Assembly (NCBI RefSeq): GCF_007752345.1
Contig: NZ_CP036299.1
Location: forward strand, 372,001 to 436,000
Reading direction: 5' to 3'
DNA length: 64,000 nt
From: Planctopirus ephydatiae
Lineage (GTDB): Bacteria; Planctomycetota; Planctomycetia; Planctomycetales; Planctomycetaceae
The notes below the pieces were generated by a model. It saw only the letters and a program-made list of their open reading frames with translations, did no database searches and was not told the DNA's origin. A program made the position numbers and the translations under genes. Positions 1-64,000 of the stretch are shown here, one piece after another. The stretch's first letter is position 1; each line of letters opens with the position of its first letter.

Positions 1-2018
1 CACCAGCCATTTGTTCCCGGATTTGTGGCCAGCAGCGAGGAGCGATTCCACACCAGCTCTCCGTTATGGAGCCGATAAGCCCGGATTCCCTGCGATGTCA
101 CCACGATCACACACTGTTGATCCAGCGGCCCGGTCTCAGTCACACCAGCCACGAGAACTCCATCAGCAACCGTCTTCGACCAGAGCTGTCGTCCATTCAG
201 GGACCAGGCCGACAATTGATTGGATTCCTGCGAAGTACCAATTAACACATTGTTCGAGAGGAGCAGCCTGGCTTCACGCCAACTGCGCCACCATTCATCC
301 GGTAAATATCCCGGCGGCAGATCGGCCCGTTGAAATGGACTGGTCGATGTATGAATCGGCAGCGAAGCTCGCCAGTCGATCGATCGCGAAGCCAGATGGA
401 TCGAGATCACTTCTCCCACGCCCGTGGTAACTATGCAGTTCGTGCCATCCCAGACCATCGCAACGGCACTCCTCTGCAAAACGGGATGGAGAGCCGGTGG
501 TTGAGACAGTTGACCTAAACCGAGCGACCATTCAAATCGGCCATGCTCCCGATCCACCACATACAGCCCCAGATTCTGGTCTTTCTCAGTCAGAAACAGG
601 AGTTGATCATCAATCAGCAGTGGAGGGCCCAGAAACATGGTCTCGCTGAAGGGATATGTCGAACCACTGCTCTGGCTTCCCAGACGCCAGAGGACTTTCC
701 CAGTCGCCATTTCCACTGCACTGAGCAGTCGATGAGCTGGGCGGCCATCTGTGCGCGAAGGAATGCGGTCAATCAGATAGAATCGATCGTCATCCGGAGT
801 CATCTGGGCATAGATCGTCTGCGAGTTTTCCAGCCCCACGATCGCTTGCCAGTCCTGGAGTGATAACGCTCCACGCTCCCATGTTTCATTCCGGATCAAT
901 GGTGCCGGCACAGTCCAGACGATTTTTTCTGTCTGTCGATCTCTCGCCACAAACTTGAGTGGATCGCGTGTGATCACCAGATCTTCCGTGATCAGGGGCT
1001 GCAAAATCGAAACTGTAGCGATCCCGCGGGATCGCAGATAATGCCGGACCTGAGCCGTTCGATTTTCCCATAAATGAGGCTGCTGAGAACCGTCGTCAAT
1101 CATTCTCCTGCTTATGACCGCAGTCTGATCTGGAACTGTCTCGATGCGCGAGGAGACTTTCTGCTCAGACTTTTGTGCCGGCCAGATCTCATCGCTGAGG
1201 CGCTCTTTCAAGAGCCGCAGCGCATGACCTCTACGTTCTCGCTGCCCTGATCGAGTTGCAAAACCCGGCTGTTCATTCAGCACTCCACTGGCTCGCGCTA
1301 GCTGGGTTCGCCGGGCCACATTGTCGAACTTCAATAGTGGATGCTGAGACAACTCAAAGTATATCGAAGCTGCCAGCTCAGCCTGACCGCGGTCACGAGC
1401 CCTGGCAGCCAGTTCTTCCCATGCCTTGATCCCAGCGGCCGACAGGTCAAACTGCAAACTCAATTGAAGCAGTCGTTCTCCACGCGATTCATCCACGGGT
1501 AACTCGCGGTAAGCCAGATCGGCCGCAAGTTGAATATCTTTCAACAACGTCTGCTGTTGATACGGCAGCAGCTGATTGTACCACTCTCGCCGGAGCCGCC
1601 AGACAGCGTGAAAAGTCGAGCTGTTTTCGGAAGTTGTCGTGACCGCTTTGGGATCGATGGCCAGCACTCTGTCGGCAATCACAATCGACAACTCTCGATT
1701 TCCAGTGCGCAGAGCATTGGTCAGTTCTCGTAACTGACGTGTGGTGGCTGGTGAGATCTCCGGGCGAAGCTGCCGGGCCAGCGTCGCCTGTAAAGAACTT
1801 TCTGGTGAGGAGTGAACCGTCACATCAGCATTCGAGAGCTCTCGCTCCTGTTCAACGGGTTGGTTTTCTTGAGCAAATGCCGCTGCGGGTAAGCAACTCA
1901 TTCCGAATATAAGCACCAGGCCCACGATCACCGACGTGAAAAACGCAGGCAGAACGAACGCAGATTGCAGGCGATTGATGCCTGATTGCCGGGCAGTGAT
2001 TGTCGAGAACATGCTCAT
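1..2018 (-). CDS. PQQ-like beta-propeller repeat protein, secreted (3' end missing)
   Basis: The minus strand is open without a stop from position 2018 to the window edge, so the gene is truncated at its C-terminus; about 672 residues are visible. Two ATG codons (2018 and 2012) are in frame; 2018 is used, and no strong Shine-Dalgarno sequence is seen. A hydrophobic segment ending in AAAFAQEN near residues 30-45 looks like a signal peptide. The N-terminal third is alpha-helical in character. The rest carries repeated segments of the type GKVLWRLGS, GRFEWSLGL, IDWRASLP, GRQLWSK and GELVWNRSS, which are the Trp-containing blades of BamB/PQQ-like beta-propellers. Such proteins in planctomycetes are exported and of unknown partner. 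The role is unknown; a scaffold or binding function is inferred from the fold. Confidence 0.8.
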   Translation of the reverse strand, partial: MSMFSTITARQSGINRLQSAFVLPAFFTSVIVGLVLIFGMSCLPAAAFAQENQPVEQERELSNADVTVHSSPESSLQATLARQLRPEISPATTRQLRELTNALRTGNRELSIVIADRVLAIDPKAVTTTSENSSTFHAVWRLRREWYNQLLPYQQQTLLKDIQLAADLAYRELPVDESRGERLLQLSLQFDLSAAGIKAWEELAARARDRGQAELAASIYFELSQHPLLKFDNVARRTQLARASGVLNEQPGFATRSGQRERRGHALRLLKERLSDEIWPAQKSEQKVSSRIETVPDQTAVISRRMIDDGSQQPHLWENRTAQVRHYLRSRGIATVSILQPLITEDLVITRDPLKFVARDRQTEKIVWTVPAPLIRNETWERGALSLQDWQAIVGLENSQTIYAQMTPDDDRFYLIDRIPSRTDGRPAHRLLSAVEMATGKVLWRLGSQSSGSTYPFSETMFLGPPLLIDDQLLFLTEKDQNLGLYVVDREHGRFEWSLGLGQLSQPPALHPVLQRSAVAMVWDGTNCIVTTGVGEVISIHLASRSIDWRASLPIHTSTSPFQRADLPPGYLPDEWWRSWREARLLLSNNVLIGTSQESNQLSAWSLNGRQLWSKTVADGVLVAGVTETGPLDQQCVIVVTSQGIRAYRLHNGELVWNRSSLLATNPGTNGW

Positions 2019-2190
2019 TTCTGCACCTGAGCCTCACGTTTCTGACAGTCTTCTCTCTCCACGACACAGCGATTGCTCAGCAATTTCCAATTAAAAAATG
2101 ACCTCAGAATAACTTCGTGCAGGTTATGTACCACGAAGTCACAGAATACGATATGTGAGGCATATCCCGACCAACGCGTGCCCTTCTAAA

Positions 2191-2217
2191 ACCCTCGCCC
2201 GCGTCCTCATGGGAGAG
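2191..2217. repeat. partial copy of a dispersed CCCTCGCCCGCGTC repeat
   Basis: The stretch ACCCTCGCCCGCGTC followed by GGGAGAG matches the left part of the repeat at 62167-62210. It lies in the 210 bp between the propeller gene and the stop of the phosphohexomutase-like gene. The right arm of the longer copy is missing, so this copy would not form the same hairpin. The rest of the gap (2019-2190) holds nothing I can name. Confidence 0.5.
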
Positions 2218-2228
2218 CCGGATGTTCC

Positions 2229-3611
2229 TCATGGACTCAGATCGCGTGGTAAGCCCGCCTTGTGAGCGGCCAATTGTTGAGAACAGGGACGATCCGAGCG
2301 ACTGAGCGATCTCAGCAATGTGCCAAACACACGCAAAGCATCGCAGACGGCCAGGTCTTTGCGCAGAAGCCACCATTGGGGAGAGCCGTTGGTACCCACT
2401 AAACATTTTCGACTCGTGAGTGCTTTCGTCATCGTCTGGATCGATGGGCCACCATCGAGACTCACAAATCCCCACCGTTCGAAATCGGTGTGCCAATGAG
2501 CCCAGGCCGTCGTTGTCAGACAGATTTCTAATGGTTGTTGCGAGGGAGCCGTCAGAGGTTCCTGAGCCAGTTCAATCGCCAGCAGCAACGTCACATCCTG
2601 CATCGAGAGCCACGTCCCCTGTTCATCGACAGCAGTCAACGTTTCACCATCCGGTGCGAAATAGCACCCCAGATGGGCCTGCTCCTGACGAACAGTCTCT
2701 TCCAGAACTCTCAGCGAGGCGGAAGTATGACTCGATAAATCCCGATGCACAGCCGGCAGCGAGAGCGGAATCAACCGGCACGGATGATGTTCCGTCAATC
2801 GCTTCAATCGCTGAAAGAGGAGTTCATTCTCACTCCCGCAAACCACAGTCAGCGGGCGCAGCGCATGAAACTCTTCCTGTAAGGTCTGATCCTGCTCAAA
2901 GTGGAGAAGAGGTGAGTATCGACCCAGCTGTCTGGCATGGGCATAAGTTCCCGTGTGAGATTCCTCACTGAGCCAACGCAATTGCTCAATCGATGGCCAA
3001 GCCAGGCCATCCGGCCCGATCAGGTCGAATCCCGTCCAGGCAGGGCCATATCCCGAACCAGTGATAAAGATCGCCAGCACACTTTGGAACGATGACATGG
3101 CCAGGGTCAGATCGGGCTTTCGGCAGAACCCCAGATCAGCAATATCCTTCCCCTGCTGTCTGAGGCCTTTAACCAGCCCTGCGGCAATCTCTGGCGAACT
3201 GACCCGCTCATCATGACCAATCACCACTCTTGATGTCGTCCCGACAGGCGAGGCTTCTCCCCCGAAAGCCCCTTCGCTCAAAGCCTTGCCAATCGCTCTG
3301 CCCCACTCCACCGCACGAGTGCGATGCATCACATTCAGATAAACCGCCCGGACTCCACCCTCCGATAGGATCTCTTCTTCACGGTTTTCAAGGATCGGTG
3401 CCACAGGGAAACTGACTGGCAGCAGTCCTTGTTCGTCGCGAGCCGGGCAGTTCCGACAGAGGGGATAATGAGCCGCCAGTCGCGCCAGATGCACACTGCG
3501 GCTGATCGAATACGTTTCCCCCGGACAGCGATACGTGCCCCCCGGTAAAGCACCTGGGGCCACTGCATCGATCGGAGGAAATATCTCTGATGGCTCGTCT
3601 GCCGGTGCCAT
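2229..3611 (-). CDS. degenerate phosphohexomutase (phosphoglucomutase/phosphomannomutase-like)
   Basis: The protein is about 460 residues, normal for alpha-D-phosphohexomutases. The region GGVRAVYLNVMHRT then VVIGHDERVSSPEIAAGLVKGL matches the first phosphohexomutase domain (the usual VVVGxDxR...S segment). Where the family has the phosphoserine loop TASHNP, this protein reads ITGSGYGPAWTGF; where it has the metal loop DGDxDR it reads FAPDGETLTAVDEQG. Both catalytic loops are therefore altered. Ahead of the fold sits a Cys-containing segment (RCPG, then LCRNCPAR, a CxxC). ATG 3611 has AGAG eight bases upstream; a GTG at 3638 is an alternative that adds nine residues. Enzymatic activity is doubtful; a sugar-phosphate-binding or regulatory role is inference. 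Confidence 0.7.
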   Translation of the reverse strand: MAPADEPSEIFPPIDAVAPGALPGGTYRCPGETYSISRSVHLARLAAHYPLCRNCPARDEQGLLPVSFPVAPILENREEEILSEGGVRAVYLNVMHRTRAVEWGRAIGKALSEGAFGGEASPVGTTSRVVIGHDERVSSPEIAAGLVKGLRQQGKDIADLGFCRKPDLTLAMSSFQSVLAIFITGSGYGPAWTGFDLIGPDGLAWPSIEQLRWLSEESHTGTYAHARQLGRYSPLLHFEQDQTLQEEFHALRPLTVVCGSENELLFQRLKRLTEHHPCRLIPLSLPAVHRDLSSHTSASLRVLEETVRQEQAHLGCYFAPDGETLTAVDEQGTWLSMQDVTLLLAIELAQEPLTAPSQQPLEICLTTTAWAHWHTDFERWGFVSLDGGPSIQTMTKALTSRKCLVGTNGSPQWWLLRKDLAVCDALRVFGTLLRSLSRSDRPCSQQLAAHKAGLPRDLSP

Positions 3612-3690
3612 GGAACAATCTCTACAACTGCCGGCCACTCACAAGACCAAACCCACACGATCACACAGAGGGAACTTATACACACATGAT

Positions 3691-3770
3691 GATGCAATGG
3701 CCCCCTATGTGATGCAATGGCCCCCTGTGTGATGCAATGGCCCCCTGTGTGATGCAATGGCCCCCTGTGT
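3691..3770. repeat. 4 x 20 bp tandem repeat upstream of the phosphohexomutase-like gene
   Basis: Four contiguous copies of GATGCAATGGCCCCCTGTGT occur; the first copy has A for G at position 17 and the other three are identical. The array begins about 80 bp upstream of the start of the minus-strand gene at 3611, so it probably lies in its promoter or leader, and it directly abuts a copy of the dispersed hairpin repeat (3771 onwards). Near-identity suggests recent expansion by slippage. Confidence 0.9.
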
Positions 3771-3818
3771 GCCATGCTTGCAGCTCTGGGCAAGCATGTT
3801 TTCGCTACCAACACAGCT
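3771..3818. repeat. dispersed hairpin repeat, copy A
   Basis: The core is a perfect 9 bp inverted repeat, CATGCTTGC (3773-3781) and GCAAGCATG (3790-3798), separated by 8 nt. The sequence after the hairpin (TTCGCTACCAACAC) is shared with copy B near 10.26 kb, so the repeated unit is longer than the hairpin, roughly 50 bp. It lies between the nusB 3' end and the phosphohexomutase-like gene. Confidence 0.85.
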
Positions 3819-3908
3819 CTGTTATCTCCCGGGAAACGAATGACACATCAACCGTCGTGGTCATCCCTTTCATTATGTCGCCATCTGGCACGACCGATAG
3901 AAGACTTC

Positions 3909-4418
3909 TCACGCAGGAGCTTCTTCTTCTCCATCGGCTGGCTGTACTGACTCTGTCGTGGCGTGCACTTCTGAGGCGTGCGCTTCTTCAGCAGGCTTTG
4001 CAGCGCGTGCTCTTTTCTCGGGTGGCAGTAAACGATCCAGAATGCCGTTCACAAACGAGCCGCTATTCGCACCGCCAAAAGATTTGGCCAGTTCGAGAGC
4101 TTCATCGATCACCACGCGGTGGGGCGTATCGGTCTGCAGAAGTTCATAGGCACCTAATCTCAGCACGTTGCGATCTGTGGGTGCCATGCGACTGAGCGAC
4201 CAGTTGACCGCTGCTTCTTCGATTCTCTTGTCCAGCGCCGGGCGGAATTCCATCGCCCCGGAAAAGAGCCCCCAGGCAAAGCGAGAGAGCGTTTCATCCG
4301 GCAACTCGGCCTGAATCATCTGACGAATCTGCTCGAAGCCCACATCGGGATTGAGATCCTTCAGATACAGCATCTGAAGCACGACTTCACGGGCTTTGTG
4401 GCGGCGGGACATTGACAT
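3909..4418 (-). CDS. nusB: transcription antitermination factor NusB
   Basis: About 169 residues. The start [18 protein letters not shown] is the classic NusB N-terminus (R-x-x-A-R-x-x-x-x-Q-x-L-Y), and the C-terminal part [14 protein letters not shown] ... [30 protein letters not shown] is the family signature. NusB binds the boxA RNA element with NusE (ribosomal protein S10) during rRNA antitermination. A charged, Ala-rich tail of about 35 residues follows the core. ATG 4418 is chosen because 4412 and 4418 both precede the conserved motif, whereas the further-upstream codon at 4466 adds unrelated sequence. It is last in the minus-strand series coaE-rho-ribH-nusB; the 218 bp gap to ribH shows no gene. 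Confidence 0.93.
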
Positions 4419-4636
4419 GAAAGATCCGAGGTACAAATCACAGACGGAAACAAATGATGATAACAACCTGCAACCGGGAAGAAACTCTCAGCGATTCGGA
4501 GCATTCCTTCAGGACGCTAAAAAATATGGATTTGAACACGCAGGCTGTTCATGGTGACATCAGATGACGGGCCTCAGGATACGGGCCATCGATCCTTTCC
4601 CCAGCAGATGTCGGGCGAAGGATTTATGGGTGAGAG

Positions 4637-5116
4637 TTATTTCTCATGACGGGAAAGTTCGATGAGCACGTTGCGGGTTTCAATCGCTGCCAGTGCCGCC
4701 TCAACACCTTTGTTCCCCGCTTTCCCGCCCGATCGATCCAAAGCATGATCCATCGTCGGGCAGGTCAGCACACCGAAAGCCACCGGGATGCCATACTCCA
4801 GAGCAATCTTCTGCAGGCCGGCCGCCACCTGCTGGTTGATGTATTCGTGGTGAGTGGTCTCGCCCTGAATCACAGCCCCCAGGCAGACAATCGCACCATA
4901 TCTCTTGGATTGTGCCAGCCTCTGTGCCACCACAGGCAACTCGAACGACCCGGGGACATACACCACCGTGATCTGATCTTCGGGCAAACCGTGCCGACGA
5001 TACGTTGAAACGGCTCCCTCCAGCAGGCGGTTGGTCACGAGTTCATTGAACCTCGAGACGACAATCGCCACTGGTTCTTGAGGAGCAAGCAGTTGAGCTT
5101 CAATAGTGCGCGTCAT
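4637..5116 (-). CDS. ribH: 6,7-dimethyl-8-ribityllumazine synthase
   Basis: At 159 residues this is the normal length. It condenses 5-amino-6-ribitylaminouracil with 3,4-dihydroxy-2-butanone 4-phosphate, the penultimate step of riboflavin synthesis. Visible family motifs are VVSRFNELVTNRLLEGA, VPGSFELPVVAQ, CLGAVIQGETTHHEYI (with the catalytic His), and the C-terminal GIPVAFGVLT and AGNKGVEAALAAIE. The ribH-nusB order is common in bacteria. ATG 5116 is the only start that preserves the N-terminus; its Shine-Dalgarno sequence is weak. Confidence 0.95.
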   Translation of the reverse strand: MTRTIEAQLLAPQEPVAIVVSRFNELVTNRLLEGAVSTYRRHGLPEDQITVVYVPGSFELPVVAQRLAQSKRYGAIVCLGAVIQGETTHHEYINQQVAAGLQKIALEYGIPVAFGVLTCPTMDHALDRSGGKAGNKGVEAALAAIETRNVLIELSRHEK

Positions 5117-5209
5117 ATCAGCTTTGATACTGGAAAGAGTACAGGATTCAACAAAGTATCATCGAGAGTCGATCGACTTGAACAGAACATGACTCTGCTC
5201 AGGTATCCA

Positions 5210-6772
5210 TCAACTCAAATTCATTGTACTCAGGAACTCTTCATTCGTCTTGGTCCGCCGCAATCTGGATGTCAGCAGTTCCATGGCTTCTACGGGGTTC
5301 ATGTCACCCACGACTCGGCGTAAAATCCAGATTTTACGAAGTTCTTCTTCGTTAAACAGCAATTCTTCCCGGCGTGTCCCCGAACGATTGATATCAATCG
5401 CCGGCCAGACTCGCTTTTCAACCATCCGGCGATCCAGGTGCAGTTCGGTATTCCCTGTCCCCTTGAACTCTTCAAAGATCACATCGTCCATCTTGCTGCC
5501 TGTATCAACCAGAGCTGTGGCGATAATCGTCAGACTGCCCCCTTCTTCGACATTGCGTGCCGCACCAAAGAATCGCTTGGGATGCTGCAGAGCGTTCGCA
5601 TCGACACCACCTGTCAGAATCTTTCCCGAATGAGGAACTTCCGAGTTCCACGCGCGGGCCAGTCTGGTGATCGAATCGAGAAAGATCACCACATGCTGAC
5701 CGTACTCAACCATGCGTTTGGCCTTCTCAATGACCATCTCTGAAACCTGAATATGTCGGCTGGGAGGTTCATCGAACGTGCTCGAAATGACTTCGCAATT
5801 TCGCCCTTTGACCTGCCGTTCCATATCGGTCACTTCTTCGGGGCGCTCGTCAATCAGCAGCACAATCACATAGACATCAGGTTCATTGGCAAGGACAGCT
5901 TTCGCCAGATTCTGCAGCAGAATCGTCTTGCCAGCCTTCGGTGGCGAAACAATCAGTCCTCGCTGTCCCATCCCAATGGGAGCAATCATATCGACCACGC
6001 GTGAACTGTAATCTGAAGATGTTCCGGCCAGCTTCAGTCGACGCTCGGGATGCAAAGGTGTCAGATCGTCAAAGAAGACCTTCTCCGTCAGCAAATTCGG
6101 ATCTTCACCGTTAATCGCCTCGACCCGTAACAAAGCAAAGTAGCGCTCGTTTTCCTTGGGCGGACGAATCTGACCAGCGACAGTCGCTCCATTCCTCAGA
6201 CCGAAGCGGCGAATCTGGCTCGGTGACACATAGATATCATCCGGGCACGGCAGATAGTGATAATCGGGACTGCGCAGAAACCCGAAACCATCGGGAAGAA
6301 TTTCAAGCGTGCCTTCACCGAACATCAGGCCATGCAGCTTGGTGCGCTCTTTGAGAATCTTGAAAATCAAATCCTGCTTTTTGAGCCCGGTGTACTCGGT
6401 AATGTTCTCCGCTCGGGCAATGTCGATGAGTTCTTTCATCGTCAATCGCTGGAGTTCAGCGACATGGATTTCGTTTTCGCCGTTCTTCGCTTGCTCGTAC
6501 TTGTCGTCGCCGGGAAGCGGCTGGTCGTCGTCATCAGGTGGCAGAGCCTGCGATCGAGCGAGTGGTGGCGCACTGAACTCTTCTGTTCGACGATCGACTC
6601 GATCCTGATCTTGTTCGCGCACAGGTTCTCGACCGGCAGCAGAGCCGCTCGTAGACGTCGCACGACCTGACTGAGATTCCCTTCGGAAGGAACCTAGCGG
6701 GATGGGCGGGGCCTCTCCGGTGGCAGAGGCTTCTGTCGAACGATTCATCGAGGCACGAGGTTTCATGGTCAT
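5210..6772 (-). CDS. rho: transcription termination factor Rho, with acidic N-terminal extension
   Basis: This hexameric RNA-dependent ATPase translocates along nascent RNA and releases stalled polymerase. At 520 residues it is about 100 longer than E. coli Rho. The extension (residues 1-100) is low-complexity, Ser/Arg-rich and then Asp-rich ([13 protein letters not shown]). The Rho-N helical domain covers roughly 104-146 and the cold-shock-like RNA-binding domain about 150-225 ([18 protein letters not shown]). Walker A is PPKAGKT at 277-283; downstream are [27 protein letters not shown] and the Q/R-loop segments. Its ATG overlaps the coaE stop as ATGA, so the two are probably translationally coupled. 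Extended N-termini in Rho are often disordered and affect RNA loading, but no function is shown here. Confidence 0.96.
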
Positions 6773-7695
6773 GGCGAGGGCTGCCTGACTAACTGAGAGG
6801 TGATTTTAAGGGGCTGGTGCCAGATTGACAGGTTGACACACCACCACGCGCTTTCAAAGTTTGTCAACGAACAGACGAGTGGCAAGGCCATGCCAGAAAA
6901 CGGCCGAGGCTCGTCAAATGGCCACTTCACATCACACAGGCTGGCGGCATTTTTTACGAAAGATGAAACACCATTCTGAGAAGCCGCTTTTCCCGGTTCC
7001 TGCGCGATCGTGGTGACATCGGAACTCTCCGCATGAGACGACGTGCCAGGTGGTGCTTTCAACCACGATAGAATCGCGTCTCTGAGAGCCGTCGTTGCCG
7101 AATTCGTTTTGAGGTCGTTGAAAATGACCAGATCGGCCACGGAACGCTTAGCATCCAGTGACCACTGGCTCGCTTCCCGTCGGGCCAGTTCTTGCATCGA
7201 CCAGCCACGCCCTGCGATCTGTGCATGACGATCGGCTTCGTTTGTATCGATGTAAACCAGCAAATCACACAGAGTACGCCAGCCAGTCTCCAACAGGATC
7301 GCTGCATCAAGAATGACAGCCGCGTATCCGGAATGAGCAGCATGCGCGATCTGTTGGAGTAGCCTCGATCGAATCTGCGGATGCACCACCTGTTCGAGTT
7401 GTTTTCTCGCAGCCTGCTGAGTGGGGAGTTCTCCAAACACCTGGGTCGCCAATTGGCGACGGTCAATCTCACCATCGGCACCAAGAATCTGTCTGGTGAA
7501 CAGTTCCACCAGCCGGGTGCGAACCGCCTCTTCCCGCAGCACCTCATGTCCCACACGATCTGCATCCAGCACCAGCCAGGGCGGTTCCACATCGACGGCA
7601 GCACTCCGCGCGACGAAACTCTTCCCGGAGCCAATCGCTCCCAGAATTCCGACGACAGGGACTTTTCGAGTGCTGATCGCAGACTGCGATGTCAT
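6769..7695 (-). CDS. coaE: dephospho-CoA kinase with unusual C-terminal tail
   Basis: CoaE phosphorylates dephospho-CoA on the ribose 3'-OH, the last step of coenzyme A synthesis. The P-loop GAIGSGKS is at 19-26, followed by [13 protein letters not shown] (substrate-binding Asp), [10 protein letters not shown] and [13 protein letters not shown]. The kinase core ends near residue 213 ([11 protein letters not shown]). The remaining 95 residues resemble no CoaE domain and contain an odd stretch rich in Trp and Cys; family members are usually about 200 residues. The tail runs exactly to the rho start (ATGA overlap), so it may be a read-through into former intergenic DNA that was kept because it couples rho translation. 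A frameshift in the assembly is an alternative explanation. Confidence 0.9.
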
Positions 7696-7837
7696 GGAAG
7701 ATTACCAGCAGTACTTAACTAAGGAAGGTGGTTTGAAATTGGAGCGAGAGATGACGGACGACGGGTTCGATGAATTCATCCAAGGTTATGAAGGAATGAT
7801 GCCAATGTTTGACACACAGGTGATGAGGTGCAGTTGA
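7694..7837 (+). CDS. possible small protein of 47 residues (doubtful)
   Basis: An ATG whose bases overlap the coaE start codon (the shared tetranucleotide is CATG) opens a 47-codon frame, [13 protein letters not shown] and so on, rich in Asp, Glu and Met. No ribosome binding site is seen, because the upstream sequence is the coaE coding region. Codon use in this stretch is less GC-rich than its neighbours. I recognise no family. It may be real, but a remnant is equally likely. Confidence 0.2.
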   Translation: MEDYQQYLTKEGGLKLEREMTDDGFDEFIQGYEGMMPMFDTQVMRCS

Positions 7838-8273
7838 AAGTGCTTATCGGGCGGACTCTGGGAACGTTGATCAATAGAAATGGTTCGTTGTGAATGATTC
7901 GTTGCAGGTGGGTTGGTGCTGTATTGATATGGCAGGCGATGTTATCGACAGATTCCCATTCAGGATTGCCAGAAGATGTCGTGATGAAGTCAGAGCCGGA
8001 TGGGAAAGTCGTTAGAATCGAGGGACAGATCAAGACGACACAAGGACTTGTGCTCAATTGGGTGAGTAAGACTGATTTCAGAACATGACCAGAGAATCAC
8101 ACAATACGGATACCCGCATTCTCATTTGAAGTTGGCTCCTTGCCAAATTCAGCGACAAAACACTGGAATCACGTACCTTATTACCTATATCCTGCCCCTC
8201 CGCACCGCGAGTGTCAACCAAAAAGCAGGTCATCTCACTCCGCAGCATCACACAATCACATGCTTAACTATTG
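7838..8273. other. gene-poor stretch, possibly decayed coding DNA
   Basis: No convincing gene is present. A frame from 7894 to 8088 ends in a hydrophilic, protein-like sequence (EPDGKVVRIEGQIKTTQ) but has no ribosome binding site. The base composition is lower in GC than the flanking genes. The 3' part of the gap must contain the promoter of the OleC-like gene; no clear -35/-10 pair could be assigned. Confidence 0.35.
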
Positions 8274-9983
8274 ATGAGTCTGCAGCGTATGATAGCCAGC
8301 AACATTGCTCGAACTCTGGAAACTGCTGCTGCAAACAGGCCAGATCAGGTCGCCATTTACGCTCCGCCATCCGGTCGAACACCACTGCGGGTGGAGAATT
8401 ATCGAACGCTCACTTTTCAGCAGCTCCATCAATTATCTGTCGAACTGGCAGCCGGGCTGAATGCGATCGGTATCCGCCGCGGGACGCGCATTGCGCTGAT
8501 GGTGCCCCCCTCACCGGAATTCTTCGTACTGACTTTTGCCCTGTTCCGGCTGGGGGCCGTCCCCGTCCTCATCGATCCCGGCATGGGCCTCAAAAATCTG
8601 GCACAATGCCTGACAGAAGCCCGTCCCGAAGTCTTTATTGGCATCACCAAGGCTCACATCGCGCGCTCTTTGCTGGGCTGGGCGAAAGGCTCGCTGCGCC
8701 AGTTGATTACCGTCGGCCGTAAGCTCTGGTGGAGCGGGCGGACTTATGACGAACTGCGACGACTGGGCCAGAAAAGCTCACAGGCTCCCATGGTCGATCT
8801 CCCCGAGGATGAAACAGCCGCCATCCTGTTCACCAGTGGCAGCACAGGAATTCCCAAAGGAGCCGTGTACACTCACGAGATCTTCTTGAGCCAGGTAGAA
8901 CTCTTAAAAGAAGCGCTGAAGATCTCTCCGGGCGAAATCGATCTTTGCACCTTTCCTTTGTTCGCACTCTTTGCCCCGGCTCTCAATATGTCCGCAATTA
9001 TTCCGCGGATGGATTTCACCCGTCCTGCGAAGGTCGATCCTCAAGAAATCTGGCAACCTGTCGAACTCTTTCAAGTGACGAATCTATTCGGTTCTCCCGC
9101 TCTCATCCGCAGGCTGGCCATGGCTTCACAACAGGCGGGAAAGACCTTCCCCACACTCCGTCGTGTCGTTTCTGCCGGCGCACCAGTGAACCCGAAAATT
9201 CTGGAACTGTTCCAGCCCCTCTTAGCACCGGGGACACCCATCTACACACCTTATGGTGCGACGGAATCGCTCCCGGTGGCTGTTGTTTCGAGCCAGCAGA
9301 TTCTAGGTGAAACCCAGCAGAAAACTGCCGCTGGAGCCGGGATCTGCGTCGGTCAAGTGGTGACTGGCATGCAGGCCCGCGTCATTCGCCTGAGTGATGA
9401 GCCGATCCCCGTGTGGTCGAACGATCTGATCCGCTTACCAGGTGTGATCGGCGAAATTGCCGTCTGCGGGCCGGTCGTCACCAAGTCTTACGATGCCCGA
9501 CCCGAACAGACAGCTTTGGCAAAGATCATCGATCCACACACGGGGGAACTCTGGCATCGGATGGGTGATGCCGGCTACTTTGACGAACAAGGCCACTTAT
9601 GGTTCTGTGGCCGTAAATCACAGCGGGTCGAATTGCCTGCCAAAGCCGGTGTGCCCGCACAAACTCTTTATGCCGATCAGTGCGAAGCAGTCTTCAATGG
9701 GCATCCCGCAGTCGCCAGAACAGCGCTGGTCGGTGCTCTTGTTGATCAGCGGATCATCGCGGTCCTGTGTGTCGAAAGAAATCCCGGCGACCGCACACCG
9801 TTTGCCCAACTCGAAGAAGAACTTCGCTCTCTGGCCATCAGCAGCCGGGTCACAGCAGCGATTGAACACTTTCTCGAACACCCGGCGTTCCCCGTTGATA
9901 CCCGGCACAACTCCAAAATCTTCCGCGAAAAACTCGCCCCCTGGGCCGCAAAACAATTGAGCAAAAACCACCGTAAACCATAA
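8274..9983 (+). CDS. acyl-AMP ligase of the OleC / fatty-acid-CoA ligase family
   Basis: This 569-residue protein belongs to the ANL adenylate-forming superfamily. The AMP-binding P-loop FTSGSTGIPKG is at about 186-196; the A4/A5-like region reads VVSAGAPVNPKIL and IYTPYGATESLPV, and the hinge region WHRMGDAGYFDEQGHLWFCGRKSQRV is complete. The sequence style (TFPLFALFAPALNM, the TPYGATESLP motif, DTRHNSKIFRE near the C-terminus) fits the OleC branch, which converts beta-hydroxy acids to beta-lactones in long-chain olefin synthesis. No oleA, oleB or oleD is adjacent, so the assignment between OleC and a plain acyl-CoA ligase is open. The start is ATG 8274; a TTG immediately before it and an ATG at 8289 are alternatives. 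Confidence 0.85.
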   Translation: MSLQRMIASNIARTLETAAANRPDQVAIYAPPSGRTPLRVENYRTLTFQQLHQLSVELAAGLNAIGIRRGTRIALMVPPSPEFFVLTFALFRLGAVPVLIDPGMGLKNLAQCLTEARPEVFIGITKAHIARSLLGWAKGSLRQLITVGRKLWWSGRTYDELRRLGQKSSQAPMVDLPEDETAAILFTSGSTGIPKGAVYTHEIFLSQVELLKEALKISPGEIDLCTFPLFALFAPALNMSAIIPRMDFTRPAKVDPQEIWQPVELFQVTNLFGSPALIRRLAMASQQAGKTFPTLRRVVSAGAPVNPKILELFQPLLAPGTPIYTPYGATESLPVAVVSSQQILGETQQKTAAGAGICVGQVVTGMQARVIRLSDEPIPVWSNDLIRLPGVIGEIAVCGPVVTKSYDARPEQTALAKIIDPHTGELWHRMGDAGYFDEQGHLWFCGRKSQRVELPAKAGVPAQTLYADQCEAVFNGHPAVARTALVGALVDQRIIAVLCVERNPGDRTPFAQLEEELRSLAISSRVTAAIEHFLEHPAFPVDTRHNSKIFREKLAPWAAKQLSKNHRKP

Positions 9984-10136
9984 TCACGCCATCAACGAAT
10001 GCTGCGATTGGGCAACCCTTCCGGATGGATCATCGATTTCACTCTCGACTTAGTCATGGGTGGCACGGTCTGAAGGCCTTGCTGAAAGGCGTGGTCATAA
10101 ACCCCTTCAACGTCATGTTTTCATATTGCCGGGTGG

Positions 10137-10166
10137 CAAGGGTCGGATGTCTTCATCCGGCCCTTG
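10137..10166. repeat. strong hairpin in the oleC-bshB1 gap
   Basis: CAAGGG-T-CGGATG (10137-10149) pairs with CATCCG-G-CCCTTG (10154-10166), a 13 bp stem with one T-G wobble and a 4 nt loop. No T-tract follows on either strand, so it is not a textbook intrinsic terminator, although it lies between two converging genes. The flanks (GGGTGGCA) resemble repeated intergenic sequence. The rest of 9984-10321 contains only this hairpin and copy B of the dispersed repeat. Confidence 0.6.
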
Positions 10167-10234
10167 GTCAATTAAGGTCACCAGCACGAATGCATCTGCA
10201 AACATGCTTCATGGCAGTTGAGAAAGGTCGCCTG

Positions 10235-10290
10235 GTGCCATGCTTGCGGCTCTGGGCAAGCATGCCTTCGCAACCAACACCACACTGTGT
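10235..10290. repeat. dispersed hairpin repeat, copy B
   Basis: The perfect arms CATGCTTGC (10239-10247) and GCAAGCATG (10256-10264) enclose the same 8 nt loop type as copy A (GGCTCTGG). The downstream TTCGCAACCAACAC is also shared with copy A. It lies 3' of both the OleC-like gene and the converging bshB1 gene. Confidence 0.85.
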
Positions 10291-10321
10291 TTACTTTGGA
10301 AACATGACAGTTGAAGACTCA

Positions 10322-11068
10322 CTATGTTCCCAGCTTCAGGCCGGTCACAGCTCCCAGATCATTCACACACAAAACCTCGCGACTCCCGATCGGCTCGCCA
10401 TAGCCTTTTCCGATTGCCCAGCCCCAGTAGCGGGCCCGGTCACGAATATCATCTAGAGCTGTGGGAAAGGTGAGTGTGCGACCCGTGACAAACTGGCTGG
10501 CATAAGCCTCGACGGCCCGCATCTTCTCATCGATCGTCTCGCTGATATCGACGACAAATGCCGGCTCTGGCTGAATTTTGAGGTGAATGCTCCAGTAGTA
10601 GAAAATTCGGGGAGGGTGATAAGGCTCACCCGCCATGTTTGTTTTCGTCAGTTTCGACCAGAACCGTGCCGCCTCGATCATCTGTGTCGCAGCCACATGA
10701 TCGGGATGGGCATCCTCAGGCCACGGTGCCAGAATGACCTTGGGCTTCGTTAATCGAAACACCTCCGCGACAGCCCGGCGATGATCCAGTGTGGCTTCGA
10801 GCGAGCGATTCGGTAAACCGAGGTTCAAACGAAAATCCAGCTCCAGAAGTTTCGTCGCCACCTGGGTTTCTGAGCGTCGAATTTCAGGTGTTCCGAAGGG
10901 GGTGGGTTCACCCGAAGTCAGATCGAGAACACCCACTCGCTGCCCCATCCGATGCCATTTGAGCAGCGAACCTCCCACACTGATCTCCGCATCATCCGGA
11001 TGCGGTGCCACACACAGGATGTCCAGCGGCTCGAAATCGACAGGTATTTCTGCAAGGCTCGAAGACAA
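10322..11068 (-). CDS. bshB1: BshB1-type N-acetylglucosaminyl-malate deacetylase (PIG-L/LmbE family)
   Basis: This zinc-dependent deacetylase acts in bacillithiol synthesis, removing acetate from GlcNAc-malate. It has 248 residues. The zinc motif VAPHPDDAEISVGG (His23, Asp25, Asp26) and the second motif EDAHPDHVAA are present. LTSGEPTPFGTPEIRRSE and LGLPNRSLE correspond to the BshB1-specific LTxGExxxxGTPExR and LGLPDG segments. The start is a TTG at 11068: the next in-frame codon upstream is a stop without an intervening ATG or GTG, and CAGGAAAAG lies just before the TTG. bshA and bshC are not in the window. A generic LmbE-like deacetylase is the alternative, but the BshB1 motifs are specific. 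Confidence 0.85.
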   Translation of the reverse strand: MSSSLAEIPVDFEPLDILCVAPHPDDAEISVGGSLLKWHRMGQRVGVLDLTSGEPTPFGTPEIRRSETQVATKLLELDFRLNLGLPNRSLEATLDHRRAVAEVFRLTKPKVILAPWPEDAHPDHVAATQMIEAARFWSKLTKTNMAGEPYHPPRIFYYWSIHLKIQPEPAFVVDISETIDEKMRAVEAYASQFVTGRTLTFPTALDDIRDRARYWGWAIGKGYGEPIGSREVLCVNDLGAVTGLKLGT

Positions 11069-11124
11069 GGATGACTTTTCCTGACAGAGATAAGGAGTCC
11101 ACGATTCAACAGCGTTTCATGCGC

Positions 11125-11150
11125 CATGCTTGCGGCTCCGTCCCAACATG
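11125..11150. repeat. dispersed hairpin repeat, degenerate copy C
   Basis: The left arm CATGCTTGC and loop GGCTCCG match the other copies, but the right arm is eroded to CCCAACATG, leaving only about five pairable bases. It lies upstream of the bshB1 start. The remaining part of the gap 11069-11334 shows nothing else. Confidence 0.6.
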
Positions 11151-11334
11151 CTTGTCAGACCCTCACCACACCATTGATTTCTGCGATGCGTAAAATTTCG
11201 CTACTGGAAATCGACTTGTCTTGCCAAGTGTGACACGAGCAACTTCGACCCACAACACTGTTTTCATGATCTTCTGCAACGACAGATTCTCGCGGATCGA
11301 CTGGCAGCATCAATACCAGGTAACATCAATAAAC

Positions 11335-11370
11335 AAAAAAGCCACCCGGCTCACGTTCACCAGATGGCTT
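11335..11370 (-). terminator. intrinsic terminator of the minus-strand secreted protein gene
   Basis: Read on the minus strand, AAGCCATCTGG pairs with CCGGGTGGCTT over 11 bp (two G-U pairs) around a 10 nt loop and is followed directly by a run of T. It lies about 30 bp downstream of the stop of the gene at 11401. Confidence 0.85.
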
Positions 11371-11400
11371 GCAATCGATCATGTGATTCAACAGAGCGGA

Positions 11401-12129
11401 TCAACGGCTCGACGGTGGTAAAGGAAGCATCGGCCCACTGGTGACAGGAATAGGCCCACTGTTGACTGGAATGGACGGAGCAGGAGCATAGCTCCCGGCA
11501 GGCACAACTGGCGAACCCAGATGCTCCTGAAGCTCATAATAAGTCACCGGGGCACCAGCAGGTGGTTGAAAGCCCATGACTGGATAACCAGCAGGTGCCG
11601 GTGCCGATTGCACTGCCGGTGCAGACTGATATTGATAGGGAACTGCTGGGGTATACCCAACCTGTGGCGAATACTCCGGTGCATACGAGACTGGATACAG
11701 CGAACCATCCACAGGTGGCATGGGCGAGGCCACATATCCCGGGAACGGCCCTGTATTGGGAAGACCCTGTGGTCCCGTCTGGGACATCTTCAGCATCGTG
11801 GCCTGATCCTGGTAGCGATGCCAGAACTGCTGAGAGTAAGCCAGATTCGGATTCATTCCCCAGCCACCAGCCGTCTGCGACTGGGACAACACATGTTTGT
11901 AGTTGTAGGGGCGAAACAGTGCGTGACCGCGATAGGCAGGAATTTCCTGAAAGTAGCCATGCACCCAGTTTTGCTGCGTGTCGTAAGGATGGCGAGTTTC
12001 AGCCTGTCCACCAAAGCCATACTGCTGGTAAGCCTGAGGAATGACAGGAATCCCCGGAGTTTCCTGGGGAGCTGGTTGACCAACCTGCATAACGGCCGCC
12101 AGGGCGACTTGAACAACAATGCCCGACAT
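11401..12129 (-). CDS. secreted low-complexity protein rich in Pro, Tyr, Gln (unrecognised)
   Basis: This protein of about 242 residues has no enzyme family that I recognise. ATG 12129 is chosen because GCAGGAAG lies eight bases upstream and it begins a short export signal (MSGIVVQVALAAVMQVGQ); a TTG at 12177 would add 16 polar residues. Residues about 30-115 form the only non-repetitive part (YGFGGQAETRHPYD, YRGHALFRPYNYKHV, LAYSQQFWHRYQDQ). The rest is Pro/Tyr/Gln/Ala-rich, for instance VSYAPEYSPQVGYTPAVPYQ. It is divergent from another Tyr/Pro-rich secreted protein at 12483, and both sit beside the secretin gene, suggesting envelope or surface proteins. Function unknown. Confidence 0.7.
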   Translation of the reverse strand: MSGIVVQVALAAVMQVGQPAPQETPGIPVIPQAYQQYGFGGQAETRHPYDTQQNWVHGYFQEIPAYRGHALFRPYNYKHVLSQSQTAGGWGMNPNLAYSQQFWHRYQDQATMLKMSQTGPQGLPNTGPFPGYVASPMPPVDGSLYPVSYAPEYSPQVGYTPAVPYQYQSAPAVQSAPAPAGYPVMGFQPPAGAPVTYYELQEHLGSPVVPAGSYAPAPSIPVNSGPIPVTSGPMLPLPPSSR

Positions 12130-12482
12130 AACAATGCTTCCTGCCTGTGTGAAAGGTTGTTTCAACCTGTCGGCCAACCAGATCCATCCTGGTCAGAAAC
12201 TGCAGCCAGCCAGCGATCGGTGATCCCTCACCTTTGCTCACTGATTCTACAGTCAGATTCGCTGTGGGAGTGTTTGTCGGCAAAACTTGCCAATGCGCAC
12301 TTTCTTTCGTGATCTTTCCATCAGGAGCAGAGGTCATCTGAACTGCAGAAAAATATCGCGACTCATGAGGTATCGTCGGCACATGTGGCAGTTGTGATTC
12401 ATAGTTGCCTCGTCAGAAATCAGAGATCTTTCGACGGTTCGCCCGCAGGCCGTCTTTTTCGTCACGGTCATTGAGGTTTAAC
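12130..12482. promoter_or_regulatory. divergent promoter region of two secreted-protein genes
   Basis: This 353 bp region separates two divergent genes and must carry both promoters. No clear -35/-10 pair or operator stood out. An open minus-strand frame reaches into it but lacks a family match and conflicts with the stronger Shine-Dalgarno site at 12129. Confidence 0.3.
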
Positions 12483-13301
12483 ATGCCGCAGACTCCCTGG
12501 AAACTTGCCCCGATCACGATGTTTTGTCAGGCCAGGGGAAACGAATTGCCTGCCGATTTCTCACAAAGTAAACCGACTCAAGGGTTTTCGCTGGCGGCCC
12601 AGTTCTGGAAAACCACCATGAAGCTGGGTGTCGTACTGGGAGCAACGCTCCTGGGTAGTTTCACAACCCTCGTGGCTCAGGATGCTCCTGGAGCTTCCTG
12701 GTCCAACTATGGTTTCGGCTTCTCTGGTGGAGCCGCTGGGACGACACCTTCTTACTATCCTCAAGCGGGCGTAGGAGTGTCGATCAATCCACCAGCCGCC
12801 TATGGTTCCACGATGAATGGTTCGGTCGTGGCGCAACCCACGCCCACTGGAATTGCTCCTTACAACTACGGTGCCCAGCCCATTGATCCCTCGACAATGG
12901 CCAGCCAGCCATACCTGACAGGCCAGGGAACCATGGCCGGCTACGGGGCAAATGTCAATCTATTGCCCTATGCCACACCGTATGGCCTTGCACCTAACAG
13001 TCAAGTTCAAGGCAGACTGCCCAGCCCGGCGTTGCCTGGCCCCACTTATCAGTCAGGCTATGCTTCGGGGGCCAAGTATTTCCAGCCAGGTGGTTACGAC
13101 GCCAGAATCGGCTCACCCTACTATTACGATGGAAACGAGCGATCAACAATTTCCGGCGATCCCTACGTTGACCACTTCGGCCCTGGGTTTCATCGCAATC
13201 AGGTGCATGGTCACTATCGGTTCCCCTACTACTCCTACCGGGCTCCCTGGTACTACCCCGGCCGGGCAGTCTACAACCGGGATACAAATTACGCGTGGTA
13301 A
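12483..13301 (+). CDS. secreted Gly/Tyr/Pro-rich protein (unrecognised)
   Basis: About 272 residues. ATG 12483 has GAGG seven bases upstream. It gives a long polar leader before a hydrophobic export segment (MKLGVVLGATLLGSFTTLVAQ, residues about 46-66); an internal ATG at 12618 would start directly at that segment and is a real alternative. The mature part is rich in Gly, Ala, Tyr, Pro and Ser (YGFGFSGGAAG, ANVNLLPYATPYGLAP). It ends in a distinctive Tyr/His/Arg-rich block (DHFGPGFHRNQVHGHYRFPYY, then WYYPGRAVYNRDTNYAW), which is probably a conserved C-terminal domain. Position beside the secretin suggests a surface role. No function can be assigned. Confidence 0.65.
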   Translation: MPQTPWKLAPITMFCQARGNELPADFSQSKPTQGFSLAAQFWKTTMKLGVVLGATLLGSFTTLVAQDAPGASWSNYGFGFSGGAAGTTPSYYPQAGVGVSINPPAAYGSTMNGSVVAQPTPTGIAPYNYGAQPIDPSTMASQPYLTGQGTMAGYGANVNLLPYATPYGLAPNSQVQGRLPSPALPGPTYQSGYASGAKYFQPGGYDARIGSPYYYDGNERSTISGDPYVDHFGPGFHRNQVHGHYRFPYYSYRAPWYYPGRAVYNRDTNYAW

Positions 13302-13365
13302 TCGGATCATTGCGGCAGAAGATGCCTCAGTATCCTGAATCTCAAGCCCGCAGAGATTGGAATCT

Positions 13366-13396
13366 CCTCCAACCGGTAGTTACTGCCGGTTGGAGG
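13366..13396. terminator. perfect 11 bp hairpin downstream of the secreted protein gene
   Basis: CCTCCAACCGG and CCGGTTGGAGG form a perfect inverted repeat around a 9 nt loop, 65 bp after the stop at 13301. No T-tract follows, so termination efficiency is uncertain; it may instead protect the mRNA 3' end. Nothing else is evident between 13397 and 13763 apart from the leader of the secretin gene. Confidence 0.55.
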
Positions 13397-13763
13397 GCAA
13401 GCTCAGGGCAACCAGGCAACGAAGGGAGCTTGCGGAGACTTTCCCAGTTATGTCGCCTCTGCCCGTTACGACAAGAGCAACTGGGGAACATGACTCACTT
13501 CACTTGATGGCATCAGAATTCTACCGCCGATACATGATGATACGGTGAGAGCGTCTCCCCAGAGTCTGCACTCACATTAACTAAAGATAACTCAGGCAAA
13601 CCCGACACAAGGCGAATACGTTTTCCTTCAGCATGCTGAGTTTCATCTGGTCATCTCTGACCAGATTCTCAACTGCGGAAAATGTGAGAGCTTTTCTTGC
13701 CTGGGTAAGGTGAATGTCTGCTTCAAAGCAAGGATGCTTTTGAAGCGAGCAGGAGCAACACGG

Positions 13764-16082
13764 ATGTTGACCGTTTACAGGCCGACGCGGGCAAAGCTGT
13801 ATCGCGATGGTTATAAAACCGAAAGCGGTCTCTTGCGCGCCACATGGCAAGAATCGCTCCAGCGAGGATTGAGAGCACTGCTGCTTTGTCTTATAGGGAC
13901 GGGCACATGCTTCGCCCAATACCCTGGTGGACACTCTGCGTCCTATTCGCAGCAGCAAATGGCACCAGCCGGGTATGCTCCCGAAGCTCAGAGCCAGCCC
14001 GAAGGTAGATACCAGGGGCATACTCCGTCCCATCCACAGTCACCAGCCGGGTATGGATATCCCGTCGTCAACACACAATATCAGGTGCCTGCCAGTCGGA
14101 ATGGTGAAATCCAGATTCCTCGTGGCAACATTCAACCTGTGCAGTATCAACCAGTCCCTGCTGTCAATGCGCTGCCATTGCCACAGCGGGCAGTGCCAGT
14201 ACGCACAGTACAGGACTCCAACCAGTCGGATACGGCCCGGCAGCTGCACCGGCTGATTGAATCAATGCCGTCTTCTGAAGAAGACCTCGAAGTGATTCAT
14301 CGCCGCAGCCAGTTGATTGTCACTCGTGCGAACGTGATACGTGCTGCCATTGCCGACCCGAACGTGATCGACGTGGTGCAATACGGACCGCGAGAAATTT
14401 CTATTATCGGGGTTTCTCGAGGGACGACGACTCTCACCCTCTGGTTTGAAGGTGCCACAGAGCCACTCATTTATCTCGTGAAAGTCATTCGCGATCCAGC
14501 TCTCGATTTCCAGCGCCGCCTCGATTACGGCAAGCTCGAAAAGAAACTGCAGACCTTGTTCCCGAACAGCAAGGTTTACCTCATCCCCATGTCATACAAG
14601 ATTGTCGTCCGCGGACAGGCCCGCGATGCCGAAGAAGCTGCTCACATTCTGAGTATCGTGCGCGGTGAAGTTATCAATCAGGAAGGTTCTCTGGGCGGCC
14701 CACAACCTTTCCTGGGCGGTCTTGGCGGTGATCTCGGTGGTGGATCCAGTACGATTGATAACGGTGCCATCGGTGGAATTGGTAACAGTTTCGGTGGAGT
14801 CTCCGACCTCGCGGCTGGTTTCATTATCAATGAGCTGCGAGTTCCAGGTGAGTTCCAGGTGAGTCTCACAGTTCGTATCGCCGAACTGAACCGTTCAGAA
14901 ATGTTTAAAGCCGGGGCCGATATTTCGGTGCTCTTTAATGGCAGCCAGTTGATTGAATCTTCATTGACCGGCGGGGCAGCGACTCTGGGTGGTATTTTCG
15001 ATAACGGCGACGTCTCGATTCTGCTCGATTGGCTCAAGACGAATGGCATTGGCAAAATACTGGTCGAACCACGTTTAACAGTTCTCAGTGGTCGCCAGGC
15101 CCGTTTTCTGGCTGGTGGTGAATTTGCCGTTCCGACGATTATCGGTATTGCCGGTGCACAAGGTCAGTCCACGACCTTCCGTGGTTTCGGGACATCAGTG
15201 CTCGTCACACCCACAGTTCTGGATCGTGATCTCATCCGCTTGTCGACCATCGCTGAATATAGCGATCTGAACCAGGCTAACTCGGTCCAAGGAATTCCCG
15301 GTACCAATGCCCGCCGTATTGATACCACTGTCGAAATGCGTGAGGGTCAGACTCTCGCGCTGGCTGGTTTGTATTCTCACCTGATGAAGACCAACATCTC
15401 GAAGATTCCCTTCCTGGGAGATATCCCGAAGATTGGTCCAGCCCTGTTCAGTCGCAAAGAGAAAACTCAGGACGAAAACGAACTGCTCATCCTGATTACT
15501 CCCGACATCGTGCGGCCCATGGATCCCGAAGAAGTTCCTCCTGTTCCAGGCTTCGAAGTCACTTATCCAGGCGATCACGAGTTCTTCTGGTACAACCGCA
15601 TCGAGGGCACTCCTGATACGGGACACTATCAGGTACCACCTTATGGTTCTGGCAGTAATGGGACAAACGTGGGCTATCAGCACTTCAATCCCGGGCCAGC
15701 CAGCCCCTCCTATGGGCCACAGCCTGTCGGACCACAGCCGGGCGGAATGAATCAAGGTGGGCCAAATCAGGGAATCCAGCCAGCACCAGGTGGCTACTCT
15801 GTCCCACAGCACGCTTATCCACCAACACCCGGCCCGGCTCAACCCCGGCCCAGCACGCCACTGATGCCGACACCAATCTCTTCAAACAACTATGGTTCTC
15901 AGGGAAACCGATCAGGTTACACACCCGGCAGCCGCTATCCGGGGAATCAACCGTCATCCCAAATCCAGCAGACAGGGATGCAACAGGCAGAAACCGCCGG
16001 GCAACCTGGAAATCCTTACGGTCGTGGCGGTTATTCCGCTCCGTCAGCAAGTTCCGCAGGAAGTGGTGCAGGTCGTCGATAG
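13764..16082 (+). CDS. secretin of the CpaC/RcpA (Tad-type) family with low-complexity tail
   Basis: This outer-membrane channel protein has about 772 residues. ATG 13764 is preceded by AGGAG at good spacing; a GTG at 13710 and an ATG at 13734 are weaker. Export segment: GLRALLLCLIGTGTCFAQ, residues about 32-49. Residues about 176-250 (VTRANVIRAAIADPNVIDVVQ, ISIIGVSRGTTTLTLW) are the pilus-assembly N-terminal domain. About 257-310 is BON-like. About 363-585 is the secretin domain (ILVEPRLTVLSGRQARFLAGGEF, VPFLGDIP-like KIPFLGDIPKIG, LLILITPDIVRP). The last 170 residues are Pro/Gly/Gln-rich. The following gene encodes an OmpA-like lipoprotein, the usual partner type, but the ATPase and inner-membrane Tad genes are not in the window. 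Confidence 0.9.
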   Translation: MLTVYRPTRAKLYRDGYKTESGLLRATWQESLQRGLRALLLCLIGTGTCFAQYPGGHSASYSQQQMAPAGYAPEAQSQPEGRYQGHTPSHPQSPAGYGYPVVNTQYQVPASRNGEIQIPRGNIQPVQYQPVPAVNALPLPQRAVPVRTVQDSNQSDTARQLHRLIESMPSSEEDLEVIHRRSQLIVTRANVIRAAIADPNVIDVVQYGPREISIIGVSRGTTTLTLWFEGATEPLIYLVKVIRDPALDFQRRLDYGKLEKKLQTLFPNSKVYLIPMSYKIVVRGQARDAEEAAHILSIVRGEVINQEGSLGGPQPFLGGLGGDLGGGSSTIDNGAIGGIGNSFGGVSDLAAGFIINELRVPGEFQVSLTVRIAELNRSEMFKAGADISVLFNGSQLIESSLTGGAATLGGIFDNGDVSILLDWLKTNGIGKILVEPRLTVLSGRQARFLAGGEFAVPTIIGIAGAQGQSTTFRGFGTSVLVTPTVLDRDLIRLSTIAEYSDLNQANSVQGIPGTNARRIDTTVEMREGQTLALAGLYSHLMKTNISKIPFLGDIPKIGPALFSRKEKTQDENELLILITPDIVRPMDPEEVPPVPGFEVTYPGDHEFFWYNRIEGTPDTGHYQVPPYGSGSNGTNVGYQHFNPGPASPSYGPQPVGPQPGGMNQGGPNQGIQPAPGGYSVPQHAYPPTPGPAQPRPSTPLMPTPISSNNYGSQGNRSGYTPGSRYPGNQPSSQIQQTGMQQAETAGQPGNPYGRGGYSAPSASSAGSGAGRR

Positions 16083-16296
16083 TCGTACAGTTGAGATCAA
16101 AGTACCCGACACATTGTCCGGCTACTTAAAAGTACATACTGGCTCTGTTCTGCCTGCGAGAACAGACAGTCATCAAGTCAAGGTTGACGAAGAAGGCAGT
16201 TGGGCATTGATCGCACCTGCGACGATTGATTGCTGAACAATCTGCCAGAAATATCCGAAAGACTGTCCCTGCGCCAGTCTCGTTAGGGGAGAAGGG

Positions 16297-17118
16297 ATGC
16301 TCCGCTCCTTCCACATTTATCTGAGTCGCTGCCTCGTCGCATTGCCGCTGATTGCTGCAGGCTGCATCTCGTTTGGCCATAAATCGACTGATTGTGGCCC
16401 GGCGGGTTGCCAGACAGGTTCCTGCGAAACGGGTGCCTGCTCAACAGGTGGCTGCAACAATTCGCCCTACGATCCAACCTGTGGTGTCCAGCCTTGTGGC
16501 GGGAACAAATGGGGCTGGAAAAAATCGTGCAATGACTGCAACTCCTGTAATAGCTGCGGGACGAAATGTGGCAGCTTCTGCTCGGGTGCCTCGTCCTGGT
16601 GGGGTCACTCAGCCAATCGAAACACGACACCAGAGCAATACGCATTAGGAACCGTGCATCGAGCCCACTTCCACCAGATGGAAACCAATGCCGAAGCAGC
16701 AGATTTCATCCTGTACTACAGTGACTTTGTGGGAGAAAGTGCCGAACTGACACCCGACGGCAAAGACAAGATTCTCGAAATCGCTTCGAGAATGCGCAGT
16801 GCACCCTTCCCGGTTCTTGTGGAACGAACGATGCACAACGCGGATCCCGAACTCGACAATCATCGTCGGCAGCTTGTCGCTCAAATTCTGACCGATCTGG
16901 GAAATCCAGACGCTTACAACCGCACATTTGTCGCCACATCTTACGGGCCGGGCAAACATTCGCTCGAAGCAGCACCTGAGTTCTACCAGAACGTCTTTCA
17001 GAACTCTGGCAACGACCAGTTCGGTAACGGTGCCGGTGGATTTGGTGGTGGAGGATTTGGCGGCGGTGGATTCGGTGGTGGTGGATTCGGTGGATTTGGT
17101 GGTGGATTCGGCTTCTAA
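16297..17118 (+). CDS. Cys-rich lipoprotein with OmpA-like domain and Gly/Phe tail
   Basis: This protein of 273 residues starts at ATG 16297 after a purine-rich GGGGAGAAGGG. A lipobox LIAAGC gives a lipidated Cys23. The next 75 residues hold at least 13 more cysteines; Cys33, 38, 43, 48 and 53 are spaced exactly five residues apart in a C-x-x-G-x pattern. Residues about 149-225 (ELTPDGKDKILEIASRM ... RRQLVAQILTDLG) have the periodicity of an OmpA-like peptidoglycan-associated fold, though the canonical NxxLSxxR motif is not intact. The C-terminus is GGGFGGGGFGG repeats. It follows the secretin gene, and lipoproteins of this type commonly assist Tad secretins; that role is inferred. Confidence 0.75.
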   Translation: MLRSFHIYLSRCLVALPLIAAGCISFGHKSTDCGPAGCQTGSCETGACSTGGCNNSPYDPTCGVQPCGGNKWGWKKSCNDCNSCNSCGTKCGSFCSGASSWWGHSANRNTTPEQYALGTVHRAHFHQMETNAEAADFILYYSDFVGESAELTPDGKDKILEIASRMRSAPFPVLVERTMHNADPELDNHRRQLVAQILTDLGNPDAYNRTFVATSYGPGKHSLEAAPEFYQNVFQNSGNDQFGNGAGGFGGGGFGGGGFGGGGFGGFGGGFGF

Positions 17119-17155
17119 TCCTGCTGCGATCAACCTGACCTCATCTTAATAACAG

Positions 17156-17197
17156 ATCGTCCAGTGGTGCCCTCGCGAGCCACTGGACGATTTTTTT
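17156..17197 (+). terminator. intrinsic terminator after the secretin-lipoprotein unit
   Basis: ATCGTCCAGTGG and CCACTGGACGAT form a perfect 12 bp stem around a 12 nt loop, followed by seven T. It is 37 bp after the stop codon and ends the secretin/lipoprotein transcription unit. The stretch 17198-17548 shows no gene. Confidence 0.95.
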
Positions 17198-17548
17198 GCA
17201 TGTTGCATTTTGTCAAATCGACTCTCATTGGCCCTGGCCTCCCCGGAAACCACCAGAGCCCAGCGAACTACCGGCTGGAATTCATCGTGGGAACCCGAAG
17301 CCAGATCCGCAATTGAATCGACGGTCGCGGGCGGCTAAAGTCCTCTTCAGAAAGACTGTCATCCACACAGGCCCTATTCGCGTTCTTCAGGAAAGATTCT
17401 CGTCCAGAAGTGTATTGCACACAGGACGAAGCTCAACTGAAAACCGGCTGGCCAGTTCGCATTGTGTGGGCCACCTTTCAGCTCAAAACTGCCAGACTGA
17501 TAAACACGAAACTGCATGTGTGCAATTACACTGCGGAAAGGATCTCCC

Positions 17549-18265
17549 GTGTCTAACGGCGACTTCGACCCTACAAAGCCGATCTATCTGATGTCCTATC
17601 CGAAGATCGTTTTGCTCTACCCCACCTTTATTGCCTCCATCATCTGCGGGTTTATTGCCCTGTTTTTGGAAGATGCAGCCAACCCCACTCAATCGACGCT
17701 CGCACTCTCATTCATGGCCATTCTGGGAGTCAACCTCGTCGTGTTGGCTTTCGACTTCCCGCGCACGACATCGCTGACACTCTTTTTCTGTATTGTTGCC
17801 TTTGTCTTTGGGTTCATCCTGCTCATGAGACAATTCCCGGATCTGCTCCCGGCTGTTTCCAGCTTTTTTAATTCACTCAAGCCACATGCCAATTCCACAT
17901 TCTATTTCCTCTTCGCCGGGGTCCTGGGAATTATCTATCTCTGTGTGTTTTTCACCGTCCGCATGGATTATTGGGAAATCCGTTCGAATGAACTTCTTCA
18001 TCATCACGGTTTTTTGAGCAACCTCGAGCGTTACTCGGCTCCTAGCCTGCGGATCAGCAAAGAGATCGACGATATCTTCGAATATCTGCTCATGCGGAGT
18101 GGCCGATTGATTATCCACCCCAGTTCCGAACCGCGCGCCTTCGTGCTCGACAACGTCCCGTTCATTGATGGCAAAGAGGCCCGCATCACCAAAATGCTCA
18201 GTGCCCTGCAGGTGACGGTCCGCCAGGAATCGCCTCCACTGCCACCAACAAATCCCAAGTCGTGA
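17549..18265 (+). CDS. membrane protein with four predicted helices (unrecognised)
   Basis: About 238 residues from a GTG start at 17549, chosen because GGAAAGGA lies seven bases before it; an ATG at 17516 upstream has no such site. Four hydrophobic stretches are visible at about residues 18-40, 53-75, 79-98 and 120-143. A soluble C-terminal domain of about 90 residues follows (MDYWEIRSNELLHHHGFLSNLERY, RLIIHPSSEPRAFVLDNVPFIDGKEARITKML). This cytosolic part resembles membrane-anchored PH-like folds in pattern only. It is followed at 212 bp by a DUF420 protein. No function assigned. Confidence 0.75.
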   Translation: MSNGDFDPTKPIYLMSYPKIVLLYPTFIASIICGFIALFLEDAANPTQSTLALSFMAILGVNLVVLAFDFPRTTSLTLFFCIVAFVFGFILLMRQFPDLLPAVSSFFNSLKPHANSTFYFLFAGVLGIIYLCVFFTVRMDYWEIRSNELLHHHGFLSNLERYSAPSLRISKEIDDIFEYLLMRSGRLIIHPSSEPRAFVLDNVPFIDGKEARITKMLSALQVTVRQESPPLPPTNPKS

Positions 18266-18477
18266 GACTGGTGGTTTCAGGCGTTGGCACTAATATTCTC
18301 AGGGCGTCATTAAACTCCATCACGTCTATTTTAATCGTATGGAATGGGGTTTTTCCCGCTTGCCCAGTTCGCCGATTTCCGCGACAGAATGTTGTTCTTG
18401 AACGAAAATTGATGTGGAAACGACGACTGACCTGCACTCTTAGCTCACACTGCATAGCCCCACATTCCGGAGGTTGA

Positions 18478-18975
18478 ATGCTCACTCGCGGTTTTCTTGG
18501 CTATCAGACATCCTTCATGCTCGACTTTGTCGTGGTGGCGCTCGTCATTGTCGTCCCACTGATGATCTGGAGTCTGGTGGAGGTCAAAGCTCGCCGCTTC
18601 GAGAATCACCGTAAGTTGCAGATGCTTCTCGCCCTGATTCTGCTTGTGGCAGTGACTCTGTTCGAGATTGATCTGCAATGGGTTCAAGGTGGCTGGCGCA
18701 ACATTGTCGATCGCCACGAGCCACCACTCGGCACAGAAGTGATTGCACGCTCCATCTGGCTGCTCCGCATCCATCTCGTCTTTGCCATCTCGACGCCCAT
18801 TCTCTGGGCGGTCACGCTGATCGGTGCCCTGCGCAACTATGCGAAGCCGGCCCAACCTTCAGCCTACAGCACCACTCACAAAAGGCTCGGCTGGCTCTCA
18901 ATGATCGATCTCGTCCTCACATCGGTGACGGGAGTCATTTTCTACGTCGCCACCTTTGTGCTCCCCACACTCTAA
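18478..18975 (+). CDS. DUF420 family integral membrane protein
   Basis: This 165-residue protein starts at ATG 18478 with GGAGG five bases upstream. It has four hydrophobic helices (about 13-33, 46-65, 92-116 and 138-160) and the histidines typical of DUF420 (FENHRKLQ, IHLVFAI, STTHKRLGWLSM). A Bacillus member of this family, CtaM, is needed for cytochrome caa3 oxidase maturation; heme or copper oxidase assembly is therefore the natural guess, but no oxidase gene is in the window. The next gene starts about 150 bp downstream. Confidence 0.8.
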   Translation: MLTRGFLGYQTSFMLDFVVVALVIVVPLMIWSLVEVKARRFENHRKLQMLLALILLVAVTLFEIDLQWVQGGWRNIVDRHEPPLGTEVIARSIWLLRIHLVFAISTPILWAVTLIGALRNYAKPAQPSAYSTTHKRLGWLSMIDLVLTSVTGVIFYVATFVLPTL

Positions 18976-19127
18976 TTCTCGCCCCATCTCGTGAGTTCAT
19001 CGCAGCCGCCAGGAAATTGATTTTCCTGGAACTGAATTCTGGAGTTCTCGCCTCCAATCCGTATGCTCACAGAGAAGTGACAGATTTCTATGCCCAAACA
19101 ATCCCTCGAAATCGGAAAGCGTTCGTG

Positions 19128-19532
19128 ATGAAACAATTCCTGTGGGGCGCTCTACTCACACTGGTCTGCGTGGTCTCGGCGGGATTCGCTGTAGAAATCG
19201 CCAAAGCCGATAAGCCTGATGACAACCTGGTCAACGTAGTGGTCTTGGATGGCCCGCAAAGCCTGACTGTCGAAAAAGGGAGTATTCTCCGGGTGACAGG
19301 TTCCACACCTTCCGGCGGAGTGATCCAAACCTCAATCTCCGGCAGTGGAAAACTCCATCGACAGACCAGACTCAGCACCTATCGGGACGGACATCCCATG
19401 ATTGGTGCGCTCATGATGGAATTCGAAATCGAAGCCACCGATCCCGGTGAACTCACCATTCTCGTATCCAAACAAACCTTTGATCGCACTCTGAAACCGA
19501 CAGTCGATAAGTACGTCGTCACCGTCAAGTAA
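19128..19532 (+). CDS. small secreted protein, chagasin-like beta fold suspected
   Basis: This protein of 134 residues starts at ATG 19128 with GGAAAG upstream. A signal peptide is evident (MKQFLWGALLTLVCVVSAGFA). The mature part alternates beta-strand-like segments: QSLTVEKGSILRVTGSTPSGG, FEIEATDPGELTILVSKQ, VDKYVVTVK. This order (VxxGDxLxV, xFxAxxPGxxxL, YxVxV) is reminiscent of chagasin / I42 protease-inhibitor domains, but the characteristic NPTTGY loop is replaced by TPSGG, so this is only a fold suggestion. Confidence 0.6.
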   Translation: MKQFLWGALLTLVCVVSAGFAVEIAKADKPDDNLVNVVVLDGPQSLTVEKGSILRVTGSTPSGGVIQTSISGSGKLHRQTRLSTYRDGHPMIGALMMEFEIEATDPGELTILVSKQTFDRTLKPTVDKYVVTVK

Positions 19533-19585
19533 AGTGGATCAGCACACAACAAAACCTGATGTGCCATACTCCCCGAGGGCTCTGT

Positions 19586-19614
19586 GCCATGCCTCGCGGC
19601 TCTGAGCGAGCATG
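19586..19614. repeat. dispersed hairpin repeat, copy D with compensatory change
   Basis: The arms are CATGCCTCGC (with one bulged C) and GCGAGCATG. Compared with the other copies, CTTGC has become CTCGC on the left and GCAAG has become GCGAG on the right, so pairing is kept. The copy sits just upstream of the msrC start and argues against any start codon before 19641. Confidence 0.8.
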
Positions 19615-19640
19615 TCTTCAAGGGGACACTTTCCCAATTC

Positions 19641-20162
19641 ATGACCGATCATCCTTGGCGATCACATCGAATGCACGAAACGTCCCTCACCGATTCGCAC
19701 TCTTTAGCACCCAACGAGCTTTACGCTTTATTGGAGCAGCAACTCCGCGCGATCACTCAGGGAGAAACCGACTGGATTGCCAACACCGCCAACTGTGCCG
19801 CCCTGCTTTATCACAACCTGCCCCAAATCAACTGGGCGGGCTTTTACTTTCTGCAGGGAAATGAACTGGTGCTCGGGCCATTCCAGGGTCGCCCGGCTTG
19901 TGTCCGCATTCCCGTCGGTAAGGGTGTCTGCGGCACTGCAGCACAAACCCTCGCCGCACAGATTGTCCCCGATGTTCACAAATACCCGGGGCACATCGCC
20001 TGCGATTCCGCCTCGAACTCTGAGATTGTGCTGCCAATCTGTTCTGGCCAGAAGCTCCTCGGAGTCCTCGACATCGACAGCCCGCAATTCAACCGCTTCA
20101 ATCAACAAGATGCGGTCGGCTTGCAATCACTGATTGATGTGCTTGTCGAAACTCGGCAATGA
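19641..20162 (+). CDS. msrC: free methionine-(R)-sulfoxide reductase (GAF domain)
   Basis: This single GAF-domain enzyme reduces free Met-R-sulfoxide. It has about 173 residues. The conserved block GETDWIANTANCAALLYHNLPQINWAGFYF is intact, and the three catalytic/resolving cysteines of fRMsr are present: Cys87 (RPACVRIPVG), Cys97 (KGVCGTAA) and Cys121 (HIACDSASNSEIVLP). The C-terminal LLGVLDIDSPQFNRFNQQD fits too. The start is uncertain: ATG 19641 or 19671, both after the hairpin repeat copy D; neither has a strong Shine-Dalgarno sequence. Its stop lies 1 bp from that of the converging gene. Confidence 0.93.
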   Translation: MTDHPWRSHRMHETSLTDSHSLAPNELYALLEQQLRAITQGETDWIANTANCAALLYHNLPQINWAGFYFLQGNELVLGPFQGRPACVRIPVGKGVCGTAAQTLAAQIVPDVHKYPGHIACDSASNSEIVLPICSGQKLLGVLDIDSPQFNRFNQQDAVGLQSLIDVLVETRQ

Positions 20163-20163
20163 T

Positions 20164-20775
20164 TCATTTCTCTGGGGTTGAAGCAGGCTTCACATGCCGC
20201 TCGAACTTAAAAAGAATCGTTCGCGAAGTGTCAGTTGATTCAAAGACATCAGGTCGCGGTGCCGTTGGATCGAGATGGCCGCAGATAACGAGGCGGCCTT
20301 TTTCATCGAACTTGTAAATCGATCCCGTTGTTTGTCCGCTCTGCGGGCCTTCTTCCGCCGTCAGTTCGATCTGATGCGGCTCGCGATCAATCAGCAATTG
20401 GTAACGGAATTTGATGGGAGCCGGTGCAGGTGGTGGTAACTCCCCTTCTTTCAGCTTGCGAACGGGTGACGGGGGATAGAGCTTGAGCTCTTCTTTGTCA
20501 AACACCACCTTGAGCCCGGCAATATTCTCCATGGGGATCGGTAAACCCACAAAAATGAATTCCACCGGCACCCACTCACCCAGAATCCGTTCGGCATCGG
20601 CTGGGAGAGCGCCAGCCGGTGGCTGCTGCGCCACAGGATCACTGTTTCCAGCAGTGGGCGGTTCGGCAAATGCCGGGCCAGACCACCCTATCGCCAGCCC
20701 AGTACATAGACCAAGACACAAACGGGTCACTTTTACGACCAGTCTGTGCCCAAGGAAAAATGTCGTTCGTTGCAT
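20164..20775 (-). CDS. secreted TIGR03067-type planctomycete protein
   Basis: About 203 residues. ATG 20775 is preceded by GCAGGAGAAGAAC, an excellent site; an ATG at 20790 is less likely. The signal peptide ends in SGPAFA before EPPTAG. The mature part has the TIGR03067 layout: LGEWVPVEFIFVGLP, LKVVFDKEELKL, then IDREPHQIELT, TGSIYKFDEKGRLVICG and a terminal ILFKFERH. The family is abundant in planctomycetes; it is beta-rich and its function is unknown. It converges on msrC with a single base between the stops. Confidence 0.75.
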   Translation of the reverse strand: MQRTTFFLGHRLVVKVTRLCLGLCTGLAIGWSGPAFAEPPTAGNSDPVAQQPPAGALPADAERILGEWVPVEFIFVGLPIPMENIAGLKVVFDKEELKLYPPSPVRKLKEGELPPPAPAPIKFRYQLLIDREPHQIELTAEEGPQSGQTTGSIYKFDEKGRLVICGHLDPTAPRPDVFESTDTSRTILFKFERHVKPASTPEK

Positions 20776-20837
20776 GTTCTTCTCCTGCATAAGTAGGCAA
20801 ATCGCTGCCAGACCTCATGCCGAGAGACACTTCGGCT

Positions 20838-21878
20838 CTAGCGTTTGGAAGCGATCACCTGAAGAAGCGATTTGAATGGATCGGCGAACTTGGCCAGGCC
20901 CTCTTCCATCAGCACTTGTTCCATTTTGGCGAAATCGACCTTCGCATCGATATCGGCCAGAACGTCGGCTGGCGGCAATTGATCGACTTTGCGGGTGTAA
21001 ACCTTACCTGTCAGGCTCTGAACAGCCGCGTTGGTCGCAGGTGGGTTGGTCTGGATATCGGAACCAGCCAGTGCACTCACATAACGATCAGGAGCTTCTG
21101 CCGGGTCTTTTGTGCCTGTGCTGGCGAAGATGATTTCCTGCTGAAGTGGCAGCTTCTTGTCGGCCCAGAATTTCTGATTCTCTGCCCAGAGCCTTTGGGC
21201 ATTCACAATCCCGACCTGACCCTGCGCCGCAGGGATCAACGTAGGAACGTGCTTCTTGGTGTAGACATCGATCCGGCTCACAAAAATGCTGTAGACCGAT
21301 TTGAAGCGTTCGAGCTTGCCGTGCCGCTGAGCACCCTTCCAGACTGCTTCCCGAGCCGCTTCATACTGCCGTTCCGAGAAGATCAGCGTCACATTCAGCG
21401 TAATCCCGGAAGCAGCCAGCTCTTCGAGAGCAGCTAATCCACCCGGTGTGGCGGGAACCTTGATCATCCGGTTGGAATGTCCTGCCGCCCAATGCTGACC
21501 CAGCTCGACATACTTCTTCGCCTTTTCAGCCACACTCAAAGTGTTCGCAGTGTCTTCGAGGAGAGGATCGAGTTCGAAGCTTACGTAGCCGTTATTGCCT
21601 GCAGATTCTGTGTAAACGCTGGCAAAAACTTCCTGCGCCTGGCGGACAAGACGATCTGTCATCGCCCAGGCAATCGCATCATCGGAATGCCCTTCAGCCA
21701 CCAATGCGCGAATCTGATCATCAAAGCGACCCGTCTTCAGCAGGTCAGCAATGATAATTGGATTGGATGTGGCACCCGTGGCTCCAAATTTGCGGTTTTC
21801 GACGACCAGTGCCGGATCGATACTGTCGAGCCAGACTTTGGTGCCGCAGGCAACGAGGGTTTCAAGAGGTGTCGGCAT
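20838..21878 (-). CDS. tal: transaldolase
   Basis: Transaldolase moves a dihydroxyacetone unit between sedoheptulose-7-P and glyceraldehyde-3-P in the non-oxidative pentose phosphate pathway. It has 346 residues. Visible are [11 protein letters not shown], the substrate motif [16 protein letters not shown], and the Schiff-base lysine in [22 protein letters not shown] followed by [20 protein letters not shown] and [10 protein letters not shown] are also conserved. The length fits the group of about 350-residue transaldolases. ATG 21878 is chosen because the in-frame sequence upstream has no family similarity. It is divergent from purB. Confidence 0.95.
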
Positions 21879-22081
21879 GAGCAGGGCCTGTTTCCGAAAG
21901 AGAGCGTAAGACGACGGGATGAGTCGGCAACATCTCGCCGACCTGTTAAAGTAGTTCCATCGTAACGCATGCAGACGCCCGTGCCAGATTCGGGCGAGAA
22001 TTTTCCTGACTTCATTGTTTCTGACATTCGGTCTGTTCGGGTTCCCGTAGCCCGTAACAGGCCTTTCAACCGGAGTTCTTC

Positions 22082-23512
22082 GTGTCTCACGAACATTACG
22101 ACAACCCACTCGTTTCCCGCTACGCCTCCAAAGCCATGAGTGCCCTCTGGTCGCCGCAGGTGCGGCATGCCACCTGGCGCAAACTGTGGGTGGCGCTCGC
22201 TGAAGCCGAACACGAACTGGGCCTGCCGGTTTCGCAAAGCCAGATTGATGAACTGAAGTCTCGACTGGAAGACATCGACTTTGCTGCCGCCGCCCGCTAC
22301 GAGAAGGAATTGCGGCACGATGTGATGGCTCACGTCCATGCCTGGGGCGATCAATGTCCCTCAGCCCGGCCCATCATTCACCTGGGGGCCACCAGCTGCT
22401 ATGTCACCGACAACGCCGACCTCATCCTTATGCGGCAAGGGATGGAGATGCTGCGCGACAAGCTGGTCGCCACCATCGACCGGCTGTCAAAGTTTGCTGT
22501 CGAATACAAAGACCTCCCCTGCCTGGGGTACACCCATTTGCAGCCTGCCCAGCCGACAACGGTGGGTAAAAGGGCCACGCTCTGGTGTTACGATCTGGTG
22601 CTCGATCTGGAAGATCTGGAACATCGCATCGAAAATCTGAGGTTCCGCGGTGCGAAGGGCACCACAGGGACACAGGCAACATTCCTCACGTTGTTCAACG
22701 GCGATCACGCCAAGGTGGAAGAACTCGATCGCCGGGTGGCCGAAAAGATGGGGTTTGCCCAGCGCTGCGCAGTGACTGGCCAGACCTATACCCGCAAACT
22801 CGATGTGCAGATTCTCGATGTCCTCGACGGCATTGCCCAGAGTGCCCACAAGACGGGGACCGACCTGCGCATTCTGCAAAGTAACAAAGAGATCGAAGAA
22901 CCGTTCGAGAAGCAGCAGATCGGTTCATCGGCCATGGCCTACAAGCGCAACCCCATGCGGTCTGAGCGGATGTGCAGCCTGGCGCGGTTTGTCTCCAGTG
23001 TGACGGCTTCCATCGGCCAGACAGTCGCCACTCAGTGGATGGAACGAACTCTCGACGACAGTGCCGTCCGGCGGCTCTCCATTCCGCAAGCATTTCTCGC
23101 GACCGATGCCATCCTGATTCTCTATCGCAACGTGGTGGATGGGCTGGTGGTTTACCCGAAGGTGATTACTCAAAGACTCGCTGCCGAGTTGCCATTCATG
23201 GCGACTGAAGAGATCCTCATGGAAGGTGTCCGCGCCGGTGGCGACCGGCAGGATCTCCACGAGCGCGTCCGCATTCACAGTCATGAAGCAGCCCGACAGG
23301 TCAAGGAGCACGGCTTACCCAACGACCTCATCGAGCGACTCAAGGGAGATGCCGCCTTTGCGAAGGTTGATCTGGGTGCTGCGCTCGATGCCCGGCGATT
23401 TGTGGGCCGAGCGCCGGAACAAGTTGAGCAATTTGTTTCCGAGATCATCACCTCCATCCGCCAGCGCTATCAAAGCACACTCGGTCTGGCGGCAGAAGAA
23501 CTCAAGGTGTAG
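22082..23512 (+). CDS. purB: adenylosuccinate lyase
   Basis: PurB cleaves adenylosuccinate to AMP and fumarate, and SAICAR to AICAR, in purine synthesis. It has 476 residues from GTG 22082, with CGGAG upstream. The fumarase/aspartase-superfamily signature reads [32 protein letters not shown] and the catalytic-His regions ([21 protein letters not shown]) are present. Length and motifs ([18 protein letters not shown] at the N-terminus) match the long, animal-like ADSL branch rather than the short Bacillus type. No other pur gene is adjacent. Confidence 0.96.
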
Positions 23513-23603
23513 TCTCAATTGAAGCTGCACATCGACTATGAACATCCGGCCTCTATGGAAACTGCTGGTTTCGTGGTTTGCAGCCTGAACGTGAGATGAC
23601 ATC

Positions 23604-24710
23604 ATGAACATCCTGAAGATTGCCATTGGGCTCGTTCTCACGGTCGTTGTGCTGACACTCTTAAGTGCCGCAGTTCTCAATGGACGAGAACAGGCCCGGC
23701 GATCAGACTGGATGTACCGGCTGAAAGAGATTGGCCTGGCACTCCATAACTACCATGATGTTTACAATTGCCTGCCACCTGGTGGAATCTACAGTGAAGC
23801 AGGGCAAGGTTATCAGGGATGGCCCAGCCGTCTGGCTCAATTTCAAACACAGACTCCCTTTTCGGCTTGGGTCGATGATCGAATCCCCTGGGATGATCCC
23901 CGGCAAATTGAATGGTTCACTATGGCCCATTGCCGGGAAGGCCACTTGTGGCAAGACCCTGGCCTCACCCTCACTCAGAAAAACACCTTCCCGCTCATTC
24001 ATGCAGCTGCGAATTCGTGGGTCATGCATCGCAATAGTCATGTGACCTTACAAGATGTGGGAGACCTCGCCTCGACAATGCTGGCAGCCGATGCTTCCGA
24101 ACCATTCGATGTTTACGGCTCCACAACTGCCTGGAGAGACGCCAGCATTCCTATCAACAGCTCTCCATTAGGTTTCAGCTCACATGGCCGTCTTATGACT
24201 CATTGTCTCATGGCCGATGCAACCGTCCGGTCTGTCGATGTAAACATCGACGCATCGATCTGGAAACAGATGCAAGCGCCAGAGTCACTCAGACCGGCAG
24301 AGAAGCTCACAGATCGCGTGCCGGGAATTCCACCAGCTCCAACTCACTTTGACCGCCGCATCTGGACTGACATGTTTCACAAAGACATCCAGCGAGCGAC
24401 ACTGACTGCTGATGGTCACCATCTGATACTCAATACTGAGTCCGTTGATCCGTGCTTACTGAGTGAACGGAGAGAGGACGTGTTCCAATCCTGGCTGATT
24501 GAGCTGGCCGCATTATGTGCGAAAGGGAATGTTCAATCGGCAAAGTTGTATCGCTATCCATCGCCCGAAGAAGTCAAGGTTCTTTTGTCCTGCAAGAACT
24601 TGAAGACCGTCGATATTCATGCGATTCGAAATACACCCGTGATTCGTCCACTGCTGGAACAAGAGTCACACCGCATCAAAATTATTGAGGCGCCCGACGC
24701 TTCCGAATAA
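23604..24710 (+). CDS. DUF1559-like protein without prepilin motif
   Basis: This protein has 368 residues. The N-terminus has a plain hydrophobic anchor ([19 protein letters not shown]), then the DUF1559 hallmark [34 protein letters not shown] and the late DUF1559 segment [22 protein letters not shown]. The usual FTLIE prepilin cleavage site is missing, unlike in the neighbour at 25050. Residues after about 235 form an extra domain with one leucine-rich-repeat-like strand ([17 protein letters not shown]). DUF1559 proteins are numerous in planctomycetes and of unknown function. This copy looks divergent and non-processed. Confidence 0.75.
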
Positions 24711-25049
24711 GCGGCTGCTGTTCATCCTCGATCTGCCACTCGACCACTGCCTTAGCTGAGTCGAGCGGGATTTCTGCTGCTGAACCTGCTCACATTCTGA
24801 GTGGCAAAGTCTTTTGGCACAAACTGTTACGAAAACTCTTGATGGGACATCGAATTCTTTCTCACATCAAGGTTTGCCAAAAAGAATCTCCAAGCTTACA
24901 ATCGCTTAACTGTTGAGACTGAATCTCAGTCTTAATATCGCCAGCCAGAAAGTTGAGCGGCCGGTAATGTCGCAACTTTCCCAGCCAGCCCATGTTCGGC
25001 CCGCCGATTGACCTCTTTGCCCTGCCCGACATCGACTGGAGATTTCCCT

Positions 25050-26060
25050 ATGAGAAATGCTCGCTCGGCATTTACGCTCATTGAACTGCTCGTCGTGATT
25101 GCCATCATCGCCATTCTCATTGCACTCCTCTTGCCCGCTGTGCAGCAGGCGCGAGAAGCCGCCCGCAGAACACAGTGCAAAAACAACCTCAAGCAACTTG
25201 GCCTGGCACTGCACAACTACCACGATGCCTTCAGTGTCTTTCCACCTTCCGGCTGCATTGATCGCAACAGCACTTCACAACAGCCCTGGTCGGCTCAAGC
25301 CTTCATCCTCCCATATCTGGATGGGGGCACAATCTACAGCCGAATGAACTTCTCGCTGGGCTATCACCATGCCGTGAACACCAGCGCTTACCCACCCTTC
25401 GGGCCGGCAGCCACCAGGGTCTCCGTCCTCATTTGCCCCAGTGATCCCGGCGATCGCGCTCGCTTGAACAGCAGTGGCACTCCCGAGCATTACCCTCTGT
25501 GCTACGCCATGAACATCGGCCGGTATCTCGTCTACGACCCCAACAATGGGCAGAATGGCGGAGCCGCTTTTGCGCCCAATGGAAAGCTCAGCACAGCCAG
25601 CTTTACCGACGGGACCAGCAACACTGTGGCTATGGCCGAAGTGAAGGCCTTTACACCCCGTTTCCATGACACCACTGGCGTTGCGACAGAACCAACCGCT
25701 CCCAGCCAGGTATCGGGAACCTATACGGCCGGCGGTGCCTGGTCTGCAGCCAGTGGCCATACGGAATGGGTCTGCGGCAGAGCCATCCACACCGGCTTTA
25801 CCACCACATTCGGCCCCAATACCTCGGTGCCGCACGTTGAAGCTGGTGTGACTTATGACATTGATGTTTCCAGCAATCGTGAAGGGACCAGCTTTACGGC
25901 ACCAACGTACGGCATCATCACTTCTCGCAGCTACCACGAAGGGATTGTGCAGTCGCTGTTAATAGATGGCTCGGTCCGTGCGGTCTCCGAAAACATCGAC
26001 CTGGGAATCTGGCGAGCACTGGGGACACGCTCGGGTGGCGAAGTTCTCGGCGAGTTTTAA
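25050..26060 (+). CDS. DUF1559 protein with type IV prepilin-like N-terminus
   Basis: About 336 residues from ATG 25050, with TGGAG upstream. The N-terminus [40 protein letters not shown] carries the prepilin peptidase motif (A|FTLIE, Glu at +5) and the hydrophobic helix, followed by the DUF1559 signature [18 protein letters not shown] and PSDPG. Near the C-terminus is [22 protein letters not shown], the typical DUF1559 end. Such proteins are pseudopilin-like and probably membrane or surface filaments; the exact role is unknown. The preceding 24711-25049 shows no gene. Confidence 0.92.
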
Positions 26061-26092
26061 GTTGCCGTTGTATCGCGTGAGCAAAGAGTGAT

Positions 26093-26106
26093 GCTGAAGC
26101 TTCAGC
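26093..26106. repeat. 14 bp perfect palindrome between converging genes
   Basis: GCTGAAGCTTCAGC reads the same on both strands. It lies in the 67 bp gap between the DUF1559 stop and the converging HD/GGDEF stop. It has no loop or T-tract, so it is more likely a chance or protein-binding site than a terminator. Confidence 0.4.
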
Positions 26107-26127
26107 TACGCCATGATAGAGTTCTGG

Positions 26128-28314
26128 TTAAACACCCATACCCGGTTGGCGGTCGCAGGGAACGAGGTAGCTTTTCAGATCTTGCATCAACAGTTTAGCG
26201 CGATTCTGAAAGATCGCTTGCGAGTTCGGCCGCCCTTTGGGCTGGATTGTGACGCAGATCGCCTCTGGTGAATTCGGGCCACGCCTCGACGCATGCCCAC
26301 GCTGCTCTTCCAAAAGCTCTGGAAGCACAATCTCAAGAATCACCGGGCGAGTGCTATTCGTCCAACCCCACATGCCGAAAATAGTCCCCTGCCCGCACTG
26401 CATTTTGACCCGGCCTGGCTCGACAACGAGCAATTTGGCCCGATGAGCTTCGACAAATCCCGCCATCTTGGGGACCACGCTTTGCCCCACCCCTATGTAA
26501 AAACGCTGCATCAATCGCAGTGGATCTTCCTCTTCATCGGTCGAAAATCGATGGGCCGACCGACGGGCATCTGTTGTCATTAAATGGCAGGTGCGATTCC
26601 GACCCGTCTGCTTCGCCTGATAGAGCGCTTTATCAGCCCGCTCGACTAGCGAAGCGACCGTATCCCCATTGACGACCTGGGATACCCCAAACGACGCAGT
26701 GATTCGCAATGAGGGATAGTCGGCAAACCGCATCGATTGAATACTCATGCGGAAGCGTTCGCTTTTACGAACTGCCAGTTCCACATCTGTCGCAGGACAG
26801 AGCACAATAAACTCTTCACCGCCATAGCGACCAATAATCTCGCCTGAATAGGACTCGTGCTGAAGCAGTCGTGCCAGTTCGACGAGCACCTGATCGCCCA
26901 CGGTGTGACCATGCTTATCGTTAATGCTCTTGAAGTGATCTGCATCGACAAATATGACGCTGAAAACCTCGCTCTGGCTCTCGGAATTGTACTTTTTCAG
27001 CAGTTGTTCGATCTGACTGTCGAGCTCGCCACGATTCGCGACTCGCGTCAGAGCATCGCGACTGGCCATCATTTTCAGGGCATGCACTTCAGGTGAAACA
27101 TTACTGGCTTCATCACGTTCTGTGCGGCGGTAGATTTCTGCCACAGCCTGCAGCCGCTGATTTCTATCAATCAATGGAAAAGCCTGGAGTTCGACACTCA
27201 CTGGCTCTCCTTCTCCATCCGTCATATTCAAGGTCGCAGCATAGCTGCTGCCCGTGGCAAAGATGGCCTCCAACGGACACTGGGATGTGGCCAGTGGCAC
27301 ACCCCGGTCGTCGGCATATCCAAACACCTGCGGCTTCCAGATGGTATTGAGCACTTCTCTTGCTGGCCGACGATGAGTTTTGACCGCTCCACGATTCCAG
27401 ACCAGCATACGACGACTGCAATCGATGATACTGAATCCGTCATACAGTTCATCGAGAGTTTGCATATAGCTGAATAAATGACTGAAGTTGGCAGCTTCAG
27501 CGAGCTCCGCATCGCTGGCAGGCTGATAGTAATGAATCAGTGAATCATCATCATTCATAGTGCCGTCAAGTGCCGGCGGCCCATAGGTATGAATCCAGCG
27601 CTGCAAAGCCGAAACGATATTCCCATCGAATTGAGTCCCCGCATTCTCATTGAGCAGCTTGAGAATTTCATCATGCGCTTTCGCCCGGCGAAAGACCTGA
27701 TCATTGCTGAGCGACTCGTAGGCATCAGCCACAACGAGAATACGTGCCCCCTGATGAATGTCGCTGAATATGGCATTCCCACCTGGCTCACGCGAATAGC
27801 GATGATGGGAATCGGTGATGATGCGGATAATCAGCGGATCAACCCGGCACATTTCCAGAAGATCAACGCCAATCAGATAACTCTTCGTCATCAGACGCAG
27901 TTCATCAGAGTTCAAACGAGCCGGCTTGAAAAGAATACTATCCGGCACACCGACCTTGCCGAGATCGTGCAGCAATGCGGCAATCTGAATGGCTCTGAGG
28001 TTGCGGTCTTCCCATCCCAGATACTTGGCCAGGCCAGTGGCCAGTCGACCCACACGCTGACTATGCCGAAGTGTGGCCGGGTCTCGGAATAAAAGGCTGT
28101 TCAGCAGACTGCGAAAAACACGGGGACTGATCAAGCTACAAAGATTCGCATCAGCCCGTTCGGGAGCCGTATCACGTTCAGCCCTACGGACAAGATTGAC
28201 CAACCCTAACAGCACACGCGAGGAGTCGAGTGGATACGAAGTGTACGGTACAACATCACCGTTTCCAGCGGATGTTACGAGATCCAGTACAGCGGAATCC
28301 GACGTTAACGTCAT
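26128..28314 (-). CDS. HD-domain / PAS-like / GGDEF signalling protein
   Basis: This cytosolic protein has 728 residues. Residues about 80-250 are an HD-GYP-like phosphohydrolase domain: LRHSQRVGRLATGLAKYLG, LLHDLGKVGVPDSIL and ILVVADAYESLSND. The GYP part is degenerate (HHRYSREPGG). Residues about 300-410 resemble a PAS domain (SIIDCSRRMLVWNRGAV). A GGDEF diguanylate cyclase domain follows (SRDALTRVANRGELD, FVDADHFKSINDKHGHTVGDQVL, GRYGGEEFIVL); the active site GGEEF is intact. The last 140 residues are a domain I cannot name. It probably makes, and perhaps degrades, cyclic di-GMP. No transmembrane segment is seen. Confidence 0.9.
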   Translation of the reverse strand: MTLTSDSAVLDLVTSAGNGDVVPYTSYPLDSSRVLLGLVNLVRRAERDTAPERADANLCSLISPRVFRSLLNSLLFRDPATLRHSQRVGRLATGLAKYLGWEDRNLRAIQIAALLHDLGKVGVPDSILFKPARLNSDELRLMTKSYLIGVDLLEMCRVDPLIIRIITDSHHRYSREPGGNAIFSDIHQGARILVVADAYESLSNDQVFRRAKAHDEILKLLNENAGTQFDGNIVSALQRWIHTYGPPALDGTMNDDDSLIHYYQPASDAELAEAANFSHLFSYMQTLDELYDGFSIIDCSRRMLVWNRGAVKTHRRPAREVLNTIWKPQVFGYADDRGVPLATSQCPLEAIFATGSSYAATLNMTDGEGEPVSVELQAFPLIDRNQRLQAVAEIYRRTERDEASNVSPEVHALKMMASRDALTRVANRGELDSQIEQLLKKYNSESQSEVFSVIFVDADHFKSINDKHGHTVGDQVLVELARLLQHESYSGEIIGRYGGEEFIVLCPATDVELAVRKSERFRMSIQSMRFADYPSLRITASFGVSQVVNGDTVASLVERADKALYQAKQTGRNRTCHLMTTDARRSAHRFSTDEEEDPLRLMQRFYIGVGQSVVPKMAGFVEAHRAKLLVVEPGRVKMQCGQGTIFGMWGWTNSTRPVILEIVLPELLEEQRGHASRRGPNSPEAICVTIQPKGRPNSQAIFQNRAKLLMQDLKSYLVPCDRQPGMGV

Positions 28315-28748
28315 TTACAGTACCGCAATATCTCAAAAGCGATGCCACCTGATGGTCTGGATGTCGTTTCGACCAATATCAACAGATGGAACCAGTGATC
28401 GTCCGTCCGATGAGATTCAGGTTTCCCAATTGCCACCAGAATTCACCGCGCTAACAACTCAAGCACTGCAGGAACCCTAGTTCCATTCCTGCCATTGTCA
28501 AACCTCTCTCCTGAAATGCTGCTTGAGTGAGAAATCTTTGACCGTACAGGACATCATGCAGATCATTATCTTCATCGAATGGCAAAAGGGGCGAACATGG
28601 GTTCAAAATGCCACTGATTGATGAAACAATAGAAAGATTGATCATCGAGTCTCGTAATTCACTGTTGGAAAAGTCCATTTCGCACTGTTGGATCAATGGA
28701 TCCGTTTGATCAGGCCGTCAGGCTTATGCCTCTCAGAAGTCAAGATTT
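28315..28748. promoter_or_regulatory. divergent gap between the HD/GGDEF gene and the kinase operon
   Basis: This 434 bp region contains the promoters of two divergent units. No gene, clear promoter or repeat was found in it. The frames present are short and without similarity. Confidence 0.3.
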
Positions 28749-29717
28749 ATGAGTGCCCTCTTTCGAAAACGTCGCACGCTGCATTTGCCGATTACACTCA
28801 GCGTGACTCTGATCGTGCTGAATGTGACTTTGATGGTTGTATGGATTGTGCTGTTTGCCCAGAACACCTGGTGGGCAGCACTCGTACTGGGCGTGGTGGT
28901 CTTCACGCTGATCCTCACTGGTCTTTCCATCTACATGGTGCTCATGATCAAGGAAGTCAGGCTCAATCAAAGGCAGGCCAATTTTGTCGACGCCGTCACC
29001 CATGAACTGAAATCACCGATTGCTTCGCTCAGTCTGCATTTAGAGACATTGAGTCTGCGCAGTCTTTCCGATGATCAGCGGCAAAAGTTTTATGCCACCA
29101 TGGAACGCGAACTCGAACGACTGGATCATCTGATTACACAACTGCTCGATGTCGGAAGGCTTAATGCGACGGGGACTCAGGCCGCTTCCATTGACTTGAT
29201 TCTCGATACACTTTTACGATCTGTCGCTCAGGAGGTGGCAGGGCATTACCGCAAAGAAGTGACCGAGATCTTCCAATTTGATATCGAGGCAGCAGTCCTT
29301 CGAGCACCTCAAATCGTGGTAGAGACCATTTTTCGGAATCTCTTCGACAATGCCATCAAATATGGGGGACATCCTCCCCTGATTTTTGTCGAAGTTCGTG
29401 CAGTGGATCATGCCCGGATTGTGATCCGCGTGACCGACAACGGAGCGGGTGTCGCTCCCGAAGATCGCAAGCGGATTTTTCAAATGTTCTATCGTGCGGG
29501 TAACGAACTGCAGAGACGAACCAAAGGGACAGGCCTGGGTCTGTATATTGTGCAGACGTTAGTCCGGCAGTTGAATGGAAGAATTCACGTTCACCCAGTC
29601 AATAATCATTCATGGAGCCTTTCCAGTGTGCGCTCCGGGCTGAAAGATCTGGAAGGCAAACCTCTGGAAACGGGCACCACCTTCGAATTGATCCTTCCAG
29701 GACGGGTCATCACATGA
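28749..29717 (+). CDS. sensor histidine kinase with minimal extracellular part (intramembrane-sensing type)
   Basis: This kinase has 322 residues. Two helices (about 13-37 and 41-67) are separated by only about four residues (AQNT), so there is no periplasmic sensor domain; the linker shows no HAMP domain. The H-box FVDAVTHELKSPIASL contains the phospho-accepting His85. The N-box is FRNLFDNAIKYGG, G1 is DNGAGV and G2 is GTGLGLYIV. The layout is that of intramembrane-sensing kinases, which read membrane state or partner proteins. Its stop overlaps the start of the response regulator (ATGA), so the two are translationally coupled, and a fatty acid desaturase follows. Confidence 0.92.
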   Translation: MSALFRKRRTLHLPITLSVTLIVLNVTLMVVWIVLFAQNTWWAALVLGVVVFTLILTGLSIYMVLMIKEVRLNQRQANFVDAVTHELKSPIASLSLHLETLSLRSLSDDQRQKFYATMERELERLDHLITQLLDVGRLNATGTQAASIDLILDTLLRSVAQEVAGHYRKEVTEIFQFDIEAAVLRAPQIVVETIFRNLFDNAIKYGGHPPLIFVEVRAVDHARIVIRVTDNGAGVAPEDRKRIFQMFYRAGNELQRRTKGTGLGLYIVQTLVRQLNGRIHVHPVNNHSWSLSSVRSGLKDLEGKPLETGTTFELILPGRVIT

Positions 29718-30508
29718 GAATCCTCGTCGTTGAAGATGAAGAAGCGATTGCCGAAGGTCTGAAATTCAACTTCGAGCAGGAAGGTTATGAAGTTGTCGTC
29801 GCGACCGATGGCCACGAGGCTCTGGCTGCTGTCTCACAGACGGGTGGCGAAGAATTCGCCCTGATTGTGCTCGATTTAATGCTCCCGGGACTCTCAGGCT
29901 ACGAGGTACTGCGCGAACTCCGCCAGAAACATGTGATGACACCTGTCCTCGTCCTCTCCGCCCGGACTCTGAGTGAAGACAAAATCCTCGCCTTCGATCT
30001 GGGTGGCGATCAGTATATGACCAAGCCCTTCGCCCTGCGCGAGATTTTGAGCCGGGTGAAAAGCCTGATTCATCGTCATCAATCGATTCGGTCATCCACG
30101 CCACCAGTCCCGACTGAGGCGCCACCTGCTGCTGTGCAGAGCAGTTCGACTCAGGGCTCATCGCCTGGCAAATTCCAGTTTGGCCGGGTGATTGTCAATT
30201 TTCAGACATTTCAGGTCTTTGTCGGTGAGCGAGTTCACAGCCTGACCACGCTGGAACTCGAATTGCTGAAATACTTTATCGAGCATCAGGGCGAAGTCCT
30301 TTCACGAACCAGAATTCTCAATCATGTGTGGGATGAACATGCCGAAGTCACTACACGCACGATCGATAACTTTGTGTTGAGGCTTCGAAAACTGATTGAA
30401 CCCGATCCTTCAAAACCGGTGCATATTCTCTCGGTTCGCGGGACCGGATACCGGTTTCTTCCATTCCCTTCGTCGCAAGATGTTACTGATGAAGAGGTTG
30501 CGGAATGA
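29714..30508 (+). CDS. OmpR/PhoB-family response regulator
   Basis: About 264 residues, starting at ATG 29714, which overlaps the kinase stop. The receiver domain has the acidic pocket VVEDEE, the phosphorylation site Asp54 (IVLDLMLPGLSG), a switch Ser82 (LSAR) and Lys104 (MTKPF). A linker rich in Pro and Ser leads to a winged-helix DNA-binding domain (TTLELELLKYFIEHQGEVLSRTRILNHVWD, RTIDNFVLRLRKLIE, VRGTGYRF). Such regulators bind direct repeats spaced 11 bp apart as head-to-tail dimers; exactly such an array begins at its stop codon. Confidence 0.94.
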   Translation: MRILVVEDEEAIAEGLKFNFEQEGYEVVVATDGHEALAAVSQTGGEEFALIVLDLMLPGLSGYEVLRELRQKHVMTPVLVLSARTLSEDKILAFDLGGDQYMTKPFALREILSRVKSLIHRHQSIRSSTPPVPTEAPPAAVQSSSTQGSSPGKFQFGRVIVNFQTFQVFVGERVHSLTTLELELLKYFIEHQGEVLSRTRILNHVWDEHAEVTTRTIDNFVLRLRKLIEPDPSKPVHILSVRGTGYRFLPFPSSQDVTDEEVAE

Positions 30509-30543
30509 CAAAAGTTTGACAAAAGCTTGACACTCACCTGACA
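30506..30543. promoter_or_regulatory. four TGACA direct repeats with 11 bp period (putative response-regulator operator)
   Basis: TGACA occurs at 30506, 30517, 30528 and 30539, exactly 11 bp apart; the first overlaps the stop codon of the response regulator. On the other strand this is TGTCA, the half-site of the classical pho box. A -10-like TATAAG preceded by TG lies at 30565-30570, 21 bp after the last repeat and about 30 bp before the desaturase start. The arrangement fits an activator array for the downstream gene. Binding by the neighbouring regulator is inferred. Confidence 0.7.
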
Positions 30544-30601
30544 CACCAATCCCGATGATTCATGTATAAGGCTGAAACTTGGTAATTTCGCCAGGTAATG
30601 C

Positions 30602-31771
30602 ATGAAAAACATCGGGAAATTGGATATGTCCCCTACCTCGCTCGTCCCACCTGCTCCCAACGAATCAGCCGTGACTGATCACCTCAACCATACAGAACAA
30701 GCTCAGTCTGCCGAATGTTCGGCTGTTGATGCGGCACCATTGGATACAGCACCTCTCGAAGCTGCACCTTTAGACGCAGCACCCAGCCAGTTGGTCGCTC
30801 CTCAGCTCACCATCGAAGATCGTGTCCGGGCTTCTCGTGCCAGTTCTGTGCGAGTGGTCGGCGAAAACAATCCGGCACTGACAACGATGTACGAATCGTA
30901 CAGCCCCAGGCAGCTTCGCTGGGATAACATTGACTGGCCCGTGGTCGGCTGGCTCGTGCTGATGCATGCCGGTGCAATTGCTGCTCCATTTTTCTTTACC
31001 TGGACAGCCCTGGGTGTCTTCCTCGTCATGCACTGGCTCACGGGAAGCATTGGTATTTGCCTGGCTTATCACCGCTGTCTGTCACATCGCTCGCTGCGGT
31101 TACGCCAGCCATTCCGCTTCCTCTGCACACTCTGCGGAGTCCTCTCAGGCGAAGGCTCGCCTCTCTTCTGGACAGCCACTCATCGCCTGCACCATCAGCG
31201 GTCTGACCACGAAGGTGATCCTCACTCGCCATTTGATGGACAGTGGTGGTCGCACATTGCCTGGTTGTTTGTCCGCCGCTCACCGGAAGCCAAGGCCATG
31301 GTCATGCGCCGTTATGTGCCTGACTTGATCAAGGACCCCATGCTCCAGTTCTTCGAACGCTACTATGGGCTCATCCTGATTGGTTCGGGAGCCTTCTTCT
31401 TCGGCATCGGTTTTCTGGCGGGTGGCCTCGACTGGTACACCGGTCTGTCTGTCATGCTCTGGGGTCTGTGCCTCCGTATGACACTCGTTTATCACGGCAC
31501 CTGGTTCGTGAACTCGGCCACACACCTGTGGGGTTACCGCAACTACGACACCCGCGACGCCTCCAAGAACCTCTGGTGGGTCGCCATTTTCGCCTATGGC
31601 GAAGGCTGGCATAACAATCACCACGCTCACCCGAACGTGGCACCTGCTGGTCACAAGTGGTGGGAATTCGACATCACCTGGTGGTCGATCAAGGCCCTCA
31701 GGGCCATTGGCATGGCCTACGACATCGATGATCGCATTCCACAAAATCGCTCGGCTGCCGAAGGCTGCTAA
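30602..31771 (+). CDS. membrane fatty acid desaturase (acyl-CoA/acyl-lipid delta-9 type)
   Basis: This di-iron enzyme introduces a double bond into membrane acyl chains. It has 389 residues. Histidine boxes: HRCLSH (157-162), HRLHH (194-198) and HNNHH (337-341), in the stearoyl-CoA desaturase arrangement. There are about four transmembrane helices. The first 90 residues are a non-conserved, Ala/Pro-rich extension with imperfect APLDAAPLE-like repeats. ATG 30602 is used; ATG 30629 is a possible alternative. The gene lies directly after an intramembrane-type kinase and an OmpR-type regulator, separated by an operator-like array, and ends at a strong terminator, which suggests regulated membrane fluidity. 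Confidence 0.93.
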   Translation: MKNIGKLDMSPTSLVPPAPNESAVTDHLNHTEQAQSAECSAVDAAPLDTAPLEAAPLDAAPSQLVAPQLTIEDRVRASRASSVRVVGENNPALTTMYESYSPRQLRWDNIDWPVVGWLVLMHAGAIAAPFFFTWTALGVFLVMHWLTGSIGICLAYHRCLSHRSLRLRQPFRFLCTLCGVLSGEGSPLFWTATHRLHHQRSDHEGDPHSPFDGQWWSHIAWLFVRRSPEAKAMVMRRYVPDLIKDPMLQFFERYYGLILIGSGAFFFGIGFLAGGLDWYTGLSVMLWGLCLRMTLVYHGTWFVNSATHLWGYRNYDTRDASKNLWWVAIFAYGEGWHNNHHAHPNVAPAGHKWWEFDITWWSIKALRAIGMAYDIDDRIPQNRSAAEGC

Positions 31772-31823
31772 CCCGATTTAAGGGTGATCTCGGAATGTCA
31801 GCTCGGCATTCACTTTCATTCTC

Positions 31824-31866
31824 AAAAGAGACCCGCTTCTCCACTCCGGAGAAGCGGGTCTCTTTT
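31824..31866. terminator. bidirectional intrinsic terminator
   Basis: AAAAGAGACCCGCTTCTCC pairs perfectly with GGAGAAGCGGGTCTCTTTT over 19 bp with a 5 nt loop. T-runs occur on both strands. It separates the desaturase from the converging oxidoreductase gene and can serve both. Confidence 0.95.
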
Positions 31867-31901
31867 CTTTACGAAGTGCAGGGCATTGACCTGCGGGCCC
31901 T

Positions 31902-33287
31902 TCAACTGAGCTTCACCCCGGGATGCACCCATGGTGCACGGTAAGGCCTGGCCAGGCGGTTGTTGGCTTCAGCATCATCAACAACCAGCCCGTTCACTGC
32001 ATCCCAGTGAAGTGTGCGGCCTAACTCCAGCGAAAGGTTTGCCAGCAGGCAACTCACGGTCGAGATATGCCCTTCCTCAATGTCGGCAATGGGCTTTGAT
32101 CGCTCGTCGATCGCCTTGAGAAAGTTCCGCATGTGAGCACGAATGGCCGGTGCGACATGCTTTTCGAGATCCTTCTCGGTCTTGTCTTCGGGATACTCTT
32201 CCAGTTCATAGGTGACATCTTTATGGACAGCTTCGCCTCTTCCCTGAGGTATGAAGTCGTAGCTCATGACGCTGACTTTGAGAGTTCCTTTGTCGCCATA
32301 GATCGTCACTCCCCACGGATACTTCGGGTCGGGCGTCGAGCCGTAGCTGCGATGTTGCCAGACAACATCCAGATCGCCGAAATCGAATGTCGCCGTCTGT
32401 GTATCGGGAATGTTGGCCTGGCTCTGACGATCCACATAGATCCCACCGACGGATGAAACCGCTTGGGGCCAGCCCAACCCCAGCATAAACCGGGCAGTAT
32501 CGAGCATGTGAATGCACATGTCACCCATGATCCCATTGCCGTACTCAGTAAAGGCCCGCCATCTGCGGGGATGAATGAGTGCCGAATAAGGCCGTTTGGG
32601 TGCCGGGCCCGCCCACATTTCATAATCAAGATTTTCTGGCGGTTCGGTAATGGGCGGATTGTCTTTAGCCCGCATGTGGTAATAGCAATAGACCTCGACG
32701 AGGCCAATTTTTCCCAGCATGCCCGTATCAATGAATTTCTGCTTCGCCTCGGCAATATGAGGCGTACTGCGGCGCTGTGTCCCCACCTGAACCACGCGCC
32801 CGTGCTTCCGGGCAGTCGCCAGCATGGCCTGGCTCTCAGCAATATCGACACTCGTGGGCTTCTGAACATAGACATCGGCACCTGCTTCGACAGCCGCAAT
32901 CATCGTCAAGGCATGCCAGTGATCTGGCGTGCCTATCAGCACAATGTCGGGCTTGGCCTCAGCCAGCAACTGCCGATAATCACTGTAAAGTGCCGGTGGC
33001 TTTTCGAGCTTTCCACGCGTGGTCATCAACTCGGCTGCATTGGCCAGCATCTGCGAATCGACATCACAGAGTGCGACGACATCGACTGGCTCCACCTGCA
33101 TCAATCGCAACAGATCGCATTTGCCGTACCAGCCCACACCAATCGCGGCCACACGACGTTTCTTCTTGGCCACCGGGGAGGAATCCTGCAGGGAGGCATA
33201 CGCACCTCGAGCGGGATCGATCCAAAGTCCCGTGGAACCCAACAGGCCTGCGGTCGTGGTCGAACTCAAAAAGTCACGTCGATCCAT
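31902..33287 (-). CDS. Gfo/Idh/MocA family oxidoreductase, Tat-exported
   Basis: About 461 residues. ATG 33287 gives MDRRDFLSSTTTAGLLGSTG, a twin-arginine signal of the kind common in planctomycete oxidoreductases; an upstream in-frame start at 33407 would bury it. The Rossmann motif is AAIGVGWYGKCDLLRLM. IGTPDHWHALTMIAAVEAGADVYVQKPTSVDIAESQ is the hallmark of the family, with the catalytic Lys in the QKP motif. The C-terminal alpha/beta domain is full length. Substrate is probably a sugar or sugar derivative and remains unknown. It is divergent from another family member at 33507. Confidence 0.92.
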   Translation of the reverse strand: MDRRDFLSSTTTAGLLGSTGLWIDPARGAYASLQDSSPVAKKKRRVAAIGVGWYGKCDLLRLMQVEPVDVVALCDVDSQMLANAAELMTTRGKLEKPPALYSDYRQLLAEAKPDIVLIGTPDHWHALTMIAAVEAGADVYVQKPTSVDIAESQAMLATARKHGRVVQVGTQRRSTPHIAEAKQKFIDTGMLGKIGLVEVYCYYHMRAKDNPPITEPPENLDYEMWAGPAPKRPYSALIHPRRWRAFTEYGNGIMGDMCIHMLDTARFMLGLGWPQAVSSVGGIYVDRQSQANIPDTQTATFDFGDLDVVWQHRSYGSTPDPKYPWGVTIYGDKGTLKVSVMSYDFIPQGRGEAVHKDVTYELEEYPEDKTEKDLEKHVAPAIRAHMRNFLKAIDERSKPIADIEEGHISTVSCLLANLSLELGRTLHWDAVNGLVVDDAEANNRLARPYRAPWVHPGVKLS

Positions 33288-33506
33288 GAGGCACTCATCT
33301 TTCACAAGTGATGTCGATTTCAGGATGTTGTTGAACTCGTAATGGATAGCGGAAGGAGAAAGTCGAGGAATCTCGGTGATGTGATCATCCCACGAAGACA
33401 GAGCCACTTCCAGAGTTCACTTCAACTGGCCATGATGCAAAACCACAAAAGTTCGAACGGAAAGTCACCACTCCAGAAACCCGTCTCGTAAGGAAGCTCT
33501 TTGCCG

Positions 33507-34835
33507 ATGAGTCACTCACTTCATTCAAAAATCCCGGAGAGTCGTCGTCCTGATGTTCCACTGCGGGCAGGGATGGTGGGTTTTGGCATGATCTTCGATG
33601 AAACCTATCGGCCATTTTTCGAACAGGCGGGGCAGCGAGGATTTTACTCACCTGATGTCGGTGTGATCACTTGCGAACTGGCCGCTGTCGTCAGCCTCAC
33701 AGGTCGCCGGGCCGAAGCCTACCGGGCTCAGGCACCGCATCATTTAAGGACCTTTGCCAGTGAAACGGGAGAGCAGGGCCTGCAAACGCTGTTGCAAAGT
33801 TCGGCCGGCGCTGCACTCGATGCGGTCTGTATTGCCACACCGGATGATCGACATTTCGATGCTGCCCGGCTCGCCTTAATCGCCGGTAAGCACGTGCTGA
33901 TTGAGAAACCATCGGTGTTTTCATTGAGCGAACTCGATGAATTGCATCGTCTGGCACAGCATCACCAGCGACTGGTGCGAGTCGTCTATCACAAACTGTT
34001 CGACCCCGATCATAAGCGCCTCCGAACACTGGTGGTCGATGGAGTTCTATCACATGTCAATCATGGATATTGCTCGCTGTTAGAACCGAAGTCAGTGGGC
34101 ATGGGGCAGTTTGCCACGTGGAATCATGGCCGCAATCCCGGCACTTATGTAGCGTGCCATTATCTCAAGCTGATTGACTTTACCTTTGGTGGCCGACTCA
34201 TTTCCGTCAGTGCGACCGGCCAGCGCGGATTGGCTGGCACGATTGATGGCCCGACATGGGACAGCACACAACTGCGCGTCACTTATGCTTATCCCGATCG
34301 GCGAACGGCCAGTTTCGATATCCATACCTCCTGGGTGACGCCCGATAACTTCCCCGGTTATGTCGAGCAGGAAGTTCAGTTTCGATTTGATAACGGTGTC
34401 TGGAACGGCCATTCCCGCAAGCGAGGTATTGAACTCACTGTCGAAGGGCGCACGCCGCACGAACTGAAAACCACCATCAATACGCATTACAACGGTCAAG
34501 CGATTGAACCCTGGAATGAGCACACGCAGAGAGGCTATGGCATCGAAGCCATTGAGCGGTTCTTCCGCGAAGTCGCCTATATCGAATACGCTTCAACGGG
34601 GACTCGAACTTCGCGACTGCAGGAAGTCAATGCTCTGTCATTTTCCAGTCTGAGTGCAGATCGTCCTGTTGTCGCAGCGGTACAGGCTTTAGAAGCGATC
34701 CTTGCCTCTGCTGTCAAATCTTGTCCGGATGGTGTAGTGCGGGTCGATACAGCAGAAGGTGGCCTGACGTTATGGCTCCCCGGTGCAGCTCAACCGGTGG
34801 TTCTCTATGCGCCGAAAGTCTACCGGGATGAATGA
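33507..34835 (+). CDS. Gfo/Idh/MocA family oxidoreductase, cytosolic
   Basis: About 442 residues from ATG 33507. There is no signal peptide. The dinucleotide fold starts RAGMVGFGMIFDETYRPFF, an unusual variant of GxGxxG. The family block DAVCIATPDDRHFDAARLALIAGKHVLIEKPSVFSLSELDEL contains the conserved EKP lysine. YHKLFDPDHKRL and GTYVACHYLKLIDF are visible in the second domain. It shares little sequence with the divergent Tat-exported neighbour, so the two are probably not a recent duplication. Substrate unknown. Confidence 0.88.
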   Translation: MSHSLHSKIPESRRPDVPLRAGMVGFGMIFDETYRPFFEQAGQRGFYSPDVGVITCELAAVVSLTGRRAEAYRAQAPHHLRTFASETGEQGLQTLLQSSAGAALDAVCIATPDDRHFDAARLALIAGKHVLIEKPSVFSLSELDELHRLAQHHQRLVRVVYHKLFDPDHKRLRTLVVDGVLSHVNHGYCSLLEPKSVGMGQFATWNHGRNPGTYVACHYLKLIDFTFGGRLISVSATGQRGLAGTIDGPTWDSTQLRVTYAYPDRRTASFDIHTSWVTPDNFPGYVEQEVQFRFDNGVWNGHSRKRGIELTVEGRTPHELKTTINTHYNGQAIEPWNEHTQRGYGIEAIERFFREVAYIEYASTGTRTSRLQEVNALSFSSLSADRPVVAAVQALEAILASAVKSCPDGVVRVDTAEGGLTLWLPGAAQPVVLYAPKVYRDE

Positions 34836-34878
34836 CCAGCTACTTAGACGGATTCCATAAAATAATTGCTCTTAGTGC

Positions 34879-34904
34879 CATGCTTGCGGCTCGGAGCAAG
34901 CATG
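34879..34904. repeat. dispersed hairpin repeat, copy E
   Basis: The perfect arms CATGCTTGC (34879-34887) and GCAAGCATG (34896-34904) enclose GGCTCGGA. It lies between the stops of the cytosolic oxidoreductase and the converging DUF1501 gene, a position where it could end both transcripts. Confidence 0.85.
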
Positions 34905-34946
34905 CTTGATCGACTCTCTACGCGTATTTGATTTCTGGTCTAGATA

Positions 34947-36350
34947 TTAGACCAGGATCTCCTTGACGACTCGCCCATGCACGTCGGTCAGTCGGAAATC
35001 CCGGCCTGCATATTTGTACGTCAGCCGCTCATGGTCGATGCCGAGAAGGTGCAGCATCGTGGCATGCAGATCGTGCATATGGACGCGATCTTTGGCAGCG
35101 AAATAGCCCACTTCATCGGTTTCGCCATACGAGAATCCACTTCGAACACCACCCCCGGCCAGCCAGACCGTAAACCCCTGCGGATTATGATCGCGTCCAT
35201 CATTCCCCTGCACGATCGGCGTACGACCAAACTCGCCCGCCCAAACCACAAGGGTCTCATCGAGCAATCCCCGCTGATCGAGATCATTCAACAGAGCTGC
35301 AATCGGTTGATCGACGGCCATCGCATTCTTGGCATGGCCCGCTCGTAAACCGCCATGCTGATCCCAGACGTTCCCAGTGGATAACTCCACATATCGAATA
35401 CCCGATTCTACCAGCCTGCGAGCCAGCAGGCATTGTCTGCCAAACTCGTCGGTCGCTTTTTCGCCTATCCCGTAAGCCACCTTCGTCGCTTCGGTTTCGT
35501 GTGAGAGATCCAGCACATCTGGTGCCGCAGCCTGCATTCGATAAGCGAGGTCATAAGTTTCAATCGCCCCCTGCAATTGAGCATCCGGGCCCACACGATC
35601 CAGATGTTTCTGACTGATCGTCTGAATGGCACGCACAAGTTCGAGCTGCTCAGGTGTCGCCTGACTCAGAAAATCAATCTGTCCATTTCCCAGCCGGCCC
35701 TGTCTGCCAATCGTTGTGGCCTGATGGATCGCAGGCAGAAAGGCGGCCCCATAATTGCGTGGCCCGCCATGACCTGCCGAAGGGCCAATCGAAACAAAAG
35801 CGGGCAGATTCTCGTTTTCGCAGCCCAGTCCATAAGAGACCCAGGCACCGACAGAGGGCCGCACCAGATTATCACTTCCGGTATGCAGCATCGAAACCGC
35901 CTGACCATGCGATTGCCCCCGGCTATGCATCGACTTGATAATACAGAGCCTGTCGATCTGCTGGGCGATGTGGGGGAACAGTTCCGAACACCAGGCCCCC
36001 GATTCTCCATATTGGTTGAACTTCCACGGCGACTGCATCAGAACGGGTTTGGCATCGATGTTCGCTGCCGCCTGAAATGGCAACGTTTTGCCATCCAGCT
36101 TTGACAGTTCAGGCTTGTAATCGAAGGTATCGACCTGACTGACGCCGCCATGCATGAACAGGAAAATGACCCGTTTCGCACGCGGAGGAAAGTGAGGTTC
36201 TCCCACGACAGACGCTGCGTTCTGAACCTCGCTGTTGGCACCTGCCCAGCGGGAAAGACCTGTACCCAGCGTTAATCCCGCCAGACTTCCTGCCAGTGAG
36301 GAAAGAACCGTCCGTCGGGAAAATCGGGCAGCAATTTGATCGTACATCAT
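34947..36350 (-). CDS. DUF1501 protein (alkaline-phosphatase-superfamily-like), Tat-exported
   Basis: 467 residues. The N-terminus [22 protein letters not shown] is a twin-arginine signal. Family marks are [24 protein letters not shown], the segment [19 protein letters not shown], and [33 protein letters not shown], which resembles the metal-binding His/Asp region of sulfatases. DUF1501 genes usually follow a DUF1553 cytochrome-like gene, as here (82 bp apart on the same strand). The pair is widespread in planctomycetes and verrucomicrobia and often linked with polysaccharide degradation; the reaction is unknown. Confidence 0.92.
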
Positions 36351-36431
36351 TCCATCCTGACGACGGGTAACACCACAACAGTTTCAATCAATCGAGGCTA
36401 TGGGATCCATCTGCTGGTGCTTCGAAGAGCT

Positions 36432-39386
36432 TCAATCCCGCCAGCGGAATTCGGTCGAGGCAATCAGGGCATGTGACACGCGCGACCAGCCTGCCAGATC
36501 ACCCGGGCCAGCCAGTTTGTTGGCCAGTTGAATTTCTTCTTCTTGAGCAGGACGGCCCAGTAATCGCAGATAAATCGCACTGGCTCGACCATCACTGGGA
36601 ATGTTGGCATCTTCCACGATCTGGCGGGCGATCTGTTGTGCCGACTCTTTCACGAACGGGCTGTTCAACATCACCAACGCCTGGGCAGGGACTGTACTGA
36701 CAGAGCGATCACCCACGACAAAATCAGGGTCAGCAAAATCAAATACAGCCAGCAGTGGGGAAATCTCGCCGCGCACGACCGGTTGATAAATCGTTCTTGT
36801 CAGCGATTCCTGAATCGACTTGGCAGCCCCCTTGGGATTGTTTTCAGCAACCAGCTTCCCCAGCGACTTGACGGGTGAATCCCGATCCGGTGTCTCCAGC
36901 CCGCTTGTGAGAGCAATCAGGCTGTCGCGCATCGATTCCGCCGAAAGCCGCTGCCGATTGGCGCGCCAGAGAAGTTTGTTCTCGGGATCGATGGCCGCTG
37001 CATCCGGACGATAGGTCGAAGATTGCTGGTAAGTCTTCGAGAGCACAATCGCACGAATGAGCTTCTTCGTTGACCAGCCTTGTTGGATAAAACTGCTCGC
37101 GAGCGCGTCGAGCAGTTCTGGATGTGTGGGCCGTTCACCCAGCACACCAAAGTTATCTGTCGTACGGACAATGCCGGATCCCAGCAGGGATTTCCAGATC
37201 CGATTGACATACACGCGGGCCGTTAAAGGATTTTGAGGATGGGCCACCCAGTTCGCGAGTTCCTGGCGACCACTCACATCGGCAGGGATTTGTTGAGCAG
37301 GCTCCCATGAAGCGACTTGCAGGAATCCCCGCGGGACGACTTTTCCCAACTGGTGAGGCTCACCTCGAATACAGATGGCACAATCTGAAAATGAGGGAGT
37401 ACTCTGAGCAGCCATGGCCTTGGGAGCCGGGGGCGGTGCGGTCTTGAGCAGCTCCGCCATTTTCCCTTCCATGGCCTTCATTTCGTTCTGCAGTTTATCT
37501 CGTTCGGCATTCGCCTGAGACTGGCTGGCAGCTTTCGCCAGCATGGCCTGATGAGCTTCGATATCCCGCACAGGGATCCATTGAACCGCATCAACGATGA
37601 CATGCCCCTTGGTGCCATCTGTCTCAAATTTGACCACCGCAGGCGTATCTGCCTTGAAACGGAAGCGACCGATCGATTCGAACAGACCACCAAACGGCCC
37701 CGACTTCTGCTGATTGAGTTTGACCGTGGTCTCACCCGCAGCATGAGTCACAGAAATGGGCACAGCTTGGGCCCGGGCCGCCGCCGGTGTAAACGAGACA
37801 CGCACTTCGTACTCGTCATCGGCTGGCAGCGCGGTCTTGAAAGTGGCCGATTTCTCACCTTTGTCTGCGTTGTCGTCGTGACGATACCCCGCACCCACAT
37901 AGGGCTTGGAATGTGTGCTCTGCTTCCACTCTCCCACAAACTCGGCAGCCGTATCATCGACAACAATGCCCAGTTCCAATTGCCTGTCAGATCCTTCGTT
38001 CATCGAGCCCGTGGAACTATTCAACTGCTTCTTGATCGAAGCCAGTTGTGATTGCAAAGACTTCTTGGCCTGCTCGAACTGTTCCAGTGCGATGCGGTGT
38101 TCCGCACGGATCGGAAGTGGAACCTCAGGCCAGTCGGAAACATACTTCTGAATTTCGCCCTGTAAGGAGAGCGTATTCTTGAGAATGCCCGCCATGGCGT
38201 AGTAATCCGCCGTTGGAACGGGATCGAATTTGTGGTCGTGGCACCGGGCACAGCCCATCGTCATGCCCAGGAACGCTTTGCCCATGGTGTCGAGCTGCTC
38301 ATCTACCACGTCCATCTGCAGCTTGAGTTTGTCGCGTTCACTCAGCATTTTCGGGCCAAGCATTAAGAAGCCCGTCGCCACCAGTTTTCGAATGCGCTCG
38401 TCTTCCGAAGTGGATGGCAGCAAATCACCGGCCAGTTGCTCTTTAATGAATTCATCGTAGGGCAGATCGTTTTTGTAGGCTTCGATCACATAATTACGAT
38501 ACCGCCACGCTTCTCGGAAAGTGGCATTGAAATCCGAGCCATTGCTGTCGGCATAACGGGCCAGATCGAGCCACCGGCGTGCCCAATGCTCTGCATACTC
38601 AGGACGATCCAGAAGTTGATCCACCAACCGTTCGATACGATCAGGACGCTGATCCTTGCAGAACTCCTCGACCTCCAGAGCCGAAGGTGTCAGCCCCGTC
38701 AGATCGATGTAGATGCGGCGCACCAGGGTGCGGACATCGGCCGATGGTGAAGGAGTCAATTGGGCCGCCTCCAATCGAGCCAGAACCCATTGGTCGATCA
38801 ACCGGCTGTGTGTCGAACTCTCATCGGTCGCGACTGCGGCCCATCCAGGATTCTGTAAAGCTGGTGGCGCAGCCTGAGTTAATGGCTGGAATGACCAGAA
38901 CTGTTTGCCAGCCTCGATACTCATGCCACTGAGCGGAGCATTCTTCGCAGTCGTGGTGGGCTCAGAACGTGGATCGAAAGCACCGGCTTTGATCCACCTT
39001 TCAAAGTCGGCAATGATTTCGTTCGACAATCGCCCGGCAGGTGGCATTTCGAGACCATCGAACTTCATCGCTGAAAGGAGCAGACTGTCTTCAGGATTCC
39101 CGGGAACAATGGCTGGGCCGGAATCTCCCCCGGTTTGCCAGCCAGCTCGGTGCTCAAGGTTGAGCGCGCCCTTGAGCACCGGAGCCTGACTGGAATGGCA
39201 CGAATAACACTCTTTGATCAGGACTGGGCGAATCCGTGCTTCAAAGAATTCCGCTGGCGTCTGCTCGGCCTGTGCCGGGACGATCCCCAGTGCTAAAGCC
39301 ATGGCAACCATCAGGGAAAGCCAGGCAGATTCACTTTTTTTCGCAGATTGACGACTTTTCCTGGAGAATTGAGAGGCCGTAACCAT
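36432..39386 (-). CDS. PSCyt1/DUF1549/DUF1553 planctomycete cytochrome-c-like protein
   Basis: 984 residues. A signal segment lies near residues 23-40 (MVAMALALGIVPAQA). The first heme-type motif CYSCH (residues 60-64) belongs to the planctomycete cytochrome C domain. DUF1549 follows (RRIYIDLTGLTPSALEVEEF, EHWARRWLDLARYADSNG), including a second CxxCH (MGCARCHDHKFDPV). A carbohydrate-binding-like insert covers about residues 440-590. DUF1553 closes the protein (LANWVAHPQNPLTARVYVNRIW, GRPAQEEEIQLA). It is first in a two-gene unit with the DUF1501 gene. Covalent heme binding is plausible from the motifs but not shown. Confidence 0.93.
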   Translation of the reverse strand: MVTASQFSRKSRQSAKKSESAWLSLMVAMALALGIVPAQAEQTPAEFFEARIRPVLIKECYSCHSSQAPVLKGALNLEHRAGWQTGGDSGPAIVPGNPEDSLLLSAMKFDGLEMPPAGRLSNEIIADFERWIKAGAFDPRSEPTTTAKNAPLSGMSIEAGKQFWSFQPLTQAAPPALQNPGWAAVATDESSTHSRLIDQWVLARLEAAQLTPSPSADVRTLVRRIYIDLTGLTPSALEVEEFCKDQRPDRIERLVDQLLDRPEYAEHWARRWLDLARYADSNGSDFNATFREAWRYRNYVIEAYKNDLPYDEFIKEQLAGDLLPSTSEDERIRKLVATGFLMLGPKMLSERDKLKLQMDVVDEQLDTMGKAFLGMTMGCARCHDHKFDPVPTADYYAMAGILKNTLSLQGEIQKYVSDWPEVPLPIRAEHRIALEQFEQAKKSLQSQLASIKKQLNSSTGSMNEGSDRQLELGIVVDDTAAEFVGEWKQSTHSKPYVGAGYRHDDNADKGEKSATFKTALPADDEYEVRVSFTPAAARAQAVPISVTHAAGETTVKLNQQKSGPFGGLFESIGRFRFKADTPAVVKFETDGTKGHVIVDAVQWIPVRDIEAHQAMLAKAASQSQANAERDKLQNEMKAMEGKMAELLKTAPPPAPKAMAAQSTPSFSDCAICIRGEPHQLGKVVPRGFLQVASWEPAQQIPADVSGRQELANWVAHPQNPLTARVYVNRIWKSLLGSGIVRTTDNFGVLGERPTHPELLDALASSFIQQGWSTKKLIRAIVLSKTYQQSSTYRPDAAAIDPENKLLWRANRQRLSAESMRDSLIALTSGLETPDRDSPVKSLGKLVAENNPKGAAKSIQESLTRTIYQPVVRGEISPLLAVFDFADPDFVVGDRSVSTVPAQALVMLNSPFVKESAQQIARQIVEDANIPSDGRASAIYLRLLGRPAQEEEIQLANKLAGPGDLAGWSRVSHALIASTEFRWRD

Positions 39387-39642
39387 AATTGTTCACCGGG
39401 AAAAATACCGCAGAGTCATGAGAATCGACTGTTCGCCTGAAATACAACGCACTGAGGCTCAGGGAAAATCGTGAGCCCATCCAGCCCCACCGTCAATTCG
39501 CCCCGCAAGACGATCAACCAAAAGATAATAACGTATTGATGCGTCGTGATGCGAGAGAATTTTCCACCGCGGGTTGATTCCTCAGGCTGGTCGATGGAAT
39601 CGATAAGTTCAGGAGAACTGCTAAACTCCAGTAGCGAATTTG

Positions 39643-41199
39643 ATGACGGTCGCGGCGTGCAGAGCCACTCCGCAGGTTAAGGATGCTGTGTTGGCAAAAC
39701 CACAATCTGTTGACGGCATCCCGACTGATGTTCGAAATCCAGCGGCTGATTCTCACGCTCCTCTTTCAAACGCTTCGATGGAAGAGGTTTCTCCAGAGCA
39801 GCTGGTGAACACCACTTCCTCGCCACGAGAAGCTGAGCGGCAAACTTCGTTGCCCGATCATCTCTCCTCGGCGAGTGCCCATCGAGCCGTCATTTTGCTT
39901 GCCTGGCCAGTCCTGTTAGAGCAGGTGCTGCATTTTTCGGTCGGGTTCTTTGATGTCTATCTCTCTGGTCGACTGGGGCAGGAGGAAACCGCTGCCATTG
40001 GCATGGCGGCTTATGTCAGTTGGCTGGGTTCGATGATTTTCGGCTTAGTCGGAGTGGGAGCCACAGCACTCATTGCCAGGTTCTGGGGAGCCCATCAGTT
40101 CGATGAAGCCCGCATGATCATTTCCAGAGCCATGGCACTGGCGATTTGCCTGGGGATTGCTGTTTCGTCCGTCCTGTTTTCGATGGCACCCGGCATTGTC
40201 TGGCTGTTGGGACTCTCGGGAGAATCAGTCAACATCGGCATCACCTACCTGAGAATTGACGCCATCGGACAGATTTTTTCCGCGTGGGTCCTGGTGGGCG
40301 CAGCCAGCCTCCGCGGTGCTGGCGATATGCGTACACCGCTCTATGTGCTCTGTCTCACAAGTGTCGTCAACATCGTCCTTTCCACGACCTTTGTCTATGG
40401 CCTGGGGCCTTTCCCCACGCTGGGAGTCAATGGGATCGTCTACGGAACCGTCTGTGCCCAATTCAGTGGTGCATTACTGATGGCCTGGTTTCTCACATCC
40501 GGCAGGACAGTTCTGCAAATCGTCTACAAAGAGTTCCTGATCCGGCGGGAAAGCACCTGGAGACTGATGCGCATCGGCGGACCCGCTGCTCTCGATGGCG
40601 TCGCTACCTTCACTGGACACTTTCTGTTTCTCATGATTATTGCCCGACTCACCAACGGAGAAGCGGCCTTTGCGGCTCATATTATCGGCGTGCGAGTGGA
40701 AGCCTTGTCGTATCTGCCAGCCGTCGCCTTTGGTATTGCCGGCGGAAGCCTGGCCGGGCGATATCTTGGCGCACAACGGCCCGATCTGGCTCGTGCCTGT
40801 GGTTTCGCTGCTGTCGGTCAGGCAGTCGCATATGCCGCCGTGATGTCCGTCCTGTTCTTTACCTTCGCACCGCAGATCTACGCCCAGATGCACATTGACC
40901 CGCTAGTACAGACAATTGGCGTCGATCCCTTCCGACTGATGGCCTGCTATCAGATTCCAAACGCGATTCTGATTGTCCTGGTCAGTACCTTGCGAGGTTC
41001 AGGTGATACCAGGTTTCCTCTGTGGTGTGCCTTCCTCGGAACGTTCTTTATCAGAGTCCCATTGGCGTGGTATCTGGGAATTGTTCTCGACTACGGATTG
41101 TTTGGTGCCTGGATCGGCATGGGGGCAGACAACATTCTGCGCTGCTGCCTGATTAGTTGGCGCTACCTGGCCGGACGATGGATTCATGTCAAAGTCTAG
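39643..41199 (+). CDS. MATE-family efflux transporter
   Basis: About 518 residues with 12 hydrophobic helices in two bundles. Typical MATE features are LAWPVLLEQVLHFSVGFFDVYLSGRLGQEETAAIGMAAYV and the second-half LRIGGPAALDGVATFTGHFLFLMIIARL, and GSGDTRFPLW near the end. It exports cationic compounds in exchange for Na+ or H+; the substrate is unknown. The first 85 residues are a hydrophilic extension without similarity. ATG 39643 follows a TTG; an ATG at 39778 would shorten the extension and may be the real start. Confidence 0.9.
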   Translation: MTVAACRATPQVKDAVLAKPQSVDGIPTDVRNPAADSHAPLSNASMEEVSPEQLVNTTSSPREAERQTSLPDHLSSASAHRAVILLAWPVLLEQVLHFSVGFFDVYLSGRLGQEETAAIGMAAYVSWLGSMIFGLVGVGATALIARFWGAHQFDEARMIISRAMALAICLGIAVSSVLFSMAPGIVWLLGLSGESVNIGITYLRIDAIGQIFSAWVLVGAASLRGAGDMRTPLYVLCLTSVVNIVLSTTFVYGLGPFPTLGVNGIVYGTVCAQFSGALLMAWFLTSGRTVLQIVYKEFLIRRESTWRLMRIGGPAALDGVATFTGHFLFLMIIARLTNGEAAFAAHIIGVRVEALSYLPAVAFGIAGGSLAGRYLGAQRPDLARACGFAAVGQAVAYAAVMSVLFFTFAPQIYAQMHIDPLVQTIGVDPFRLMACYQIPNAILIVLVSTLRGSGDTRFPLWCAFLGTFFIRVPLAWYLGIVLDYGLFGAWIGMGADNILRCCLISWRYLAGRWIHVKV

Positions 41200-41285
41200 T
41201 CGCTAGATGGAACAAGAGATAAGCCCGCTGATTCAGCGACATCTTCGTATGGGGACGTTCATTTCTATCAACAAGTAGATATCAC

Positions 41286-42119
41286 ATGCTGATTCGATCC
41301 CAAGTGTTTATATTCATTTTTTTATTTACCCTACTGCTCTCGGTTTGCTCGGGAACGAGTCCGGCGTGCGACGAGCCTCCACAAAACAAAATGACTGCTA
41401 TCGACGAATTGCGGCGAGTAGCAAACAACTATCAAATTGAGATCCTCACATCGAATCTCGAGTTTCCGATAAAAACAACTCATGGCTTGATTGAAGGAAA
41501 AGCAGCCACCGAGCAGCAGCTTCTGGCTTATCAGTCACTCTTCGTTCAAGAGTTTTCACTTTATCCGCCGCGACTGATTCGCCTCGTGAAATTGAAAAGA
41601 GTCGTCCTCTGTGACGAACTTTCATTTGCCGGCCAAAGGCGTAATGCCGTACCCGATTTCGGGCATGATACACTCTATCTCGATATTGTGCGCGGGGTCG
41701 AAAACAGTCTTTACATGCGCAAAGTCTTGCATCACGATGTTTACCATATGATCGACTATCGCGATGATGGCCGACTCTATAATGACGATCGCTGGTTATT
41801 GCTGAATCCACCTCAGTTTCAATACTCACGCGGCGGAGGAAAAAGCGTGCAGGATTCGGCTGAGACTTCGGTACTCACTGATAAGTATCCCGGATTTCTG
41901 AATCATTACTCCACCATGGGCGTTGAAGAGGATAAAGCCGAGATCTTTGCCCACATGATGGTCGAAGGGAGCTACGTGACCCGGCGTGCCGCTCGAGATG
42001 ACGTGCTCGCTGCAAAGGTGGAACGTATGAAGGAACTGCTGGAAAAGTTCTGCCCCGAAATGAACAGCGAGTTCTGGAAAAAGGTCGAGAAAGCCGAGCA
42101 GGACTATCAGAAAAGGTAA
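41286..42119 (+). CDS. exported putative zinc metallopeptidase-like protein with HHDVYH motif
   Basis: 277 residues. An export signal is evident (FIFIFLFTLLLSVCSG). The central segment KVLHHDVYHMIDYRDDG has the spacing of a gluzincin HExxH site with Asp in place of the catalytic Glu (His150, Asp151, His154). A later VEEDKAEIFAHMM offers a third metal ligand (Glu219 or nearby), in the pattern of lethal-factor-like peptidases (His-rich helix, then a Glu-rich helix). DDRWLLLNPPQF and YPGFLNHYSTMG lie between the two. The family is unrecognised and the E-to-D change makes proteolysis uncertain. The gene is monocistronic, and its 5' part is richer in A and T than its neighbours. Confidence 0.65.
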   Translation: MLIRSQVFIFIFLFTLLLSVCSGTSPACDEPPQNKMTAIDELRRVANNYQIEILTSNLEFPIKTTHGLIEGKAATEQQLLAYQSLFVQEFSLYPPRLIRLVKLKRVVLCDELSFAGQRRNAVPDFGHDTLYLDIVRGVENSLYMRKVLHHDVYHMIDYRDDGRLYNDDRWLLLNPPQFQYSRGGGKSVQDSAETSVLTDKYPGFLNHYSTMGVEEDKAEIFAHMMVEGSYVTRRAARDDVLAAKVERMKELLEKFCPEMNSEFWKKVEKAEQDYQKR

Positions 42120-42175
42120 CTGGTCCTCACTGTTCGGCTGCAAGGAGCTGCATCGACAGGATCTGAAGTGATCGA

Positions 42176-43462
42176 TCAGGCCATGGCGAGCGCGACTTTC
42201 GGGCCAAAGAATTCATAGTGAATTTGCAATGGATCGATTTGCAGTTCTGAAAGTGCTGAAATAATCTCCTGCATCAGTGCGGAAGGTCCACAGAAGTAAT
42301 ACTCCGTCTCTGTCGCATGGGTGGCTAGAAGTTCTTTCAACAGGTTCCGATCGACAGGGCCTTGTGTATGAAAGCCGTCGCCTCGTCGATCATTTTCTAG
42401 CGGCTGGCTGTAGTGCAGGTGGAGTTTCAGTTGCGGGCAGCGAGTCGCCAGATCGATGAGTTCCTGTCGATGGGAATGCGACCCGCTGTTTCTGGCCAGA
42501 ACAATGAACCGGATGGGCTGTTGGGGTTGTTCGGCAACCACAGTCTTGAGCATCGAGAGCAGTGGCGTGATTCCAACACCTCCCGCCACAAAGACCAGTG
42601 GTTTCTTCGCCGCGAGGACTGGATCGATGGAGAATTCGCCACAAGGCGGGCCAACTTCGAGTCGATCACCCTCGTGAATACCGTCGTGGAGATAATTGGA
42701 GACCAGGCCATCGACCGAAGCAATTTCCTGACGAGCGGCCTCGCGTTTGACACTGATCCGGAAGTATTCTTTCCCCGGCTGATCGGAAAGACTGTAATTG
42801 CGGGGAGAGAGCAGTCCTCGCGGAACCTCTCCAGTTCCGCCTGCTTCTGACGATCTGAAACCGTTGCTCTGAGGCGGAAGCTTGATCGTAATGTATTGCC
42901 CCGGCTTGAATTCCGGCAAAGGCTGTTCGTCGGCTGGCTTCAGATAGAAGGACGTAATGGTTTCGCATTCGGGAACTTTGCGCTCGACGATAAACGTACG
43001 ATAGCCCTTCCAGCCGCCGGGCTGAGACTGCTGCTCGCTGTAAATGGCCGCTTCCCGTTCAATCAGAACATCTGCCAGCAACTGGTAAGCTTCTCCCCAG
43101 GCCGTCAGGACATCATCCGTCGCGGCATCTTCGAGAACATCGCGAATCGCCCGCAGCAGATACTTCCCCACAATCGGGTAATGCTCCGGTTGAACACCCA
43201 GAGAGCAATGCTTCTGTGCGATGAGTTCGACCGCTGGCAAAAGCACTGCCAGATTCTCGATATGCGTCGCATAGGCCACAATGGCATTGGCCAGAGCCAT
43301 GGATTGCCGCCCGCTTTGCTGATGAGCTGGGTTGAAATAGGCCCAGAGTTCAGGATGCTCCGTGAGCATGAGTTGATAGAATTGCTTGGTAATGCTCTGG
43401 GCATGTTCTGCCAGGGCTGGTGCCGTCGCGCGAACAACTGAAAGAGTAGCCGATGAAAGCAT
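42176..43462 (-). CDS. hmp: flavohemoglobin (nitric oxide dioxygenase)
   Basis: 428 residues. It converts NO and O2 to nitrate using NAD(P)H. The globin domain covers about 1-140, with the proximal-His block QKHCSLGVQPEHYPIVGKYLL. The FAD domain contains RNYSLSD (equivalent to RxYSL), and the NAD domain has FVAGGVGITPLLSML and YFCGPSALM. ATG 43462 is chosen because CGGGAG lies seven bases upstream and the globin helix A starts directly after it; an upstream start at 43522 adds 20 residues. It is divergent from an Rrf2-family regulator, a context typical of NO detoxification under NsrR-like control. Confidence 0.95.
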   Translation of the reverse strand: MLSSATLSVVRATAPALAEHAQSITKQFYQLMLTEHPELWAYFNPAHQQSGRQSMALANAIVAYATHIENLAVLLPAVELIAQKHCSLGVQPEHYPIVGKYLLRAIRDVLEDAATDDVLTAWGEAYQLLADVLIEREAAIYSEQQSQPGGWKGYRTFIVERKVPECETITSFYLKPADEQPLPEFKPGQYITIKLPPQSNGFRSSEAGGTGEVPRGLLSPRNYSLSDQPGKEYFRISVKREAARQEIASVDGLVSNYLHDGIHEGDRLEVGPPCGEFSIDPVLAAKKPLVFVAGGVGITPLLSMLKTVVAEQPQQPIRFIVLARNSGSHSHRQELIDLATRCPQLKLHLHYSQPLENDRRGDGFHTQGPVDRNLLKELLATHATETEYYFCGPSALMQEIISALSELQIDPLQIHYEFFGPKVALAMA

Positions 43463-43582
43463 GCTGTGACTCCCGAGGTAAATCGTTTCTGGCCCATCGA
43501 TGACGAGACAGCGAGCCATCAAAGACCGAGCATGTGGTGACAGTTCTGCGGAAAATCATGGCTGGTAGAACTCTAGCACTTT

Positions 43583-43609
43583 AATATTACACGTCAAGGT
43601 GTAGAATAA
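43583..43609. promoter_or_regulatory. inverted repeat in the hmp-rrf2 intergenic region (putative operator)
   Basis: TACAC (43588-43592) and GTGTA (43599-43603) are perfect arms around a 6 bp spacer, in an AT-rich context (TTAATAT and GAATAA on the two sides). It lies 28 bp upstream of the rrf2 start and within the only gap shared with hmp. Rrf2 regulators bind such short dyads; the assignment is inferred from position. Confidence 0.5.
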
Positions 43610-43636
43610 GGTCTCAGCGGAGGTTTTCTTCAGGTT

Positions 43637-44080
43637 ATGATTTCAAAAACGGCGGAATATGCCCTGCGGACAGTTGCCTGCCTGGCCAGTGCCCCTGAGG
43701 GAATTGTGCTGGCTGACGAACTGGCCACTCGCACGCAGGTTCCCCGGCGGTATCTCAATACCGTGCTGCAGGATCTGGGAAGAGCCGGGATTGTGAAGTC
43801 CAAATCGGGGCCGGGGGGTGGTCACAGCCTGCTGGTCGATCCCAAGGAACTCTCCATTCTGGATGTCATCAATGCCGTCTCGCCACTGGAGCGAATTCGT
43901 CAATGCCCCCTGGGTTTGCCTTCGCATACAGAGCTTTGCCCATTGCATGCCGAACTCGACAAAGCCTACGCCCATACGGAAAAAGCATTTGCCGGTGTCA
44001 CCTTGGGGCAGGTGCTGGCATCTACCAAAGGAGTGATCCCCCTGTGCGATCTCCCCATTTCGTCAGAGGTAAAACCATGA
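43637..44080 (+). CDS. Rrf2-family transcriptional regulator
   Basis: 147 residues. The N-terminal winged helix starts [17 protein letters not shown], the Rrf2 signature, followed by [34 protein letters not shown]. Cysteines at 90, 101 and 137 ([25 protein letters not shown]) could bind an Fe-S cluster, although the spacing differs from the C-x5-C-x5-C of NsrR. Divergent orientation to hmp suggests an NO-sensing repressor; this is inference. The sigma factor gene begins about 60 bp downstream on the same strand. Confidence 0.88.
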
Positions 44081-44140
44081 AATTTGCCAGCACACTCCCC
44101 AACGAATCAGTTGTGGGAGCACGTCGAGAAGGTGATCTGC

Positions 44141-44776
44141 ATGGAGATGAATTCCCCGACAGAGCCAGACAGGATGAACGATGTCCCCGCAGAAGACGAA
44201 CAGCAGTTAATTGAACGATTGCGAGGCGGTGAACGCGAAGCCTTCGAGATGTTTGTACGCCGCTACTGCAACCCGATGTATTATGTCGCCCGTCGCATCC
44301 TGCGTCATGATGACGATGCCCGCGAGGCGATGCAGGAAGCGTTTCTGTCAGCCTTTCGCAAAATCCAGCAATTTGATGCTCGCTCGCAATTTTCTACCTG
44401 GCTGCATCGCATTGTCGTCAATGCCTCACTCAAAAAGTTGCAGGTTCGAGAACGCCGGGAAAAGCGCACGATTGATGCCTTTTTACCGACGTTCACAGAT
44501 GATGATCATCATCGCATTGAGCCGCGATGTCCGATCCTCAGCTCCGAAGAGTTAGCCCAGCGAAATGAACTCAAGGAACTTCTGCATCAGAAAATCAACG
44601 AGCTTCCAGAGATTTATCGCACAGTGCTGTTGCTGAGAGATATCGAAGGCCTCGACACGGAAGAAACTGCCCAGTCCCTTCAGACCACGACCGATGTCGT
44701 CAAAACACGCCTGCATCGAGCCCGGCAAGCGCTACGAACTTTGCTTGAACCCTGGCTTTCGGGAGACCAACTATGA
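44141..44776 (+). CDS. ECF-type RNA polymerase sigma factor
   Basis: About 211 residues from ATG 44141, which has AAGGTGA upstream. An earlier TTG at 44084 and a later ATG at 44174 are alternatives. Region 2 is YVARRILRHDDDAREAMQEAFLSAFRKIQQFDARSQFSTWLHRIVVN; region 4 is INELPEIYRTVLLLRDIEGLDTEETAQSLQTTTDVVKTRLHRARQAL. The stop overlaps the start of the zinc-finger anti-sigma gene (ATGA). It lies directly after the Rrf2 gene, so the three genes may form one transcript. Confidence 0.92.
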   Translation: MEMNSPTEPDRMNDVPAEDEQQLIERLRGGEREAFEMFVRRYCNPMYYVARRILRHDDDAREAMQEAFLSAFRKIQQFDARSQFSTWLHRIVVNASLKKLQVRERREKRTIDAFLPTFTDDDHHRIEPRCPILSSEELAQRNELKELLHQKINELPEIYRTVLLLRDIEGLDTEETAQSLQTTTDVVKTRLHRARQALRTLLEPWLSGDQL

Positions 44777-45018
44777 ATTGCCGTGAAGTCGCCGATTTTC
44801 TCAGTGCTTATCTCGATGGAGAGCTTTCGCACGCAACGAAGCGTGAATTTGATGCCCATCTGGCGGAATGTCCCGCCTGTGTCGCCTATCTGGAGGGGTA
44901 TCAGCGCACTTTGGTGGCTTTGAAACTTGTCGCCGGTATTCCTGAAAAAACGGTGGAACCTGTCCCCGAAGAGATCATTCAGGCCATCCTGTATGCCCAG
45001 TCACAGACCGCTGCCTAG
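44773..45018 (+). CDS. zinc-finger anti-sigma factor (soluble, ZAS type)
   Basis: 81 residues. It has the motif Cys3 ... His29-x3-Cys33-x2-Cys36 (MNCREVADFLSAYLDGELS, HLAECPACVAYL), the zinc-binding anti-sigma (zf-HC2) fold that holds ECF sigma factors inactive. There is no transmembrane helix, so it acts in the cytosol; redox-sensitive ZAS proteins such as RsrA release sigma upon cysteine oxidation. Start and sigma stop overlap by four bases, giving coupled synthesis of the pair. Confidence 0.88.
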   Translation: MNCREVADFLSAYLDGELSHATKREFDAHLAECPACVAYLEGYQRTLVALKLVAGIPEKTVEPVPEEIIQAILYAQSQTAA

Positions 45019-45078
45019 GCCGGTTTTCATATGATCATCGCCAGGCATAAACTCTGTTTTCGGCCCAGAATGTTCGCC

Positions 45079-45113
45079 GGAACACCAGAGAGATTCCGAA
45101 CATCTGGTGTTCC
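45079..45113. repeat. perfect 11 bp inverted repeat downstream of the anti-sigma gene
   Basis: GGAACACCAGA (45079-45089) and TCTGGTGTTCC (45103-45113) are perfect complements around a 13 nt loop. There is no T-tract. It may end the Rrf2-sigma-anti-sigma transcript, or regulate the long TPR gene downstream. The rest of the 434 bp gap to 45453 holds only frames without similarity. Confidence 0.6.
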
Positions 45114-45452
45114 GCCTCTTGAGGCCGATGTGAAACGCCAGGTGATTCAAGATCGCAAAGCTTCGGCTAAACCGAGTGTTGATGTCGACTCCCTTTTGGG
45201 AACCACCAGAGACTTCTCGATCTTTGCCGGTGGTCTCTCCTTGCGATCTGCACTTGCTGCTGTGTATGGTGAACGGACACTTCAATGGGTCTCTGGCCCG
45301 TCGATGATTTCAGTTTTTCAATGGGTTGATTCTGCTCGACCTGGCAGACAGCGTTTTGATACCTCTGAGCTGGCTGTCCCCTGGCGGGCTGGCCCGATTA
45401 AGAAGCTGGAATTTGTACGATCACCGAGAATCTTCCGCAGGGTGCTGATCCC

Positions 45453-48400
45453 ATGTCACAGGCGAAAAACGCTGTTCGTGCTGCTAAAAAGCATGCGACA
45501 AGCCGTCAGGTTGGTGCGTCAGTCTTGTACGTGGCGATCGCAGCCTGGGCGCTGCAACCACTGGTACTGGCCAATGAAGAAGATCTGCTGTTCATTGAAC
45601 GGCTGAGAGGTCGCGGCTACCACGACACCGCACTTTTGTATCTGGACCAGTTACAAGCCAGACCGCAACTCGATGCGACTCTGAAATCCAGAATTCCCTA
45701 CGAACGCGCCATCACCTTACTCGATGCCGCCAAAATCAATCGCGATTCAAAAACAAAAACGGCTCAACTCGATTCAGCGTTGGCTTACCTTAATCAGTTC
45801 GTCAAGGAATCGCCTAATGCGCCGGAAGCAGCCACAGCCAATTTAAGGCGTGCCGAGATTTTACTGGCTCGTACTTCGGCAGAAGTCGGCAGTGCTCGAA
45901 CACTTCAGGGCGCTGCTGCCACTGAAGCCAATGATCGAGCTCGGAAGTCGGCCAGCGAAGCTCGCGAAATTCTCACCACAGCGGAAAATCAATATCAGAC
46001 AGCACTCAAAGCGTTTCCCGCACATATCGATAAGGTGGCTGATGCCGAAAAGTTTGCGGCCCGGGCGGAGACGGAAAATCGACTGATCAGCGTCCAGCTC
46101 GACCTGGCCCGTTCGAGCTACGAGGAGGCGCAGACTCATCCGTTGGATAGTGCTCAGCGAAAAGAATTGCTGCAGGCAGCAGCTGACGCTTACGAAAAAC
46201 TGCATCAGAAGTACCGCACAAATGTGGCTGGGCTCGTGTCGCGAATGTGGCAGGGAAAATGCTTTGAAGAGCAGGGTGATCTCCCGAAAGCTCTCGGTAT
46301 CTACAAAGAGATTCTTGATCAGCCCGATAACAGCCCATCGATGTCGGCACTGAAAGATCAGGCGCGGCAATTCCAGTTGATCTGCCTCAATCGAAAGTCA
46401 CCACCTGATTACGCTGCTGTCACTTCTCAAGGCGAGGAGTGGGTCAAAGGCAACAAGTCGTTGCTACGAAGTCGCGTCGGTCTCGGGATTCGACTCGAGT
46501 TGGCGAAGGCCTACGAGGGATTGGGAGATGACCGCAATCTCATCAAGCCCGAACAATTAAAGTTCTGGCGATTGGCAGCCACACACGCTCGCGATGTCTC
46601 ACAGTTTGGCGAGTTCAGTCGAGAAGGGATGGAGATTCTCCGCCGTCTCGAAAAGAAAATTTCTGGCGATGAAAAAGCTCCCGATGCTTTTGAACCAGCT
46701 CTGTTTGTGGCTCAGGCCAAACTTCAGGAACGACAAGACAAGCAGAAACTCTTCGAAGAAGCCACAGCTGCGAAACAACCAGCAGCCGAACTCTCCAAAA
46801 TGCGCCAGGAGCTTTCTCTGCTCGATCAGGAAGCCCTGAGATCCTTTGAGCTGGCACTGAAGCTGGCCGGTCGGCAGGATGACCCCGTCAAAGTCAACAA
46901 GGCCCGCTACCTCTATGGCTTATGTGCCTACTTGACCGGCAAGAGCTTCGAGGCCGCCGTGATTTGCGAGCAGGCCGCCATCATGGCTCGCGGTGATGAA
47001 GACCAGCAGCTGGCACTCGATGCGGCTTACCTCTCGCTGATGTCGCTCGTGCAGGCTTATCAGGAAAGTCAGTCCGAAGGAGCGATTCGCGAAGCGGAAC
47101 TTGATGCCGTCATCAATGCTGCCAATCGCATGCTCAAGCGATTCCCGGATACCGAAAAAGCCAACGATGTCCGCATGCAGATGGGAAATCTGTACAAGCT
47201 GCGAAAACGCTTTATCGAAGCCACAGGCTGGTACTTGCAGATTCCCGAAACGGGTGGCAAGTATGCCGAGGCACAGATGGCAGCCGGGCAGGCCTTCTGG
47301 AATGCCTACCTCGCGGAAGCCACCAAGCCCGAATCGATGCGCGTTGATGCCGCCCAGATGACCGTATGGCGTCAGACGGCCCAGAAGAAGCTCGAACAGG
47401 GTGTCGCCAAGATCTCGGAGAATCTGCCACCGGAAGGAACATCTCCTCCGGAACTGATTGCTGGCAAATGGTCGCTGGCCCAGATTCTGGTTGGACAAGG
47501 TCAGGATAAGGAAGCAGTCAAACTGTTGACGGGAGAGCCGCATTCTCCACGCAAAGCCATTGAAGTTCCTGATGAGAAGAAGCGCCCAGCCACTGGAATC
47601 AAGAATCGCGCATTTGCTGGGGAAACGCTCAAATTGCTGGTGCGAGCCTACATCGGTTCTGGCCAGACCAAAGAAGCCAACCAGGCCATGAAGGATTTGG
47701 AAAAGGTCGCTGCTGGTCAGGCCGGGGCAGACGTGACTCAACTGTACATCGGCATCAGCAAACTTTTGAAAGAAGAACTCGATCGTTTTAAAGAAACGGG
47801 CGAAACCGAACGCTACAACCAGTTGCGAACGGCCTTCGAAGAATTCATGGGAGATCTTTCCAAGCGGACAGAAGGCCAGACTTGGGCTTCGCTGAGCTGG
47901 ATTGGTGAAACCTATGCGGCTTTAGGTGAGGCCAGTGCCGGTGATCAGGAAAAGCAGGATCAGTTCTTCGGGAAGTCGGTCGAGGCCTTCGAATCGATTC
48001 TCAGTCGCAGTGAAAATGAGCCCGAGTTTGCCAGTGCGAATCAACTCCTCTCGACCAAAGTGCGGCTGATTCGTGCTCATCGCATGAAGAAAAATTTCGA
48101 AGCGGGTGAGAAGATCATCAACGAACTGCTCGCCTCAAGAAAGAATGATGTCGTCCTGCAGACACAGGCCGCTGAGCTTTACCTGGACTGGGGCATAAAC
48201 AGCGATGCCAAGTATCTGAACATCGCTCTTGTCGGTAACCCGGCAACAGGTGTCTGGGGTTTCGGTGCCTTAGGTCAGCGATTGCAGCAGGCGATGGACA
48301 GTGGCCGTGCCGACCTGTTGCCGCAATATCTCGATGCCCGCTACAACGCTGGAACTGCGCGACTGGCTCTGGCGGAATCTCAGGGGGATCAGAAGAAGCG

Positions 48401-49073
48401 AGCTACTCAGCTGAAAAACGCAGAGATTGAACTGGTCGCCAGCTTGAGTGTACTTCCCGATTTGACTCCCGAACAACGCGGTCGATTCAACGATCTGTAT
48501 CGGAAAGTCCTGGAAGCTTCCGGCAAACCCGCTGTCGATATGCCGCTGTCGCGTGAAGTGGCGATGATCGCCTCGACAGAGACCACCGAGACATCTGAAA
48601 ACAATGAACCTGGAGTCGCGGGAGCTACTGGCAACCAGAAAGCTGACAACAAAAAGCCCGACGAGCCAGAGAAGATCACCGAAGTTGCTCCCCCGATGTC
48701 GACCACGACCTCTTATGCAATTATCGGTGGGATTGTGGTGGCCTGCCTGGGAGTGGTGGGATTCTTCGTCATGAATGGAAACAAGCAGAAAAAGCGTTCC
48801 CGCAAAACACCTGGCCGGAGTGAACCCACTTCGCTGAATGTTGATTTTGGTGGAGGAGCCCCCGCCGCTCTGGGAAATTTTGATTTTGACATCGCAACGA
48901 AACCGACTGGAAAAGCGCCACCTAAGCCGACCAGTCGTCCAAAGCCCGCAGGGACAGCCACTCGTACTGCGGCTGAAAAACCCAGCAGTGAAAAAGCGAC
49001 TGGTGAGAAGACGGCTCGACCTGCGGGAACTCCCAAGCCCCGTCCCAAGCCTCCCGTAGAACCACCCGGCTAA
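45453..49073 (+). CDS. very large TPR-rich protein with terminal membrane anchors
   Basis: 1206 residues. An N-terminal hydrophobic segment (residues about 21-40, VLYVAIAAWALQPLVLA) directs export. Nearly the whole length is helical with TPR-like repeats, such as RGYHDTALLYLDQLQARP, YLNQFVKESPNAPEAATANLRRAEILL and VMRMQMGNLYK-like VRMQMGNLYKLRKRFIEATGWYLQIPE. Near residue 1085-1107 a transmembrane helix (YAIIGGIVVACLGVVGFFVM) is followed by a basic, Pro/Lys-rich cytosolic tail. It is first in a same-strand series with another TPR protein, ExbB and two ExbD proteins, suggesting that it is the periplasmic part of an energised envelope machine. No catalytic domain is seen. Confidence 0.85.
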   Translation: MSQAKNAVRAAKKHATSRQVGASVLYVAIAAWALQPLVLANEEDLLFIERLRGRGYHDTALLYLDQLQARPQLDATLKSRIPYERAITLLDAAKINRDSKTKTAQLDSALAYLNQFVKESPNAPEAATANLRRAEILLARTSAEVGSARTLQGAAATEANDRARKSASEAREILTTAENQYQTALKAFPAHIDKVADAEKFAARAETENRLISVQLDLARSSYEEAQTHPLDSAQRKELLQAAADAYEKLHQKYRTNVAGLVSRMWQGKCFEEQGDLPKALGIYKEILDQPDNSPSMSALKDQARQFQLICLNRKSPPDYAAVTSQGEEWVKGNKSLLRSRVGLGIRLELAKAYEGLGDDRNLIKPEQLKFWRLAATHARDVSQFGEFSREGMEILRRLEKKISGDEKAPDAFEPALFVAQAKLQERQDKQKLFEEATAAKQPAAELSKMRQELSLLDQEALRSFELALKLAGRQDDPVKVNKARYLYGLCAYLTGKSFEAAVICEQAAIMARGDEDQQLALDAAYLSLMSLVQAYQESQSEGAIREAELDAVINAANRMLKRFPDTEKANDVRMQMGNLYKLRKRFIEATGWYLQIPETGGKYAEAQMAAGQAFWNAYLAEATKPESMRVDAAQMTVWRQTAQKKLEQGVAKISENLPPEGTSPPELIAGKWSLAQILVGQGQDKEAVKLLTGEPHSPRKAIEVPDEKKRPATGIKNRAFAGETLKLLVRAYIGSGQTKEANQAMKDLEKVAAGQAGADVTQLYIGISKLLKEELDRFKETGETERYNQLRTAFEEFMGDLSKRTEGQTWASLSWIGETYAALGEASAGDQEKQDQFFGKSVEAFESILSRSENEPEFASANQLLSTKVRLIRAHRMKKNFEAGEKIINELLASRKNDVVLQTQAAELYLDWGINSDAKYLNIALVGNPATGVWGFGALGQRLQQAMDSGRADLLPQYLDARYNAGTARLALAESQGDQKKRATQLKNAEIELVASLSVLPDLTPEQRGRFNDLYRKVLEASGKPAVDMPLSREVAMIASTETTETSENNEPGVAGATGNQKADNKKPDEPEKITEVAPPMSTTTSYAIIGGIVVACLGVVGFFVMNGNKQKKRSRKTPGRSEPTSLNVDFGGGAPAALGNFDFDIATKPTGKAPPKPTSRPKPAGTATRTAAEKPSSEKATGEKTARPAGTPKPRPKPPVEPPG

Positions 49074-49243
49074 ATCGTGTGAGGATTATCTCTCCACCTG
49101 AAAAACAGATGCTGAATCAGCCTTCGAATTGTGACAACTCCTTCAAAGAAAACTTTCCAGCTTGTTTGAGCGCTGCCACTCGTTGAGAGCCGTAAAACAG
49201 GTAGCCAGCAGGCCGGAATAACAGCCCATACGGACAGATCAAT

Positions 49244-50329
49244 ATGATGCCGAACTTGCACACGATGATTGGGGATCAGTTAGGCCGGGCCGCACGACCA
49301 TTTTTAATGTGCGGAGCGTTGCTGCTCTCGTGCCAACTGGCGGTTGATGGGGCAGATATCGTCATTCGCAAAGGGGGCGGGCGTGTTGGCGGGACTGCGG
49401 TTTCGACGAAATCCGGCATGATGGTCAAGCCTCAGGCGGGAGACGAAGTCACCATCCCTCTGGCGGAGTTGCAATCAGTCGAGTGGGATTCCATGCCCGC
49501 CAGCTTCAAAATTGCCAGTGGAGATCTGGCAGCCGGTCGCTTCGACAAAGCGATTGAGGCTCTCTCTAAGTTGAAGTCGGATGGCAAGTTCCCCAGCGAC
49601 AATGTGAAGAAGGAAATCGGCTACACTCTGGCCCGCGCCAAGGGCCTGCTGGCTCAGACTCAACCCTCGAAAGTCGATGACGCGATCAAGGAATTAAAGG
49701 GCATTCAGGCCAGTGATCCAGATTTCTACCAGTATTTTCCCTCGGTGATTTTGCTCGCCGACCTGCTGGTCAACAAAGGCTCATTTGATGAAGCCGCCAA
49801 GGTTCTGGAATCATTTGAGGGAGTGACTGATTCCTCGTTGAAACTGCAGGGGCGCAGCTATGTGGGGCGAGTCCTCCTGGCACAGGGCAAGATCCCCCAG
49901 GCGGTGACAGCTTTCGACGAAGTCATCTCGGCTTCAGGTGATGATCAAACGCTGGCACCACGCAAGCTCGATGCCATGGTGGGCAAAGCCAAAGCCGCTA
50001 TTCAACAGAACAAGTATGCGGAAGCCTTGCCACTTCTGGATGATGTCATGCTGAACATGACGGAGGCCAGTGCCGCCACAGGTGCGGAATGCAAACTCCT
50101 GCAAGGCAATTGTCTGCAGGCTCTGAACAAGCCCATGGAGGCCGTGCTGGCCTATCTGTATGTCGATCTGAATTATCCCAATGAATCAGGTGCCCGGGCT
50201 GAGGCACTTTATCATCTGGCGGGCTTGTGGCGCGTCATTCAGCACCCTGACAGGGGGTTGGAAGCACGGGCTCGACTCGAGGCCGATTATCCCGCCAGTC
50301 CCTGGGCCAAGAAACTTTCAGGAAGTTAA
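49244..50329 (+). CDS. exported TPR protein
   Basis: 361 residues from ATG 49244. An export signal is at about 19-36 (PFLMCGALLLSCQLAVDGAD). A short beta-rich domain follows (IVIRKGGGRVGGTAVSTKSG, EVTIPLAELQSVEWDSMP). TPR-like units make up the rest, for example GDLAAGRFDKAIEALSKLK, NKGSFDEAAKVLESFEG, AQGKIPQAVTAFDEVI, and the final YHLAGLWRVIQHPDRGLEARARLEADYPASPWA is the YbgF/CpoB-like ending. It stands between the large TPR protein and the ExbB-ExbD genes. A periplasmic partner of that complex is inferred. Confidence 0.85.
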   Translation: MMPNLHTMIGDQLGRAARPFLMCGALLLSCQLAVDGADIVIRKGGGRVGGTAVSTKSGMMVKPQAGDEVTIPLAELQSVEWDSMPASFKIASGDLAAGRFDKAIEALSKLKSDGKFPSDNVKKEIGYTLARAKGLLAQTQPSKVDDAIKELKGIQASDPDFYQYFPSVILLADLLVNKGSFDEAAKVLESFEGVTDSSLKLQGRSYVGRVLLAQGKIPQAVTAFDEVISASGDDQTLAPRKLDAMVGKAKAAIQQNKYAEALPLLDDVMLNMTEASAATGAECKLLQGNCLQALNKPMEAVLAYLYVDLNYPNESGARAEALYHLAGLWRVIQHPDRGLEARARLEADYPASPWAKKLSGS

Positions 50330-50651
50330 CGAACGGAGTTTGGTATTCGCCGCAAGAACAGGCACAGAAGATATTCGGAAAGTAACTTCTCTCGATTGCC
50401 TGTCATTCCAGGGATTGCCTCTGGAATCAGGGGGGCAGCAGACTTACACTCAAGCTTTGATGCGTTGTTCAACATCCACCCGATATTTTTCATCTTCTCC
50501 TGAAGATTTCGTCTTTTCATCGAATGTTTTGTGTTCCGTAACGGTGTTACAGCGAGTGACTTGATCCCGAAAGATTGATTAACTCCTGTTGTTTTATGAA
50601 TATGGCAAGCAGCTTCATGTTTGGCTGGTCGTCGGAGAGAGTTTCCTTTCG

Positions 50652-51626
50652 ATGTCTTCAGTGCATCATGGCTCGACTTTCACATCCCTGAATCACTCCG
50701 CAGTTCTTGCAAGAGGTGCCCCTTTGAACCGTCGTTGGACCGCATTCTGGCTGGTTGGTGCAATTGTTGTCATTGGCATGGGAACAGGCATGTTCTCATC
50801 AGGGGCCGATCTTCTGGGAGTTGATCTTCCGGGAACGTCACTCGCTCTAGCCCAGGATGAAGCCGCTGCCCCGGCAGCAGGTGCTGCGGCTGCTGATCCT
50901 GCAGCAGACATTCTTGCTCAACGCAAGCAGGAAAGTTTCCTCGCGTGGATGATTCGCGCCTCGGGCATTTTCGGCTTTCTGATCATGCTCGTCTCGTTCG
51001 TCATGGTGGCTCTGCTGATGATGCTGTTCTTGCAGCTTCGTAAAGTGAACTACATTCCAGCCGACTTCGTCGAAGACTTTGAAGAAAAGCTCAATGCCCG
51101 CGATTACCCCGGGGCCTACGAACTCGCGAAAAGTGATGATTCATTCGTGGCCCGTGTTCTGGCAGCCGGTATGGCTCGCCTCGCCCGTGGTTATGAAGAA
51201 GTCGAAAACGCCATGCAGGAAGTCGGCGACGACGAAGCCCTCGGCATGGAACAGAAGATTGGTTATCTGGCACTGATCGGCTCAGTCGCACCGATGCTCG
51301 GTCTGCTGGGTACTGTTCAGGGGATGGTGCTCAGCTTCCAGGTGATTGCCACCAGTACACAGCAGCCCAAGCCTTACGAGCTGGCCGACGGTATTGCGAC
51401 GGCGCTCTTCACGACACTAGAAGGTCTCGTTGTGGCGATTCCCGCAATTGTGGGATTCACTGTCTATAAGAATCGTTTTGCCCGATTCATGTTTGAGGCC
51501 AGTGTCATCAGCGAAGGATTGATGAGCCGTTTCAGTGGTATGAAACCACAGGCCGCACCTGCTGCTCCAGCAGCACCGGCGGCTCGTCCTGCTGCCGCTG
51601 CTCCTGCTGCAGCTCCACAGGGTTAA
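50652..51626 (+). CDS. MotA/TolQ/ExbB proton channel protein with exported N-terminal extension
   Basis: About 324 residues. ATG 50652 is chosen (GGAGAGAG upstream); an in-frame start at 50589 has none. A first hydrophobic segment near residues 28-50 is followed by a signal-like ALAQDEAAAP and an Ala-rich linker, features common in planctomycete ExbB homologues. The channel core has three helices: ASGIFGFLIMLVSFVMVALLMM, then IGYLALIGSVAPMLGLLGTVQGMVLSF and ATALFTTLEGLVVAIPAIVGFTVYKN, the ExbB/TolQ signature. The C-terminus is Ala/Pro repeats. It couples the proton gradient to work in the periplasm with the two ExbD proteins that follow. Confidence 0.93.
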   Translation: MSSVHHGSTFTSLNHSAVLARGAPLNRRWTAFWLVGAIVVIGMGTGMFSSGADLLGVDLPGTSLALAQDEAAAPAAGAAAADPAADILAQRKQESFLAWMIRASGIFGFLIMLVSFVMVALLMMLFLQLRKVNYIPADFVEDFEEKLNARDYPGAYELAKSDDSFVARVLAAGMARLARGYEEVENAMQEVGDDEALGMEQKIGYLALIGSVAPMLGLLGTVQGMVLSFQVIATSTQQPKPYELADGIATALFTTLEGLVVAIPAIVGFTVYKNRFARFMFEASVISEGLMSRFSGMKPQAAPAAPAAPAARPAAAAPAAAPQG

Positions 51627-51741
51627 TCCGCTCGAATCTGGAGCGATCAATATGTTTGGTCGCTCTGGAAGAGAACGAGCCTTCACAGTTCTGTTTTGAA
51701 GACATAGACATCTCTGATCGTATTCGCACAGGAATCGACTT

Positions 51742-52221
51742 GTGGCAAAACGCCGTTCGAATCACACCAGCGTCATTGAACCGGATATGACGCCGATGAT
51801 TGATATCGTGTTCCAGTTGCTCACCTTCTTCATGGTGGTGATCAACTTCGAGAACACCAAGGCTGATGAACGCGTCAAGCTCCCTAAAGACCTGCTGGCT
51901 AAACCTCCGGAAGTCAAACCGGCGGAAGAACTGGTGCTGAATGTCGGCTTTGATCGAGACTTTGCCGGTCGCAAGCTATCGGATGAGCCCATCGTCTTCT
52001 ATGCCGGTGATAAATTCACCATCAATAACTTTGGCCCACTGCTCGAACAGGAAAAGCGACTGGCGGAAGCCAAAGGCGGAAAGGGGACAATTGACGAAAC
52101 GACTGTCATCCTCCGGGCCGATAGTGAAGTTCCCACAGGCAAAGTGCAGGAACTGATTCGCAAATGTCAGGAAATTGGCTACACCAAGTTTTCGCTCAAG
52201 GCGATTTCTGAAGAAAATTGA
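51742..52221 (+). CDS. ExbD/TolR family protein (first copy)
   Basis: 159 residues from GTG 51742, with AGGAA eight bases upstream. A short cytosolic N-terminus leads into DMTPMIDIVFQLLTFFMVVINF, the transmembrane helix with the essential Asp of ExbD/TolR. The periplasmic domain ends in VILRADSEVPTGKVQELIRKCQEIGYTKFSLKA. It lies 115 bp after the exbB-like gene and 73 bp before a second exbD-like gene. Confidence 0.93.
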   Translation: MAKRRSNHTSVIEPDMTPMIDIVFQLLTFFMVVINFENTKADERVKLPKDLLAKPPEVKPAEELVLNVGFDRDFAGRKLSDEPIVFYAGDKFTINNFGPLLEQEKRLAEAKGGKGTIDETTVILRADSEVPTGKVQELIRKCQEIGYTKFSLKAISEEN

Positions 52222-52294
52222 CGAAAGCCCTCGAACTACTTTGCATGAACACTGTCAGTGATTGCCGCCGGTTTATTGAGTGAGATTAAAAGCC

Positions 52295-52801
52295 ATGGGA
52301 AGTAAACGCAGGCCAGACAGTGGTGGAAAAGTTGAAATCCCCATGGCGCCCATGATTGATATCGTCTTTCAGCTGCTCATTTTCTTCATGCTCCAGCTGA
52401 AGATCATGGCTCCCGAAGGAAACTTCGATATCAATATGCCGCTGGGCCAGTCATCACAGCAGAGCAGCGATGCTCCTCTGGTTCCAGATATCAAAGTGAA
52501 GTTGATTTCGGACGCCAATGGAAACCTCGCTCAGCTCAAATTTGGCGAGCGTAATCTCGGTGTGGGAGATGGAGCCTTCGAAGCTTTAGGGGCCGAAGTG
52601 CTCAAAATCATTGGTACTCCCGGCAACCCAGCCACCAAAGATATCGAAGTCGAGATCGATGCCGACTACGAACTTCACTACGAGTATGTCATCAAGGCAG
52701 TTTCACACTGTACAGGCAAGATCGATCCACAGACCAAGCAACTCGTTCGCTATGTCGAGAAGATCAAGTTCGCCCCGCCGCGACTTCCTAAAAACAGCTG
52801 A
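52295..52801 (+). CDS. ExbD/TolR family protein (second copy)
   Basis: About 168 residues from ATG 52295; a GTG at 52280 is an alternative and neither has a strong ribosome binding site. The helix EIPMAPMIDIVFQLLIFFMLQL has the conserved Asp. The periplasmic part ends in DIEVEIDADYELHYEYVIKAVSHCTGKID, longer and different from that of the first copy, so the two are not a recent duplicate. The operon ends at a strong hairpin terminator. Confidence 0.92.
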   Translation: MGSKRRPDSGGKVEIPMAPMIDIVFQLLIFFMLQLKIMAPEGNFDINMPLGQSSQQSSDAPLVPDIKVKLISDANGNLAQLKFGERNLGVGDGAFEALGAEVLKIIGTPGNPATKDIEVEIDADYELHYEYVIKAVSHCTGKIDPQTKQLVRYVEKIKFAPPRLPKNS

Positions 52802-52821
52802 TGAATATCACTGACAATTCC

Positions 52822-52862
52822 AGTGGCCCGGGTGATTCCAGGAATCGTCCGGGCCACTTGGC
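52822..52862. terminator. hairpin between the ExbD unit and the converging ald gene
   Basis: AGTGGCCCGG and CCGGGCCACT form the outer stem and GATTC/GAATC the inner stem; a short T-containing stretch follows on the plus strand. It lies 20 bp after the ExbD stop and 25 bp before the ald stop, so it can serve both. Confidence 0.8.
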
Positions 52863-52887
52863 ATTTATGATCCGAGGCTTAAGCCTG

Positions 52888-53988
52888 TTACAGTTCGGTC
52901 AGTGGCAGGTGGAACGTCTTGGCGACGGCGGCATTCGTCACCTGGCCCGCATGAATGTTGACCGCCCGGTTTAACCCTGCATGGCCTTTGCAGGCCGGCA
53001 ACACGCCCTCTTTCGCAATCTTGAGGATGTAAGGAAGCGTCACGTTGCACAGAGCATAGGTACTCGTACGGCCCACCGCACCCGGCATATTCGTAACACA
53101 GTAATGCACAATCCCATCGACGACATATGTCGGGTCGGAATGTGTCGTTGGTCGAGTCGTTTCCACGCATCCCCCCTGATCGACAGCCACGTCGATAATC
53201 ACTGCTCCGTGCTTCATGTACTTCAGGTCTTCGCGAGAGACCAGATTGGGTGCTCGGGCACCTTCCACCAGCACAGCTCCAATCACCAGATCAGCCAGCT
53301 TGAGCTGCTGCCGGATATTATGTCGGTCACTGAAGAGCGTATTCACATTGGGAGGCATGATGTCCTCAAGGTAGCGCAGCCGATCGACGTTGATGTCGAG
53401 AATGACCACGTCGGCCTGAAAGCCTGCAGCAATTCGAGCCGCATTCTTCCCGACCACACCACCGCCCAGAATGGCAATATGAGCTGGTGCCACACCCGGC
53501 ACTCCTGCCAGTAAAATCCCGCGGCCAAGTTGTGGCCGTTCGAGATACTTGGCTCCCTCCTGAATACTCATACGGCCAGCGATTTCACTCATGGGAGTCA
53601 ACAGTGGTAAATCGCCCTGCGGCCCGCGTAGAGTTTCATACGCTATCGCCGTCACTCCACTTTCGATCACATTTCGCGTCAACGATTCACTGGCGGCAAA
53701 GTGAAAGTAAGTGAAGATCGCCTGGCCAGATCGCATCAGGGGGAACTCAGCCGCCTGTGGCTCTTTGACTTTGACGATCAGATCCGCCTGATCCCAGACT
53801 TCTTTCGCACTTGCCACAATCTGGGCGCCAGCCTCGGCATACTCTTCGTCTGAAATCCCACTGCCGACTCCCGCTCCTGCTTCCACCAGCACGGTGTGTC
53901 CACCACGCTTCAATTCCTCAACACCTACGGGGAGCATGGCCACGCGATACTCATCAACCTTCACTTCTTTGGGAACACCCACCCGCAT
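52888..53988 (-). CDS. ald: alanine dehydrogenase
   Basis: 366 residues, the normal size. It oxidises L-alanine to pyruvate and ammonium with NAD+. Family marks include MRVGVPKEVKVDEYRVAMLP at the N-terminus, LIVKVKEPQ, the block GQAIFTYFHFAASESLT, and the NAD motif ILGGGVVGKNAARIAAGFQADV. The C-terminal VAVDQGGCVETTRPTTHSDPTYVVDGIVHYCVTNMPG is very characteristic. ATG 53988 has GGAAGG upstream. The gene stands alone on the minus strand between a terminator and a longer gap. Confidence 0.96.
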   Translation of the reverse strand: MRVGVPKEVKVDEYRVAMLPVGVEELKRGGHTVLVEAGAGVGSGISDEEYAEAGAQIVASAKEVWDQADLIVKVKEPQAAEFPLMRSGQAIFTYFHFAASESLTRNVIESGVTAIAYETLRGPQGDLPLLTPMSEIAGRMSIQEGAKYLERPQLGRGILLAGVPGVAPAHIAILGGGVVGKNAARIAAGFQADVVILDINVDRLRYLEDIMPPNVNTLFSDRHNIRQQLKLADLVIGAVLVEGARAPNLVSREDLKYMKHGAVIIDVAVDQGGCVETTRPTTHSDPTYVVDGIVHYCVTNMPGAVGRTSTYALCNVTLPYILKIAKEGVLPACKGHAGLNRAVNIHAGQVTNAAVAKTFHLPLTEL

Positions 53989-54117
53989 GATCGCCCTTCC
54001 GGTCTAGCTCAATTCTGAAATGAACGCATTGTCATTCCACTATATCGGTCATTGCCATTGTGGGCGATGTCAACAGATGCCGAGATTCATAGGATCATGA
54101 TCTCGACCTCGATGACA

Positions 54118-54156
54118 AATAAAAAACCGTTCATGGCGTATCCACCACGAACGGTT
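54118..54156 (-). terminator. intrinsic terminator of the PLP decarboxylase gene
   Basis: On the minus strand AACCGTTCGTGG pairs with CCATGAACGGTT (one G-T pair) around an 8 nt loop and is followed by a T-run. It begins about 45 bp after the stop codon at 54201. Confidence 0.9.
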
Positions 54157-54200
54157 CAGAAAATCAGTCAGTATCGATTAAGGACTTGAGTGACCTGGAA

Positions 54201-55379
54201 TTACTCCACTCCGATGGCCTTCACAAGATCGAGACCATTGAATGTCGAGCCACTGGCGTTGGTGTATGAGCCCATCGAAGGGACGAGAATCAGCTCGCCA
54301 ATTTCCAGGTTCGGCAATTCCTGATCACGGCTGACCACATCTGTGGAATCGCATGTCGGGCCAGCGACCACACAGGGGAAGCAGGGACGATCCAGATGAT
54401 TTTCGGCCATCAGGTTAAAATCAGTGTGATCGTAAACCTTGCCCGAGAATGAACCATAAAGACCATCGTCGATGATGTACTGCGTCGCCCCGTTGGGACG
54501 GACAGACTTCCCGATGATACTGGTGATCAAAGTCTGAGTGTCGGCAGAAATTACACGGCCAGGCTCAGCAATCACCCGCACAGGCAGGTCGCCGAAGTGC
54601 ATTTCGAGTGACTGACGGACGATATCGCAATACATTTCGAGGCTGATGATCGCTTCACGATAAGGGGCGGGCATACCACCGCCAATATCGAGAATTTCAA
54701 GATCAATCCCCTCGCAGGCAGCGTCATCAAAGATCTGCCGCACTTTCGCGAGTGCGCGGTCGTAGTCACCTGGTTCCAGAGTTTGTGAACCCACATGGAA
54801 CGAGATGCCGCGAACATTCATGCCCAGTTCGCGTGCCTGACGGAGCAGTTCAACCGCTTCGGAAGGAGCACAACCAAACTTGGCCGAGAGGTTGATCATG
54901 CTGGAAGCCGACGACATGGCAACTCGCAGCAGCAGGCCGACATCGGGCGTCAGGCGATGAATTTTCTTGAGTTCTGTCGCATTGTCATAGATAAACAGCC
55001 GCACGCCGGCTTCGTAGCAGGTCATGAGGTTATCAACGGTCTTGCAGGGATGGGTATGGAGCATCTGCTCAGGAGTAAAACCTGCCTGAAGAGCAGCTTT
55101 CAATTCACCAACAGAGCAGATATCCACAGAGCCACCGAGCTTCCGCAGTGTGCGGAGAATGGTCAGGTCCGGGTTACTCTTGGCGGCGTAGAACAGCTCC
55201 ACACCAGGAAGACCCGCCTGAAGAATTTCATAGTTCCGAGCGACGACCGAGCGTGAGACGCACATGAGCGGAGTCCCATACTCGGCAGCGAGTTCCTTCG
55301 CCTGCTCGAAAGAAACGACAGGTTCCGCAACGCGGTAGCCAACAGCGGATGCAGTACGGTCATCAAGAATTGCAGCCAT
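54201..55379 (-). CDS. PLP-dependent ornithine/lysine/arginine decarboxylase, alanine-racemase fold
   Basis: 392 residues; ATG 55379 is used and an in-frame start at 55406 is weaker. It decarboxylates a basic amino acid for polyamine synthesis. The PLP lysine lies in ELFYAAKSNPDLTIL. Other landmarks are GISFHVGSQTLEP, LEILDIGGGMPAPY, IAEPGRVISADTQTLI and the active-site cysteine in VAGPTCDSTDVVSRD, the ornithine decarboxylase motif. The length is short for the family (about 390-430), as in bacterial ODC/LDC enzymes. The substrate, ornithine or lysine, cannot be settled from the motifs. No spermidine synthase gene is adjacent. Confidence 0.9.
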   Translation of the reverse strand: MAAILDDRTASAVGYRVAEPVVSFEQAKELAAEYGTPLMCVSRSVVARNYEILQAGLPGVELFYAAKSNPDLTILRTLRKLGGSVDICSVGELKAALQAGFTPEQMLHTHPCKTVDNLMTCYEAGVRLFIYDNATELKKIHRLTPDVGLLLRVAMSSASSMINLSAKFGCAPSEAVELLRQARELGMNVRGISFHVGSQTLEPGDYDRALAKVRQIFDDAACEGIDLEILDIGGGMPAPYREAIISLEMYCDIVRQSLEMHFGDLPVRVIAEPGRVISADTQTLITSIIGKSVRPNGATQYIIDDGLYGSFSGKVYDHTDFNLMAENHLDRPCFPCVVAGPTCDSTDVVSRDQELPNLEIGELILVPSMGSYTNASGSTFNGLDLVKAIGVE

Positions 55380-56530
55380 GACAACGCTCCAGCAGGTAAA
55401 CGGCAATCTTTTGCCGGTGGGGGATGCGAACGGGAAAAAACGAGGCGAGGAACTTCACTGAATCCATGCGGCTGGAGACATTCATCTGGTCTCTGCTCTG
55501 CGACCTGAGCGGCTGAGAATTCTCAGTCACTGAGAGTCGCACGACTGTCTGAAGTTCAAATCGGCCAGATCACTGAGGTTCTGGCATTGTGCTGGATTGC
55601 TCATTAGCAATTGAGTCACTGAGATTCGAAAACCAGGCAGAGGTGACAGAATCAGAAGGTATTTGGAAGATCGCCTGTTGTTCAGCCAGTCACTGGCTGC
55701 CAGAGAAGCGTCAAACAGTAAACCTTCTGTTCAACCTAAAGAACGCCGTCCGCGAGATAGCTCACTGCAGCGACCGTTTGTTTACCCCCGCCGGCTGCGG
55801 GCAGCGGTATCATCGCTTGAGGAGGGGTGTTCGACTCAAAAGGCACAAAGAACCATCCAGCCGAAGTGCATGAGTGCAGGCGGAAAGCCGAGTGCGTTTG
55901 CTGATACCAGTGGCCAGCGTCATTACCTGATCGACCAAAGCCAGCGAGCGAATGGCCGAATCATGGCGAATCGCTGAGGCCCGGCGGCGGTAGACCACAC
56001 TGAGACGCCCGGAAAACATGCGGGCGTTCATCGCCGAGAGCCAACGACGCAGACCGCCAATACCCAAACCCGACTCCGCAAAGCTCAGCGGAGCTGGCAA
56101 AACTGCCGGGGTATGGATGGCCATGGTCTGTGGCATACTCGGTTTGACCCTAAGTTGAGTGTTTCGACTGCGGGATAATACGAACACAAACCGCCTTGGC
56201 CAAGATAAACCCGGACAAAATTCACCAAGTTGGCGAAAATTCGTCCGGCAGAATCGGCCAGAAGCCCTCCCGGAGGAGTCATTCTCGCCGATCCAATCAC
56301 TTGGCCCACAGGAAAACGCATTTTTTCCGAGAAAGATCAATCGCACTGACTAGGAATTTGGTGTCCCGTACCATTCGCCGAATTCTCATCACGAGATTTC
56401 GACCGCCAGACGACGGGAAAACAAGTCGATTTTCAAAAAAATACAGTGGCCAGTACACGCCTGGCCACTGCGAAATCGATTTGTCTTCTGGAATTCGTCC
56501 CAACTTTCGCCACAAATGGCTGCATGGAGA
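55380..56530. other. long intergenic region with no confident gene
   Basis: This 1.15 kb stretch separates the decarboxylase from the thioredoxin-protease gene. Apart from the uncertain minus-strand frame at 55810-56136, no gene is supported. I looked for a structured RNA and saw no recognisable RNase P, tmRNA or 6S core. Confidence 0.4.
55810..56136 (-). CDS. possible small basic protein (unrecognised)
   Basis: A minus-strand frame of 108 codons from ATG 56136 lies in an otherwise empty 1.15 kb gap; the same frame is open further upstream to 56346. The sequence is Arg/Ser/Ala-rich (LSAMNARMFSGRLSVVYRRR, LALVDQVMTLATGIS) and I recognise no family. The start has only a weak purine stretch. 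Codon usage looks compatible with a gene, but this is not decisive. It may be a real small protein or chance. Confidence 0.3.
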   Translation of the reverse strand: MPQTMAIHTPAVLPAPLSFAESGLGIGGLRRWLSAMNARMFSGRLSVVYRRRASAIRHDSAIRSLALVDQVMTLATGISKRTRLSACTHALRLDGSLCLLSRTPLLKR

Positions 56531-58819
56531 CTATTTCCGTTCTGTCAGAGGCACAAGTTCTTCTCTGCGTGGCAAAACCTGTCGCTTGAAGGCGGTCGAA
56601 TTGCTCGAAACCCACGGTCTTGGCCCGAGAGCTTCACGAGCAGGCTCTCTGGCAGGTTCAACGGCGGCCACTGACTTTTCAGACACCGACGAAGCTGTCT
56701 GCCGCTGGTTGTCGTCCACTCGGAGTGAAACCGGCAGACGCTGCGACTGAGAGTCAACCTCTCCCATCAGATAGGTCATGAACGTCTGGCTGGCACGATT
56801 CAGAACCACAATCCGACTGTTATCTCCCGCACCACCGCGTGGACGCACAATGCAGATGATTTCCGCATCGGGCGATTGATTCATCAGTGCGGCCTCAGCA
56901 GCGGCATTCGTGCCACTGTTGATACTACTCGTGGCACTTGAAACTGAGCGATTGTTACCGCCCGCAGCCATCAGGCTGTCGCCCATGGCTTCAGACGAAC
57001 TTCCTGCATCAGCCGTGCGGGCGGCACTGGCGACAGCCGTATTCGCTCGGCCTCTACCTTCTCGTCGAACAAGAGCACCCAGCCGATGCTTTTCGAGCAT
57101 CGTACCGATGGGCTCCAATCCGGCGTAGAGACCCCGCCGCTCTTTGGTGTCGGCAGCAATGCACACACCAGCCAGTTGACCATCGGCTCGGAACAGCCCG
57201 CCACCGGAGCGACCCTGAATCGGCACTCCTGTGCATTCAATGTTTTCCGGCCCGTTGTAACGGTTGATGGCTGTCACCTTGTGACTTTCGCGTGAAGGAT
57301 TGGCGCCTCCACCGCAGCCAATGCTGAACATCTCTTCGCCCGGGCCAAGTCTCACATCCACAGGGGATAGCCGGGCGACTGAAACGGCCTTTTCAGTGGG
57401 AATCATGATCAGACCAACATCCGCATCGAGATTGAAATCCATCACTTCGCCGAGGTAGGTCCGAGGACTTCCTTGAGCCTGGAAGACATCCACTTCGACA
57501 ACAGGCTTGGATTTCAGATCACGGAAAATATGGCCGCAAGTGACGATCATCGTGCGGCCAGCCTGGCTGTCGACAATGGTTCCCGATCCATAGTTCGACA
57601 TTCCACCCTGGCTGTCGCGAACTCGAATACGCACACTGGCCAAAGCGGGATCGACATGAGCCACTGTCATTTCGGCATCGTCTTCAGCATTGTTCCCGCG
57701 AAAGAGTTCGTTGGCGGGAGCTGCCGGTGGCTTAGGTTCTGCAGGAATAGAAGAATTGGCCGATCGGGTCAGTCCCATCCCTTCGCTGATTGAATTGAGA
57801 ATTCCAGTGCGGGGAGCGGCGGGGGCATTGCGAGGGTTGGAAACAATCTCTGCTTCCAGACGCGATGATTCACCCAAAATTGTGGTCGGTACGCCGTCGG
57901 CATCGAATGGTGAAGCATTGGTCTTTGGCAATGGTTTTGAACCGGGGACTGCCAGTCGCTCCTGCTGACCACGTGCGAGTTGTGAACCCTGCACTGCCTG
58001 CTCGGCCATCCGTCGCAATTGAGCTTCGTTCGTCATGCCGACAATGCGATTCACTTCTTTGCCGTCGATCACGAGGATAAATGTGGGCATCGAATCAACT
58101 CGAAACTGACGGGCAAGATTGGGTTCCTGATCCACATCCACTTTGCGGATCGCGTAACCTTGCCTTTGCAGTTTCGAGACAATCGGACTCATCTGCTGGC
58201 AGGGCCCGCACCAGGAAGCGGTAAAGTCGAGTACGACGGAGTTGGCCGGTGTCCCTGCAGCTTTCAAAGTCTGATTCGAACCCGCCAGGCCAGCCGGCCA
58301 TGTCGTCGGGCAGACAATGGCAACCACCGCTGCCACTAGCAAGGTCATCGTGAGAGCCATGGCACTCACGAGACCGGCTGTGCGGGAAAGTTTGCCATGA
58401 ACGAATAATCGAGAACAGCGGATTGTCGCTGGAAGCTCAGGCTCAATAGCAGAAGCAACCGGTACTTCCGGAGTTGTCGCCTCGGCTTTTGCATCAGCTT
58501 CCGCAGTGATTGAGCGATGGGACAGGGCGATCTGCAACGCATGGGCCTGTGTCTTCGCAGGCAGAGCCACGTGATCATGAGATCGAGAATGCAGGGATAA
58601 CTTATTGGAAGATTCAACGGCTGAGTGGGAAACTCTCGATGCTTCCTGAGTCAGCTTTGTCTCAGGGAGAGAGCTCACTTCCGCAGGCCGACGGGAGCTA
58701 TCGGCAACAGGCACCGGTTGATCAGCCGGTGGGATTTCTCCGTACCAGCCAGGAACCTGTCCTGCAAACGACTCGGTCGTGGGCGAAACATGGCGTGCAA
58801 TGGTCGAATCTCGATCCAT
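56531..58819 (-). CDS. membrane-anchored thioredoxin-trypsin-like protease fusion
   Basis: 762 residues from ATG 58819, preceded by a perfect AAGGAGG. The first 145 residues are hydrophilic and cytosolic. One helix (about 147-170) is followed by a thioredoxin domain with WCGPC at 203-207 and the cis-Pro motif SMPTF (243-247); a disulfide role in the periplasm follows from topology. After a Pro-rich linker comes a trypsin-like domain: His430 (VTCGHIF), Asp467 (LDADVGLI) and Ser538 (GRSGGGLF) form a plausible triad. The last 170 residues are Ser/Ala-rich with no clear domain. A single protein joining thioredoxin and serine protease is unusual. The domain order is seen; its use in envelope protein quality control is inferred. 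Confidence 0.88.
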   Translation of the reverse strand: MDRDSTIARHVSPTTESFAGQVPGWYGEIPPADQPVPVADSSRRPAEVSSLPETKLTQEASRVSHSAVESSNKLSLHSRSHDHVALPAKTQAHALQIALSHRSITAEADAKAEATTPEVPVASAIEPELPATIRCSRLFVHGKLSRTAGLVSAMALTMTLLVAAVVAIVCPTTWPAGLAGSNQTLKAAGTPANSVVLDFTASWCGPCQQMSPIVSKLQRQGYAIRKVDVDQEPNLARQFRVDSMPTFILVIDGKEVNRIVGMTNEAQLRRMAEQAVQGSQLARGQQERLAVPGSKPLPKTNASPFDADGVPTTILGESSRLEAEIVSNPRNAPAAPRTGILNSISEGMGLTRSANSSIPAEPKPPAAPANELFRGNNAEDDAEMTVAHVDPALASVRIRVRDSQGGMSNYGSGTIVDSQAGRTMIVTCGHIFRDLKSKPVVEVDVFQAQGSPRTYLGEVMDFNLDADVGLIMIPTEKAVSVARLSPVDVRLGPGEEMFSIGCGGGANPSRESHKVTAINRYNGPENIECTGVPIQGRSGGGLFRADGQLAGVCIAADTKERRGLYAGLEPIGTMLEKHRLGALVRREGRGRANTAVASAARTADAGSSSEAMGDSLMAAGGNNRSVSSATSSINSGTNAAAEAALMNQSPDAEIICIVRPRGGAGDNSRIVVLNRASQTFMTYLMGEVDSQSQRLPVSLRVDDNQRQTASSVSEKSVAAVEPAREPAREALGPRPWVSSNSTAFKRQVLPRREELVPLTERK

Positions 58820-58834
58820 GCAAGGCCTCCTTGC
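58820..58834 (-). promoter_or_regulatory. inverted repeat enclosing the ribosome binding site of the thioredoxin-protease gene
   Basis: On the minus strand GCAAGG-AGG-CCTTGC ends one base before the ATG. The Shine-Dalgarno AAGGAGG is thus partly paired and partly in the loop of a 6 bp hairpin. Such a structure could limit translation initiation, for example in response to temperature, but this is inferred from sequence only. Confidence 0.55.
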
Positions 58835-59187
58835 CTTGTTCGACTTGTAAATCTTTCCAGCGCGATTGGTAAAATTTGTTAGAGAATTTACCAATCACAT
58901 CTGGCCCGAAGAGTTCGTCATCCATGACTGGCAACTTCGGCGAAGCATGCGGAAGTTATCCTCCGCAACAATTTAGCTCAAGACAAACTTCTGCAGACAC
59001 CTTTTCCGAGGAGCATGTACTGAACATTCAACTCATCGAAGCGACGGCAGAATCTGCCGAAGAACCATAACAGCAGCTCGCGTGCCAGTTGCTTCGATTG
59101 CCTTGTTCATTCGCTTTTTCTGAGAAACACAGTCACGCTAGTCGGTCATCGCTTTTGTGTGGTGAGCTTCGTTTGCAAAGGTTTTCC
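58835..59187. promoter_or_regulatory. divergent promoter region, thioredoxin-protease / pepT
   Basis: This 353 bp stretch separates two divergent genes. A plus-strand frame ending at 59070 has no ribosome binding site and no similarity. No promoter could be assigned with confidence. Confidence 0.3.
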
Positions 59188-60456
59188 ATGTCCGCAGCTG
59201 CCTGCCATTTTCGAGATGAACTCCTGGAACGATTCTTGCACTATGTGCGCATCGAAACGACAGCGGACGAAACTAGCCAGACAGTTCCCAGCACCATGAG
59301 CCAGCTCGATCTCTCCCGATTGCTGCTCGCGGAATGTGAGGCCATGGGCTTGGCCGACTGTTCAATGAGTCCTCACGGGGTCGTCATGGCCACGATCCCA
59401 GCCACCATTCCGGACGGAGCCGGAGGGAAGAAACTTCCCGCAATTGCCTGGATTGCGCATGTCGATACTTCACCTGAGTACAGTGGGAAGAACGTTCAGC
59501 CCATCGTGCATCGCCATTACGATGGCCGGGATATTCATCTCCCCGCCGACCCTCGGCAGATCCATCGCCCTTCCGAACAGCCCGAGCTGGCTGCTGCCGT
59601 AGGACACACCATCATCACGACCGATGGCTCGACGCTTCTGGGTGGCGATGATAAAGGGGGCGTGGCAGTCATCATGCAGGCTGCGCGAGAACTGATGCGC
59701 AGCGATCTTCCCCATGGGCCCATCCGGCTCTGCTTTACCTGTGATGAAGAAATTGGCCGCGGCACCGATCATCTCGATCTGGCGGCTCTCGACTGCATTT
59801 GCGGCTACACACTCGATGGCGGCGGGCAGGGTGTCGTCGATAACGAAACGTTTTCGGCTGATCAGGCCGTGATCACTGTCAAAGGGGTCAACACTCACCC
59901 TTCCGTCGGCAAAGGAGTAATGGTCAATGCCATTCGTATCCTGAGTGAACTCATCTCGCGATTGCCTAAACTCGCAGTTTCACCGGAAACAACCGACGGC
60001 CGCGACGGGTTTATTCATCCTTACCATATCGAAGGGGGAGTCGCCGAAGCCAAGGCCCGGCTCATTCTGCGAGACTTCGAAACCAGCGGATTGGAAGCAC
60101 AGGCCCGGATCCTGCAATCGATTGCCGAGTCTTTGAAGGTCGAGTATCCACGTGCCAGCATCGAGATCGCTATCCACCCGCAGTATCGCAACATGCGCGA
60201 CGGATTGGCCAAAGAACCCCGAGCTGTGCCGAAGGCTCTGGCTGCCATGAAAGCCGCCGGTATCGAACCGATATTGAGTATCATTCGCGGCGGGACGGAT
60301 GGTTCTCTCCTTACGGCCAAAGGTTTGCCTTGCCCGAATCTCTCGACTGGCCAGCATAACCCGCATTCGCCACTCGAATGGGCCAGCCTCGATGAAATGG
60401 AAATGGCTGTCAAAGTGCTGATTCAGCTCGCTATCGAGTGGGGTAAGCTCGAATAA
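59188..60456 (+). CDS. pepT: peptidase T (tripeptide aminopeptidase)
   Basis: 422 residues. This cytosolic M20B zinc aminopeptidase releases N-terminal residues from tripeptides. ATG 59188 has AAAGG at good spacing. Metal ligands: AWIAHVDTSPE (His, Asp), GGDDKGGVAVI (bridging Asp), CFTCDEEIGRGTDHLD (catalytic and metal Glu), TLDGGGQG (Asp) and GQHNPHSPLEW near the C-terminus (His). The dimerisation domain is intact (IRGGTDGSLLTAKGLPCPN). Its substrate preference cannot be read from the sequence alone. The altronate dehydratase gene follows at 57 bp on the same strand. Confidence 0.95.
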   Translation: MSAAACHFRDELLERFLHYVRIETTADETSQTVPSTMSQLDLSRLLLAECEAMGLADCSMSPHGVVMATIPATIPDGAGGKKLPAIAWIAHVDTSPEYSGKNVQPIVHRHYDGRDIHLPADPRQIHRPSEQPELAAAVGHTIITTDGSTLLGGDDKGGVAVIMQAARELMRSDLPHGPIRLCFTCDEEIGRGTDHLDLAALDCICGYTLDGGGQGVVDNETFSADQAVITVKGVNTHPSVGKGVMVNAIRILSELISRLPKLAVSPETTDGRDGFIHPYHIEGGVAEAKARLILRDFETSGLEAQARILQSIAESLKVEYPRASIEIAIHPQYRNMRDGLAKEPRAVPKALAAMKAAGIEPILSIIRGGTDGSLLTAKGLPCPNLSTGQHNPHSPLEWASLDEMEMAVKVLIQLAIEWGKLE

Positions 60457-60512
60457 GCCGTTCGTCATCGCGTCACTGCAGAAAGTCAAGTCGCCTGGAA
60501 AGTGAGCCTGTT

Positions 60513-62093
60513 GTGTTATCAGAGCCACCTCGATTGCTGCAGTTATCGCCAGTTGATCATGTCGCGGTGGCAACTCAAAGTCTGCCAGCGGGTTCTGTGA
60601 CGCACGAAGGCCAGGAACTTCGACTCAGGCAACCGGTGCGCGCTGGGCATAAGGTGGCCTTGCTTCCTATCGCTGCGGGAACACGCATTCTCAAGTACGG
60701 CCAGCCATTCGCCATCGCTGCACGAGACATCATGGCTGGTGAACATGTCCATACTCACAATGTGCAGGTGCTGCACAACGATGATTGTCATCAATTCGCG
60801 AGGCAGAATTCAGTCGCTTCATCTCATGATCAATCGACAAACCCGAAAACGAATACTGAAAACAAAATGACGTTTGCCGGGTTTCGGCGGGCTGATGGCC
60901 GGGTGGCCACACGCAACTACGTTGCTGTTATCGGAACAGTCAACTGTTCATCCACTGTCGTGCGTCAAATTGTGCGTGCCATCCCACCAGATCTTTTGAA
61001 CCAGTACGGAAACATCGATGGTGTGATTCCGCTGGTGCATAGTGGTGGCTGCGCCATGGAATTCGGCGGGACAGATCATCGGCAACTGGCACGCATTCTG
61101 GGTGGATATGCCAGGCATCCTAACATTGGAGCCTATCTTCTGGTCGGGCTGGGCTGTGAAACAGGGCAGGGCTCTTTTCTGATTGAACAGGAAGGACTTG
61201 TACAACTGCGGCATTCCGGTGACGTTCAGCAGTCGGCACCACCACTCTTGGTCAATATCCAGGAAGCAGGTGGAGTCCGGCGAACGATTGAACGCGCGCT
61301 GGCAGCATTGAAAGAACTGCTTCCCGAAGCGAACAAGTGCCGGAGAGAATCGATCCCGGCCAGCGAGCTGATCATCGGTTTGAAGTGTGGCGGCAGTGAT
61401 GGCTTCAGCGGCCTGACGGCCAATCCGGCACTGGGTGTCGCGAGTGATCTGCTGATTGCTCAGGGCGGGACAGCACTCCTTGCAGAGACCCCCGAAATTT
61501 TTGGTGGCGAGCATCTGCTGGCATCGCGAGCAATCCATCCTGAAGTCTCTCAAAAACTACTCGATAAAGTTGCGTGGTGGCGTGAATACGCTGCCAAATT
61601 CGGCACGACACTCGATGGCAACCCGTCGTTTGGGAACAAAGAGGGTGGCCTGACGACGATTGTCGAGAAATCGCTTGGAGCAATTACCAAAGGTGGTGCT
61701 TCGCCACTGGTCGATGTCCTCGATTATGCCGAGCGGGTTCGTCAGCACGGGTTGAACTTTATGGATTCACCCGGCTACGACCCGGCCAGTGTGACCGGCC
61801 TGATTGCCAGTGGTGCCCATGTCGTTTGTTTTACCACAGGCCGGGGGAGTTGCTTTGGTTCGAAGCCCGCTCCTACTCTCAAAATCTCCACCAACACGTC
61901 GTTATTCGAGCGACTTTCCGAAGAGATGGATTTTGATGCAGGCCGCGTCCTTGCCGGAGCATCGATCTCACAGACAGGTCGCGAACTGCTGGAGAAGGTT
62001 CTCAAAGTCGCCAGTGGTGAAAAGACCTGCAGCGAGCAGCAAGGCTTTGGAGACGATGAGTTCTTCCCATGGACACCCGGGCCCGTGCTCTGA
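60513..62093 (+). CDS. altronate dehydratase family protein (UxaA, full-length two-domain form)
   Basis: 526 residues from GTG 60513, with GGAAAG upstream. The N-terminal SAF domain (residues about 10-90, VDHVAVATQSLPAGSVTHEGQEL ... AARDIMAGEHVHTHNVQV) is followed by the UxaA dehydratase domain: GFRRADGRVATRNYVAVIGTVNCSS, VHSGGCAMEFGGTDH, LVGLGCETGQ, LKCGGSDGFSGLTANPALG, and FTTGRGSCFGSKPAPTLKI. These enzymes dehydrate altronate or galactarate to 2-keto-3-deoxy acids. No other uronate catabolism gene is nearby, so the physiological sugar acid is open. Confidence 0.92.
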   Translation: MLSEPPRLLQLSPVDHVAVATQSLPAGSVTHEGQELRLRQPVRAGHKVALLPIAAGTRILKYGQPFAIAARDIMAGEHVHTHNVQVLHNDDCHQFARQNSVASSHDQSTNPKTNTENKMTFAGFRRADGRVATRNYVAVIGTVNCSSTVVRQIVRAIPPDLLNQYGNIDGVIPLVHSGGCAMEFGGTDHRQLARILGGYARHPNIGAYLLVGLGCETGQGSFLIEQEGLVQLRHSGDVQQSAPPLLVNIQEAGGVRRTIERALAALKELLPEANKCRRESIPASELIIGLKCGGSDGFSGLTANPALGVASDLLIAQGGTALLAETPEIFGGEHLLASRAIHPEVSQKLLDKVAWWREYAAKFGTTLDGNPSFGNKEGGLTTIVEKSLGAITKGGASPLVDVLDYAERVRQHGLNFMDSPGYDPASVTGLIASGAHVVCFTTGRGSCFGSKPAPTLKISTNTSLFERLSEEMDFDAGRVLAGASISQTGRELLEKVLKVASGEKTCSEQQGFGDDEFFPWTPGPVL

Positions 62094-62166
62094 TGATCTC
62101 ATCCCAATCACAACCTGGCGCCATCGCGCGCCAAGGGTGGCCACGCCATCCGCATGTGGCTTTTGA

Positions 62167-62210
62167 ACCCTCGCCCGCGTCTGCGTGGGAGAGGGCAGGG
62201 TGAGGGTCTT
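62167..62210. repeat. dispersed ACCCTCGCCCGCGTC repeat forming a hairpin
   Basis: The left part ACCCTCGCCC pairs with GGGTGAGGGT at the right end, a 10 bp stem with one G-T pair. It lies between the stops of the converging altronate dehydratase and membrane protein genes. A shorter copy is at 2191-2217. Sequences of this type are frequent intergenic repeats in several bacterial genomes. Confidence 0.7.
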
Positions 62211-62274
62211 TAGCATTTCTCTTTGTTAGGTAATACGAAGTTTTATTTCTGCGTCACTGGCACAGGGAAGCGGA

Positions 62275-63282
62275 TTAATTCAACAGCCAGTCGAACTGCA
62301 GCCAGTCTTTGAACAGGAATTCGAGCCGCATGGTCAAGAGTGTGATTCGGCCCATGACGGTATAGGCGAATGATGCACCGAAGGTGATCATCAGCACAAA
62401 GACTCCCATTCTCGACAGCCTGCCAAACGCCCCGCGATGCTCAATCGAAAAGATGAAGTAGCTGAGACTGCTGATCACGCAGGCAATGATGGAAGTATTT
62501 CGCAGCGAGAGCAGCCAGTCGATTTTGAACGGTGCACCAGCTTCAGCACTGTTTGGTACCATCACGATCAGTGGCAGAATGGTACTGCGAATCTGCTCGA
62601 CAAAATCGGATTCGATAATCAGCACCAGTCTCAGCCCTGCCATCGTTCCCACAATCAGGGCTAACGGCCACCTTGCCAGCCAGCTGTACGAAGGGATCAG
62701 TCGGGCCAGCAGCATGGCTCCGAGAAGTAATGGAAACAATGCGGAGAGATCCGGAGCGGTATAACCAAGAATCTGCCACGTGCCTGGTGGAATCTGCAAA
62801 CCCGGGAGCACAGTCGCCTGTGCCAGATCCGGGAGCAGCTTCGCGAAGACCAGCGGCACCAGACTTGACCAGAAAGCGACCACAAACCAGTAGCCGGCAG
62901 AGACACCCACCATCAGCGACTCGGCCAGTTTGTAAAACATGTTGTCGCGAAAGAGCGATGAAAAGACAGCGAGAGTAATTGCTGCCGCCAGCCAGACTCC
63001 TAAGGTTCGTTGCCACGAGATAAAACCTTTGGCCTTTTCTTCGTCAGTGGCATTAGGTTTCAACTCGGTATAAATCGGCAGCTCAGCGTTGTTTTTAGCC
63101 TTAATCGTTTTGGCTTGAACGTAGACTGTTCCGTAAAGACCTTGCTTATAAATGCCCCAGCCCACCAGAAAACAAAGGCCGGCAACCATCAACGAGATTT
63201 GAAACTTCCACCAGAAATCCCGCGGAGGAGTGCCCGCGACTCCTGGATCTGTGGAAGATGCCATATCGGCTGACTGATTCAT
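62275..63282 (-). CDS. polytopic membrane protein (unrecognised)
   Basis: 335 residues. ATG 63282 is preceded by CAGGAGG seven bases upstream and overlaps the stop of the upstream gene (ATGA). About eight hydrophobic helices are visible, for example FQISLMVAGLCFLVGWGIY, TLGVWLAAAITLAVFSSLF and LFPLLLGAMLLARLIP. Between the first two is a hydrophilic loop (KTIKAKNNAELPIYTELKPN). It lacks a motif that I recognise. Coupled translation with the membrane-anchored upstream protein suggests that the two form a complex. Confidence 0.8.
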   Translation of the reverse strand: MNQSADMASSTDPGVAGTPPRDFWWKFQISLMVAGLCFLVGWGIYKQGLYGTVYVQAKTIKAKNNAELPIYTELKPNATDEEKAKGFISWQRTLGVWLAAAITLAVFSSLFRDNMFYKLAESLMVGVSAGYWFVVAFWSSLVPLVFAKLLPDLAQATVLPGLQIPPGTWQILGYTAPDLSALFPLLLGAMLLARLIPSYSWLARWPLALIVGTMAGLRLVLIIESDFVEQIRSTILPLIVMVPNSAEAGAPFKIDWLLSLRNTSIIACVISSLSYFIFSIEHRGAFGRLSRMGVFVLMITFGASFAYTVMGRITLLTMRLEFLFKDWLQFDWLLN

Positions 63283-64000
63283 GCCGGGCCTCCTGGAGCA
63301 GGAGTGACATCGGCTCGATGAGAATTCGCACCCACACAATAAACATTGAGCGGGAAGCAGCGCGAGAGGACGTACAGAATATTGCCAGCCACAATCAGGC
63401 AGATCATCAACAGATGAGCCCACAGCTGTGGCCCCATACGCTGTAAACCTTCGTTGAGTTTGGGCTCTGCAAACCTCGGATACTTTTCAGAGAGAGCGGC
63501 TTCGTATTCAGCGGCTCCTTTGATCGCAGCCAGAATCCCCAGCACGCGATCCGGAATGTAAGGGTACAACTGCGGGCCTTGCACACCAGTGCAACCGACC
63601 GCCATCGGTGTGCGTGTGGTCGTGGTGGCATATTGCACCCATTCCTTGGCCCCCGGATAACCTGCCGAAACATTCAGCAGCAGATCAAAGTCCTTCAGCG
63701 AATGGATCCCTTCCATCATCGGAATGTTTTCCAGACTGGTTCCTCGGGCATCCGTGGGAAAGAGGGCGCGAAGATTGTCTGCCACCTTCTTGATGGCGAC
63801 CACCTCGCCAGCCTGATAGCCCAGAAACATCCAGTCTTTGCCATATTCGAGATTCTTCTCAGCAAACTCATCGTTGAGGACATCATCGGTGTTCTCATTG
63901 ATCAGCGGGGATGCGGCTGGCCAGAGCGTCATCAGATAAATCTTGTGCCCCCGGCTGGCGAGATGACGGAGGAACGAAACCGCCATCGGATTCAGTTCGG
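63279..64000 (-). CDS. membrane-anchored protein of unknown family (5' end beyond the window)
   Basis: The reading frame is open to the window edge, so the N-terminus is missing; 239 residues are visible. The soluble part contains FLGYQAGEVVAIKKVADNLRALFPTD, DFDLLLNVSAGYPGAKEWVQYA and the conspicuous MAVGCTGVQGPQLYPYIPDRVLGILAAIKGAAEYE. A single helix near the C-terminus (AHLLMICLIVAGNILYVL) anchors it. It overlaps the start of the following polytopic membrane protein by four bases. No family is recognised. Confidence 0.75.
   Translation of the reverse strand, partial: ELNPMAVSFLRHLASRGHKIYLMTLWPAASPLINENTDDVLNDEFAEKNLEYGKDWMFLGYQAGEVVAIKKVADNLRALFPTDARGTSLENIPMMEGIHSLKDFDLLLNVSAGYPGAKEWVQYATTTTRTPMAVGCTGVQGPQLYPYIPDRVLGILAAIKGAAEYEAALSEKYPRFAEPKLNEGLQRMGPQLWAHLLMICLIVAGNILYVLSRCFPLNVYCVGANSHRADVTPAPGGPA

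Follow-up and report, generated by a model that had tools for sequence, protein, structure and literature searches.

A Planctomycetia family of HtrA-type serine proteases with a fused thioredoxin domain and an active-site cysteine pair as its candidate target

The window analysed here is a 64,000-nt stretch of the Planctopirus ephydatiae genome (NZ_CP036299.1, positions 372,001 to 436,000). A gene on its minus strand, at 56531..58819, encodes a 762-aa protein (ATG at 58819, zero internal stops in the translation); all features of the gene described below lie on this strand and are given in window coordinates. Reading from the N-terminus, one hydrophobic segment is followed by a thioredoxin domain with a WCGPC motif; a linker then leads to a serine protease domain of HtrA-like type, with His430, Asp467, and Ser538 as its triad, and a small domain closes the C-terminal end. 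A first-pass annotation had described this interval as a thioredoxin domain fused to a trypsin-like protease, and both Pfam domains indeed score above their curated cut-offs in the single frame. A chance open reading frame is ruled out by the Pfam domain E-values and by residue conservation across 98 members of the family.

The start of the protein is its least certain part, since residues 1-143 are variable and the frame can be extended upstream as far as a TTG at 58894. The N-terminal tail (residues 1-146; 58382..58819), probably cytoplasmic, was compared codon by codon with three same-genus orthologues. Against L030, 94 of the 143 positions of residues 1-143 are gapped, the length varying with every change in frame; against L011 and L029 the region is mostly alignable, with replacement and silent codon changes at about the same level over residues 74-143. 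Of the 55 members aligned, 52 have a gap at position 135. The sole hydrophobic segment follows (residues 147-170 or slightly beyond, by hydropathy; 58310..58381), a putative signal anchor that agrees with the single anchor helix of the first-pass annotation: C-terminal of it, the maximum 19-residue mean is no higher than 0.98. Many of the N-termini of 55 members have, by eye, a hydrophobic stretch directly ahead of the thioredoxin domain. Roughly 60 bases 3′ of the stop codon is a terminator-like hairpin (11 pairs, then a T run; 56443..56471); such hairpins are no more numerous in the region than in shuffled sequence (2 found, vs. a shuffle mean of 2.9).

The thioredoxin domain (residues 192-272; 58004..58246) matches PF00085 with an E-value of 6.2e-20 and a score of 71.6 bits, vs. 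a curated cut-off of 23.5, and its blocks in the AF2 model have pLDDT values of 94-97. Together with a CxxC motif and a cis-proline, this places it in the thioredoxin superfamily; its score with the thioredoxin equivalog model TIGR01068, 80.2 bits, is under that model's curated cut-off of 96.8. The WCGPC motif is exactly where it had been reported (residues 203-207; 58199..58213), and P245 (58085..58087) occupies the cis-Pro position. C204, C207, and P245 are each found in 98 of 98 members; the flanking and inner residues of the motif vary (WCGPC in 71/98, WCVYC in 7/98, others in the rest). CGPC with an aspartate at the place of residue 198 is typical of reducing thioredoxins, and 62 of the 77 CGPC members have it. 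The linker (residues 276-387; 57659..57994) is modeled mostly at low confidence (AF2 pLDDT mostly below 50 from residue 286), and its length across the 98 members has a median of 82 residues and a range of 21-146. At the other end of the protein is a mini-domain (approximately residues 639-692; 56744..56905), predicted by AF2 to have an alpha-beta-beta-alpha order, which is found in 103 of 117 fused ORFs vs. 0 of 25 scored thioredoxin-less ORFs. None of its 109 Foldseek matches reached E 0.001, but as its model is of moderate confidence (pLDDT 73.5) it may still have a known fold.

The protease domain (Trypsin_2, PF13365; residues 411-552; 57164..57589) has an E-value of 1.4e-16, above the curated cut-off in score. 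The AF2 model of residues 176-700 has an overall pLDDT of 74.7, with means of at least 90 in the thioredoxin blocks and most of the protease blocks, and its protease part is closest to HtrA structures (DegS, 2rce: Z 24.9, rmsd 2.5 over 183 residues). The chymotrypsin-type triad of the first-pass annotation is correct at every position: His430 (57530..57532; 96/98 members), Asp467 (57419..57421; 98/98), and Ser538 (57206..57208; 96/98). The domain thus shares with HtrA/Deg proteases (DegP, DegQ, DegS, HtrA1) a chymotrypsin-fold catalytic domain and the His-Asp-Ser order, the fold coming from a predicted model and the triad from sequence. As a single sequence the protease part found no match in the PDB; a profile of it matched 115 distinct PDB sequences, DegQ among them at E 6.7e-15, and all of the 60 listed are HtrA/Deg or MarP-type proteases.

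The window protein differs from HtrA/Deg proteases in its fused thioredoxin domain, its cysteine pair, its different C-terminal mini-domain, and the lack of a PDZ match (PDZ is absent from the 13 families in a Pfam scan at E up to 1). The usual HtrA signature is TNxH plus GNSGG. The window protein has TCGH and GRSGG, whereas 7 of the 8 own-genome paralogue ORFs listed carry TNxH and GNSGG, the eighth (L008) having TNYH and GSSGG. The arginine of GRSGG (R537; 57209-57211), directly ahead of the catalytic serine, is invariant in the fused proteins (98/98) and in the scored thioredoxin-less ones (24/24); at this place the own-genome paralogues listed have Asn (7/8) or Ser (1/8).

Four cysteines of the protease region are conserved to different degrees. 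C428 (57536..57538), two residues ahead of the catalytic histidine, and C502 (57314..57316), in an IG-x segment, are each present in 96 of 98 members and are candidate partners of each other. C529 (57233..57235) is present in 74 of 98, and C553 (57161..57163) in 96 of 98 fused members and 23 of 24 scored thioredoxin-less relatives. An obligatory C529-C553 pair was considered and rejected: C529 is gone in 24 of 98 members, while C553 stays in 96 and is also kept in nearly all of the thioredoxin-less proteins. Two members, L146 and L151, have Val at the C553 place and Cys at residue 542, a possible swap of one cysteine position.

In all, 104 distinct fused proteins were gathered, including the window protein and one truncated member (L068, 267 aa) that was left out of the alignments and of the intact-triad count; residue counts are for the 98 members that remain when 102 rows are collapsed at >95% identity. 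Besides the window's own, there are 36 genomes of the same genus or family, and 33 of them give a match with an E-value of at most 1.4e-39. The three without one are G008, G012, and G017, of which G012 is 96% complete. In two further families of the class (f3, six genomes; f4, three genomes) no match has an E-value below 7.6e-17, and among the matches listed the thioredoxin part alone is covered. A scan of contigs from the best 80 of 174 relatives, added to earlier loci, gave 108 loci, some of them the same contig twice. At 62 of these a single ORF carries both domains, and at none of the 108 did blastp, at E 1e-3, find an ORF that has the protease part but no thioredoxin domain; the first alignment comprised 55 distinct proteins.

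The first-pass annotation had suggested a search for the phyletic range of this architecture. In a sample of Planctomycetota, the profile matched 49 of 294 genomes at a threshold of E 1e-30. The window's family accounts for 32 of these (its own genome included), and the other 17 are of its class. Genomes with a match include those named Schlesneria (Planctomycetaceae), Planctomicrobium, and Singulisphaera (Isosphaeraceae); of the 245 non-matching genomes, 20 are listed, 3 belonging to family f3 of the class and 17 lying in the phylum but outside the class. At the same threshold there were matches in 0 of 145 genomes of the phylum of an Akkermansiaceae locus and 0 of 200 of the phylum of a Neptuniibacter locus; with no known positive in either phylum, these empty results carry little weight of their own, although the profile itself did match in Planctomycetota. 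The fusion is frequent in the class Planctomycetia and not a one-off, and the family that it defines is both real and conserved: HtrA-type proteases in a variant form that carries a thioredoxin domain and a cysteine pair. Literature searches of open-licence PMC papers listed no description of a fused thioredoxin-HtrA architecture. A conserved operon partner was looked for and rejected, the commonest other protein cluster occurring at just 8 of 39 loci (with flanks of up to 6 kb per side, many ended by contig ends). A TolQ/ExbB-like gene, so named by eye, lies within about 5 kb at 5 of the 39.

Relatives lacking the thioredoxin domain came to light in the Singulisphaera genome, where the profile also gave protease-only matches. 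Three stand-alone proteins (L173, from this genome, L176, and L177) have the GRSGGGLF...GVC motif and all three triad residues; at 428, however, they carry Ala, and at 502 either Ile or Val. A profile of these three matched 31 of 218 genomes of the class: 28 in family f2, plus G032, G041, and G597 (E 9.9e-21 to 2.9e-22). The loci that this search gave for G032 and G597, and one of G041 from a separate search, encode fused members. Family f2 is probably Isosphaeraceae, since the match position in one of its genomes (G552) is nearly that of the Singulisphaera genome. As a group, the thioredoxin-less proteins resemble the fused ones in the triad and in a GRSGGGLF/LY...G(V/L)C signature (L203 has Ala for the Cys), and differ in having no thioredoxin domain, no C428/C502, and no match to the C-terminal mini-domain.

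The new result is that the presence of C428 and C502 tracks the thioredoxin domain together with an intact triad. A cut at 60 bits gave 129 protease domains, 104 fused to thioredoxin and 25 not; the 12 hits below it that were left out are four thioredoxin-less relatives (L201, L202, L204, and L205) and eight HtrA-type ORFs. Both cysteines are present in all 101 fused members with an intact triad (of 103 besides the truncated L068), and neither occurs without the other in any of the scored sequences. The exceptions fall into three groups. Two fused proteins of one genus (L025 and L145, genus g29) have lost the catalytic His (to Ser or Ala) and Ser (to Cys) along with both cysteines, while keeping CxxC. 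In the 24 scored thioredoxin-less relatives that have His, Asp, and Ser, position 428 is always Ala, and position 502 is Ile in 16, Val in 5, and Phe in 3; the four under 60 bits agree with them (TAAH and VGI). The remaining protein, L172, has no thioredoxin domain and lacks the catalytic His and both cysteines.

Among the intact fused rows (102 rows, the window protein having been entered twice, as QUERY and L009), 26 columns reach 90% conservation or more, and of these just 428 and 502 are missing from each of the three exceptional groups. In two of the groups His430 goes with them, and in the thioredoxin-less clade it is kept; F432 and Y565 differ in that clade alone, so that the split between fused and thioredoxin-less proteins is by itself weak evidence. 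A FastTree phylogeny with columns 428 and 502 masked, rooted on five own-genome HtrAs, groups the 24 thioredoxin-less proteins as a single clade (0.98) whose sister is the clade of fused proteins (0.919); pairs L025 with L145 (0.979); and places L172 within the fused clade, beside eight fused members including that of Singulisphaera (1.0). On this tree, both cysteines changed jointly three separate times, two of these independent changes involving no more than two proteins each. Fused and thioredoxin-less proteins give the largest contrast, but it amounts to a single split and could be due to something else that distinguishes the subfamilies.

The two fused exceptions have the thioredoxin motifs NCGPC and NCIHC, and may be pseudoproteases with a kept redox function. 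L172 is a 720-aa ORF (L172:1279-3441, plus strand) in which an ECF sigma factor (Sigma70 regions 2 and 4) is joined to a protease domain of the family type without its catalytic His; the arrangement suggests a sensor in the envelope that is coupled to transcription.

In other relatives the same two positions are filled differently: of the five own-genome HtrA paralogues, four have Asn at both and one has Asn and Ser, and the five PDB alignments shown (DegQ, DegP, HtrA1) have Asn/Asn or Asn/Ala. Asn/Asn, Ala with a large residue, and Cys/Cys might be read as three packing solutions for one contact, which presumably parallels Ala55/Trp141 of trypsin.

Several known systems link thiol chemistry to proteases of this fold, all of them in trans or without a thioredoxin. 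In available excerpts of PMC3446894, the activity of plant Deg1 and Deg2 is redox-dependent, Deg1 being maximally active when reduced and Deg2 the opposite, and Deg1 and Deg5 are thioredoxin targets that form mixed disulfides with TrxA. There, unlike here, the thioredoxin is a separate protein. The same excerpts report that PsbO is stable when oxidised and becomes a substrate of Synechocystis HhoA on reduction by thioredoxin (PMC3446894); thioredoxin reduction thus gates proteolysis by a Deg protease, but the two are separate proteins, it is the substrate that is reduced, and HhoA is described as cysteine-free.

Mycobacterial MarP (Rv3671c) is a membrane-anchored chymotrypsin-fold protease with a disulfide linked to its activity, although excerpts of PMC4992679 give conflicting directions, the bond being reduced on activation or stabilising the active site. 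Its fold is close to that of the window protein (3k6y: Z 23.4, rmsd 1.9, 177 residues). MarP has four N-terminal transmembrane helices and the excerpts mention no thioredoxin (PMC4992679), as against one hydrophobic segment, rather than several helices, in the window protein, which scores 18.7 bits with the NCBIfam MarP model (cut-off 250) and so falls outside that family. The MarP disulfide is 214-397 in MAP0403 (PMC4992679, in excerpt). A GOS survey of marine trypsin-like selenoproteins found a conserved Cys replaced by Sec, for which a possible redox function was proposed (PMC2398784); the excerpts mention no thioredoxin fusion of that family.

As to the redox context, a single DsbD_TM match (L169) was obtained in the window's own genome; the protein concerned is 960 aa long and also contains DsbD_N and a thioredoxin-like domain. 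The genome gave no matches to the VKOR, Thioredoxin_4, DSBA, or DsbB models, which matched 3, 9, 8, and 6 of 14 control genomes respectively. The envelope of this organism may therefore be without the common disulfide oxidases, other oxidases being possible.

The distribution of C428 and C502 points to redox control acting on the protease itself, since the pair is found together with the thioredoxin domain and a complete triad; in the fused family the pair behaves, to judge from its pattern of loss, like a target of its own thioredoxin. C428 and C502 would form a disulfide at the active site, and the flexible linker would bring the thioredoxin dithiol to them, with a DsbD-type transporter as electron source; as the bond formed or broke, the active site would be opened or shut according to the redox state of the envelope. 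That the window protein is a membrane-anchored envelope protease of HtrA fold, its activity set in cis by its own thioredoxin through a C428-C502 disulfide, is given slightly better than an even chance. The wider proposal, of a planctomycete-wide protease whose fused thioredoxin makes or breaks a disulfide straddling the catalytic His and the oxyanion side, so that envelope redox gates proteolysis within one chain, seems evenly balanced between right and wrong. The pair is apparently not needed for catalysis as such, since the thioredoxin-less relatives keep the triad without it. There is a slight lean towards the oxidised form being the locked and active one, because positions 428 and 502 look like a packing pair in active relatives; the plant Deg precedents for the active state go both ways (PMC3446894, in excerpt). 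C529, C553, and C656 complicate the cysteine pairing.

The first-pass annotation had proposed a coupling of disulfide reduction to proteolysis of oxidised envelope proteins. Some coupling of thiol chemistry with proteolysis is supported, but its placement on the substrate fares less well. The thioredoxin domain would then reduce disulfides of damaged envelope proteins and the tethered protease would cut the unfolded product, much as PsbO is cut by HhoA once reduced by thioredoxin, a precedent in trans (PMC3446894, in excerpt). With DsbD in the genome and no match to the four oxidase-family models, a disulfide in an envelope protein may in itself signal damage, and a flexible linker, as modeled, would suit the hand-over. 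Such coupling calls for no cysteines in the protease, as the cysteine-free HhoA illustrates (PMC3446894, in excerpt), and taken alone it leaves unexplained why cysteines near the catalytic site are limited to thioredoxin-fused proteins with an intact triad; it is possible, but rather improbable as the full account. The joint occurrence of pair and thioredoxin could also come about if the latter were a built-in folding helper, installing or isomerising a C428-C502 bond that is purely structural and not a switch. C529 and C553 could mispair, and the four oxidase-family models had no match in the genome; against this, the CGPC motif and its aspartate are mostly of the reducing type, and the triad is kept in relatives without the bond, making this reading unlikely. 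The variable linker might even suggest two independent enzymes sharing an anchor for localisation alone, which is very unlikely given that fusion is seen in every one of the 101 proteins that have both the pair and an intact triad, and that the cysteines change jointly.

Gating of HtrA-type proteases is usually attributed to PDZ-bound peptides, oligomer state, or temperature. If control of the protease by its own thioredoxin is borne out, a thiol gate of this kind would unite in one polypeptide the redox control that plants exert through separate thioredoxins, and would also be informative about envelope redox in planctomycetes, given the DsbD and oxidase matches above.

Two further observations concern other arrangements of these domains. 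A 1373-aa lipoprotein-like ORF (L208:1928-6049, plus strand) has a similar thioredoxin domain followed by what appear, by eye, to be HEAT-type repeats, and there are thioredoxin matches in frames of similar length in two other genomes. At G000:C1:3323144-3326648, three Trypsin_2 matches follow one another on the same strand, the frames being 637, 395, and 767 aa long.
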